From Planctomycetota bacterium (GTDB lineage: Bacteria; Planctomycetota; Planctomycetia; Pirellulales; Pirellulaceae): a stretch of DNA of 51,686 nt. The notes below the pieces were generated by a model. That model had not been told where the DNA came from. It saw nothing but the letters and a program-made list of their open reading frames with translations, and did no database searches. The translations under genes were made by a program, and so were the position numbers. Location of the stretch: contig JAPOIJ010000011.1 in assembly GCA_029979005.1 (NCBI GenBank), forward strand, positions 1 to 51,686, given 5' to 3'. This document shows, one piece after another, positions 1 to 51,686 of this stretch; position 1 is the first letter of the stretch, and each line of letters starts with the position of its first letter.

Positions 1-1
1 G

Positions 2-808
2 AGAAACCTTGGTTTCTTCTCAACGGCGGAAAGCTTGGTTGGAAACAATCTTGTACTCGCAGTGTTCAAGCACATTACTAACGCAGAATGCCGGCAGTAC
101 TTGCTCCGTCAGGCGTTTGAAGAAGCCGTTCACTCTCATACGTTCCTGTATGTTGTTGAAAGTCTGGGTTTGGACGAAGGCGAAGTCTTCAACATGTACA
201 ATGAAGTTCCCGCGATCGCTCGTAAAGATGCGTTCGAGATGGAATTGACGAAGGAAGTTCTTGATCCTGACTTTACGACGGAGACTTTTGAGGGTGCTCA
301 GGCACTGCTAAAGAATCTGATCGGTTTCTATATCATTATGGAAGGTATCTTCTTTTACACAGGTTTTGTAATGGTTCTCTCTTTCCATCGCAGGAATCTG
401 ATGAAGGGGATCGGTGAACAGTTCCAGTACATCCTGCGTGATGAGTCGATCCACCTGAATTTTGGAATCGATCTGATCAATGGCATTAAGGCTGAAAATC
501 CAGAATTGTGGACGCCAGAGTTCCAGGAGCAAATGACCAATCGTATTCGAGAGGCCGTTGAACTGGAATTGGCTTACGCAGAGGATTGTCTTCCTAACGG
601 TGTGCTTGGATTGAATGCAGATTTGTTCCGGGATTACGTTCAGCACGTAGCTGATCGTCGTCTGGAGAGAATCGGATTGCCAGTTCAGTACAACAGCCCG
701 AACCCATTCCCTTGGATGAGCGAGACGATGGATTTGGCAAAGGAAAAGAATTTCTTTGAGACACGCGTCACTGAATACCAGACCGGTGGAAAACTGGATT
801 GGGACTAG
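2..808 (+). CDS. nrdB: Ribonucleotide reductase small subunit, class Ic-like (5' partial)
   Basis: Beta (R2) subunit of aerobic class I ribonucleotide reductase, which stores the oxidizing equivalent for making dNTPs. The 5' end lies outside the window; the frame is open from base 2, and the TTG at 35 is an internal Leu codon. Visible metal ligands are Glu (29-31), Glu (122-124), His (131-133), the Glu of MEGIFFY (341-343), and the Glu and His of RDESIH. The spacings (31, 73 and 34 residues between successive Glu ligands) equal those of Chlamydia trachomatis R2. The residue four after the first His, the radical Tyr in class Ia/Ib (Tyr122 in E. coli), is Phe here (TTC, 143-145), and the first ligand is Glu rather than Asp. 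Both are hallmarks of class Ic, which uses a Mn/Fe cofactor. nrdA is not in view and probably lies upstream. A terminator follows at 861. Confidence 0.93.
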
Positions 809-860
809 TGAAGCTTGGTTGAGGCCGCCGGCTTTTAGCCGGACGAGATAAAAATCGAAT

Positions 861-892
861 AACCCGTCGCAAATTTGCGGCGGGTTTTTTTA
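861..892 (+). terminator. Rho-independent terminator after nrdB
   Basis: The inverted repeat AACCCGTCGC / GCGGCGGGTT (one G-T wobble) encloses an AAATTT loop and runs into seven T. It sits 53 bases after the nrdB stop. The rest of the 328-base gap from 809 to 1136 shows no further gene or obvious promoter. Confidence 0.85.
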
Positions 893-1136
893 TGGTCTAC
901 GGCAGAGAGGGGGAAGACTCTCTCTGACTCCAATTCCTTGCGTGCGCCTCTTTAATCGTTGTAATTGGAATTTTTGTCAGAGTTAAAGACCGTGTAGAGC
1001 AGATTGAATTGACCGGAAGTCAGTCATCCGGGCCGTTCGCGTGAATAATTGGCAAGAATGATTTCTGGATCAGGATTCCAAGTTATTGAGCCGAATCTTT
1101 CTTAAGAGAAGTTCTGAATTTTGTAACGAGGCAAAC

Positions 1137-2057
1137 GTGAATCAAGCCAACTCAAATTCGACATCGTCCTCTTCATATTCCGGGAATTTTACGTCCATCA
1201 ATCCGGTGCGTACTTCGGAGTTTACCTCAGGTCGTTCAAGTGTTGGAAATGCTAAATCTGAGTATCTTGATCAGGTGCTAAGTCGGATTGACGGATGCGC
1301 AAAACTGGTCAAAGAAGAGTTGGATTCCTATCAGGCGGCAGACCCAGGTGATAATGCCAGCCCACGTACGGATTACTTGCTCTCGGTAGTAATTCCGGTT
1401 TTCAATGAAATTAATACGATCGGCAGAATTTTGACCCGAGTTGCTGCGCTGCCGTTGAATCTGGAATTGGTCATCATTGATGACTTTAGTACCGACGGCA
1501 CGCGAGAAGTTCTTAAGAAGCTGATTGGTATGCCAAATGTAAAAATCATTTTGCAAGATGAGAATCAAGGCAAAGGTGCCGCACTGCGTACCGGGTTTAT
1601 GCATGTTAAGGGTGATTTAGTGGTCGTTCAGGATGCCGATTTGGAGTACGATCCACGCGATATCCCTCGGTTGATTCAACCGCTATTGCGCAAGGAAGCC
1701 GATGTAGTTTATGGTTCTCGATTTATTGGCGATGAGCAACAGGATGAGTCCTGGATTCATCGAACCGGCAATGCAATTCTGACTGGAGCTTCCAATCTCT
1801 TCAGTGGGCTAAAATTAACGGATATGGAGACTTGCTATAAAGCCTTTAATCGAGAAGTGATTCAGGCGATTAGAATTGAGCAAGATCGGTTTGGAATTGA
1901 GCCAGAGATCACGGCGAAGTTGGCAAGGCGTGGCTATCGATTTGCTGAGGTTCCGATTTCTTATGACAGTCGAGGCTATGACGAAGGCAAGAAGATTGGC
2001 GTTAAGGATTTAATTAACGCGATTTATTGTATTGGTCGTTACGGGATTTCTGACTGA
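1137..2057 (+). CDS. Family 2 glycosyltransferase (dolichol-phosphate mannosyltransferase-like)
   Basis: GT-A fold glycosyltransferase of family 2, expected to move a sugar from a nucleotide sugar to a lipid or other acceptor at the cytoplasmic membrane. The core starts with LLSVVIPVFNEINTIG, has the IIDDFSTDGT nucleotide-sugar motif, then NQGKGAALRTGF and the acidic metal-binding VVQDADLEYDP; DMETCYKAF and FGIEPEITAKLARRG are typical of the DPM1-like branch. There are no C-terminal membrane segments, so it resembles soluble bacterial DPM1-like proteins. I chose the GTG at 1137 because GAGG lies just upstream; a TTG at 1086 in the same frame would add 17 residues but has no ribosome site. The first 70 or so residues are Ser/Asn-rich and probably disordered. 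It stands alone, so the substrate is unknown. Confidence 0.88.
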   Translation: MNQANSNSTSSSSYSGNFTSINPVRTSEFTSGRSSVGNAKSEYLDQVLSRIDGCAKLVKEELDSYQAADPGDNASPRTDYLLSVVIPVFNEINTIGRILTRVAALPLNLELVIIDDFSTDGTREVLKKLIGMPNVKIILQDENQGKGAALRTGFMHVKGDLVVVQDADLEYDPRDIPRLIQPLLRKEADVVYGSRFIGDEQQDESWIHRTGNAILTGASNLFSGLKLTDMETCYKAFNREVIQAIRIEQDRFGIEPEITAKLARRGYRFAEVPISYDSRGYDEGKKIGVKDLINAIYCIGRYGISD

Positions 2058-2231
2058 ACCAGACGCGCTCGCTTGCCATTATCTGACCGGCGGTGATAAT
2101 TTGATTACATCGGTGGCAATGTCTCGTTGCTGGGAGTGACTTCGTGCCGCTGGAATTTCTATTTCATGAAGTTGCTGTATGGAATTAATATTCCTGCTTT
2201 AATTTTCATCTTACTGTGGAGAGAGTAAATC

Positions 2232-3275
2232 GTGCTGAAGCGATCTCAAATCGTTGGAATGTTGCTGGTTTCTTTGATGGCATTTTTGGCTGCAGAGTCT
2301 CAAGCGCAATCGAGTCCTCGGCGTATTATTTACTTGGAAATTTCTGCGGATTCGCGAGCCCGAGTGGGAGCACAGCAGCAGTGGCTGGAGATGCTTCAAG
2401 GCGTTGGGGCGGACCGGGTTGTTTCGAGAACTTTGAGAGATGGACGGGTCGGGATTGAAGAGACGAAGATGACTTCTGCGACGGTCATTAAGGTCTCGGG
2501 AGTGATTGCCGGCGACCGTCTCAAGTTGCCCGGAGGGAGTTTTTCCATTCGTGACAAAGCCGGCATTAGTGAATTATTGAAGCGGCTTCGAGATGACGGA
2601 GCAGAGGTCGCGATGGCTGAGAAGAAAGCGTTTGGCTTAACTTCAGTGCAGTTGGTGGCACTTCACCAGCGGCTCTCGCAGCCTGTGGATTTTGACACCA
2701 AAGGGCGCAAGGCGGGCGAGGTAACGGCGGAACTGGTCAAAAAAATCGGGATTCCGTTCGTGTTGGATTCATCGGCGAGGGCGGCGGTGAATGGTGATGA
2801 ACTAGTTCTCGATGAGCTGAAAGGGCTGTCAATGGGGACGGCGCTAGCGGCGGTAGTTCGCCCACTTGGTTTGGTGATTGAGCCAAAGCGTGAGCAGGGT
2901 AAACAACTGGAGATCCACTTGCAGGATACGCGTCAAGCAAAAGAAAATTGGCCAGTCGGTTGGCCGTTAGAACGAGTGCCTGTAGCAGTGGCACCGACAT
3001 TGTTTGACAAGATACCGCTTGAAATTCGCAACTTTCCGCTCGCGGCCGTCCTCAGTGCGATTGAAAAAAAGTCAGGAGTCAATTTCTTAATTGACTACAA
3101 CACGCTTGCCCGAAAAGATGTCGACCTGGCGACGACAAAAGTGACGCTCGTTGAGAACAAGGTGGCTTTGCTGGTTGCAGTTTCGAATGCGTTGAAGCAA
3201 GCCAAGCCGCGCCTTTCGTGTGAACTGCGAATGGATGAAACTGGGAAACCCTTTTTGTGGATTACGTCGAAGTAA
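2232..3275 (+). CDS. Exported protein of unknown function with STN-like C-terminus
   Basis: I do not recognise a named family over the full length. The protein (347 residues) starts at a GTG preceded by GGAGAGAG and has a signal peptide ending near AESQAQ. A middle segment (about 160-240, LVKKIGIPFVLDSSARAAVNGD) and a C-terminal one (about 265-330, FPLAAVLSAIEKKSGVNFLIDYN) look like two STN/secretin N-domain-like modules, small folds used for peptide or partner binding in the periplasm and common in planctomycete exported proteins. It has no transmembrane channel domain and is not a secretin. It is flanked by an unrelated gene and by a convergent adaptor gene. Confidence 0.75.
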   Translation: MLKRSQIVGMLLVSLMAFLAAESQAQSSPRRIIYLEISADSRARVGAQQQWLEMLQGVGADRVVSRTLRDGRVGIEETKMTSATVIKVSGVIAGDRLKLPGGSFSIRDKAGISELLKRLRDDGAEVAMAEKKAFGLTSVQLVALHQRLSQPVDFDTKGRKAGEVTAELVKKIGIPFVLDSSARAAVNGDELVLDELKGLSMGTALAAVVRPLGLVIEPKREQGKQLEIHLQDTRQAKENWPVGWPLERVPVAVAPTLFDKIPLEIRNFPLAAVLSAIEKKSGVNFLIDYNTLARKDVDLATTKVTLVENKVALLVAVSNALKQAKPRLSCELRMDETGKPFLWITSK

Positions 3276-3314
3276 AGAATCAATCGTCAAGTATTTCTGT
3301 TGATACGAATTGAT

Positions 3315-4430
3315 TTACTTTCCAGCATCGTCGAGATGGATTCGCATGATGGCTCCGCTAAGCGGTTGCAACTCCCAGTGGCCATTGATTGGGCGATTTT
3401 GGACTTCCGCTTTGACCATGTAACGGGTCAGTCCCTGTCGCTCGAGGCCCACATTGGTGATGACGCCATCGAAAGTGGCATTTTCGTTGCGAGCCCGTTG
3501 AACGGTGACCGTCACACGCTTCCCTCGCACTTCTTCCGGATTGAGGTCAGTGATTTCGATAGCGCCCTGTACCCAGAGTCGGTCCATTCTCGCGATTCGC
3601 ATCACGGCTTCCCCTTTTTGGACATACTCCTGAGGCTTTTTCATAATCTTAATAACCGACGCATCAAACTCGGATTGCAGGATATGGCCTTCAACGTGTT
3701 TTTTGGCTTCGAGGTATCTTGATTCTTCGAGTCGTTTTTCTAAACCTGCCTTTTGTTGTTCGCGGATGGCTTTGTCTCGTTCAAGAGCAGCAATTTCCAT
3801 CGTATATATTGCCATCAGTCGGTCGGATTCAGATTTGGATCCTTTGTCAGCCAGTCCGGAAGTTTTGCGTGCCTCGATGGCGGCGACCTTGTATTTCTTT
3901 TCGGCGGCTTCAATCGCTAAAGAATCCTCAGCGGCATCAGCAGCAAGTTCATATCGCAATTTGGCTTGCTGGAGAACTTGTTGAAACAGGTCGTCGTCAA
4001 TTTTCCCCACAACCGTTCCTGCTTTGATTGTGTCTCCCTCTTTTACACTGAGAGACAGAATAACGCCGCTTTCTTTGGCAGGAAGCATGATGTCATCAAT
4101 AAAGCTAATGGTGCAATTTTCGAGATCGAGTTTGTCTCGAGAATCAGAGCCTTGGGTGCCGGTCGAAGCGGCGTTGCCCGGTTGTTGAAAGGTTGGGGTT
4201 GATGCATAGGCCGCGGAGATGGCAGGCGTCGTGGTCTTGTCGATTGATTCGGAAGATGAGCGTGTAGGTTGCGCAGCACGGAAGGGTACTGTATTGAATC
4301 CTGCGCGCGGTTGGATCGGCTGGAGAATACGACTGGACGTTTGCGCGTGGGTTGCGGTAACTGTTAAGCCGACCGTAAGGAGCATGAGCACCGATTTCAA
4401 AAACCTTGGTGTTGCCGGAATTCTTGACAT
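3315..4430 (-). CDS. HlyD/RND-type periplasmic adaptor (membrane fusion protein)
   Basis: Periplasmic adaptor of 371 residues. A signal peptide (LMLLTVGLTVTATHAQ) is followed by about 65 low-complexity residues, then a lipoyl half (IMLPAKESGVILSLSVKEGD), a long alpha-helical hairpin rich in Ala/Glu/Lys (about 145-235), the second lipoyl half (GHILQSEFD...VQKGEAVMRIAR) and a beta-barrel (LWVQGAIEITDLNPEEVRGK). Such adaptors link inner-membrane pumps to the outer membrane. No pump or outer-membrane channel gene lies next to it. It follows the DUF456 gene and the GAF-HlyD gene on the same strand, with a 177-base gap, so it may belong to that unit. Confidence 0.85.
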   Translation of the reverse strand: MSRIPATPRFLKSVLMLLTVGLTVTATHAQTSSRILQPIQPRAGFNTVPFRAAQPTRSSSESIDKTTTPAISAAYASTPTFQQPGNAASTGTQGSDSRDKLDLENCTISFIDDIMLPAKESGVILSLSVKEGDTIKAGTVVGKIDDDLFQQVLQQAKLRYELAADAAEDSLAIEAAEKKYKVAAIEARKTSGLADKGSKSESDRLMAIYTMEIAALERDKAIREQQKAGLEKRLEESRYLEAKKHVEGHILQSEFDASVIKIMKKPQEYVQKGEAVMRIARMDRLWVQGAIEITDLNPEEVRGKRVTVTVQRARNENATFDGVITNVGLERQGLTRYMVKAEVQNRPINGHWELQPLSGAIMRIHLDDAGK

Positions 4431-4607
4431 AATTTACCGATCACGAAAACGGTTATTTTGCTTCAAAATTAAACTGCTTTTTCCTAAAAATCGGAAATAC
4501 GGCCTTAGATATTTAACCCGCTTTCCGGCAGCAGACGTTTCAGTCTATACGAGCTAGCATGCCTTTGGGTCGCTTTCTTTTGTTTGAGAATCGAGCGAGC
4601 CGAAGTG

Positions 4608-5141
4608 TTAGATGAAATTGGCGATTATAGCGACTACAACCATGGTCGAGCCGATGATTAACTTTCCGAGGGTGCCAAAAAGCCGGCCCAGGAAGGCGGC
4701 GGTGCTGATTTTTACACTGTCGGGGTTAGACTTGCCTATCCATTTTTCACCGATAAAAGCACCAATGAAAGCTCCGAGTGAGGCAAAGAACAGGGAGCCG
4801 ATAAGGCTGCCTACCAGCGGAATGGGTATCGGGAGGCCGAGTATTGCTCCAGCAATTCCGCCAATGACTGAGCCAATGACGGACAGGGTAGCACCGCGAC
4901 TGGAGCCACCCATTTTTTTGGTCCCGACAACGGAGGTGCCAAATTCAATTGCTTCCCCAAGGGCGGCGAGTCCAATGAGAACGGCGATGGTTAACCAGGT
5001 GATGTCATATTGTTCGGGGCCAAACAGCATCCAAAGCAGGCTTAGAACGACGATGAGCCAATTTCCAGGCAAGCCGATCAAGTTAAGGACCCAGAAAAAG
5101 ATCAGCAGAATGATGAATAGGGCAAACAGCAAATAAACCAT
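4608..5141 (-). CDS. DUF456 family membrane protein
   Basis: Very hydrophobic protein of 177 residues with about four to five membrane segments: an N-terminal one ending in the LIGLPGNWL motif, then WLTIAVLIGLAALGEAIEFG, and a Gly-rich stretch (GSVIGGIAGAILGLPIPIPLVGSLIGSL) that resembles a glycine-zipper pore or tether. This pattern is typical of DUF456, whose function is not known. The start lies 34 bases after the stop of the upstream GAF-HlyD gene, so the two are probably co-transcribed. Confidence 0.85.
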   Translation of the reverse strand: MVYLLFALFIILLIFFWVLNLIGLPGNWLIVVLSLLWMLFGPEQYDITWLTIAVLIGLAALGEAIEFGTSVVGTKKMGGSSRGATLSVIGSVIGGIAGAILGLPIPIPLVGSLIGSLFFASLGAFIGAFIGEKWIGKSNPDSVKISTAAFLGRLFGTLGKLIIGSTMVVVAIIANFI

Positions 5142-5175
5142 GGGAAGCCGATCGGATTGTTTGACGGCGGTAATG

Positions 5176-7365
5176 CTAAAACAGGAACAACACTTTTGAT
5201 TGTACCGTTTCGATCATCTCATGGAAAATCACAAATCCTGTTGCTCGTGTGCCACAAATGACTTTCGCGTTAACGCGAGTTTCGGCACGAAGCAGTTGGG
5301 GGTCGATTGCATCGTTGGAGAATTCAACACGGACCAGCGCCGTGTTTCCTTCATCTGAGTGGACATCGAGTTTTTCATCGATGTCCAGTACCACTCCGGT
5401 GTATTCCGTTCCAGGATTGGAGAGCAGGGCGAAAGTAACTTTAAGTGGTTGCTCGCTGGCTTGCATTGCTTTAGTAAGATGCCCAAGACGGCGTTCTGGC
5501 ATTTCCAGTTCGATAACCCACTCAGTGTTTGGATTGACGATTGTCATGAGATTCTGACCGCGAGTCACGGGACGATGCATTAGATTTTGCTTGGCGTTCC
5601 AGTTGATGACACGTCCGGTTGCTGGGCTTGTGACCGTCAGAAGTTGCTGTTCCTCTAAACGAATTTTTAATTCACGTTGGAGGTATTCGATGGTTTTGGT
5701 TGCCAGAGCGATATTGTTGCTTACTTCGACTGACTCGAACTGGCTTAGGTCATTTCGGTTTTGAAGTTGAAGGTTGGAGTTTCTTTCGGCTTCTTGAATT
5801 GCGATTTGGCCGTTGATTTGATCGATCGCAAGTTCGAGGTCACTGTTTTGCATTTGTGCCAACGGTTGACCTTGCTGAACTAACGTATCGCCGTCGTCTG
5901 AAATGAAGATGGTCTCCATCGTGCCATTAATTTTTGCAAACACTTCGTGCTGTTCTGTCGGAATCAAACTCCCTTTCGCTCCGAGTCCAAAAGTGCATGG
6001 GAAGCAGGTTAGAAAAACCAACAAGACAGTGATTGTTCCGATGATTGAGATTGTTTTGGTACGTCTGCTGGATTGAAATAGCGAAACGAATTGCCCGAGC
6101 ATCTTCCAGGCGGGAAGTAGGAAGATTTGCTGGTGTTCGGTTGCATTGGTCAGTGCCGACTGACAGTGAAGGGCAACGGTTTCAATGTTGTTTTTTAATT
6201 CAGGGGTGACGCGGGAATCGCTAAGCTGTTCAACGATCAGTGCCCCCACGGCAGGCGGTTTATTTTGAGGCAACGATGGGTCTGATGGTGGATTGGATTC
6301 GCGAAAAAGAGGAAGGATCGCAAGCATTTTCGTATGTGAACGATCAACGTATTCGTGTAAGGGCTCTCTTAATTGCGGAGCCAGGTTGTCGCTCGTGCCG
6401 GAATACCACAGCGGTTCTCTCGTTCGTATGATTAAGGAAGTGAGGTGAGCTAGTTGCTTGACTTGAGTTGCTCGACGTTCGATCGTATCTAAACCACTGA
6501 CGGCATCGACTCGGCATTGCCGGTCGCGGCCTGTTGCAACGCTCACGCGATCACATTCGAGGAGGCGACGTCCCTCGTTGGCGATGGCATAGGCGACGTC
6601 TTGAGTATGGAGGCTTTGGTGAATAGTCCCAATGAATTGTTCGCGACGTTTCCACATCGCACGTTCGAATGCATAGGAGCGGATTTTTTGATTGCTGAGG
6701 AATTCGCTGGCGACGTCACCCATTTGAGATACGAATTTTAGATACCCTCGCTGAGTAGTGAGTCCCGCGCCGGGCCGTTGGAATACTTCGATAAGGCCAA
6801 CGGCTGTTTTGTCAATTCTAAGAGGTTGTAATATCAGGAGATATTCGGTCGGGTTCCCTGCCGGATTATCTCGCCGGGCACCGGAGGCGGGTTGCACCAG
6901 CAACGGTTGTTGTGTGTTAAGCGTCTTTTGCAGCAGTCGTTGATGTTCGATCGCTGCAGTTTGATCGGTCAATTTCAAGGTTTCTGGAACATTGATATAA
7001 TATTTCAGTGCAAGGTTTCCAGATTCGGAATCGACCATCCAAATGGCCGCGCCCGTCGAAGCGAGGGCAGTCGTAATGCGCGGGGTAAATCCATCCATGA
7101 ATTCATCGACGGTCGAACTGTTCTGCGCAAATTGATGGATCTCTTCGACGAGAGTTCTAATATGGTTTTTGGTTTGATTAACCAGTCCCGGGTCGACGGT
7201 GCCGGTTTGTTTCTGTGGTTCAATGTTTGAATTCAGCTGCTCTGGGGGAGAGACTGATACGGTTTCAGGGTTCGTCGGTTGGTGGTGAGGTGCGGGTGGC
7301 CCAGTCGGGTCTGCAATGAAATTGCCGAGATTGGGGGTATTAAATTGTGGAGAAGGTTGCGACAT
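5176..7365 (-). CDS. GAF-domain / HlyD-like membrane fusion protein
   Basis: Protein of 729 residues combining a cytoplasmic sensor with an export adaptor. After a Pro-rich N-terminus there are two GAF-like domains (about 75-215 and 245-415, the first with STGAAIWMVDSESGNLALKYY). A single membrane span near 433-455 (IIGTITVLLVFLTCFPC) leads into a lipoyl segment (GTMETIFISDDGDTLVQQGQPLAQM), a short coiled hairpin and a second lipoyl/barrel part (VTSPATGRVINWNAKQN, ending in RVNAKVICGTR). The layout is known in planctomycetes, usually next to further adaptors and an M50 peptidase; no M50 gene is visible here. The GAF ligand is unknown. It is probably the first gene of a minus-strand unit with the DUF456 and adaptor genes. 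Confidence 0.85.
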   Translation of the reverse strand: MSQPSPQFNTPNLGNFIADPTGPPAPHHQPTNPETVSVSPPEQLNSNIEPQKQTGTVDPGLVNQTKNHIRTLVEEIHQFAQNSSTVDEFMDGFTPRITTALASTGAAIWMVDSESGNLALKYYINVPETLKLTDQTAAIEHQRLLQKTLNTQQPLLVQPASGARRDNPAGNPTEYLLILQPLRIDKTAVGLIEVFQRPGAGLTTQRGYLKFVSQMGDVASEFLSNQKIRSYAFERAMWKRREQFIGTIHQSLHTQDVAYAIANEGRRLLECDRVSVATGRDRQCRVDAVSGLDTIERRATQVKQLAHLTSLIIRTREPLWYSGTSDNLAPQLREPLHEYVDRSHTKMLAILPLFRESNPPSDPSLPQNKPPAVGALIVEQLSDSRVTPELKNNIETVALHCQSALTNATEHQQIFLLPAWKMLGQFVSLFQSSRRTKTISIIGTITVLLVFLTCFPCTFGLGAKGSLIPTEQHEVFAKINGTMETIFISDDGDTLVQQGQPLAQMQNSDLELAIDQINGQIAIQEAERNSNLQLQNRNDLSQFESVEVSNNIALATKTIEYLQRELKIRLEEQQLLTVTSPATGRVINWNAKQNLMHRPVTRGQNLMTIVNPNTEWVIELEMPERRLGHLTKAMQASEQPLKVTFALLSNPGTEYTGVVLDIDEKLDVHSDEGNTALVRVEFSNDAIDPQLLRAETRVNAKVICGTRATGFVIFHEMIETVQSKVLFLF

Positions 7366-7597
7366 TGAAAAGTAGCGATTGTGCTTCGATGACGATGGAC
7401 AGTTGGACCCGCTTTAAGTGATAATGCGTGGGGACTTTCCTTGAAATCGTTGGTCTTGGCAACCTTGATTCGTTAATGCCAGCATTTTTGCGAGGGTATG
7501 GTAAGGATTCTTTGGCGACAGCACTTTGTTACTGCTGGAGAGTCCTTAGGGATCGAGTGAGCATTGCAATTAATTAACTTATGTTTGGCGTGGATTT

Positions 7598-8632
7598 ATG
7601 CGATTTATTGGCGAACTAGATGACTCTCGGCAGGCAAGGAAGTTTTCTGCGTATTTGCTCGTAAAGGGTATCGAAACTCAGGTCGACGAGCTTGACGAAG
7701 GGAAGCGTTGTGAGATTTGGGTGAAGGATGAAGACCAGTGTGACTCCGCGCTGGCTGATTTCAAAGCTTTTCAATTGAACCCTGACGATTCCAAGTATGA
7801 CGGAGCTGTACAGCAGGCTCAGGTTCTTATGCGGGCAGAGGAAAAAAAACGCCAACAGGCGCAGAAGCGAATGGTGAAAGTTTCAGGAGGCGCCCTGCCC
7901 AAGCGCAATCAGTTAACGATTGGAATCATCATCGTCTGCGCCGTGGTTGGGCTAATGACTAGCTTTGGTGAAGGTTTGGGCAGTGGGGAAGGTGCTCGGG
8001 TGAAGTATGATGATCCGGTTTACAGAGCGCTTCAATTTGTCTGTTTAAGTGAAGCTGATCTGCGAAACGAACTTAAGAGTTGGGATGGCTCCGACCCAAA
8101 TGATGATATTAGGTTACGCCTTGCGAGTATTCGACGCGGCCAAATTTGGCGATTGTTTACCAATGTTTTCATTCATTACGGAATTTTCCATCTCATTTTC
8201 AATATGATTTGGTTTTTCCAATTTGGAACTTTGATTGAAAATCGTTACGGCGCATCAAAGTTTGTAGCGCTTCTGCTGGCGACGGCAATCTTTTCAAGCC
8301 TGCTTCAAGGGATAGTTCCCGAACGGGTCGGAGGGAGTGTGCCGTTTCTCACCGCTGGCGGGTATTGGATAAGTGCTTTTGGCGGGATGTCCGGAGTGGT
8401 TTACGGGCTGTTTGGATTCATTTGGATGAAATCGACTTTTGACCCAAATTTCGGTTACCGGCTTTCACAGTCAACGATCATCATTTTGATGGGATGGATG
8501 TTTTTCTGCATGCTACCTGCGGAAATGCGAGCTGGAATTGGATTCGGTAGCAATGTCGCCAATTGGGCGCATGGCGTGGGGTTGATCGTAGGGCTCGCCG
8601 CAGGTTATGTAACTTCCGTCACTCGTCGCTAA
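7598..8632 (+). CDS. Rhomboid family intramembrane serine protease
   Basis: Membrane protease of 344 residues that cleaves transmembrane segments. Residues 1-75 look like the cytosolic rhomboid N-terminal domain (RFIGELDDSRQARKFSAYL). The membrane core has the L1-loop element ENRYG (Glu214, Arg216), H193/H198 and N202 in FIHYGIFHLIFN, the catalytic Ser265 in GGMSGVVYG and the catalytic His325 in NWAHGVGLIVG, so the Ser-His dyad is intact. About six membrane segments are expected, as in GlpG. The gene is divergent from the GAF-HlyD gene and convergent with the next one. The substrate is unknown. Confidence 0.93.
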   Translation: MRFIGELDDSRQARKFSAYLLVKGIETQVDELDEGKRCEIWVKDEDQCDSALADFKAFQLNPDDSKYDGAVQQAQVLMRAEEKKRQQAQKRMVKVSGGALPKRNQLTIGIIIVCAVVGLMTSFGEGLGSGEGARVKYDDPVYRALQFVCLSEADLRNELKSWDGSDPNDDIRLRLASIRRGQIWRLFTNVFIHYGIFHLIFNMIWFFQFGTLIENRYGASKFVALLLATAIFSSLLQGIVPERVGGSVPFLTAGGYWISAFGGMSGVVYGLFGFIWMKSTFDPNFGYRLSQSTIIILMGWMFFCMLPAEMRAGIGFGSNVANWAHGVGLIVGLAAGYVTSVTRR

Positions 8633-8687
8633 TGACCCCCAAGCATTTGATTCAGTAAATGACTTTGATTCAACGAAATATCTTTAA

Positions 8688-9716
8688 CTATTTGTTGATT
8701 GCGTTGTTGGTGGAATCTGCTTGACGAGGCGAAGATTCGACCTGTGTATCGACCCGTTTCCAACCAAGCGGAACGCTGGGTCGAACGAAAGCTCCGAAGA
8801 AATCTTGAAGTTTGAATAATTGATTATTCAATTCGCGATCCTGAAACTGGAAATAGGTACTGGTTTCATCACCGCGGGCCGGGTCGTAGTTAGCCGAATA
8901 AAGATGCATTGCAGAAGGGAGAAAGTCTTTCCGGGCAATGACGAGTTCAATTTTGGAATACGTTCGGGCGTCTTGGATTCGTTTTGGGTAAAGCTCGAGC
9001 CAGTACTCATCCTGAACACCTTCGGGGGTTGCTGAACGCACCCAGTAACGTTCCTGAATTACTTTTTTCTCTGCACCAAAAATAAATGGAAGAGGGCTCT
9101 CTGCAACATTCCCCTGCATACTTGGAGGGATTTTTGTTTCATAAAGACGTTTTGTGCTGAAGTCAAAATCGAACAGACTTTTGCCATCGCAGATCCAACG
9201 CTCTTGCGACACCGCATCATTGGCTTGTCGATATTCTGCGTCGCCATTGGGCGTCTGTGGCGGGCGGGAGAACTGAAGTACGTTGGTCGTTTCGTAACGA
9301 GCTCGATCGGGGGCTGCAAATCTAATTTGGCCTTGGGTAATTTTGTGAGCGGCAAGTCGGTTGCTGCGAGGGTCACGCCAATTAACAGCCTCACTGTCGT
9401 ACTCATATCGGATAAAACCACAACGGTATTTTTCAACTCGTTTGCTATTTTGTTCCCAGAAATCTAGCAGATCATTGACATATTTTTCATGTTCGGGATC
9501 GAGGGGAAACCCTGGGGGTTGCCTGGTTGGGTTGGCAAGGGCTTGCTGTTGCGCTTGAGCCGTAGCGGCCATTTGTTCGGGTGAAAGCTGAACTTTTTGA
9601 GGTTGGTTCGTTGTTTCTTGTAACTGAGTCTGTGCCAAAACTGAGCTGGCAAGGATCGAGCCCGCTAACATTGACAGACAAAACGCCAGTTTTGAATTAA
9701 TACACCCGTTAAGCAT
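8688..9716 (-). CDS. Exported TIGR03009-type protein (planctomycete family)
   Basis: Exported protein of 342 residues: signal peptide (FCLSMLAGSILASSVLAQ), a Gln-rich linker, then a domain with LLDFWEQNSKRVEKYRCGFIRYEYDS, GQIRFAAPDRARYET, ERWICDGKSLFDFD and the C-terminal YFQFQDRELNNQLFKLQDFFGAFVRPSVPLGWKR. These match my memory of the planctomycete TIGR03009 family, whose beta-rich pattern resembles LolA-type lipoprotein carriers. The function is not known; a role in carrying hydrophobic cargo would be inference only. It is convergent with the rhomboid gene. Confidence 0.75.
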   Translation of the reverse strand: MLNGCINSKLAFCLSMLAGSILASSVLAQTQLQETTNQPQKVQLSPEQMAATAQAQQQALANPTRQPPGFPLDPEHEKYVNDLLDFWEQNSKRVEKYRCGFIRYEYDSEAVNWRDPRSNRLAAHKITQGQIRFAAPDRARYETTNVLQFSRPPQTPNGDAEYRQANDAVSQERWICDGKSLFDFDFSTKRLYETKIPPSMQGNVAESPLPFIFGAEKKVIQERYWVRSATPEGVQDEYWLELYPKRIQDARTYSKIELVIARKDFLPSAMHLYSANYDPARGDETSTYFQFQDRELNNQLFKLQDFFGAFVRPSVPLGWKRVDTQVESSPRQADSTNNAINK

Positions 9717-9847
9717 TTCTTCTTCCTTGAATCAAAGCCTTTTCTATCGCGCACGGAATCCTCGTGCGGTGCTGAGTCTATCACTTCGTTGAGGAGTGAC
9801 CTAGGTGAATCGAGCCGCTAGCATTTTTGGAGGGCAGGGTAGGGGAG

Positions 9848-10681
9848 CTAACCGAGGTGGCTTGATTCAATTCCACCAATGGCGTCGACGACGAGGGCTC
9901 TGAGGTTGGGGGCGGCGATAGCAGCGGCATCGATGACTTCCTGGCCGGAAGTCGCTTCGAGTACATCTGGTTTGGCGACATTCGATACGACGGACATCGC
10001 GAGAACGCGCATTCCATAACGGCTTGCAACATTGGCTTCCGGAACCGTGGACATTCCAACGACATCGGCCCCCGCTTTTTTCAAAAATCGATATTCAGCC
10101 TTAGTTTCATAGTTTGGGCCGAGCATGGATGCGTAAACGCCTTGATGCAACGTGAAATCTTGCTTTCGTGCGCAAGCGATGGCTTGGGCGATTAATTTCC
10201 GATCGTACAGATCGCTCAATTGCGTCGGCCGCTGCTGATTCGTGGGCGGTGAAAGGTGGGTAGTGGATCGAAACATGAAATCGAGGTGACTTTTGATCAG
10301 CATGATCTCGCCACTTTTGTAATTGGGATTAATTCCTCCGGAGGCGTTACTGATGAAAAGAGTTTGGATGCCCAGATGGTTCATCACGTGAATGGGGAGT
10401 GTCGAAAGATCGACTGGGTAGCCCTCATAGAGATGGAACCGCCCTTGCATTGCGATGATATTTGCGCCGGCGAGCCGCCCGCAGATCAGTTGCCCCTGAT
10501 GACCGGTTGCTGTGCTTTGTGGAAAGAACGGGATTTGTTCGTAGGGAAGAACCAAATCGACGGCGATTTCGTCGGCAACTTGTCCCGCGCCAGTTCCCAA
10601 AACAATACCGAAAGCGGGACTAGATCCCCAATGGTTGGAGATATAATCCGCGGCTTTCTTGATGATGGTGGGGAATTCCAA
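9848..10681 (-). CDS. Purine nucleoside phosphorylase, Asn-type (paralogue 1)
   Basis: Trimeric-type (PNP-II) purine nucleoside phosphorylase, splitting purine nucleosides with phosphate into base and ribose-1-phosphate. Key residues by alignment with human PNP: phosphate loop LGTGAG, His61, Arg81, His83, Tyr85 (GRFHLYEGYP), Glu192 (GPNYETKAE), Met210-Ser211, and Ser233-Asn234 (VVSNVA) in place of human Thr242-Asn243. Asn at this site goes with 6-oxopurines (inosine, guanosine). The start is TTG at 10681, because an in-frame stop lies 13-15 bases upstream and no better start is visible. It is the second gene of a tandem pair, downstream of paralogue 2 on the same strand (gap 92 bases). Confidence 0.9.
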   Translation of the reverse strand: MEFPTIIKKAADYISNHWGSSPAFGIVLGTGAGQVADEIAVDLVLPYEQIPFFPQSTATGHQGQLICGRLAGANIIAMQGRFHLYEGYPVDLSTLPIHVMNHLGIQTLFISNASGGINPNYKSGEIMLIKSHLDFMFRSTTHLSPPTNQQRPTQLSDLYDRKLIAQAIACARKQDFTLHQGVYASMLGPNYETKAEYRFLKKAGADVVGMSTVPEANVASRYGMRVLAMSVVSNVAKPDVLEATSGQEVIDAAAIAAPNLRALVVDAIGGIESSHLG

Positions 10682-10773
10682 AGGCGCGAGCGACTATTTA
10701 AAGGGGGTGAAAATGAAGGCGGTAATCGAATGGATGGTGTAACGGGAGTCGTATTTGTTTTAGTCGAGTATCT

Positions 10774-11601
10774 CTAGGTTACTTCCTCTGCTAACACGCC
10801 GAGCACCAGTTCCGTCAATTTCGGTTCGGCTTCGTTGGCAATGCGAATGATTTCGTTAACGTCCGCTGGTTTGAGTGCATCGGCGAGGCACATGTCTGTG
10901 ATGATTGAAAAACCAACGACCCGCATACCGGCATGGATTGCCACGATGACTTCGGGGACAGTCGACATGCCGACGACATCGGCGCCGATTGTTCGAAGGA
11001 ATCTATATTCCGCTCGAGTTTCCAGGTTGGGACCGGCTACGGCGACGAGCACTCCCTGGTGTGCGACAATGTCCTGGGCTCTCGCGATGCGAAGGGCGCG
11101 TTCAATCAGTTGATGGCAGTAGGGTTCACACATGTCAGGGAAACGCGGCCCCAAGCGATCGTCGTTAATTCCAATCAGCGGATTGTCTCCCATCAAGTTG
11201 ATCTGATCTTCGATCAGCATGATGTCTCCCTCGGAGAAGTAGGGATTCAATCCCCCAACGGCGTTAGAGCAGACCAGGAGGTCGGCACCGAGCGCTTTCA
11301 TAACTCGGACTGGAAGGGTGATTTCTTTGAGGGGATAGCCCTCGTACATGTGAATCCGCCCTTCCATCGCAATGACTGGAAGACCATTGAGCGTGCCGCA
11401 AACGAGTTGCCCTTTGTGGGAAATTGCCGTGGACTGCGGGAAGTTGGGGATGTCGGCGTAGTCGATCGAGACTGCGTCCTCAATTTTTTCAACAAGTGAT
11501 CCCAAACCAGTGCCAAGGATGATGCCGGCTCTCGGTGTTTGGGACCATTGGGATTGAATAAAGGCAACTGATTCCTGGATCTTATCAAACAAATCAAGCA
11601 T
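10774..11601 (-). CDS. Purine nucleoside phosphorylase homologue, Asp-type (paralogue 2)
   Basis: Second PNP-II family protein (275 residues). The catalytic frame is intact: LGTGLGS, His62, Arg82, His84, Tyr86, Glu194 (GPNLETRAE), Met212-Ser213. The base-recognition residue equivalent to human Asn243 is Asp236 (GAC at 10894-10896, in IITDMC). In human PNP the Asn243Asp change shifts activity to adenosine, and MTA phosphorylase carries Asp in this region, so this copy may use 6-aminopurines such as adenosine or methylthioadenosine; that is inference. The ATG at 11601 has AGGA nine bases upstream. It lies upstream of paralogue 1, so together they would cover both purine classes. Confidence 0.88.
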   Translation of the reverse strand: MLDLFDKIQESVAFIQSQWSQTPRAGIILGTGLGSLVEKIEDAVSIDYADIPNFPQSTAISHKGQLVCGTLNGLPVIAMEGRIHMYEGYPLKEITLPVRVMKALGADLLVCSNAVGGLNPYFSEGDIMLIEDQINLMGDNPLIGINDDRLGPRFPDMCEPYCHQLIERALRIARAQDIVAHQGVLVAVAGPNLETRAEYRFLRTIGADVVGMSTVPEVIVAIHAGMRVVGFSIITDMCLADALKPADVNEIIRIANEAEPKLTELVLGVLAEEVT

Positions 11602-11744
11602 AACTGTATCCTGAGTTCTGAAGTTCAGCGCTCCAACCTACCCGACACTGGTTTTAGTGCTCAAGTGGCTATCGGTTGAACCGGTGTAAAACATTGGTCG
11701 AAACGGAGTGGCAAAAGCGTGCCGTGTTTGTTTTGCAGAGCTTT

Positions 11745-13130
11745 TTACTTGGTTTCGGAGCCTTCCAGTTTTTTTGAGGCAATTTTTTTAGCCATTGGTT
11801 CAAACTTGAATTCGTTGACGAGTTGTGCAGCGATCGGATCTACTCGCTGGGAAACCGACTCCGCCATCGTAAAGACGAGCGTTACTCTTCGGCCGTCTTC
11901 ATTGGCCACGTGGTAATAGAACCAGTTGACCGGCACGCCCTCTTCCTCACCCCCAACCACGACTTGCAGTGCCATGTGTCCAGCGAGTGTCGGGAGAGTT
12001 GTTGCTGCCAAAAGAACGGCGTTTTCGTCCGCCGAAATAATTTTGGCAACTTCGGTTTTGTAGTCATCAAGGGTCAGTGGATTGTCGGCTGGACGCGAAG
12101 GGAGTTGGACGATGTTGCATTGTGCGAGAAGTTCGTTTCCATCGATGAAGCGAAGAACCGCAGCATCCTGCTCAGTTGCAATCATCTTCCAGCGAGGTTC
12201 GTAAGTCACCGAGAATTTTCCCGCCTCACTTTGCCAGCGAACACGTTGACGAATTTTATTGTCTTTTCCGGTGTATTTGGCCAGTGATTCGTTGGAAAGT
12301 TTATCGGTGGTGGCGTTCGTGATGCGGATGTCGATTTTGGTCTTTCCGTCAAACCCGGGAGCAATTTGGCCGGGGCCGCGGCGCTCGCGGACGGTCAACT
12401 TGAGGCTCGACAACGAATCATCCACACGGTTGATCGTCGCAATTCCACTGAGTTCCATCTCCGTGACGACGTCGTTCACGTCACCGAGTAACGTGCCGAT
12501 GATATAAACACGTGCTGATTTGGAATCGTATTTCTTAAGCAGAATTTTTACTTTGGATTCTTCAATTCGATTCAGTCGAAGCATTTTGGCGAGCGCTTCA
12601 ACGGGCGGCTCCCAGCTGTCACCTTCTTTAACCGCTTCTCGGCTAAAGACGGCAGAGAGCGTCATTGGATCCGCGGGGTTTTGAATTAACTCAAGCTCTG
12701 CCTGGTCTAAGACGCCTGACATTGAGGCTAGTTCAACTTGTTCGCCAGACTTTTCCCTAAGTCGAGCAACGATCAGTTGATTGTTTGAATTAAGCTCAGG
12801 TTTCGTCGTACCCCGATCAAGTTTGATCCGTCCATTTGCATTTTCGAAAAAGCGGATCGACTGCTCATCGCTGGTCGTTCTTTGGAAAAATGATAATTTC
12901 GCATCGACATTTAACGGGAGAGGTACAATTTCTCCCGTCTCATCGTTGGGAACCGTCACGGTTCCGCTGTGCATGAAATCCGAAGTAACCCGGCATTGGG
13001 ACCCTTTTTCAAAAGTAACGCGGAGATCGATGGTCTCTTGGGCAAAGGCGGAGGATGCAAAAACGACCAAGACTAAGGCGAAATGAGTCAGTTGGCAGCA
13101 AAAAGTCGGAAATCGTTGGTTTTTAAGCAT
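11745..13130 (-). CDS. Exported protein of unknown function
   Basis: Protein of 461 residues with a signal peptide (FALVLVVFASSAFAQ). I do not recognise a family. The body has alternating beta-type segments (IDLRVTFEKGSQCRVTSDFMHSG, VTEMELSGIATINRVDDSL), and the last 130 residues (KFSVTYEPRWKMIATEQDAAVLRF to FEPMAKKIASKKLEG) look like a second domain. The whole pattern suggests an exported beta-rich planctomycete protein. I chose the ATG at 13130, which has GGAAAG just upstream and puts the signal peptide near the start, over a longer form from 13187. It is divergent from the sigma factor gene. Confidence 0.7.
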   Translation of the reverse strand: MLKNQRFPTFCCQLTHFALVLVVFASSAFAQETIDLRVTFEKGSQCRVTSDFMHSGTVTVPNDETGEIVPLPLNVDAKLSFFQRTTSDEQSIRFFENANGRIKLDRGTTKPELNSNNQLIVARLREKSGEQVELASMSGVLDQAELELIQNPADPMTLSAVFSREAVKEGDSWEPPVEALAKMLRLNRIEESKVKILLKKYDSKSARVYIIGTLLGDVNDVVTEMELSGIATINRVDDSLSSLKLTVRERRGPGQIAPGFDGKTKIDIRITNATTDKLSNESLAKYTGKDNKIRQRVRWQSEAGKFSVTYEPRWKMIATEQDAAVLRFIDGNELLAQCNIVQLPSRPADNPLTLDDYKTEVAKIISADENAVLLAATTLPTLAGHMALQVVVGGEEEGVPVNWFYYHVANEDGRRVTLVFTMAESVSQRVDPIAAQLVNEFKFEPMAKKIASKKLEGSETK

Positions 13131-13679
13131 TATTCTTTCCAAGAAGTCGTCTAAAAGGCGCGAATTATGGGGTGTGTTCAAAAACACCGCTGTTTGGTCA
13201 ACAATCGACCAATTTTCGTCTCAAATCGAACAATCTCGTCTCGATCCGAAATGTTTGCCAGGGCCTCTGATCAGTCGGATTTAGGAAGAAAATTCAATTT
13301 CAGGCGGAAAAAACAGGTGATTTGTGTTTATTCGTGTGTTTTCAGGGCGTTTTGGAACGTATTTTGCAGCCCTTAAATTGTTAACTTCGGCGAAACAAAG
13401 CCTTTTTATCAAGTGACTTTCGGTTGATTGGGAGCTTTGGGAGGAATTGCTGTCGGTGAGTCGTTGCGACTTTCGGATGGTTGTCGGGGTGAGCGAGTAC
13501 GAGTGCATCGAACCTTTGTTGGATTGGCTCGTAACTAAAACCGTAAGAACACTGAGGTTCGGTCGGTTTACATGATCAGGATGATCGTAGATGTTAGGAG
13601 TCTCGGAGTTTTGAATTGAGTGCGATTGGATAGTCGTGCTTAGTTGGAGCAAAGAGACACAAAGGAAATAAGGCTTGTC
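13131..13679. other. Divergent intergenic region, 549 bases
   Basis: No coding potential I trust. It separates the minus-strand exported protein from the plus-strand sigma factor and must hold both promoters. The one recognisable element is the sigma-54-like -24/-12 site at 13353, described separately. Confidence 0.5.
13353..13368 (+). promoter_or_regulatory. Candidate sigma-54 (-24/-12) promoter
   Basis: TGGAACGTATTTTGCA agrees with the sigma-54 consensus TGGCACG-N4-TTGCW at every fixed position except one (A for C at position 4), with the GG and GC elements at the required spacing. It points toward the sigma factor gene, about 310 bases upstream of its ATG. No activator site is recognised, so this is a candidate only. 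Confidence 0.4.
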
Positions 13680-15380
13680 ATGCACTCCGATTACAAATGT
13701 GATTCAATTCGAGATTTACGCGATCAGCAGGTGCGTTTTGCACCACGGGACAAGAAAATTGAGCAAGTCGATTGTGCCGAAAAACTGCTGCGCGATATTC
13801 AGCTCGATCGAGATTATAATTTTGAATTTGTTTGTTTTCGAATTACTGGTTTCCGCCCAGAAAAATCAGCGATTGTAAAAATAAAAGGTGAGAACCTCCG
13901 TCACGACTTGCATTGCTTTATCGAAGACCTTTCTGATTCGGCCAACGTCAGCGCGGAAGAATTCGGACAGCCAGTTCATACCGTCGATGATTTAAGCAAG
14001 ATGTTTAACGTTTCGACTAAAACGATTTCGAGATGGCGCCAGCAGGGTTTGGTCAGCCGCAAGTTTATTTTTAACGGCGGGCGTCGGCGCGTTGGTTTTC
14101 TCCATACCAGTGTCGATCAGTTCATCAAACGCAATCGGCAGAAGGTCAAGCGGGGCGCACGGTTCAGCCAGTTAAGAAAAGCAGACAAGGACGAGATCAT
14201 CGAACGCGCTCGCCGGCTTGCCAAGGCCGGTGGTTGTCCCGCCGATATTACGCGTCGGATTGCCAAACATATGGATCGAAGTGTTGAGACGATTCGTTAC
14301 ACAATCAAGCAGTTTGACAGCGATAATCCAACAATTGCAGTGTTCCCGGATCAAACGGGTCCGTTGAATTTGGAGATGAAAGAGCGTGTGTATGCGGATT
14401 TCAGCGCTGGAAGATCTGCCGATTCGATTGCAAAGCGTTACGGCAGAACGAAGACAACGATTTATCGTGTCATCAACGAGGTGCGTGCTAACTTGATCAT
14501 GGAGCTGCCTCTTGATTTTATGGACAACCCGGAATTCCACCGGCGAGCCGCGGAAAAGCGGATTGTGGATTCTGAGATGCCTGAACCTGAGACAAAAACT
14601 CGGAGGACAAAGCCACCAGCTGGTTTACCACGCTATTTGGCCTCGCTTTACGAAGTCGCTTTGCTGACTCGGGAGCAGGAGCAATACCTTTTCCGGAAAT
14701 ACAACTTTCTTAAGTTTCAAGCCAGTCGCCTGCGCGGGAAGCTTGATCCGTCCAATGCGAAGTCGTCTGAGATGGACACCATCGAGAAGCTTTATGATGA
14801 CGCTGTAAAAATTAAGAATCGGATCGTTCAGGCAAACCTGCGTTTGGTGGTTTCGATCGCCAAGCGGCATGTTGCAGCAAGTGAAGACTTTTTCCAGCTG
14901 GTCAGCGATGGGAACATGTCGCTTATTCGAGCGGTTGAAAAGTTTGACTACTCTCGGGGTAACAAGTTCAGTACCTACTCCAGCTGGGCGATTATGAAGA
15001 ATTTTGCACGTACCATTCCAGGTGCTTTCAAACAGCGCGATCGGTTCCGGCCCACCTCCGAGGAGGTTTTCCTAGCAAAAGCGGATCAGCGCACCGACCG
15101 TTACTTGTTGGAGTCTGAGCAGGATCTGAGGAAAAAGCAGGTCAATTCGATTCTTGAGATCCTGGATGACCGTGAGCAAAAGATTATCGTTTGCCGATTT
15201 GGTTTGGATTACAGTTTTGAGCCTCAGACTTTGAAGGAAGTCGGTGCTCAACTCGGGGTTACCAAAGAGCGAGTTCGTCAAATTGAAGCTCGGGCACTCA
15301 ATAAACTCCGTTCTGCTGCTAAAGAGCAAAACATCGATCTACCTGACAGTATCTTCTTTGAACTAGAGTCAGGGAACTAA
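13680..15380 (+). CDS. Sigma-70-family RNA polymerase sigma factor with HTH-rich N-terminus
   Basis: Sigma factor of 566 residues. After about 90 residues comes a MerR/excisionase-like HTH (VDDLSKMFNVSTKTISRWRQQGL, then NGGRRRVGF). Two more HTH-like segments follow: PADITRRIAKHMDRSVETIR and RSADSIAKRYGRTKTTIYRV. The sigma part starts near 300: region 1.2/2.1-like (YEVALLTREQEQYLFRKY), region 2 (ANLRLVVSIAKRHVAASEDFF, FDYSRGNKFSTYSSWAIMKN) and region 4 (LDDREQKIIVCRFGLD, LGVTKERVRQIEARAL). Region 3 is short and hard to see, and the usual TWWIRQ of region 2.4 reads SSWAIMKN. I chose the ATG at 13680 with AAGG upstream over a TTG at 13644. It may be an alternative factor with its own DNA-binding or regulatory head. 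A strong terminator follows. Confidence 0.85.
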   Translation: MHSDYKCDSIRDLRDQQVRFAPRDKKIEQVDCAEKLLRDIQLDRDYNFEFVCFRITGFRPEKSAIVKIKGENLRHDLHCFIEDLSDSANVSAEEFGQPVHTVDDLSKMFNVSTKTISRWRQQGLVSRKFIFNGGRRRVGFLHTSVDQFIKRNRQKVKRGARFSQLRKADKDEIIERARRLAKAGGCPADITRRIAKHMDRSVETIRYTIKQFDSDNPTIAVFPDQTGPLNLEMKERVYADFSAGRSADSIAKRYGRTKTTIYRVINEVRANLIMELPLDFMDNPEFHRRAAEKRIVDSEMPEPETKTRRTKPPAGLPRYLASLYEVALLTREQEQYLFRKYNFLKFQASRLRGKLDPSNAKSSEMDTIEKLYDDAVKIKNRIVQANLRLVVSIAKRHVAASEDFFQLVSDGNMSLIRAVEKFDYSRGNKFSTYSSWAIMKNFARTIPGAFKQRDRFRPTSEEVFLAKADQRTDRYLLESEQDLRKKQVNSILEILDDREQKIIVCRFGLDYSFEPQTLKEVGAQLGVTKERVRQIEARALNKLRSAAKEQNIDLPDSIFFELESGN

Positions 15381-15415
15381 TCAGCAGACGCTTAGTTTCG
15401 TATTGTGAGTTGATG

Positions 15416-15449
15416 CACAGCCACTGCGTTGCAGTGGCTGTGTTTTTTT
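15416..15449 (+). terminator. Strong Rho-independent terminator after the sigma factor gene
   Basis: A perfect 12-base inverted repeat (CACAGCCACTGC / GCAGTGGCTGTG) with a GTT loop is followed by seven T, 35 bases after the stop codon. Confidence 0.93.
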
Positions 15450-16185
15450 ATGGAGGGCTGGTCTGTGTGCGTTAGTAGTCGAGATCGTCTGGCTAGTTTC
15501 CGGAATCCAGGGGCCAGACGGACAAAAGACGGGCGTGCGCGGGGAGACGCGCAGTTCCGCGCTGCTCTTCGAAATTGAATGCCCGGAATGAAAGCAGTCG
15601 ATTTAGGCGTTGAGTGAAGAATCGGGGCCTTGATTGGGCTCTTCATTCCACTTCAAGTTTGGCCGCTGCACCGGTTCGGGGGTGGTCGTTTTTGTCAGTT
15701 CACTGCACCGTTTTTCGTTTGTTGGGAGCAGTTCGAATGGCGATGGAAGCCAATTGCAGTCCGGGGGGCATTCAAATTGATAGGCTGGTGTCGTTATCTC
15801 AAACATTGTATCGCTTTCGCTTAGAGGTGATTTGAGGAGTTATTCGAAGATGCCTACGGGTCATTACGTGAATTCTCTCAAAAAGGTCTCTGTTTTCGGC
15901 TTTTTCGTTTGAGGTGAAGAATAATTAACGATTCATTGCTAGTTTGGGATGAATACGAAGGTGGCGAACTGGAGGGGTGGGGGTTGAAGTCGTTTTACAG
16001 CGGGTTGATGGAGTGGCTGAGATGTCCAGGGGCGCTGGTTTGTTGCCTAGAAAGGCCGAATTGAACGTCCAGTCGAGAAATGCCCCGAAATCGGCTCACT
16101 TCTCGTGGATATTTAGCCGATAGTCAGCGAGTCCCCGTTTAGATGGGGTAATTTCGTTGGGTCTTGGATTGTTCCACTGAAATTC
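15450..16185. other. Intergenic region with no supported gene
   Basis: About 740 bases between the terminator and the tRNA promoter. Short open frames exist on both strands (for example 15603-15806 minus and 15614-15835 plus), but they overlap each other, lack ribosome sites and show no recognisable protein features. I see no RNA gene here. Confidence 0.45.
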
Positions 16186-16197
16186 TTGCAATTCGTA

Positions 16198-16230
16198 TTG
16201 CAGGGTAAATCTATTTAGATATATTTACCC
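16198..16230 (+). promoter_or_regulatory. Candidate promoter and overlapping operator-like palindromes of the tRNA-tuf operon
   Basis: A -35-like TTGCAG (16198) and a -10-like TATATT (16220) are 16 bases apart and end about 19 bases before tRNA-Thr. Over the same bases lies an inverted repeat GGGTAAAT (16203-16210) / ATTTACCC (16223-16230), and inside it a second palindrome ATCTA-TT-TAGAT. It is the only strong symmetric element in the gap and may bind a regulator of the operon. Confidence 0.5.
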
Positions 16231-16243
16231 GACTAAACTTTAC

Positions 16244-16316
16244 GCCGGCGTAGCTCAGTTGGCAGAGCAGCTGTTTTGTAAACAGCAGGTCGTGGGTTCA
16301 AGTCCCTCCGCCGGCT
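16244..16316 (+). tRNA. tRNA-Thr (anticodon TGT)
   Basis: Cloverleaf: acceptor GCCGGCG / CGCCGGC, D arm with TAGCTCAGTTGGCAGAGCA, anticodon stem GCTGT / ACAGC around a TTTGTAA loop (anticodon TGT), T arm with GGTTCAAGTCC. No CCA is encoded; the discriminator is T. First gene of a tRNA-tuf operon in the same order as E. coli thrU-tyrU-glyT-thrT-tufB. Confidence 0.97.
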
Positions 16317-16444
16317 TTTCTCGTTCCCTTGTGGTTTTCACAGGGGAGTGGGTTGTGGATTGTTGTGTCAGAGATCGGTGGGATTGCGCGAAAGGCTTTT
16401 TTTCGCGTGTTTTCTGGGTTTTTGTCATGCGGCATTGAGTTTTT

Positions 16445-16526
16445 GGGGGGTTACCGAAGCGGTCAAACGGGACAGACTGTAAATCTGTTGGCTATGCCTT
16501 CGCAGGTTCGAATCCTGCACCCCCCA
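16445..16526 (+). tRNA. tRNA-Tyr (anticodon GTA)
   Basis: Acceptor GGGGGGT / ACCCCCC, anticodon stem ACAGA / TCTGT around CTGTAAA (anticodon GTA), a long variable arm as expected for a bacterial type II tRNA, and T arm GCAGG-TTCGAAT-CCTGC. Discriminator A, no encoded CCA. It lies 128 bases after tRNA-Thr. Confidence 0.96.
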
Positions 16527-16734
16527 CTGCTTCAAGTAGATTTTTCGATTGGCGAATTTGAAATCGCCGAAAGGGAAGAAATGGGCGAAATGGGTGGTTT
16601 GCTCCTGTTTCGTAGCTGGAAGTGGCTGATTTGGTGTCAATTAGGGAAAATGTCCGCTGAAATTTGGGTTTTTTTGCTCACTTGTCATTGGGGTTTTCGC
16701 CTAAGTTGTTAGATTGATGAGTCAAGTTGGTTGT

Positions 16735-16758
16735 AACACGCAGGAGCTGCTGCGTGTT
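16735..16758 (+). other. Stem-loop in the tRNA operon spacer
   Basis: A perfect nine-base inverted repeat AACACGCAG / CTGCGTGTT encloses GAGCTG, just upstream of tRNA-Gly. There is no T run, so it is more likely an RNA processing site than a terminator; that role is inference. Confidence 0.5.
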
Positions 16759-16765
16759 GTGATTA

Positions 16766-16837
<72 letters not shown>

Positions 16838-16880
16838 ATTTGTAGATTGATAGGATTTGGGCTCGATCAAAACGGGCTTC

Positions 16881-16952
<72 letters not shown>

Positions 16953-17052
16953 CTGATTGTGGTTCGGCTTGGTGACTTGCTGCGGCGGGTTGGTTGGTCG
17001 ATTTTTAACTTGGTTGTTGAGATTAAAAACAGAAGACAGGTAATAAGAAGGT

Positions 17053-18249
17053 ATGGCCAAGGAAGAATTTAAGCGGACTAAACCGCACGTTAACGTCGGA
17101 ACCATTGGGCACATTGACCATGGTAAAACAACTACCACTGCAGCGATTCTTGCAGTTCAGGCTGCGAAGGGATTAGCGGAAGCTAAGAACTACTCTGATA
17201 TCGCGAAGGGTGGAACGGTTCGTGATGCGACTAAAACCGTTACGATTGCGGTCGCTCACGTTGAGTACGAGACGGAAAATCGTCACTATGCTCACATTGA
17301 CTGCCCGGGTCACGCCGACTTTGTGAAGAACATGATTACCGGTGCTGCTCAGATGGATGGTGCGATCTTGGTCGTATCTGCTGCTGATGGCCCAATGCCA
17401 CAGACTAAAGAGCACGTTTTGCTTGCTCGTCAGGTTGATGTGCCTGCTTTGGTTGTATTTCTAAACAAGTGTGATCTTGTTGATGATGAAGAGTTGTTGG
17501 AGTTGGTTGAAATGGAAGCGCGTGAGCTTCTAAGTAAATACGACTTTGATGGCGACAACTTGCCGATTGTTCGCGGAAGTGCATTGCCTGCACTGAATAA
17601 TCCTGCGGATGAGGGTGCTTCTCAGTGCATCACTGATTTGATGGATGCAATTGATAGTTATATCCCTGAGCCGAAACGTGAAGAAGATCGTCCGTTCTTG
17701 ATGGCGATTGAGGACGTGTTCTCGATCGAAGGTCGTGGAACGGTTGCGACGGGTCGTATTGAGCGTGGTGTGATCAAGACAGGTGAAGAGGTTGCGATCA
17801 TCGGTCTTGAGGCTGAGCCTCGTATGACCACCTGCACGGGTGTGGAGATGTTCCGCAAGATTCTCGATCAAGGTCAGGCTGGTGACAATGTTGGAATTCT
17901 TCTTCGTGGTGTTAAGCGAGAAGACATTCAGCGTGGTCAGGTGTTGGCAAAGCCGGGTTCAATCACTCCGCACGCGAAGTTTGAAGCTGAGATTTACTGC
18001 TTGAGCAAAGATGAGGGTGGTCGTCACACTCCTTTCTTTAGCGGTTACCGTCCTCAGTTTTACTTCCGCACAACGGATGTGACTGGTACTGCGAATTTGA
18101 CAGAAGCAGAAATGTGCATGCCTGGTGACAACGTCAAGATTTCGGTTGAGCTTCAGAAGCCAATCGCGATGGATGATGGTGTTCGATTTGCGATTCGCGA
18201 AGGTGGCCGAACGGTCGGTTCGGGTGTTGTGACGAGTATTGTCGACTAG
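17053..18249 (+). CDS. tuf: Elongation factor Tu with divergent switch I
   Basis: GTPase that delivers aminoacyl-tRNA to the ribosome. Full length (398 residues) with P-loop [11 protein letters not shown] (19-29), DCPGH, NKCD and the C-terminal barrels ([35 protein letters not shown]). The odd part is switch I: where almost all translational GTPases have RGITI, this protein has K61-T-V-T-I65 (17233-17247), in the context [16 protein letters not shown], and it is about two residues longer between the SDI segment and this motif than E. coli EF-Tu. Thr64 aligns with the Mg-binding Thr. I recall a similar sequence in Rhodopirellula EF-Tu, so it may be lineage-wide. It is preceded by four tRNA genes and followed by tRNA-Trp and secE. 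Confidence 0.97.
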
Positions 18250-18386
18250 TTGCGATGGATGGCTGGTCGTTGTTTGGCCGGTTGATTTCAATTTGGTAAG
18301 CGTCGTGTGGTGATTTCCGCGCGGCGCTTTCCGGCGATTTAAGGGCAGGCTCGTTCGTTTGGATCGGGTTGCTGTTGGTCAAGCGG

Positions 18387-18462
18387 AGGGGTGTAGCTCA
18401 ATTGGTAGAGCACTGGTTTCCAAAACCAGCGGTTGCGGGTTCAAGTCCCTCCGCCCCTGCCA
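18387..18462 (+). tRNA. tRNA-Trp (anticodon CCA)
   Basis: Acceptor AGGGGTG / CGCCCCT, anticodon stem CTGGT / ACCAG around TTCCAAA (anticodon CCA), T arm GGGTTCAAGTCCC, discriminator G at 18459. The 3' CCA is encoded (18460-18462), unlike the other tRNAs in the window. The position between tuf and secE is a common bacterial arrangement. Confidence 0.97.
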
Positions 18463-18560
18463 TTTGAAGCGGTGTTGTTTAGTCGGCAAGTTTAGTATTG
18501 GTTGCAATTGGCTTTGGGTGCGTTGTTCGTGTTCTGAGTTGATTGTTTGTGAGGTTGCTT

Positions 18561-19013
18561 ATGAGTTCGGCAGGAAAACAGAAGCAGGAAGCGGTTAGGC
18601 CGAGTCTTTTGTCGGAGTTGTTTCAGTTTGGGCTTTATAAGCCGAATCAGGGGCGGATTGTCCGGCAGGTGACTTTTTTGACAACTGCGTTTTTGGGGGT
18701 TTTGATTGCTTGGGAGATTAAGCGGTCGCCTTTGATGGGTGGTTTGGGTGCCGAGGGGTACCTTGTCATGTTGGCTCTTGCTGCGGTAATGGTTTGGTTT
18801 TCGTTTCGCTTGGTTAACTATTCTGTCTTTGCTGACTTTTTGGTTGCTGTTGAAGCCGAGATGAATAAGGTTTCCTGGCCGACGCGTCGGGAGTTGTGGA
18901 ATGCTTCAGTGGTTGTGATTTTTGTGATCTTCTCGATGGCGGCGTTCTTGTTTTTGTTTGACGCACTGTGGACGAAGGTGTTTGAACTGATTGGCATTCG
19001 GTATTCCAGTTAG
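18561..19013 (+). CDS. secE: Preprotein translocase subunit SecE
   Basis: Essential small subunit of the SecYEG channel, in the cytoplasmic membrane. At 150 residues it has the long, three-span form: two spans (about 30-50 and 57-77), the conserved amphipathic helix with VEAEMNKVSWPTRRELWNA and the C-terminal span (VVVIFVIFSMAAFLFLF). The ATG at 18561 has GAGG upstream; an in-frame TTG at 18543 is less likely. It lies between tRNA-Trp and nusG, the usual place. Confidence 0.93.
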   Translation: MSSAGKQKQEAVRPSLLSELFQFGLYKPNQGRIVRQVTFLTTAFLGVLIAWEIKRSPLMGGLGAEGYLVMLALAAVMVWFSFRLVNYSVFADFLVAVEAEMNKVSWPTRRELWNASVVVIFVIFSMAAFLFLFDALWTKVFELIGIRYSS

Positions 19014-19070
19014 AGGTTGGTCGTTCGTTTGTGTGGTTGCAATCTTTTTCGGTGGCTAGTGAGTAGATAG

Positions 19071-19940
19071 ATGGCAGATGACGAGGTAGTTTCGGACGAT
19101 TCGGTCGTTACCCCTGAGGTTCAGGAGGTTGGTTCGGTGGATCCGTCGGCTGAAGTTGAGTCGCCTGAAGTTGAGTCGCCCGTCAGTTCTGACGCGGAGG
19201 TTTCCGCGGGTGAAGGGACGGTGGAAGAGGTCGTTGAAGAGGAGGTTGTTGAAGAAGAGTTGAATGAGTTTGGGTTTGCGGCCTCGGATATGGTCAGCGA
19301 TGAGGATGAAGAGGAGGAGGAAGAGGGCGACGATGATGTGTCGCCGATTGAGGAGTTTGTCGACGGTGCGGTGGTGGATGAGGACGAAGCCGTTGAGATG
19401 AAGTGGTATATCCTGAAGGTTCAGGTTAACCGGGAGAATTCAATTTGCGATGCGTTGAAGCGTCGCGTGAAGGTTGCGGGGGTTGAGCGTTACTTCGGTG
19501 AGGTTTTGGTGCCGACCGAAGACGTTAGAGAGTTTAATAAGGCGGGTAAGCAGAGGATTACAAAGCGAAAGCTTTACCCTGGTTACATTGTTGTGAATAT
19601 GGAAATCAACGATGACTCCTGGTTTTTGGTTCGGGAGACTTCGGGGATTGGTGATTTTACGGGGGCAGCTGGAAAGCCTGCTCCATTGACGCCTGAGGAG
19701 GTGTCTCGGATTATCGCGACAACGAAGCCGGAGGTTGAGGAGGATGGCGAGGACAATATTAAAACGGCCATTCCATTTAAGGTGGGTGATCGTGTCCGAG
19801 TTAAGGAAGGCTATTTTCAGAATCACGAGGGTGAGGTGTCTGCGGTTGACGAGCGGAATGGCCGCATCACCGTGATGATTAATATTTTTGGTCGACCTAA
19901 TCCGGTTGAGTTGGATCACTGGCACGTTGAAAACGTTTAG
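19071..19940 (+). CDS. nusG: Transcription termination/antitermination protein NusG with acidic N-terminal extension
   Basis: NusG binds RNA polymerase and links it to Rho and the ribosome. The NGN domain starts at about 110 (MKWYILKVQVNREN, then YPGYIVVNMEIND) and the KOW domain covers about 236-289 (FKVGDRVRVKEGYFQNHEGEV). It is 289 residues, against about 180 in E. coli, because of a 109-residue N-terminal extension of mostly Glu, Asp, Val and Ser, including a 12-residue run of Asp/Glu near 78-89 broken only by Gly. The extension is in frame with the strong-context ATG and has no other start, so it looks real and disordered. Between secE and rplK as usual. Confidence 0.95.
   Translation: MADDEVVSDDSVVTPEVQEVGSVDPSAEVESPEVESPVSSDAEVSAGEGTVEEVVEEEVVEEELNEFGFAASDMVSDEDEEEEEEGDDDVSPIEEFVDGAVVDEDEAVEMKWYILKVQVNRENSICDALKRRVKVAGVERYFGEVLVPTEDVREFNKAGKQRITKRKLYPGYIVVNMEINDDSWFLVRETSGIGDFTGAAGKPAPLTPEEVSRIIATTKPEVEEDGEDNIKTAIPFKVGDRVRVKEGYFQNHEGEVSAVDERNGRITVMINIFGRPNPVELDHWHVENV
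19150..19179 (+). repeat. Perfect 15-bp tandem duplication inside the nusG extension
   Basis: CTGAAGTTGAGTCGC occurs twice in direct succession and encodes the repeated ESP-EVESP part of the acidic extension. The unit is a multiple of three, so the frame is kept; it suggests slippage-driven growth of this disordered tail. Confidence 0.85.
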
Positions 19941-19988
19941 CGTTTTTCGGGGCTGGCTGGTTACCGTAAAAGAAAAGTAGAAAGTGTT

Positions 19989-20414
19989 ATGGCGAAGCAA
20001 GTAACGGGTGAAGCAAAATTTCAGGTTCCTGGTGGGCAGGCGACTCCTGCGCCTCCGGTTGGAACCTCGTTGGGTAAGTTTGGTATCAATCTTGGCCAGT
20101 TTGTGCAGCAGTTTAATGACCGCACGAAAGAGTATGCTGGGACTCCGATTCCGGTTGTGGTCACGGTTTATAACGACCGTACATTTGAGTTTGTTACCAA
20201 GAGTCCGCCGGCGGCTTCGATGTTGAAGATTGCTGCTGGGATTGCAAAGGGGTCTGGTGTTCCTAATCGCGATAAGGTGGCGACGGTAACTCGCAAGCAG
20301 ATTGAAGAGATCTGCGAGAAGAAGAAAGAGGATTTGAATGCCCGTGATCTTGATCATGCCTGCCGGATGATTGAGGGGACGGCTCGAAGTATGGGAATTG
20401 ATGTCGTCGATTAA
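19989..20414 (+). CDS. rplK: 50S ribosomal protein L11
   Basis: Ribosomal stalk-base protein that binds 23S rRNA at the GTPase centre. Normal length (141 residues) with [24 protein letters not shown] near the start (the Pro-rich N-domain linker region), [16 protein letters not shown] and the C-terminal [20 protein letters not shown]. It follows nusG by 48 bases. Confidence 0.97.
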
Positions 20415-20498
20415 GCCCGGCGGTTGATTGGTGTGCTGGGCGAGTACGGAGACGGCGTCGAGCTTTATTAGGCGTTAAACAATAAAGAGTTCAGAGTA

Positions 20499-21173
20499 AT
20501 GAAGCGTTCCAAGCGATACACAGAGTTGTTGACTAAGATTCCTGAGCAACCGGTTGGTTTGAGTGAAGCCGTTGAGATCTTGAAGGGTTTTGATGGGACT
20601 AAGTTTGACCAGACGATTGAGATTCACATGCATCTCGGCGTAGACCCGAAGCAGGCGGATCAGATTGTTCGTGGTTCGATCGTGCTTCCGCACGGCATCG
20701 GCAAAACACAGCGAGTGGTTGTGTTTGCGAAGGATGCTGCGGCTGAGGCGGCGAAAGCAGCTGGAGCTGATGAAGTTGGTCAGGAGGATTTGGCCAAGAA
20801 GATCAGTGGCGGTTGGTTGGAGTTCGATGTCTGCATTGCCTCGCCGGATATGATGGGTGTTGTTGGACCGTTGGGGCGAGTGCTTGGTCCGCGAAGTCTG
20901 ATGCCCTCTCCTCGGGCAGGTACAGTGACGCCTGATGTTGCCAAGGCTGTTGAAGAATATAAGGCCGGAAAAGTGGAGTTCCGAAACGATAGCGGAGGTA
21001 ATGTCCACGCTGTTTTGGGTCGCTTGAGCTTTACTCCTGAGCAGATTCAAGAAAATGTCAGTGCTTTTTTGAAGTACATTGATTCCTTGAAGCCGAGTTC
21101 GGTGAAGGGGGCTTATGTGAAGAACATCGCGCTGACCTCGACGATGGGTCCCGGAATTCCATTGGCTGCTTAG
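20499..21173 (+). CDS. rplA: 50S ribosomal protein L1
   Basis: L1 stalk protein, which moves with the E-site tRNA and in many bacteria represses its own operon. 224 residues with the conserved segments [71 protein letters not shown] and [13 protein letters not shown]. It lies 84 bases after rplK. Confidence 0.97.
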
Positions 21174-21242
21174 TCGTTGGGGTTTAGGTGGCTCTCGAGT
21201 TAAACATACAGTTTGAAAACGTAATGAAGTGAAGCAAAAGTT

Positions 21243-21767
21243 ATGAGTAAGTTCGTAAAAGATTTGTTGTCTAAGGATCTCGCCAGTCGACTTGATGGCG
21301 TGACGGATTGTGTCCTGGCAGATGTAGTAGGAATGGATGCAATTTCCTCGACTGATCTTCGAAGGCGTCTTCGTGACAAAGGGATTGGGATGATGGTTGT
21401 GAAAAACAGCCTCGCTCGCCGTGCGACAGAAGGCACTTCACTGGCTCCAGCATTTGAGGGGATCGAAGGGTCTCATGCAGTGCTTTGGGGTGCGGAGGAT
21501 TTTGTTTCGTTGGTCAAGGAGGTGACGGAGCTTAACGAGGATGAAGAGGCTTTTGAGAAGTTCGAAGCCCGTGGTGGAGTCATGGATGGGGAGCAGTTGA
21601 CTCCCGAGCGTGTTAAGGAGATCAGTAAGTGGCCAAGTCGTGCTGAACAGCTCAGCATGTTGGTGGGTCAGATTCTTGGTCCAGGTTCGACTTTGGCAGC
21701 GCAACTTATTGGCCCTGGTGGTCAATTGGTAAGCCAGATCAAGCAGGTCGGCGAAGAAGAGGGCTAG
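21243..21767 (+). CDS. rplJ: 50S ribosomal protein L10
   Basis: Base of the L7/L12 stalk. 174 residues: MSKFVKDLLSKDLASRLDGV at the start, the LRDKGIGMMVVKNSLARRAT segment typical of L10, and a C-terminal helix (GPGSTLAAQLIGPGGQLVSQIKQV) that binds L12 dimers. Gap after rplA 69 bases. Confidence 0.96.
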   Translation: MSKFVKDLLSKDLASRLDGVTDCVLADVVGMDAISSTDLRRRLRDKGIGMMVVKNSLARRATEGTSLAPAFEGIEGSHAVLWGAEDFVSLVKEVTELNEDEEAFEKFEARGGVMDGEQLTPERVKEISKWPSRAEQLSMLVGQILGPGSTLAAQLIGPGGQLVSQIKQVGEEEG

Positions 21768-21947
21768 AAATAAACGGCTTGGCCGTGGATATAGAGTTCG
21801 TTTGCCCAATCGCGGAGTCGGCAAGTCGAATAGAAGTTGGTCGGTTTAAACTGGCTGGCTTGTTCATAAAAGTGTTCAGTTTGATAATGAATTTTGAGAA
21901 GCGGGTTCCGCAGCCTGTTTTCTCGACGATACGAAAGGGTGACTCCA

Positions 21948-22358
21948 ATGTCCGAAGAAGCAGCAACTGTAGAATATTCTGATGAAGCCAAGAAGCTCGG
22001 TGACGAAATCGCCGGGATGACTTTGAAGCAAGCTAAAGAGCTAAGTGATTACCTCGAGAACGAGCACGGCATTAAGGCTGCTGCTGGTGGTGGTGGTGTA
22101 ATGGTCGCCGCTGCAGGTGGTGGCGGCGAAGAAGCTGCTGCAGCTCAGACTGAGTTTGACGTAGTCTTGACTGGTTTTGGCGATAAGAAGCTTGATGTTG
22201 TCAAGGTTGTTAAGACAATCACCGGCGCATCGTTGATGGAAGCCAAGAAAATGGTCGAAGGCTGCCCAGCGACACTTAAGGAAGCGGTTTCGAAAGAGGA
22301 CGCTGACAAGATCAAAGCGGATGTCGAAGGTGCTGGCGGAAGCGTTGAACTTAAGTAG
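21948..22358 (+). CDS. rplL: 50S ribosomal protein L7/L12
   Basis: Multimeric stalk protein that recruits translation factors. 136 residues: N-terminal dimerisation domain (GMTLKQAKELSDYLENEHGI), an Ala/Gly-rich hinge, and the C-terminal factor-binding domain (FDVVLTGFGDKKLDVVKVVK, MEAKKMVEGCPATLKEAV). I chose the ATG at 21948 with AAGGGTGA upstream over a TTG at 21894. A 507-base gap with hairpins separates it from rpoB. Confidence 0.96.
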   Translation: MSEEAATVEYSDEAKKLGDEIAGMTLKQAKELSDYLENEHGIKAAAGGGGVMVAAAGGGGEEAAAAQTEFDVVLTGFGDKKLDVVKVVKTITGASLMEAKKMVEGCPATLKEAVSKEDADKIKADVEGAGGSVELK

Positions 22359-22371
22359 TTCACTGCGACTG

Positions 22372-22393
22372 GCTCTGGCTTGAAAGCCAGAGC
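22372..22393 (+). promoter_or_regulatory. Stem-loop 1 after rplL (attenuator or processing site)
   Basis: A perfect ten-base inverted repeat GCTCTGGCTT / AAGCCAGAGC with a two-base nominal GA loop begins 13 bases after the rplL stop. There is no T run, so full termination is unlikely. Confidence 0.6.
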
Positions 22394-22469
22394 TCGGGCC
22401 GCGTTTATCCATGAGGGTGGTTGACGCGGTCACTTTGGTTGTTTTTGGCAACCGAATGAAGTAGGCCAA

Positions 22470-22499
22470 GCATCGCGGAATGGAACGGCTCCGCGGTGC
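22470..22499 (+). promoter_or_regulatory. Stem-loop 2 in the rplL-rpoB gap
   Basis: GCATCGCGGA / TCCGCGGTGC forms a ten-base stem with one G-T pair and a ten-base loop. No T tract follows. It may be a second processing or attenuation element. Confidence 0.5.
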
Positions 22500-22865
22500 C
22501 CTGGGTCTTGAGAGGATTTTGATTTTCAAGGTCTTCGTAAATAGCCAATTCAAGCGATGTGTTGTTCATTCACCAAAGTCAACCGTGACGTGTCTTTTTT
22601 AGGGTGCGGAAGCAGTTGGCCAATTCAGGGAACGATATGCTCGGGTATCGCACACTTGGAGATTTTTTGAAAATCCAGGACTTGTGTTTGAAACCGGCGT
22701 GCGCGGATTCGTTAAATTGGATTCCTGCGGCTGTTGTTTTCCCGGTTTTGACTGCCTTCACATTGCCGTTTGTTCAGTCGGTAGATTTCGCGTTTTCGCG
22801 GACGGCTGGAATTGCGATTGAACCATCACTTACTCGACTAATCTGATACCGGAGATTCTGCGCTT

Positions 22866-25800
22866 ATGGCAACCCCAGTTGAGCGACGATTAGCACCAGA
22901 AAAAGTTCGTGTGTTTGGTAGTGGCAGGGACTATCAAGTTCCGCCGGACCTCACAAAAATTCAAACCCACAGCTATCAAGCATTCCTTCAGTCGGATGTG
23001 CCGCTGGAAAAGCGTAAAGCGCAGGGCATTGAAGGCGTTCTACAGGAAATTTTCCCGATCGAGAGTTACGACAAGAAGCTGCAGCTCAGCTATGTTCGTT
23101 ACGAATTGGGAAAGCCGCGCTACACGCCGTCGGAGTGCCGACAGTTAAGGTTGACTTACGGACAGCCCTTTCGGGTTTGGTTGCGTTTAGAGAAAGAGCA
23201 GCCGGTTGAAGAAGAGGTTTTCCTAGGTGATATTCCGATCATGCTGGGCGGCGGTGAATTTATCATCAACGGTGCCGAGCGTGTGGTGGTCAGCCAGTTG
23301 CATCGAAGTCCTGGAATTGACTTTGTGAGGGAGACAGATACGACCTCTGACAGGAAATTGGCAAGTTGCCGCGTGATTCCCGAGCGAGGTAGTTGGATCG
23401 AAGTTAATGCGACTAAGAAAGACGTTTTGACTGTTCGTATCGATCAGAGTGGTAAGTTTTCTGCGTTAACACTGTTGCGGGCAATGGATCCGAAGTACGG
23501 TGAGGATTCTGCAATTTTGAAGGCGTTTTATGACACGGCGAAAGTGAAAGTCGTGGATCGTCGAAGCGCTGGCAAGTTGGAAGGAAAAGTTGCTGTAGAC
23601 GACATTGTGTACCCGCACACGAGCGATCGAGCCGGTGAGATTATCGTCGAAGTTGGACATAAGATCACCAAAGATGCTGCGGAAGCGATCTGCTCATCAG
23701 GTGTCAAGGTTTGCGAGATTATGCCGGCACCGAAGTCGCCATTGATCTTCAACTCTTTGATCGATGATTCAACGTCGAGCCATGAAGAGGCGTTGCTGAA
23801 GATTTACCAGCGGCTTCGTCCCGGAAATCCTCCTGCGCTCGAAAAAGCGAGGACTTTGTTCCATGAAAAGTTCTTCGATTCCAATCGCTATCGGTTGGGG
23901 CGAGTGGGTCGATTCCGAATCAATCGCAAACTGGATCTCGGTGTTTCTGAAAAGGAAATGACACTTCGTCCGGACGATATTTTAGCATCGATGAAGTACA
24001 TTTTGGAGCTTTCCACCCCGGGTGGATCAGCTAATGTTGATGATATCGATCACCTTGGAAATCGACGGTTGCGTACCATCGATGAGCTGGCATGCGACGA
24101 ACTCCGTAAAGGATTTTTGAAGCTTCGACGAACAGTGCAAGAGCGCATGAGCTTGAAAGAGCAAGATGACATGACGCCTAGTAGTCTCGTCAACCCTAAG
24201 AGTATTTCAGCAGCAATCGAGTATTTCTTCGGTCGTGGTGAATTGTCTCAGGTGGTGGATCAGACCAATCCGTTGTCTCAGTTGACCCACGAACGACGTC
24301 TGTCAGCATTGGGTCCGGGTGGTTTGAATCGTAAGCGAGCCGGTTTCGAAGTTCGCGATGTTCACATTTCTCACTATGGTCGTATTTGCCCGATTGAGAC
24401 GCCGGAAGGTACGAACATTGGATTGATTTCCAGTCTCGCGATTTATGCAAGTGTCGACGATTACGGATTCCTGGTTTCTCCCTACGCGGTTGTAAAAAAG
24501 GGGAAAGTAACGGACGAAGTCGCTTGGCTTCGTGCGGATGAGGAGACGGAAGAACACATCGCACCGGCAGATACTTACGTCGAAGACGGCAAGATCGTTG
24601 GAAGTAAGCAATTGGGCGGGGCGATCATTGCTCGATACAAGGCTGACTTTGAGTTGGCTGACCCTGAAGTGGTGAGGTACATGGACATCGCGCCTTCTCA
24701 GATGGTTGGTGTTTCGGCCGGATTGATTCCATTCCTTGAGCATGACGATGCGAACCGGGCTTTGATGGGTTCCAACATGCAACGTCAAGCTGTGCCTCTG
24801 TTGGTAGCGGAGCCGCCAATCGTTGGAACGGGTATGGAAGTTCGCGTTGCTGAGAACTCGAGCATGCTGGTTCGTGCCCGACGTGGTGGTAAAGTCACTT
24901 ATGTCGACTCTACCCGAATCGAAGTTGGTACCGACGTTTACGAATTGAAAAAGTACGTTGGCCTTAACGAGCGAACCTGTCAAAATCAAAAGCCACTTGT
25001 GGTGCCTGGTCAAAAGGTCGAACGTGGTGATGTGCTGGCGGACGGAGCGGCGACCTATAAAGGTCAATTGGCGCTCGGACGAAACGTGCTTGTCGGCTTT
25101 ATGTCGTTCGATGGTTGCAACTACGAAGATGCGATCATCATCAGCGAAGAGCTCGTCAAGAACGATACTTACACATCGATTCATATCGAAGAATTCGACG
25201 TGGAAGTACGAGAAACGAAGTTGGGTCGTGAGGAATTCACTCGCGATATTCCGAACGTCAGCGAGAAAGCGCTTCGTAATCTTGATGAGAATGGCGTGAT
25301 TCAGGTTGGAAGTTATGTCAAACCTGGCGATATTCTGGTTGGTAAGGTTTCGCCGAAATCGAAAACTGAATTGACGCCGGAAGAAAAATTGCTTCATGCG
25401 ATTTTCGGTCGAGCAGGCGAAGATGTGAAAAACGATTCGCTGGAAGTTTCCTCTGGAATTGAAGGTATCGTGATCGATACCCAACGGTTCTCCAGGCGGA
25501 TGAGCCTTTCCGAAGAAGAGCGAAAGGTTTTTGAGAAAGACTTGAAAGCCGCTGAAGCGGACGGCAATGAAGAAATTGCCAACGTTTTTGGTGTGATGGT
25601 TGAAGCGATCGAGAAAGTCGTGGGCAAGACGTTGACGGATGAAGACGAGACGCCTCTCTGCCGCGATCAGGATCCGAAGTTTGTGGCTGAGAAAGCAGCT
25701 AACTTCCGGCTCTCCAGCGTGATTGGATCGATGCGGAGCGATGACAAGATCAGCCAAATCGAAGCGATCTACAAAGAGATGTGGCCGGCGGTTGAGAAAA

Positions 25801-26600
25801 CCATTGATGCTCGCGATCGTACCGTCAACAGTATGAAGCGGGGTGACGAACTGCGAAGCGGCGTCCTGCAGATGGTCAAGGTTTACATCGCCACCAAGCG
25901 AACGATTTCGGTGGGCGACAAGATGGCTGGGCGGCACGGAAACAAAGGTGTGATCTCGAAGATCTTGCCGGTTGAAGATATGCCTTATCTCGAAGACGGT
26001 ACGCCGATTCAGATCATGCTCAATCCGCTGGGTGTTCCCTCGCGTATGAACGTGGGGCAGATCCTTGAGACCCACTTGGGCTGGGCTGGTTCTAAGCTTG
26101 GTTTCCAGGCTATCACGCCAGTATTTGATGGTGCTTCTGAGTCGGAAATCAACGAATGTCTGGCCGAAGCAGGATTGCCGAGCCACGGAAAGCACACGCT
26201 GTACGATGGGCGAACCGGAGTCCCCTGTACGCAGGAAACAACGGTTGGTTACATCTACATGTTGAAGCTTCACCACTTGGTGGATGACAAGGTTCACGCT
26301 CGAAGCACCGGGCCTTACTCATTGATCACTCAGCAGCCGCTTGGTGGTAAAGCACGGTTTGGTGGCCAGCGATTTGGAGAGATGGAAGTTTGGGCTCTGG
26401 AAGCTTATGGAGCGGCTTACATTCTTCAAGAATTGCTTACCGTCAAAAGTGATGATGTGGAAGGCCGGACTAAGATTTACGAATCGATGGTCAAAGGCGA
26501 GAACACCCTGGAGGCAGGTACTCCTGCCAGTTTCGATGTTTTGACAAATGAAATTCGTGGTCTTGCTTTGAACATGCAATTGGAAAAAAGACGCGGCTAA
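22866..26600 (+). CDS. rpoB: DNA-directed RNA polymerase subunit beta
   Basis: Beta subunit, 1244 residues, complete from [17 protein letters not shown] to MQLEKRRG. Visible landmarks are [29 protein letters not shown], the rifampicin region ([27 protein letters not shown]), [33 protein letters not shown], the [13 protein letters not shown] active-site segment and the C-terminal [25 protein letters not shown] that contacts beta-prime. The main rifampicin contacts (Gln513, Asp516, His526, Arg529, Ser531 in E. coli numbering) are conserved; Phe514 and Met515 are both Val. The ATG at 22866 has a GGAG farther upstream than usual. Confidence 0.98.
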
Positions 26601-26745
26601 GCCCGCGGGCACAGCGGGGCAGTGGTTTAACCCTGCCCGCGTGAATGCCAAACGACTGTTTGCGTTGCAGTAGCTCTGACAGGCTTGAAAACGCTCCCCC
26701 TTAAAACAAACGATTTAAAAATACTTAAAAGGAGCAGGTGAATTT

Positions 26746-32209
<5,464 letters not shown>

Positions 32210-32355
32210 TCAAGGTTTCGGGGAAATTGAAAAAGTGGTGAAAGTTACCGCTAAATTCGCTTTTTCCTCGGAAAATGGGTAATTATGAGGAAGCCAAGCC
32301 GATACACTGCTATTGGTGAAGCTATTTTCCCCAACCTTCCTGAAATGACAGATTG

Positions 32356-32399
32356 AAATGTCAATTTGAGGTTGACATTTTGCATAAAACTATTATTTT
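32356..32399 (+). promoter_or_regulatory. Candidate str operon promoter with overlapping inverted repeat
   Basis: In the 291-base gap before rpsL, a nine-base perfect inverted repeat AAATGTCAA (32356) / TTGACATTT (32372) with a TTTGAGG spacer contains a consensus -35, TTGACA (32372-32377). A -10-like TATTTT (32394) is 16 bases on. The right arm covering the -35 makes it operator-like. A weak terminator for rpoC is possible but the stem is AT-rich. Confidence 0.5.
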
Positions 32400-32500
32400 T
32401 ACGGGCTTCCACTTGGGCCGCTGGCGCAAGGGGCCGGATGAAAATTCACCTGGAATTAGTAGCGTCGACGAATTCGGCGCGTGGATAGATAGAAGAACGA

Positions 32501-32866
32501 ATGCCTACGATTAATCAACTTCTCCGCAAGAAACGCAAGAAGAAACGCAAGTTTACCAAGGCTCCTGTTTTGGAGCGTTGCCCTCAAAAGCAGGGCGTGT
32601 GTCTGCAGGTACGGACAATGACTCCGAAAAAGCCTAATTCGGCGTTGCGGAAGATCACACGTGTAAGACTTTCGAACGGAAAAGAAGTCACGGTATACAT
32701 CCCTGGTGAAGGTCACAACCTTCAAGAGCACTCGATTGTATTGGTACGAGGTGGCCGGGTCCGCGACCTCCCGGGTGTGCGATATCAGGTTGTTCGTGGC
32801 GCCCAAGACACACTGGGTGTTGAAAACCGGAAGCAGTCGCGAAGTCGTTACGGCGCGAAAAAGTAG
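32501..32866 (+). CDS. rpsL: 30S ribosomal protein S12 (Arg88 variant)
   Basis: Decoding-centre protein, 121 residues, with [29 protein letters not shown] and [27 protein letters not shown]. Lys43 is retained. Residue 88, Lys in E. coli, is Arg (CGC at 32762-32764). K88R is a classical streptomycin-resistance change in E. coli and Mycobacterium tuberculosis. First gene of the str operon. Confidence 0.98.
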
Positions 32867-32931
32867 TTTGTTGCGTTGTTAGCAACTCTAAATATCAATA
32901 GCAATCACTTCAAATAAAAATACAGAGTACC

Positions 32932-33402
32932 ATGGGAAGAATTACCGCCAGCCGAACGCAGCTAAAACCGGATCCAAAGTTTGATTCCATTTTGGCGAGT
33001 AAGTTCATCAATTGCTTGATGTGGGATGGAAAGAAGACCACAGCACAGGCTGTCTTCTACAACGCGTTGGATGAGATCAAAAAGCGTATTCCAGATGCTG
33101 AATCGATTGACGTTTTCACCACTGCGGTTGAAAACGTAAAGCCACACATCGAAGTGCGTTCAAAGCGAGTTGGTGGTGCGTCGTATCAGGTGCCGATGCA
33201 GGTTAGCCGAAGCCGACAGCAGTCGCTTGCGATCCGTTGGATACTCACAGCAATTCGCGATAAAAAAGGCCGTCCGACTCATTTGCGTCTCGCAGATGAA
33301 TTGGTTGCGGCCTACAACCGTGAAGGTGCGGCGATGACGAAACGAGAGAACACCCACCGAATGGCCGAAGCGAACAAAGCGTTTGCCCACTTCGCTTGGT
33401 AA
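32932..33402 (+). CDS. rpsG: 30S ribosomal protein S7
   Basis: Assembly and E-site protein of the small-subunit head, 156 residues: [20 protein letters not shown], the beta-hairpin [19 protein letters not shown] and [20 protein letters not shown]. It follows rpsL by 65 bases and is closed by its own terminator, which separates it from fusA. Confidence 0.97.
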
Positions 33403-33418
33403 TACAAAATTGAATCCA

Positions 33419-33450
33419 AACCGCTTCGTCGAACACGGAGCGGTTTTTTT
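33419..33450 (+). terminator. Rho-independent terminator between rpsG and fusA
   Basis: AACCGCTTCGT / ACGGAGCGGTT (one T-G pair) with a CGAAC loop, followed by seven T. In E. coli the str operon is not terminated here. Confidence 0.9.
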
Positions 33451-33543
33451 ATGCGCTTATTGGATTTTAAAAATTGGCTGATTGAAATTTCCGAGTTTAA
33501 GATTAATTTTCCAGGCGATTACGCTTTTAGCTGCTGATTTATT

Positions 33544-35625
33544 ATGGCTCGTAAACTCCAAAATTTGAGGAACATCGGCATCATCGCTCATATCGATGCC
33601 GGAAAAACGACGGTGACTGAGCGGATGTTGTTCCTCAGCGGTGCTAAGCATCGTGTGGGAAAAGTTGACAGTGGAACGACGACAACGGATGACGATCAAG
33701 AAGAGCAGGAACGTGGAATCACCATTTACTCTGCCTGTGTAACGTTTGACTGGAAGGACATCCATGTCAATCTACTCGATACTCCCGGGCACGTAGATTT
33801 TACGGCGGAAGTCGAGCGTAGCCTTCGGGTACTCGATGGTGCTGTCGTCGTGTTTAGCGCACGCGAAGGTGTGGAAGCGCAAAGCGAGACGGTTTGGCGC
33901 CAGGCCAACAAGTATGGCGTACCGAGAATGGCGTTTATCAATAAACTCGATCGCGAAGGTGCTGGATTTGAGCGGGTTTTCAATGAGATCAAAACCCGTC
34001 TGGGAGCCAATCCCGTTGCGTTGCAAATTCCCGTTGGACTGGGGCCATCACACGTAGACGATCCGTTTCGTGGATTGATCGACCTGATAAAGATGCGGTA
34101 TGTGACGTTTGAGGATGAGGGGAAGAAACAAAAAGAGTCCCCGATTCCTGAAGACCTGCTTGATGAAGCGGAGTTCGCTCGCGAGCAATTGTTGGAAACG
34201 CTTTATGACTTCAGTGATGAAATGGCGGAATTGGCGTTTGAAGGAAAATCGATTTCCAACGAGTTGATTCGCAAAACCGTACGCGAAGCGACTTTGAAAG
34301 GAAAAATTCATCCGGTGGTTTGCGGTTCCGCTTTGCATGGAATCGGTGTACAGGGTGTGCTCGATGGAGTTAAGCACTATCTTCCCAATCCACTGGAACG
34401 GCCACCTGTGGTGGGAACCAATCCGCGAAAACCGGAACAGGAGTTGTCTCGTAAGCCAGATCCTAAAGAACCGTTTTGTGGCCTGGTGTTCAAAATTCTA
34501 CCGGCAAAAACTGGCGACCTTTATTGGATACGGATCTACTCGGGAGTATTGAAGGGTAATTCGCGAGTTTACTGTCCATCGAGAGATAAAAAAGAAAATG
34601 CAGCTCAGTTGTGGCAGATTCATGCCACGAAAAAAGAGAGAGATGGTCAATTGGATGAAATTTCCTGTGGCGAAATCGTTGGCGTGATTGGTCCTCGATT
34701 TGCAGTGACGGGAGATACGCTTTGTGAGCAAGGCAATCCAATTCTTCTCGAGCCGATCGAGTTTCCGGAAACGGTGATTGAGATGGCGATTGAACCGGAG
34801 TCGACGGCGGATCGAAATAAACTTGGTGAAGTTCTTGATTTGTTGAAGAAACAGGATCCGACTTTCAAAGCAAATGAAAATGAAGATACTGGCCAGACCT
34901 TGATTGCCGGGATGGGAGAACTTCATCTCGAGGTGATTAAAAATCGGCTGCTGCGAGATTTTAACCTGAATGTGAAAGTTCATAAGCCACGAGTTTCCTA
35001 TCGGGAGACAGTTGGACAGAGTGTAGAAGTTACAGGTGAGTGTCATCGCTTGGTCAATGGCCAACAGTTGTTTGCTAAAGTCAAATTGCGAATGGAACCC
35101 GATGAGAAGATTGAGACGGGGATTGCAATTCGAAGTCGATTGCCGATTGATGCGATGCCACCGGAAATGGTCCAGTCAGTAAAAGACGAAATCAAGGCTC
35201 GCGGCGAGGGAGGCGGTTCGATTGGCAGTTTCCCGTTGGCGAAAATTCGTGTGACATTGTTGGATGCTGAGGCGACGGAGGAATCGACTCCTATGGCGTT
35301 TTCAATTGCAGCCGGAGAAGCGTTCGAAGAAGCGTTAAGAAAGGCCTCTCCGATGTTGCTGGAGCCGATTATGAAGTTGACCATTACCACTCCCGAGGAT
35401 TATTACGGTGAGTTTGTGGGGGATTTGGCACAGCGGCGAGCCCAGATCGTCAGTACGGACACCCACTTAGAAACAACGACGATTATTGCCAATGCACCTT
35501 TGGCTGAGCTATTCGGTTATTCCAGCGCCATGCGTTCCCTTTCGCAGGGGAGGGCAGGGAGTTCGATGGAACCTTTGGAGTATGCTCCCGCGCCAGTTGA
35601 TGTGGCTCAGTCATTTGCCTTGTAA
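33544..35625 (+). CDS. fusA: Elongation factor G
   Basis: Translocase/recycling GTPase, 693 residues: P-loop AHIDAGKTT, intact switch I ERGITIYSAC, DTPGHVDF, NKLDREG, domain IV/V segments (GQTLIAGMGELHLEV, ALRKASPMLLEPIMKLTITTPEDYYG, DLAQRRAQI). The normal RGITI here contrasts with EF-Tu in the same window. VTFDWKDIHVN...LRVLDGAVVVFSAREGVEAQSETVWRQ recalls the mitochondrial-EFG2 / spd-type EF-G known from spirochaetes and planctomycetes, so this may be one of several EF-G copies and possibly a recycling form. No clear ribosome site precedes the ATG. Confidence 0.95.
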   Translation: MARKLQNLRNIGIIAHIDAGKTTVTERMLFLSGAKHRVGKVDSGTTTTDDDQEEQERGITIYSACVTFDWKDIHVNLLDTPGHVDFTAEVERSLRVLDGAVVVFSAREGVEAQSETVWRQANKYGVPRMAFINKLDREGAGFERVFNEIKTRLGANPVALQIPVGLGPSHVDDPFRGLIDLIKMRYVTFEDEGKKQKESPIPEDLLDEAEFAREQLLETLYDFSDEMAELAFEGKSISNELIRKTVREATLKGKIHPVVCGSALHGIGVQGVLDGVKHYLPNPLERPPVVGTNPRKPEQELSRKPDPKEPFCGLVFKILPAKTGDLYWIRIYSGVLKGNSRVYCPSRDKKENAAQLWQIHATKKERDGQLDEISCGEIVGVIGPRFAVTGDTLCEQGNPILLEPIEFPETVIEMAIEPESTADRNKLGEVLDLLKKQDPTFKANENEDTGQTLIAGMGELHLEVIKNRLLRDFNLNVKVHKPRVSYRETVGQSVEVTGECHRLVNGQQLFAKVKLRMEPDEKIETGIAIRSRLPIDAMPPEMVQSVKDEIKARGEGGGSIGSFPLAKIRVTLLDAEATEESTPMAFSIAAGEAFEEALRKASPMLLEPIMKLTITTPEDYYGEFVGDLAQRRAQIVSTDTHLETTTIIANAPLAELFGYSSAMRSLSQGRAGSSMEPLEYAPAPVDVAQSFAL

Positions 35626-35737
35626 ATTTTTTCATGAAAATTAAAAGGGGAGTGTAAGTTTCTTCGGTCGTTGATGTCGATCATTAATGTAGGAAGTTTG
35701 ATGGAGTCGATCGTTCCAATCCTGCGAAAGTGGCTTG

Positions 35738-35765
35738 TTGACCTGTAACGGCAACCGGCTAGAAT
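35738..35765 (+). promoter_or_regulatory. Promoter of the thioredoxin gene
   Basis: TTGACC (-35) and TAGAAT (-10) are 16 bases apart, about 88 bases before the ATG; each matches the sigma-70 consensus in five of six bases. Confidence 0.6.
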
Positions 35766-35853
35766 CGAAAAAACGATCGAGATTATCTGGATTTGTGTAT
35801 TCGTTATTCGGGGTATTTCCCGACATAGCGACGATTTTAAAATTGGAGAAAAT

Positions 35854-36174
35854 ATGGCGGCAGAATTTACGAAGGACTCATTCGAAGCGGATGTTATCGG
35901 CTCCGAGAAACCCGTTTTGGTTGATTTTTGGTCGCAAGGCTGACCTCCCTGCAAAAGACTGGGTCCAGTCATTGATGAACTTGCAGCAGAGAACGATGGA
36001 AAATCGGTTGTCGGCAAGGTAAACGTAGGCGAACACATGGAGTTGGCGGTCCAATTTGGAATTTCCGCTGTTCCAACAATTTTGGTATTCAAAGGTGGCG
36101 AGGTTGTCGAGCGAATCGCCGGATACAAGGACAAAAGCGAATTGCAGGCTGTTCTTGACAATCACAGCAGCTAA
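35854..36174 (+). CDS. trxA: Thioredoxin, probable selenoprotein (Sec30, UPPC active site)
   Basis: Thioredoxin of 106 residues, the disulfide reductase of the cytoplasm and an electron donor for ribonucleotide reductase. The ATG at 35854 has GGAG upstream. The frame is open to TAA at 36172 except for a TGA at 35941-35943. It falls exactly at the first active-site Cys: VLVDFWSQG-[TGA]-PPCKRLGPVIDELA aligns with FWAEWCGPCK of E. coli. The rest is intact, including the cis-Pro motif SAVPTILVFKGGEVV. A hairpin GACTG-GGTC-CAGTC starts 13 bases after the TGA, with its loop 18 bases after, which fits bacterial SECIS rules. I therefore read TGA as selenocysteine. A nonsense mutation or base error is the alternative. 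It has its own promoter and terminator. Confidence 0.85.
35944..35985 (+). promoter_or_regulatory. Candidate bacterial SECIS element
   Basis: Downstream of the TGA at 35941, GACTG (35957-35961) pairs with CAGTC (35966-35970) around the loop GGTC. The E. coli fdhF SECIS also has a GGUC apical sequence whose G and U contact SelB. The loop begins 18 bases after the TGA, within the 16-37 range known for bacterial SECIS. A lower stem TGCAA (35950) / TTGCA (35981) is possible. Confidence 0.75.
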
Positions 36175-36205
36175 CGATTGGCTCTGCAAATTGCCGTTAA
36201 ACACT

Positions 36206-36233
36206 AACCTTTGCCTTCGAGCAAAGGTTTTTT
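36206..36233 (+). terminator. Rho-independent terminator after the thioredoxin gene
   Basis: AACCTTTGC / GCAAAGGTT, a perfect nine-base stem with a CTTCGA loop, runs into six T, 32 bases after the stop. Confidence 0.92.
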
Positions 36234-36362
36234 AATGCGCGGATAAAAGCGATCCTAAAGGCAAGGATTGACAGCAACCTAAGATCGGCATTCGGTTTGT
36301 CGCATGTGTCGGCTATTCTTTAGCGAGAAAAAGTTCGGACCTGTTAACATTGTGATATTGGT

Positions 36363-37667
36363 ATGACTCCAGCGGAGTGCGAGCAAAATTCAACGACTGC
36401 AACCGGCCAATTGCCAAGCGTTGGTGTGCCTTGGATGACGCTTGGTCTTCCGATTTTGGCTGCCGCATTGATCTTTTTCTTTTCCCCTAATTTTCGGGTA
36501 ACTGGAACGTTGCGCACCGCTCCCTTAGGCGGCGATTTTCTTCAGGAGTGGATTGGGGCGACCGTTCTTTCGGGAGAGCAGGCATCGAAGTTATATGAAA
36601 GGCAATACGTTGATGCGTTGCAGCATGATCCTCAGGTTGTCGGCTTTGCTTGGTCGGAAACAAGTTATTTTCCGATGGTTTACCCTCCATTTTATTATTC
36701 ACTTCTAAGGCCGTTGGCCGGGTTGGAGTATCCGACTGCTTCCAAGTTGTGGCTGGTCTTAAGCGCGGTAGCGTTTTCGATTGTTGGCTGGCTTGTCTAT
36801 CGGTTTTATCCAGCCAGTCGAGATTATATTTTTGCTTATATTCTGGCGGCGGTTCTTTTTGCGCCCTTTCTCAATTCGCTTGTCATGGGGCAGAAGTCTG
36901 TTTTTCTATTATTGATTTTGTTGGGGGCCTATCTTTTGCTTCGCTGCCAACGTCCATTTATTGCGGGACTGGTGTTTGGCTTGATCGCTTTCAAACCACA
37001 CCTAGGCCTGGTGATTGGATTGGCGATGTTGGCAAAACGGCAGTGGTCTTTTGCTGCCGGCGCGGTATCGGTGGTTGGGGCGTTTGTGACTTATTCCTGC
37101 CTTTTTCAGGGGGAACTCTGGGGCGATTATCTTCATGTCGTTTCGCAAATGGATAACTATTTGCAAACGCACGGCTATCAGCTTGAGGATGCACACAGTT
37201 TATGGGGGGCAGTGACCCTCGGGTTTCATTCGCAGCCTCTGTGGTTTTCAAAGCTAAGTACCGTCGTGCTGTCGCTGCTTGTGGTTTGTTTATTGTGGAG
37301 AGCCATTGGTGAAACGGTTGCTTTGAATTCGGATGCGTTTGCGAGGCAATTTTCAGCGATGATTATTGCGACTGTGCTGTTGAGTCCGCATTTTTATGGC
37401 TACGATTTGACGATTCTGTTGTTGCCGTTTCTGCTAATTCTCTCAACTACCAATCTTGTTCGTTGGCGAAAAATGCGGAGCGAGCGAGTTATCGTAATTT
37501 TAGTCCTCGTTTGCTTCGGTCTATCCGGCGCGTTTTCAGAAATTGCTGGATCCACCCATGTTCAATCCAGCACTGTGTTATTGATTGCATTGCTGTTGTT
37601 TTTAGCAAGGGTGAGAAGCGACGATTGTCGAGCGATTGAGCAAGCAGGCGAAAATTCGTGTGACTGA
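36363..37667 (+). CDS. GT87/DUF2029 family integral membrane glycosyltransferase
   Basis: Polytopic membrane protein of 434 residues with about ten spans. GGDFLQEWIGA in the first outer loop, MVYPPFYYSLLRPL, the LVMGQKSVFLLLILLGAYLL helix and LIAFKPHLGLVIGLA follow the order seen in the DUF2029/GT87 family, which includes polyprenyl-phosphate-mannose-dependent mannosyltransferases. The acidic GGDF pair is the likely catalytic site by family analogy. The start is an ATG at 36363. It stands alone, convergent with the enzyme I gene, so the acceptor is unknown. Confidence 0.82.
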   Translation: MTPAECEQNSTTATGQLPSVGVPWMTLGLPILAAALIFFFSPNFRVTGTLRTAPLGGDFLQEWIGATVLSGEQASKLYERQYVDALQHDPQVVGFAWSETSYFPMVYPPFYYSLLRPLAGLEYPTASKLWLVLSAVAFSIVGWLVYRFYPASRDYIFAYILAAVLFAPFLNSLVMGQKSVFLLLILLGAYLLLRCQRPFIAGLVFGLIAFKPHLGLVIGLAMLAKRQWSFAAGAVSVVGAFVTYSCLFQGELWGDYLHVVSQMDNYLQTHGYQLEDAHSLWGAVTLGFHSQPLWFSKLSTVVLSLLVVCLLWRAIGETVALNSDAFARQFSAMIIATVLLSPHFYGYDLTILLLPFLLILSTTNLVRWRKMRSERVIVILVLVCFGLSGAFSEIAGSTHVQSSTVLLIALLLFLARVRSDDCRAIEQAGENSCD

Positions 37668-37719
37668 TGTTATTGTGAATGATTCTGCTTTCGCAATGGT
37701 GAGCTTTGGGAATACGAGA

Positions 37720-39477
37720 TTACTCTGTCGAAAGCATTTTCAAGTCTGGTGCGATCCGCTCGATTAGGCGGGCGACGAATTTTTTCACCTGCGCCGTCGT
37801 TTTGAATTTCATGACTGCGGCCACGATTCGCTCAGATTCTTCAACGGTAATTTGACTCGCCAGTTGTTTGATCGAAGGAATGAAGGCGGGGCTCATGCTG
37901 AACCGTCGCAGTCCCATTCCCAGCAAGAGCACGAACGCTCGCGGGGTGCCTGCCATTTCGCCGCAAACTGTAATTGGGACGTTTGCTCGATTGCAAACCT
38001 CGATTACGTTTTTGAGGACAATTAATACGGGAGGTGCCAGGGGCTGGCAAAGGTGGGCGACTTTTGGGTTATCGCGGTCGGCAGCCATTAGGTACTGCAC
38101 GAGGTCATTTGAACCGACAGACACGAAATCGACTAAATCAATCATCGTGCTAATGGAGACGGCTGCTGCAGGGACTTCCAACATCATGCCAATCGGGACT
38201 TCTTTTGTTTTGATACCTCTTGAGTTGAGTGTCTTGTAGGCTCGGCGAACCATGCTGCGAAGTTTTCGAATTTCTTCGACCGTGGTAACCATCGGGAACA
38301 TTAGCCGGACCGTACCTTCCGGGAATTCACTCGCGGCCCGAACGATTGCGCGAATTTGAGTATTGAAGAATTCAGGGTGCTCGAAAGAAAGCCGGATGCT
38401 TCGCCAGCCCATAAACGGGTTCGCTTCTTTGTGGTCGTGGCCGAGGTAGGCGACCGTCTTGTCTCCACCAATATCGAGCGTACGAATAGTTACGTTGTGG
38501 TTGGGGCTGGCAGCAACGATTGCCCGGTAGGCTTCGTATTGTTCGTCTTCGTCGGGAACGCTGGGATGGGTAAGGTACAGGTATTCCGTCCGGTAAAGGC
38601 CGACACCGGAAGCCCCCATCGCGCACGCGGCGTTGGCATCAGCGACACCGTTAATATTGCCTTGTAGGCGAAGTTCGCAGCCATCGGCTGTAAGGGAAGG
38701 TTGGTCTCGATTGGTTGCGAGTTTGTCTTTTAAATCGAAAAATTCGCGTTCGAGTTTCTTGAACGCTTTGAGCGTCTCGGAATTAGGGTTGATCTCGATA
38801 TGGCCGTCGCGACCATCGACAACGATCGTATCTCCGGTTTTTACCTTTCGCGCGATTCCACTAACGCCAGAAACCGCAGGGATACCTCGTGAGCGAGCCA
38901 CAATCGCCGCGTGGCTGGTTTGGCTACCTTTTTGCGTGACGATGCCATGCACGTCCATGTCGCCCAAAGCGACAACTTGAGATGGCAAAAGTTCGTCTGC
39001 CACGACAATTAGCGGCCCCACGATTGATCCAGTCTCAGGTTTAGCGGCATCGTTGAGGTGGCTTCCCAGTCGGATGATCACGTCGCGGACGTCGTTGAGT
39101 CTTTCCTGGAGGTATTCATCGTTGGTCCTTGCAAAGAGAGTTGTGTATTCTCCGAGCAACCGATGAAGTGCAGCGGACGAATTCATTTTATCGTCAACGA
39201 TCCAACTGCGAATCTTGTTCGTGAACGCAGCATCTCGGAGGATCGCCTGGTGAACAGCAAAGATCGATGCTTCTTCGCGGCCGACTTGCGCTTCAACTTT
39301 GCGCTCCAAGGCGCGAAGATCCGCACCGGCTTTATCGCGAGCGGTCTCGTAGTTGGCCAGTTCGGCGGTAATTTGGGAGTCTTCGAGGCGCTTGGTATCA
39401 GGATTAACGAAAATTTCGTGAATCACATAGGCTGTGCCTATCGCAACTCCGGGTGAGACTGCTATTCCTCTTCGCAT
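37720..39477 (-). CDS. ptsI: Phosphoenolpyruvate-protein phosphotransferase (PTS enzyme I)
   Basis: Takes phosphate from phosphoenolpyruvate and passes it to HPr. 585 residues: N-terminal GIAVSPGVAIGTAYV, the phospho-His site QKGSQTSHAAIVAR with His189 (the same number as in E. coli), and the C-terminal PEP-binding barrel with LYRTEYLYL, NPFMGWRSIRLS, MLEVPAA and DFVSVGSNDLVQYLMAADR. There is no N-terminal GAF domain, so it is ptsI-like rather than ptsP-like. HPr and sugar permeases are not nearby; in planctomycetes such proteins may serve regulation more than sugar uptake (inference). Confidence 0.94.
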   Translation of the reverse strand: MRRGIAVSPGVAIGTAYVIHEIFVNPDTKRLEDSQITAELANYETARDKAGADLRALERKVEAQVGREEASIFAVHQAILRDAAFTNKIRSWIVDDKMNSSAALHRLLGEYTTLFARTNDEYLQERLNDVRDVIIRLGSHLNDAAKPETGSIVGPLIVVADELLPSQVVALGDMDVHGIVTQKGSQTSHAAIVARSRGIPAVSGVSGIARKVKTGDTIVVDGRDGHIEINPNSETLKAFKKLEREFFDLKDKLATNRDQPSLTADGCELRLQGNINGVADANAACAMGASGVGLYRTEYLYLTHPSVPDEDEQYEAYRAIVAASPNHNVTIRTLDIGGDKTVAYLGHDHKEANPFMGWRSIRLSFEHPEFFNTQIRAIVRAASEFPEGTVRLMFPMVTTVEEIRKLRSMVRRAYKTLNSRGIKTKEVPIGMMLEVPAAAVSISTMIDLVDFVSVGSNDLVQYLMAADRDNPKVAHLCQPLAPPVLIVLKNVIEVCNRANVPITVCGEMAGTPRAFVLLLGMGLRRFSMSPAFIPSIKQLASQITVEESERIVAAVMKFKTTAQVKKFVARLIERIAPDLKMLSTE

Positions 39478-39774
39478 TCCAATAGATTACCAGATTTTCC
39501 GAGTGAGGGACATGGAGTGGATAAAACGACCATTCTACTGGGGTTTAGGGGCATCTGGGGGTTCTGTTTAAGCGAAGTTTACAATGGTCTCTGTGACGGT
39601 AGGGAAATGGGTTGCAAGTCTGGTTTTTAGCTGAATTTAACTGTTGAAATCGGTAGTTCTGGCTGCTATCTGTTGTTGAGGTAAAACATTCATTTTGCTA
39701 CATTTGGGTCGACCAGAGAAAGCATCGACGGGATGTTTCGCGGTCATCCCAGAATCACAACGGGTTCATTGAGA
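39478..39774. other. Divergent intergenic region, 297 bases
   Basis: Lies between ptsI (minus) and the FabZ-like gene (plus). I see no gene and no convincing promoter boxes, though both promoters must be here. Confidence 0.4.
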
Positions 39775-40296
39775 ATGCGATTTTCCCAGCTCGACCGGAT
39801 ACTTGCGCTGGAGAAAGGTGCGTCGATAGCCGCGGTGAAGTGCCTGACTTTGTCCGAAGATTACCTTCAGGATCATTTTCCACGGTTTCCTGTGATGCCG
39901 GGTGTGATGATGTTGGAGTCCATGTTTCAGACGAGCATGTGGTTAGTTCGCTCGTCCCATGACTTTCAATATTCCAGTGTTGTTCTGCGGGAAACGAAGA
40001 GCCTGAAGTTCCAGGGCTTCGTACAACCCGGCGATTCACTCATAGTGAATGCTGAAATCAAAAAAGTGGATGGATCACTAACTAGTTTGAAAGTTGTGGG
40101 CTCGGTTAACGGAGTCGCGGCGACAAGCGGTAGGTTAGTACTAGATACTTTTAATTTGGCGGATCGAGGGGATGTGGATCCTGCCATTGACGACTATATG
40201 AAACATAAGTTTCGAATGAATTTTAAGTGGTTATTTAATCAACTTGGAAACGAAAGTTCGAGTCCCGACGAGGGAGCGACTTTGGCGACCGGTTAA
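39775..40296 (+). CDS. FabZ-like 3-hydroxyacyl-ACP dehydratase
   Basis: Hot-dog fold dehydratase, expected to remove water from 3-hydroxyacyl-ACP. 173 residues from the ATG at 39775 (MRFSQLDRILALEKG); a start at 39733 would add 14 residues. The active-site motif DHFPRFPVMPGVMMLE carries His34 and Glu48, as in FabZ. FabZ homologues are about 150 residues; the extra tail is polar. First gene of a five-gene plus-strand set with ACP, a second dehydratase-like protein, FabF-like synthase and a kinase-like protein. Confidence 0.88.
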   Translation: MRFSQLDRILALEKGASIAAVKCLTLSEDYLQDHFPRFPVMPGVMMLESMFQTSMWLVRSSHDFQYSSVVLRETKSLKFQGFVQPGDSLIVNAEIKKVDGSLTSLKVVGSVNGVAATSGRLVLDTFNLADRGDVDPAIDDYMKHKFRMNFKWLFNQLGNESSSPDEGATLATG

Positions 40297-40377
40297 ACTG
40301 AACGTTCGTAGCATCGTCCATTCAGGCGGTGTTACAAATCATATTCACACAGCAGTTCCAAACGGAGAGAGTTTCGA

Positions 40378-40761
40378 ATGCCCGTAAACGAAGAGGTATT
40401 TGGTAAGGTTAAAGAAGCCTTGATAGACGCGTTAGGCGTTGAAGATGACGAAGTTACCGATGAAGCCACGATGGTGGGTGATCTCGGTGCCGAGTCTATC
40501 GATTTTTTGGATATCGTTTTCAAACTTGAAAAAGCATTTGATATTTCGATTCCCAGAGACGAACTTTTCCCCGATGATATCTTGACCAATGCTGAGTACA
40601 TCAGCGACGGCAAAGTCACTCCAGAGGGACTCGAAAAACTAAAAGAACGCATGCCATTTGCGGATTTCACAAAATTTGAAACGAATCCGCTGATTCAAGA
40701 TTTCGGAAATTTGTTAACGGTCAAGGACCTTTGCAAATATGTCGAATTAAAAATTAGCTAA
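40378..40761 (+). CDS. Acyl carrier protein with C-terminal insertion
   Basis: Carries acyl chains on phosphopantetheine. The attachment site is Ser40 in LGAESIDFLDIVFKLEKAFD (codon 40495-40497). At 127 residues it is about 50 longer than a normal ACP: residues 66-110 (TNAEYISDGKVTPEGLEKLKE...) separate helix II/III from the final LLTVKDLCKYVELKIS. A good ribosome site (AACGGAGAGAG) precedes the ATG. It lies between the two dehydratase-like genes and is probably the dedicated carrier of this cluster. Confidence 0.9.
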   Translation: MPVNEEVFGKVKEALIDALGVEDDEVTDEATMVGDLGAESIDFLDIVFKLEKAFDISIPRDELFPDDILTNAEYISDGKVTPEGLEKLKERMPFADFTKFETNPLIQDFGNLLTVKDLCKYVELKIS

Positions 40762-40854
40762 TTGGCTCGATGAGTAATTCAAAAGGTCCACGGGCAGACG
40801 CTCGTTGGGCCTTCGTTCATTAAAACCTTTCATGTTTCTTTCGAGTGTGATTCG

Positions 40855-41394
40855 ATGCGATGGTTCTGGATAGATCGATTTACTGAATTGGTAAGCGGAC
40901 AGTCGGCAGTGGCTGTAAAAAATGTTTCGCTTAGTGAAGAGGTCATTGACGATTATGCACCGGGTCGAACCTTCTTCCCCCCTTCACTTATTGTCGAAGG
41001 TCTCGCCCAAACGGGTGGATTGTTAGTCGGGCAAATGAGCGATTTCAATGATCGTGTTGTTTTGGCTAAAATTTCGAAGTGCAAGTTTCATCGGGAAGCT
41101 TATCCTGGCGACACTTTGACCTATCGCGTAAAAATAGACAATCAAGAGGGAATCGGGGCGATGGTCCAGGGGACTTCTCACATTGGCGATGAATTGCAGT
41201 GCGAGATTGAGCTGATGTTTGCCAGTCTTGATGACGAGCGGTTTGAGGACGTTGAGTTGTTTGAGCCGGCTCAGTTTTGCCGTATGATCCGTACTTTAAG
41301 ATTGTTTGAGGTGGGGGTTGATGCTGATGGGAACCCTGTTCAGGTGCCTGCGCACATGGTGGCCGCGGAAAAGGCGCTACTGAAGTCAGGTTGA
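40855..41394 (+). CDS. FabZ/FabA-like hot-dog protein with Tyr in place of catalytic His
   Basis: Protein of 179 residues aligned with the first dehydratase from residue 1 (MRWFWIDRFTELVSG). The active-site segment reads DDYAPGRTFFPPSLIVEGLAQTGG: Glu48 is kept, but the catalytic His34 is Tyr34 and the PG after the motif is PP. It is therefore unlikely to be a normal dehydratase; it may bind acyl-ACP, act as a partner of the first protein or have another activity. The C-terminal 40 residues (ARMIRTLRLFEVG-type) are not in FabZ. Confidence 0.8.
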   Translation: MRWFWIDRFTELVSGQSAVAVKNVSLSEEVIDDYAPGRTFFPPSLIVEGLAQTGGLLVGQMSDFNDRVVLAKISKCKFHREAYPGDTLTYRVKIDNQEGIGAMVQGTSHIGDELQCEIELMFASLDDERFEDVELFEPAQFCRMIRTLRLFEVGVDADGNPVQVPAHMVAAEKALLKSG

Positions 41395-41553
41395 ACAGTA
41401 CTCCTACGTGGAACCTCTGCTGTCTAGGCAACCTCACCGAAGACGAGTTGCCTGGCAGCGGTGAAGCATCAGATTATTTTGAGCGGTTGACGTTTCGGCT
41501 TTACAACCGCTGCCGAGTTGGAATTTACTTTTAAGCAAGTACCGGAGTTGAAA

Positions 41554-42855
41554 ATGATCGCATCTGGAAATCGTCGCCGCGTCGTGGTCACTGGTGTCGG
41601 GGTCATTAATCCACTAGGCAATGATATAGAGACCGTTTGGTCAGCGATCAAAGAAGGTAAGTCTGGCGTTGGCTATACGACGATATTTGATGCAGGTAAT
41701 TTCCCCACCCGCATTGCAGCTGAAATCAAAGACTGGGATATCTCCAGCGTCGTTGACGATCCAAAGTTGTGGGAATTGCGTGGGCGGCATTCCAAGTTTG
41801 CAGCCGGAGCTGCGATTCAGGCTTTTCAGGCTTCGGGGGTTGGTGATTCAATAATGGACCCTCGAAGATTTGGGGTCTACATGGGAAGTGGCGAGGGGAA
41901 TCAGGATTTTCTTTCTTTTGCCGCGATGATGGCGTCATCGCTTAAAGACGATGGCAGTCTCGATCTCGCAGAATTTACCCGTACGGGGCTCGATCGGCTC
42001 AACCCTGTCGTAGAATTGGAGCAGGAACCTAATATGCCCGTTGGCCATATTGCCAGTTTATTTAATGCTCAGGGTCCGAATGCGAATTGCTTAACCGCCT
42101 GTGCTGCAAGTAATCAGGCGGTTGGTGAGGCAACAGAGATCATTCGTCGAGGGGAGGCGGATGTAATGCTCTCCGGTGGAACTCACAGCATGATTCATCC
42201 CTTCGGCGTGACTGGATTCAATCTATTAACGGCCCTTTCAACCAATAATGACAACCCTCAGGGGGCGTCTCGGCCTTTTGATCGATTGCGAGATGGATTT
42301 GTTTTAGGTGAAGGATCGGCGATGGTCGTGCTTGAGGAATATGAGCGAGCCAAAGCGCGCGGTGCACATATTTGGGGCGAGATTGTGGGTTACGGTTCCA
42401 CCGCCGATGCGTTTCGGGTGACAGATATTCATCCTGACGGTCGCGGTGCGATTGGGTGCATGAGGATGGCATTAGAAGATGCCGGCATTGTGCCTGAGCA
42501 AATCGATTATGTTAATGCTCACGGTACGAGTACGACGGTAAACGACAAAGTGGAAACAAAGGCGTGTCGCGAGGTGTTCGGTGAAAATGCCATGAACACT
42601 CCAATTTCAAGTACCAAGAGTATGATGGGCCACTTGATTGCCGCCGCTGGAGCGACGGAGTTAATCGTCTGCTTAATGGCAATGCGAGACAACGTGCTGC
42701 CACCAACCATCAATTACGAAAATCCTGATCCATTGTGCGATCTCGATTATATTCCCAACGAAGCCCGCGAGGCAGAGTGTAACATGGCATTAACCAACAG
42801 TTTTGGTTTTGGTGGCCAGAATATCTCGGTAGCTGTCTCTCAGTTGCGAGACTGA
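41554..42855 (+). CDS. Beta-ketoacyl-ACP synthase (FabF-like, KAS II type)
   Basis: Condensing enzyme, 433 residues from the ATG at 41554 with GGAG upstream; a TTG at 41518 is in frame but less likely. The triad is intact: Cys183 in TACAASNQAVGEA, His323 in NAHGTSTTVND and His360 in KSMMGHLIAAAGATE. RVVVTGVGVINPLGND and SFGFGGQN are also conserved. TACAAS replaces the usual TACASG/TACATG. By context it extends chains on the neighbouring ACP; whether this is general fatty-acid synthesis or a special product is open. Confidence 0.92.
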   Translation: MIASGNRRRVVVTGVGVINPLGNDIETVWSAIKEGKSGVGYTTIFDAGNFPTRIAAEIKDWDISSVVDDPKLWELRGRHSKFAAGAAIQAFQASGVGDSIMDPRRFGVYMGSGEGNQDFLSFAAMMASSLKDDGSLDLAEFTRTGLDRLNPVVELEQEPNMPVGHIASLFNAQGPNANCLTACAASNQAVGEATEIIRRGEADVMLSGGTHSMIHPFGVTGFNLLTALSTNNDNPQGASRPFDRLRDGFVLGEGSAMVVLEEYERAKARGAHIWGEIVGYGSTADAFRVTDIHPDGRGAIGCMRMALEDAGIVPEQIDYVNAHGTSTTVNDKVETKACREVFGENAMNTPISSTKSMMGHLIAAAGATELIVCLMAMRDNVLPPTINYENPDPLCDLDYIPNEAREAECNMALTNSFGFGGQNISVAVSQLRD

Positions 42856-42865
42856 TAAATAAAGG

Positions 42866-43852
42866 GTGGCTGCTCTGTCGATTGTACATTCCATTTTGCA
42901 GCATTATGTGCTTCCTGAAATACTGAACATTGACTATCTCGGAGGCAATGGCGGTTTCAGCGGAGCTCAGCTATGGAAAATTGGAACCGCAGAGAGCAGT
43001 TACTGCGTCCGTCGTTGGCCCCTGTCCCACCCCAATCGCGAACGCCTCGAATGGATAAACCTAGTCTTGGTACACACTGCCGGAATGGGCTGTGAATTCA
43101 TTCCTGCACCATTGGAAACGAAATCTGGCCAGCGTTTTGTCTCGGCGGGCGGATTTTTCTGGGAAGTGACGAAGTGGATGGAGGGCGTTGCTTGCTTTAA
43201 GGATGACCCGAATGAAACTCGGCTAGCGCGGGTGGCCGAGAGTCTTGCAAAATTCCATCTTGCTTCTGCGCAAGTGAATCTAGGATTTGAAAAGTCGAAA
43301 AATCTGCGCACGCGATACGAGGCGGTGGCGAATTCTACATCATTGATCGCGGCGATCAGGCAGTGCTCAGGTTTGGAATTGCCAGATTATATTTATCGAT
43401 TGCGGGCTTTGGTTTTGGGATTGGGTGCTGCTTATATCCAGCGAATCACTGCAAATCTCGAGTCGTTGCGAGTGGTCGTGTTTCCTGTCCAACCAGTGGT
43501 TCGCGATATTTGGCATGACCATCTTTTTTTTCGAGGGAATGAGTTTTCAGGATTAGTAGATTTTGGTGCGATGCAAATGGACAGTGTCGCGTGCGATCTT
43601 TCGCGAGTACTGGGAAGCCTTGTTCCGGAGGATCGATCACGTTGGGAGTATGCGATCGATTTATACTCTCAATCCCGCCCGTTAACTGCTCAGGAAATTG
43701 ATCTAATTTATATTCTTGATCAACCCTCAGCTTTTCTTGGTGCTTTGAATTGGTTGAAATGGATTCTGCTCGAGGAACGAGCGTTTGAATCGGAAGCGAA
43801 TGTAAAGGCGCGAATCATGGAATTAACTGGCAGGCTCGAGGCCTCGGTTTAG
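42866..43852 (+). CDS. APH-like phosphotransferase family protein
   Basis: Protein of 328 residues with a kinase fold of the aminoglycoside/choline phosphotransferase type. A degenerate catalytic motif VVRDIWHDHLFFRGNEFSGLVDFGAMQMDSVACDL matches HGD-x4-N...DFG (HD kept, Asn replaced by Phe in the usual spacing). The N-lobe has GGFSGAQLWKIG and YCVRRWPLSHPN. A GTG start lies ten bases after the FabF stop, so it is probably translated with that gene. A sugar or alcohol-type substrate is possible; resistance is not implied. Confidence 0.7.
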   Translation: MAALSIVHSILQHYVLPEILNIDYLGGNGGFSGAQLWKIGTAESSYCVRRWPLSHPNRERLEWINLVLVHTAGMGCEFIPAPLETKSGQRFVSAGGFFWEVTKWMEGVACFKDDPNETRLARVAESLAKFHLASAQVNLGFEKSKNLRTRYEAVANSTSLIAAIRQCSGLELPDYIYRLRALVLGLGAAYIQRITANLESLRVVVFPVQPVVRDIWHDHLFFRGNEFSGLVDFGAMQMDSVACDLSRVLGSLVPEDRSRWEYAIDLYSQSRPLTAQEIDLIYILDQPSAFLGALNWLKWILLEERAFESEANVKARIMELTGRLEASV

Positions 43853-43879
43853 TTCTTCCACTCATTCGTTTAATTTCGT

Positions 43880-45901
43880 TCAGGCGATCTGGTCACGGAG
43901 CTTGCGCCGCATGACTTTTCCGGATGCAGTCCTTGGCATTGCTTCAATCTCGATGACCGAGTGGACTTTGAATAGTGGATTGAGTTCTGTTTTTAATGCC
44001 TGGTTCATTGTGCTCTGGAGTTGGTTTGCGTCTGTGGCGTGGCTGAGGACCGCAAAAATGATTAGTTGATCAGGACCATGTGTGGGAGAGTACGAGACGG
44101 CTGCCGATTCGATCACGGGGGCGACTTGATTGAGCACCCGTTCTATTTCCGCAGAGCTTATTTTGATCCCTCCAAGATTCATAGTGTCGTCCGCCCGGCC
44201 ACCTGCTTCGAAAACGGGGCCGTCGTCCGTCATGAATTTTCGAAAATAATCTCCATGGCGCCGAAGTTGAGGCGTGTTGGGGAGACTGGGGGTTTCGGCA
44301 TAATAGGTTTCAAAATGGTCTCGATTTATTAGGCGGTCACTTAGGCCAATCGAGGGTGGGACAAGAAAAACTTCACCTTGATCGCTAAGATTATGGTCAA
44401 CCGGGTCAATTAATAGGAAATCCAAACCAACTGCCGGCGAATTGAAGGCAGCCGGAACGTTGGGTAGGACGCCGACGGAGGAAACGTAGCCACCGCCGAT
44501 TTCAGTGCCACCACAATATTCGATCACCGGCTTGATGTTAGCCAAGGCTGATAGAAAAACCATGGTGCCTGCTTGAGAGCTTTCTCCGGTAGAACTAAAG
44601 CACTTAATGCTTGACCAATCGAGATCATTCATGCACCCACTTGCCTCCCAGGCTTTGACAATTGTTGGAACGACTCCGAGCATAGTGACTTCGGCCTGTT
44701 GAATAAATTTCCCAAACTCAACGCCGGAGGGTGCATCTTCGTAGAGGGCAATCGTAGCCTTGTTGATGAGACTGGCGAAAATCAACCAAGGTCCCATCAT
44801 CCATCCGAGATTTGTTGGCCAGGCACAAACGTCGCCGGGCTGAATGTTCTGGTGGCAGTATCCATCGATTGCACATTTGATTGGAGTTGTATGATTCCAC
44901 GGAATAGCCTTCGGGTCTCCTGTGGTGCCACTCGAGAAGAGAATATTAATCGTGTCATTGCTGGCACAGTCAACGCAGTCGAAACTCGTTTCTGTGACTA
45001 GAAAATCAGTCCACGCCGTGTCCTGTGAGCGAAGCGTGCAACTGAGATTTTCATCTGCGTTTAGAACAATAGCTGGAATTTCCGTAGCGTTCGCAACTTT
45101 TGAAAAGAGTGGTAGCTTTTTTCCGGCGCGATTCTGGTGGTCATAGGTGAACACAAGTTTTGCATTGGAAATTATTAAACGCGTAGAAATCTCGGGGGCT
45201 GCGAAACTGTCGGCAATAGATACGACTGAGCAGCCTGCGAAAACGATTCCTAAATAAATAGCAACTGACCATGCCGTCATGGGCATGACAACTGCGATGG
45301 CGTCCCCCGGCTTACATCCCGCACGGACAAGGCTGTTGGCGACTTGATTGGCCCTTGCTCTTAACTCTTGATACGTTTGGCGCTGAATTGGATGGCCAGG
45401 TTTTTGGCTGAGAATTGCGACATCTGTTGGCAATGCTGAAAAGCAACTCTCTGCGATATTAAGCCTTGCTTGATCAAGCCAAATCGCTTTGGCGCCCCCC
45501 TCAGAATCATTAAGGATTTCTACTGGATTCTGATTAAATTTAATTCCCAATTTTTCGATGGCTTTGGTCCAAAACGCCCCCCGAGAAGAGATGCTCCATT
45601 GGTGAAAGTCTGAAAACCTCTCCATTCCCAACTCGCTCATCCATTGGTAGACATTGGATGCTTCGAGATCCTTGTCGTTCGGGAACCAGATAGGCGTTAA
45701 ATGGTTGTCCGATTGAAATTGATCCCGGCATCTTTCCCAAAGATGAACATAATCATCTGGGGCGATAGGTGGTTGGAACTGCCGCGCTTGTACTAATACT
45801 TCGGGCCATCGTGAGCGAAAGCTAAGACGATTGGAAACTGACGATTCTATCTCGGAGACACAGCTTGGAATGAATGACTTGGGAGAAGAAAATTGTGCCA
45901 T
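43880..45901 (-). CDS. Acyl-activating AMP-binding enzyme (acetyl-CoA synthetase-like, plant AAE17/18-type)
   Basis: ANL-superfamily acyl-CoA or acyl-AMP ligase, 673 residues. Motifs: P-loop ILFSSGTTGDPKAIPW, GGTEIGGGYVSS, the hinge HGDYFRKFM...GGRADDTMNLGGIKI and the C-terminal catalytic Lys in PRTASGKVMRRKL. The N-terminal 130 residues (FPNDKDLEASNVYQWMSELG) look like the acetyl/acetoacetyl-CoA synthetase extension seen in plant AAE17/18. Substrate cannot be read from sequence. It is convergent with the kinase-like gene and could feed acyl chains to the adjacent acyl cluster, which is inference. Confidence 0.85.
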   Translation of the reverse strand: MAQFSSPKSFIPSCVSEIESSVSNRLSFRSRWPEVLVQARQFQPPIAPDDYVHLWERCRDQFQSDNHLTPIWFPNDKDLEASNVYQWMSELGMERFSDFHQWSISSRGAFWTKAIEKLGIKFNQNPVEILNDSEGGAKAIWLDQARLNIAESCFSALPTDVAILSQKPGHPIQRQTYQELRARANQVANSLVRAGCKPGDAIAVVMPMTAWSVAIYLGIVFAGCSVVSIADSFAAPEISTRLIISNAKLVFTYDHQNRAGKKLPLFSKVANATEIPAIVLNADENLSCTLRSQDTAWTDFLVTETSFDCVDCASNDTINILFSSGTTGDPKAIPWNHTTPIKCAIDGYCHQNIQPGDVCAWPTNLGWMMGPWLIFASLINKATIALYEDAPSGVEFGKFIQQAEVTMLGVVPTIVKAWEASGCMNDLDWSSIKCFSSTGESSQAGTMVFLSALANIKPVIEYCGGTEIGGGYVSSVGVLPNVPAAFNSPAVGLDFLLIDPVDHNLSDQGEVFLVPPSIGLSDRLINRDHFETYYAETPSLPNTPQLRRHGDYFRKFMTDDGPVFEAGGRADDTMNLGGIKISSAEIERVLNQVAPVIESAAVSYSPTHGPDQLIIFAVLSHATDANQLQSTMNQALKTELNPLFKVHSVIEIEAMPRTASGKVMRRKLRDQIA

Positions 45902-46084
45902 GAGATCGCCTGAAAAACCGAATGATTTCGACGTATTCTAAAATGAAGCCCCGCCCACGACCACACGGGGGAAACCCGTGGATCGTCTCGGAGGGGGTGT
46001 CACTTAGGATGGCTGGTGACGTAAGTCTCAGGAAATATAGGGTTTGAGCGCAGTGCGACAAATCCCCAATTCCACGAATGCTGC

Positions 46085-49000
46085 CTATTTCACGCGCGGA
46101 ATTTTTCGTCCGGGCGTCCACGGTGCATTCGCAGCGTCAAGCTGTTTGTTGAGTTTAGGGATTTCAACGTTCACAATCTTTTCAAGCTCTTTGGAAGCTT
46201 TTTGGAACTGTTTTAACGCAATTTCGTATTGGCGCTTGTGGGTTCCGGTTGGCCCCTCTGTGCTACCCATAGCTCCAAACATCATTGTTCTAACGCGACG
46301 GCTGATTCCCGGTGCCGCAGGTTCATTACGTTGTGGTTTGGTCGGGTCGCCTTCGAACTGCTCCACTACGTCCATCAGTTGTAATTCAATAGCGCGAACA
46401 TTGTTCAAAAGTGATGCATCGAGTTCGAGTGATCTCGAAATTACGTTTTCGATTGCATCGAGCGTTTCCTGCGCATTAGCCGCAATTTGGCTCGCACCTT
46501 GAAGTGATTGAGATAGAGATTGTGCTTTTTTGACAAATTTCAAAATGGCCTCGCGGTCAGGACCGCTGGTTTGACCATAGAGTAACGGTTCAATTTCAAA
46601 TTCCGTCGCTCCAACTAATTCTGTCGTTTCCCCGTCCACTGTCTGAGTGATGTCGACGGTGTATTTTCCCGGGATTGCCAGCATGCCGCGACTGCCACCG
46701 CCGTAACGAAGATCCCAGTTAGTGCGATGTGTTCCACTGGAGGTACTGCCTCTAAGTCGACGAACTAGATTTCCTTTGCTGTCGCGAATGTTTAATTCTA
46801 CTCGCGGAGAGGTTTCTCGATCTTCTTCCTTGAATCTCTCCCAGCTTGGGTAGGGAGTATCTTTCCCTGCAGCAGCTAATTTTCGATCTCTCGAGATTCT
46901 TTCCGACTTTTTTGTCTTAAGTGAATCTTTTAGATGATAAGTAATCGCTACTCCGTAGGCCGGATTGGGAGCCGTGAAAAAGTTAGAACCTTGAAAAGCA
47001 CGCGTTCCTCCCGCCAAAGGGGATGTCACTCCGTAGATTAAACCCTTGCGGATCGGCATGACGGCGTTCTGATTGACTAATTCAGCAGTGATATGCCGCA
47101 TCGGTGAATAATCATCGAGAACATAGAACCCACGACCGAATGAGGCCAGAACAAGGTCGTTCTCGTCACGTTGAATTTCAATATCGCGGATTGCGACCGT
47201 CGGAAGTCCTGCTCCAAGCTTAAGCCATTTTTTCCCGCCGTCGATGGTAGTAAAGCAACCAAATTCAGTTCCGCAGAAAAGAAGTTCTGCTTTCTCGTGA
47301 TCTTGTTTTAGCGTGTAGACGCTTCCACGTTCCGGCAGATTACCAGTGATATCGGACCAAGTTTTTCCACGATCTGTTGATTTCACGATATATGGTTTGA
47401 AGTCTCCGCGTTTGTGATTGTTGATTGCGACGTAAACCGTATCCGGATCGTGCAAGTCAGCTTCGATATCGTTGATGTAACCAAATTCCGGTATTGCTAA
47501 CGAACCGAATTTGCTGACTCCTCGCCAGTTTTTCCCGCCGTCTTCAGTGATTTGGACCATACCGTCATCGGTACCTACATAGATCAGACCTTCTACAAGC
47601 GGCGATTCACTGACGCTTACGATGGTGCCGTACTGTGAGGTAGATGCATTCTTAGCGACGGCGTCTGGTCCCCAAACACGGCCCATGACCTTTAACTTAT
47701 TTCGGTCGAGGTTGCGTGACAGATCTGGACTGATCGCTTCCCAGCTATCTCCGCGATTGTTACTGGCAAACAGGATTTGCGAACCGTAATAAATCCGCTC
47801 ATGGTTATGTGGCGAGATCAGCAAAGCTGAATCCCAGTTCCAACGCAGTGGAGGTGTTTCAATTTCAGGTTGAGGTTTAATGTCGACCCGCTCGCCGGTT
47901 TTTCGATTGAAACGAACGAGCCCACCGTACTGCCACTGGGAATAAATTGTATCGGGGTCTTGGGGGTCAACCGCTGGATCAAATCCATCGCCGAAAACGG
48001 TAATAAACCAATCGCTATTTCGAATTCCGTGGGAATTATTGGTTCGCGAAGGTCCACCTTGCGTCGCGTTGTCCTGAGTTCCTCCGTAAATGTAATAAAA
48101 TGGCTTCTCGTTGGAGACGGCGACTTTGTAAAACTGAGTGATTGGTAAGTTGGATTTAAAGTCGTAAGTTTTTCCGCGATCCCAGGTCTCATAAACGCCT
48201 CCATCGCAGCCGAGGATCAAGTGGTCGGGATCGACTGGATCGATGACCAGGGCATGGTTATCGACGTGTTTATCCGCTTCTCCCAAGCGGTTGAATGTCT
48301 TCCCGCCATCTTCGGAGACCATATTGTAAGTGTCGAGGGAATAAACTCGGTCAAACTGATGCGGGCAGGCAACAATTTCCTGGTAATACTGTGGGCTTGT
48401 GGAGACGTAGCTGCTCATTTTTGACCAGGACTCTCCTTTGTTGCTACTGCGGTAGAATCCGCCACCATCGGCTGCTTCTACGATGGCGTAAAGGATTTCT
48501 GGATTAATTGGAGAAACGGCAAGGCCAATTCGCCCTTTGTCGCCACCTGGCAGTCCACGATTGATCGGTTTCCAGTTTTCCCCGCCATCGGTTGATTTAT
48601 AAATTCCTGACTCGGGTCCACCGTCGATAAGAACCCAGGTGTGTCGTCTCCGTTGGTAGGCGGAGGCGTACATGATGTCTGGATTGTGGGGGTCCATGTG
48701 GACTTCATTAACCCCTGTGTTTTCGCTGATTTCGAGGACTTTGTTCCACGTCTTGCCACCATCGCTTGTTTTGTAAAGCCCGCGATCGCCCCCTTCTTTC
48801 CAGAGAGGCCCCTGAGCTGCGACAAACACTACATTTGAGTCTTCGGGGTGGACGATGATCTTGCCAATATGCTCACTGGTTTCCAAGCCAACCTTTTTAA
48901 AGCTCGCGCCGCCATCCGTTGATTTATAGAGGCCATCGCCATAGCCGACGCTTCGTTGTGAATTGTTTTCACCTGTGCCAACCCAAAGCGTAAATCGATC

Positions 49001-49339
49001 ATTGGGATCTAACGCGAGGCAGCCAATCGAATAACTTCCTTGGCCATCAAAAATTGGTTTCCAAGTGACTCCCGCGTTGGTTGTTTTCCAGACACCTCCA
49101 CTGCAAGCGGCGACATACCAAGTGCTTCGCTTTACCGGGTCAACGACGATGTCGCCAATTCGTCCCGACATGAGTGCCGGGCCAATTCCACGGAATCGGA
49201 GTGAGGAAAATAAACTAGAATTTATTGCAGGTGACTCATCCTTTGGTTGGTCAGAATCTTGGCCGAGTAAGGCAGAATTCATACCAAAAATGGAAAACAA
49301 CAAGAGTGCAAGAGGAAGGGCAAGGCACCGTCGCGACAT
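46085..49339 (-). CDS. Exported VPS10/BNR-type beta-propeller protein
   Basis: Protein of 1084 residues with a signal peptide (LALLLFSIFGMNSALLGQ). Many BNR/Asp-box repeats of the type S-DGG-TW follow (SGGVWKTTNAGVTW, GLYKSTDGGASF, GLYKTSDGGKTW, GIYKSTDGGENW, VKSTDRGKTW, TTIDGGKKW), forming one or two beta-propellers up to about residue 750. A C-terminal part from about 770 has a beta-sandwich segment (KGNLVRRLRG...GMLAIPGKYTVDITQT) and a helical end. Such proteins are widespread in planctomycetes and Bacteroidetes; no substrate is known. The ATG at 49339 has GGAG upstream. Confidence 0.87.
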   Translation of the reverse strand: MSRRCLALPLALLLFSIFGMNSALLGQDSDQPKDESPAINSSLFSSLRFRGIGPALMSGRIGDIVVDPVKRSTWYVAACSGGVWKTTNAGVTWKPIFDGQGSYSIGCLALDPNDRFTLWVGTGENNSQRSVGYGDGLYKSTDGGASFKKVGLETSEHIGKIIVHPEDSNVVFVAAQGPLWKEGGDRGLYKTSDGGKTWNKVLEISENTGVNEVHMDPHNPDIMYASAYQRRRHTWVLIDGGPESGIYKSTDGGENWKPINRGLPGGDKGRIGLAVSPINPEILYAIVEAADGGGFYRSSNKGESWSKMSSYVSTSPQYYQEIVACPHQFDRVYSLDTYNMVSEDGGKTFNRLGEADKHVDNHALVIDPVDPDHLILGCDGGVYETWDRGKTYDFKSNLPITQFYKVAVSNEKPFYYIYGGTQDNATQGGPSRTNNSHGIRNSDWFITVFGDGFDPAVDPQDPDTIYSQWQYGGLVRFNRKTGERVDIKPQPEIETPPLRWNWDSALLISPHNHERIYYGSQILFASNNRGDSWEAISPDLSRNLDRNKLKVMGRVWGPDAVAKNASTSQYGTIVSVSESPLVEGLIYVGTDDGMVQITEDGGKNWRGVSKFGSLAIPEFGYINDIEADLHDPDTVYVAINNHKRGDFKPYIVKSTDRGKTWSDITGNLPERGSVYTLKQDHEKAELLFCGTEFGCFTTIDGGKKWLKLGAGLPTVAIRDIEIQRDENDLVLASFGRGFYVLDDYSPMRHITAELVNQNAVMPIRKGLIYGVTSPLAGGTRAFQGSNFFTAPNPAYGVAITYHLKDSLKTKKSERISRDRKLAAAGKDTPYPSWERFKEEDRETSPRVELNIRDSKGNLVRRLRGSTSSGTHRTNWDLRYGGGSRGMLAIPGKYTVDITQTVDGETTELVGATEFEIEPLLYGQTSGPDREAILKFVKKAQSLSQSLQGASQIAANAQETLDAIENVISRSLELDASLLNNVRAIELQLMDVVEQFEGDPTKPQRNEPAAPGISRRVRTMMFGAMGSTEGPTGTHKRQYEIALKQFQKASKELEKIVNVEIPKLNKQLDAANAPWTPGRKIPRVK

Positions 49340-49587
49340 GGTAAACTCCGAAGCAGAACAAGGCGTAAATTGGGAATCAATTATCGAAATCGATAGATTT
49401 CATCAGGCTCGTGGCCTTCGTTCCAAGTTTAGTCGCGCCCTGCGTAAAAATGAACTAAATGTTCACGATTTGATGTAGGTTCTGTGTAATAACTCTCTCT
49501 AGAAGACCGATGAGAACGGTGGTCGGAAATCGACCAATAAAATCAGTCAAAATTCGAGCCAAAATTTGATTGAAATTCGGAGAGACT

Positions 49588-49622
49588 AAAAAAGCCCGCA
49601 AAACGAAAGTCTTGCGGGCTTT
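49588..49622 (-). terminator. Rho-independent terminator of tRNA-His (minus strand)
   Basis: On the minus strand AAAGCCCGCAA / TTGCGGGCTTT with a loop leads into six T, starting 8 bases after the tRNA. It closes the tRNA transcript. Confidence 0.9.
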
Positions 49623-49629
49623 AGCGAGG

Positions 49630-49704
49630 GGTGAGTAAGGGGACTTGAACCCCCAACCTCTGGAATCACAATCCAGCGCTCTAACCAATTGAGCTATACC
49701 CACC
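49630..49704 (-). tRNA. tRNA-His (anticodon GTG)
   Basis: Minus strand: acceptor GTGGGTA / TACTCAC with an encoded extra G at -1 (49704) opposite C73 (49630), the tRNA-His identity pair. Anticodon GTG at 49667-49669, T arm GGGTTCAAGTCC. No CCA encoded. Confidence 0.95.
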
Positions 49705-49804
49705 ATCGATGCTGCGATTCGTAACGTTCGATCACAGAGGCGAAATTTTAAGCTGAGGCTGTTCGATGGTCAACGCGTTTTTTGCCTCAACCCCAAATTT
49801 ACGG

Positions 49805-50584
49805 CTAGTACGGGAATTGATCGGTGATTTTTTCGTCTGATAATTCGACTAAGAACTTCCCAAGCCTTTCGACCAATACATCCATCATTTTTTGTCCTTT
49901 TACCTCACTCGCGGCATGCGGGTCTGCGGCACCAGAGTTTTGCGTAAGAAGGTGCCATGGTCTGGTGATGGAAACCCAACCTCGATTGAGTGCTTCCAGT
50001 TTGGCTTCTCTTTTCGATCCATCGTCAGCATTCAGGGTGCCATCTGGATTTTTTGAGACCAATTCGGGGAAAAAAGCGAGCCCAAAAGAAGTTTCCATTT
50101 CCCCGGCATGATCTTCTGGTTTCTCAAAGATGTCGAAGTAGACATCCTCTAAAGCTTGGTACCAATTGCACAAAAAAACATGAGCTTCGTTTTTACCCGA
50201 CAGTTCTCTCAATAGCGGTTTGAATCCGTTTCCGCCGTGACTATTAAGCAAAACGATTTTTTTAATGCCATCACTTAACAACGAGTCAACGATATCTCGA
50301 ATGATCATATGCAGGGTGGATGGATTAAGATTGATTGCGAGGGGGAACTCGCGGAGATTTGTTTCGGTACCAAAAGGAATGGTGGGTAACAGAACAACCT
50401 TGGCACCGGCATGATGAGCTGCCTCGCAGATTTTATCTCCAACGATTGAAGCTTCGAACAGATCTGTTCCGTAGGGAAGGTGAAGGTTGTGAGGTTCGGT
50501 AGCGCCGAGAGGAAGCACTGCGACTTCATAATTTTGGTTTTTGACATAACCATAGTTATTGTCAGCGAGTTTCCAAGGTTTCAT
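49805..50584 (-). CDS. Creatininase-family amidohydrolase
   Basis: Metal-dependent cyclic-amide hydrolase family, 259 residues. Metal ligands are visible in GATEPHNLHLPYGTD (Glu30, His32, Asp41), LNSHGGNG (His116) and EDHAGEMETS (Glu162), so the site looks intact. The family includes creatininase and formamide hydrolases of the MftE and flavin/riboflavin-related types; the substrate here is not predictable. It is transcribed on the minus strand after a gap of 78 bases from the truncated LRR gene. Confidence 0.88.
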   Translation of the reverse strand: MKPWKLADNNYGYVKNQNYEVAVLPLGATEPHNLHLPYGTDLFEASIVGDKICEAAHHAGAKVVLLPTIPFGTETNLREFPLAINLNPSTLHMIIRDIVDSLLSDGIKKIVLLNSHGGNGFKPLLRELSGKNEAHVFLCNWYQALEDVYFDIFEKPEDHAGEMETSFGLAFFPELVSKNPDGTLNADDGSKREAKLEALNRGWVSITRPWHLLTQNSGAADPHAASEVKGQKMMDVLVERLGKFLVELSDEKITDQFPY

Positions 50585-50662
50585 CGGCGAAGTCCAATTG
50601 AGAATGAGTTAGTAGCTAAGAAGTGGGATGAGCAATTGAAATGTTAACGGTTGGGTAGGAGT

Positions 50663-51685
50663 TTACTGAATGATCGTGAGGTTGGGCAATTCTTTTTTCA
50701 AAAGGTTGATGCCTTCTTCGGTGACACGTGTGCGGGTCAAATTAAGTGATTTCAGCTGAGTCGCTTTGAAGAGCGGTGCCAGGTCGGGGTTGTTGATAGA
50801 TGAGTCGCTCAAGTCAATTTCGTTAAGGCTGCGCAATTCCGGAATGCTGTTCAGAGCTCCTTGCTCCAGTTGACAGCCGTTGAGGAAAAGCTGATTTAAT
50901 TGGCTGCAGTTCCCAAGTTTCTGAAAACAATCGCTCGGCAGTCTACTACCTGAAAGATCGAGCCAGTTCAGTTGGACACATTTTCCAATCGCTTCGAAAT
51001 CTTCAATTGTTAAATTGACTCCTGGCAGCGACAGTTCTGTTTTCAAATCGGGGCGAATTAAGAAACGTATTATCTCGGAAGGTTGAATTCTTAAAAATTC
51101 AACATATTGTTCATCGAGTTCGGGGAAGGTCATTCCGATGGCCGATTGAAAACGTCCGGGTTTGACTTTGCCTTGGTACATGATTTTTAAGAATTGATTG
51201 AGCTTGGGTTGAAGTGCTCCTCGTTTGCTGTTCATCAGGAATTCCGCAAGCCCTGCCGATTCCGAGTAGATTTTCACTAAATCATTTCGTTGTTGCAGTT
51301 GCACCCGTCCAAGATCAGAGAGTTCTTTTGATGGAATATAGTAGTTTTCCAAAAAACGACGAAACCGAGCAAATTGAATTCGCCGCGAGTCAAAACCCCC
51401 GAGCGTGTAATACTCGCCAAAAAGATGTTGATTTTTTGCGGTGGATTCGGCGTAAGTTGCGATCCCTTCATCGAGCCAGATAAATTGGCTTTCAAATGCT
51501 TTTTGATTCGTGGCGCGTCCAGATTCTCGAAATAATTGATGTGTCAATTCGTGGCGCCAGGTATCTTCCGAAGTTTTATCGCCGTCATAGAAAAATGAAA
51601 TTTCTGCTTTACTGTCGTAGTATCCCGTGGAAACTTCCACCCCCGGCACGAGTGGTGCGAGTTGTTGCAAGTAGGAAGCACGATC
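50663..51685 (-). CDS. HExxH metallopeptidase-like protein with C-terminal leucine-rich repeats (5' partial)
   Basis: The start lies beyond the window; the frame is open to base 51685 (the TTG at 51670 is internal). About 341 residues are visible. The motif WRHELTHQLF is a gluzincin-type zinc site, with the third ligand probably in WLDEGIATYAEST, as in the planctomycete DUF1570-like peptidases. From about 225 come four or five leucine-rich repeats (LNWLDLSGSRLPSDC, LNQLFLNGCQLEQG, LNEIDLSDSSINNPD, LKSLNLTRTRVTEEG). The pairing suggests an exported protein that recognises a partner by its LRRs; activity is unproven. Confidence 0.8.
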   Translation of the reverse strand, partial: DRASYLQQLAPLVPGVEVSTGYYDSKAEISFFYDGDKTSEDTWRHELTHQLFRESGRATNQKAFESQFIWLDEGIATYAESTAKNQHLFGEYYTLGGFDSRRIQFARFRRFLENYYIPSKELSDLGRVQLQQRNDLVKIYSESAGLAEFLMNSKRGALQPKLNQFLKIMYQGKVKPGRFQSAIGMTFPELDEQYVEFLRIQPSEIIRFLIRPDLKTELSLPGVNLTIEDFEAIGKCVQLNWLDLSGSRLPSDCFQKLGNCSQLNQLFLNGCQLEQGALNSIPELRSLNEIDLSDSSINNPDLAPLFKATQLKSLNLTRTRVTEEGINLLKKELPNLTIIQ

Positions 51686-51686
51686 C

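Follow-up and report, generated by a model that had tools for sequence, protein, structure and literature searches.

Thioredoxins in which selenocysteine (Sec) occupies the active site are known from several bacteria, and a dedicated study of one of them has reportedly been published. Such proteins are listed for Geobacter, Anaeromyxobacter, Carboxydothermus and Treponema denticola (PMC1794560); a sequence-only reading of the present locus had regarded them as known mainly from marine metagenomes, which does not agree with this list of genera of other phyla. In a 2026 review, thioredoxin is placed ahead of the entries "predicted with high confidence" (PMC13188914). The known Sec-thioredoxins (PF00085, UxxC; for example, WP_010956703.1, cited in two reviews) have Sec where CxxC has its first Cys and use bacterial Sec decoding (PMC1794560, PMC9312934, PMC13188914), and the same arrangement is predicted here. 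When compared by description rather than by alignment, the present protein differs from them in its phylum and in its U-P-P-C motif, and also in that it is the only cytosolic-type thioredoxin detected across eight close genomes. The "Trx-like 1" UxxC selenoproteins of the GOS data are likewise thioredoxin-like and marine (PMC2398784). They are described there as metagenomic sequences, to which the present gene adds genomic context, the decoding machinery and relatives whose Cys counterpart occupies the locus. Full sets of Sec genes were reported for the planctomycete strains P1 and P2, which belong to the same phylum; the selenoproteins named in the matching passages of that paper are formate dehydrogenase and formylmethanofuran dehydrogenase, with no Sec-thioredoxin among them (PMC4807772). 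No planctomycete Sec-thioredoxin was found in the literature among the matches listed (titles, starts of abstracts and passages).

The window, that is, the whole stretch of DNA that was analysed, comprises 51,686 nucleotides of a planctomycete genome (G000; 5.06 Mb, 322 contigs, 92.5% complete). The frame under study (Table 1) begins with ATG, ends with TAA and contains a single internal stop, the TGA at codon 30, in the context VDFWSQG-U-PPCK. It was thus confirmed directly in the sequence that the only in-frame TGA coincides with the first Cys of CxxC and that the remainder of the gene is intact, both of which had been claimed earlier. With Cys written for Sec, the protein scored 99.5 bits with the TIGR01068 thioredoxin model (cut-off 96.8) and 86.6 bits with PF00085 (cut-off 23.5), and its top PDB matches were thioredoxins. 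The redox motif at residues 30-33 and an AVPT stretch were present, the proline of VPT presumably being the cis-Pro; the CxxC pattern is complete only when Sec is counted as Cys. A gene caller halting at the TGA would truncate the gene or miss it. The Shine-Dalgarno-like sequence was compared in G000 and 10 relatives. The promoter and the terminator had also been described as intact; matches to both exist in the region, but neither exceeds the expectation from shuffled sequences (2 found vs 1.1 expected for promoters and 1 vs 1.3 for terminators). Despite this count at chance level, a terminator consisting of the 9-pair stem and the T run looks plausible. When the region was scanned against Rfam, all matches were below threshold and attributable to chance.

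Table 1. Coordinates of the features discussed (positions in the window unless a contig of G000 is given).
Feature	Position	Strand	Remark
Thioredoxin gene, 106 residues, one in-frame TGA predicted to be read as Sec, U-P-P-C active site	35854..36174	+	
Predicted UGA Sec codon, residue 30, replacing the first active-site Cys	35941..35943	+	Homologue comparison
Probable bacterial SECIS hairpin GACTG[GGTC]CAGTC	35957..35970	+	Conserved in TGA genes; synonymous dip
Shine-Dalgarno-like GGAGA	35845..35849	+	Near the start codon in 11/11 genes compared
Sigma-70-like promoter match TTGACC-16-TAGAAT	35738..35765	+	Weak evidence
Terminator-like 9-pair stem, then T run	36206..36229	+	Weak evidence
Conserved upstream neighbour (presumably fusA, EF-G)	33544..35625	+	
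Conserved downstream neighbour (presumably ptsI-like)	37720..39477	-	Marks the locus
TlpA/redoxin-like TGA genes	G000:C290:29778-30194, C39:8051-8455, C117:9924-10292, C174:16022-16372		

The codon at position 30 was compared across the 28 genomes of the genus. It was TGA in 15 of them (G000, G019, G022, G016, G003, G017, G018, G007, G024, G015, G025, G006, G002, G001 and G014) and TGC or TGT in the best homologue of nine (G012, G008, G013, G020, G027, G026, G010, G005 and G009); in the remaining four (G004, G011, G021 and G023), where the matches were partial or distant, the codon was left unread. Three genomes (G025, G002 and G006) carry a Cys thioredoxin copy beside the TGA gene. The sequence-only reading had expected a rare case in this lineage, which does not hold for a form present in more than half of the genus; it had also proposed an alignment of homologues for Cys/Sec pairs, and such pairs were found. 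All 30 homologues read had Sec or Cys at this codon, 15 of each, and the disrupted frames that had been named as a reason for rejecting the reading occurred in none of them. Close relatives included Mariniblastus sp. (L050-L052) and a member of Pirellulaceae (L053). A scan of named genomes yielded 323 loci, and the 80 that were kept comprised 8 with TGA, 68 with Cys and 4 unread by motif; the 8 TGA loci belonged to Mariniblastus, Pirellulaceae or Planctomycetaceae and overlap the genus genomes, being not independent of them.

The earlier reading had also proposed a search for selA, selB, selC and selD and had named their absence as a ground for its rejection. All four are present. In the profile search of G000, selA (586 bits), selB (365.9), selD (259.2) and tRNA-Sec (67.4) exceeded the curated thresholds, on four different contigs, and ARAGORN confirmed the tRNA-Sec with the anticodon TCA. 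Among 14 control genomes, the threshold was passed by one for selA, two for selB, two for selD and five for the tRNA-Sec model; because of these five, the last model alone is not specific. Within the genus, selA was over the cut-off in 22 of 28 genomes and selB in 25. The corresponding numbers for the genomes with a TGA thioredoxin were 12 of 15 (not G003, G018 and G002) and 14 of 15 (not G002). Judging from G006 and G001, where selA adjoins selB, the absence of both matches in G002 could be due to a single assembly gap. All nine Cys-thioredoxin genomes contained selA as well, so that the presence of the machinery is no predictor of the Sec form.

The SelD of G000 (L191:4537-6759) is a 740-residue fusion with an N-terminal pyridine-nucleotide oxidoreductase (Nterm_to_SelD) and has no internal stop. 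It exceeded the cut-offs of TIGR03169 (349.5 bits) and TIGR00476 (selD, 256.3 bits); its top score, 404.3 bits, was with TIGR04369 ("fusion_not_SelD") and lay below the cut-off of 700. A thioredoxin reductase without an internal stop was found over the cut-off in G000 and, altogether, in 17 of the 20 genomes searched; within the close cluster, none was found in G017. In the G000 reductase (L188:3201-4289), an insertion of approximately 43 residues separates profile positions 51 and 53. The reductase match was split alike in 19 of 20 genus genomes, Sec and Cys ones, with 34-43 residues in those measured. A neighbour of the Sec-thioredoxins of other genomes, approximately 493 residues long, was considered as a reductase and rejected, since it is a glutamate synthase small subunit in G006 and MFS-like in G025.

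The candidate SECIS element consists of the stem GACTG (35957-35961), the loop GGTC (35962-35965) and the stem CAGTC (35966-35970), and the loop starts exactly 18 nt after the TGA, as had been claimed. This hairpin agrees with the bacterial SECIS consensus, in which loop positions 1 and 2 are G and the distance from the UGA is 16-37 nt (PMC13188914). The likeness to Escherichia coli fdhF that had been pointed out was borne out for the loop, since in K-12 fdhF (NC_000913) a GGTC also starts 18 nt after the TGA; a second GGTC is found there at 32 nt. The window hairpin differs from the fdhF SECIS in having five uninterrupted pairs, other letters and no bulged U. In fdhF-type SECIS elements, a bulged U in the upper stem is important, and because it is absent here, the window hairpin was not classed as fdhF-type.

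The hairpin was identical in 11 of the 15 TGA genes, down to G025 with 59% protein identity. The other four TGA genes are divergent: those of G001, G002 and G006 retained four stem pairs, one of them G-T, and an AGYC loop at the same distance from the TGA, and that of G014 had no convincing stem. None of the nine Cys homologues contained GACTG[GGTC]CAGTC; a 4-bp stem with the loop ACTC occupied the hairpin position in the Cys gene of G020. Synonymous diversity in the 11 TGA genes was 0.113 at codons +5 to +10 vs 0.516 in the other compared codons. The nine Cys genes showed no such dip (0.798 vs 0.719 elsewhere). Therefore, the hairpin is under synonymous constraint in the TGA genes only. In folding energy, the 45-nt stretch was ordinary (z 0.71; 157 of 200 shuffled sequences folded at least as well), and the hairpin was part of its minimum-energy fold in nine of the 11 genes that share the identical element (not in G019 and G015).

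Taken from the genomic evidence, it is very probable that the gene encodes a cytosolic thioredoxin into which Sec is inserted by the ribosome at UGA codon 30 via SelA, SelB, SelD and the GGUC hairpin. SelD would provide selenophosphate, with which SelA would convert seryl-tRNA-Sec to selenocysteyl-tRNA-Sec; SelB carrying this tRNA would bind the hairpin with the GGUC loop, 18 nt beyond the UGA, and supply Sec. The selenol of U-P-P-C, being at the attacking position, would reduce target disulfides; for the resulting selenenylsulfide, Cys33 would serve for resolution and the thioredoxin reductase of the genome for re-reduction.

In the close cluster and in G024, the TGA gene lies between what we take to be fusA and a membrane-protein gene, followed by the presumed ptsI. 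The same locus is occupied by Cys thioredoxins with C-G-P-C in G026, G010, G005, G027, G020 and G009, the gap between fusA and the gene being approximately 2.5 kb in G027 and 5.8 kb in G020; the G009 contig has the ptsI side only. Sec genes outside the close cluster and G024 are found at other loci. Further upstream in the window, a frame with four similar repeated segments ("DDLT[RK]IEGIGP") was noted at 30797-32209, flanked by genes that are presumably rpoC and rpsL.

In a protein tree of 33 rows, the 15 Sec rows were joined by the Cys rows of G012, G008 and G013 and of the second copy in G025, all four with C-P-P-C, in one group with support of 100/98, and the C-G-P-C rows fell outside it. 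A single clade of all Sec rows was rejected (p-AU 3e-6), as was a single clade of the four C-P-P-C rows (p-AU 4e-5). The simplest reading would be one gain of Sec followed by about three returns to Cys, which may have left C-P-P-C as a scar. This history amounts to four changes, at least three of them forced by well supported branches. The tree has good support for only 7 of its 29 inner branches, its C-P-P-C group was picked out post hoc, and the Cys copy of G025 is a long branch. Independent gains of Sec are possible.

The TGA gene was the best PF00085 match in all eight close genomes, with 75.4-78.7 bits vs 34.7-46.7 bits for the runner-up; the same search gave the canonical Cys thioredoxins of G006 and G002 scores of 109.4 and 107.9 bits. 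The best 6 of the 11 other PF00085 matches in G000 all had a signal- or lipoprotein-like start by eye, and several were domains of longer proteins. One of the six, a short stand-alone C-P-P-C protein (163 codons, 33.3 bits), looked exported. Thus, none of the eight close genomes showed a second cytosolic-type thioredoxin, G000 being read in part and the other seven judged by scores. At a completeness of 88-93%, a gene could be absent from one of these assemblies, but hardly from all of them.

The same observation would suit a selenium-regulated switch, in which translation without selenium stops at codon 29 and the gene senses selenium instead of serving as the main thioredoxin: because no other cytosolic-type thioredoxin was detected, selenium shortage would matter to these cells. 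However, a simple promoter and terminator scan revealed no regulatory sequence at the locus, and Cys is found in several lineages within the Sec group, in keeping with an ordinary enzyme shedding its dependence on selenium. Such a switch is therefore improbable.

Because TGA is one base away from both TGC and TGT, a mutated or misread Cys codon, that is, a pseudogene or a sequencing error, was also considered. The same TGA was retained in 15 genomes, including 14 further assemblies of the genus, down to 54% protein identity, and no other stop was present in the frame. In the eight close genomes, pN was 0.008 and pS 0.189 before the TGA, and pN was 0.021 and pS 0.323 after it. Since pN is low relative to pS after the TGA, it may be concluded that the part downstream of the stop is translated and constrained. 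This strong purifying selection and the recurrence of the codon make a pseudogene or an error highly unlikely.

Reading of the UGA as Trp, or by generic read-through, has just as little probability; the in-frame TGA itself is the only point in its favor. TGA terminates 7 of the 38 non-overlapping long frames in the window (one of them an unsupported antisense frame), the 15 homologues read that lack the TGA have Cys there, and both the Sec machinery and the hairpin are present. Within the window, the antisense frame 35607-36161 stays open over 184 codons, and in G019 it is open too, but it contains 5-7 stops in nine of 10 relatives (when positioned at a constant offset from the start codon) and the sense frame matches thioredoxin models, so that the chance of the antisense frame being the real gene and the thioredoxin frame an accident is negligible.

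Besides the Sec-thioredoxin gene, four more probable selenoprotein genes were noted in G000 (L219-L222). They are TlpA/redoxin-like, with the TGA at the first Cys of CxxC in the motif DFWGDW-U-PPC and its variants. Each has GAGC[GGTC]GCTC (GGAC in one) 31 nt after the TGA; the C117 hairpin was read by eye, and other hairpins there scored higher. The four genes were treated as one case because they are mutually homologous and the element overlaps a conserved peptide. The GGTC loop common to the thioredoxin and TlpA-like genes, with a different stem and distance, suggests a putative shared SelB target. A Cys paralogue of this family is located at C24 of G000, and TGA members occur in much of the genus.

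In the phylum, the DNA pattern DF[W/Y/C]xxx-UGA-xPC matched in 88 of 392 genomes, with five matches in G000, and a reversed-control pattern gave a single match among the matches listed. Of the 33 pattern loci read, nearly all were frames of greater length that carry DFWGxW-U-type motifs and appear TlpA-like by eye; two matches (L229 and L230) look like chance. One locus (L248, genome G302) from a different planctomycete family is a stand-alone Sec-thioredoxin candidate of approximately 109 residues with U-G-P-C. No GGTC loop was found within 60 nt after its TGA; CTCCA[GTTT]TGGAG, seen by eye, has its loop starting 24 nt after the TGA. Sec-thioredoxins thus appear to exist elsewhere in the phylum and seem uncommon in the 392-genome sample, for which the pattern misses other motifs. 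A lipoprotein-like thioredoxin with W-U-G-P-C was also observed in G025 (L195, G025:C1:2030574-2030852), followed by the hairpin TTGAAGC[CGGG]GCTTCAG with its loop 22 nt after the TGA.

As a predicted protein, the Sec-thioredoxin is of a type already known in other phyla, and by sequence it qualifies as such in all respects examined apart from the fdhF-type bulge. What is surprising, as far as genomes can tell, is that the eight close genomes yielded no cytosolic-type thioredoxin besides this one and that Sec and Cys appear to have been switched repeatedly within one genus. Selenoproteins are usually regarded as specialised enzymes with Cys alternatives. It may tentatively be proposed that here the primary, possibly the only, cytosolic thioredoxin is a selenoprotein without a Cys back-up, by which a housekeeping electron carrier would be tied obligately to selenium, and that one genus holds a Cys ancestor and the Sec form at the same locus together with repeated returns to Cys in the Sec group. 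If this is true, basic cell chemistry, including whatever depends on thioredoxin, is bound to the selenium supply. The genus would represent a natural series, from Cys at the shared locus to Sec and to Cys again with the C-P-P-C scar, which would allow the cost and benefit of Sec to be measured in one small, well understood protein.
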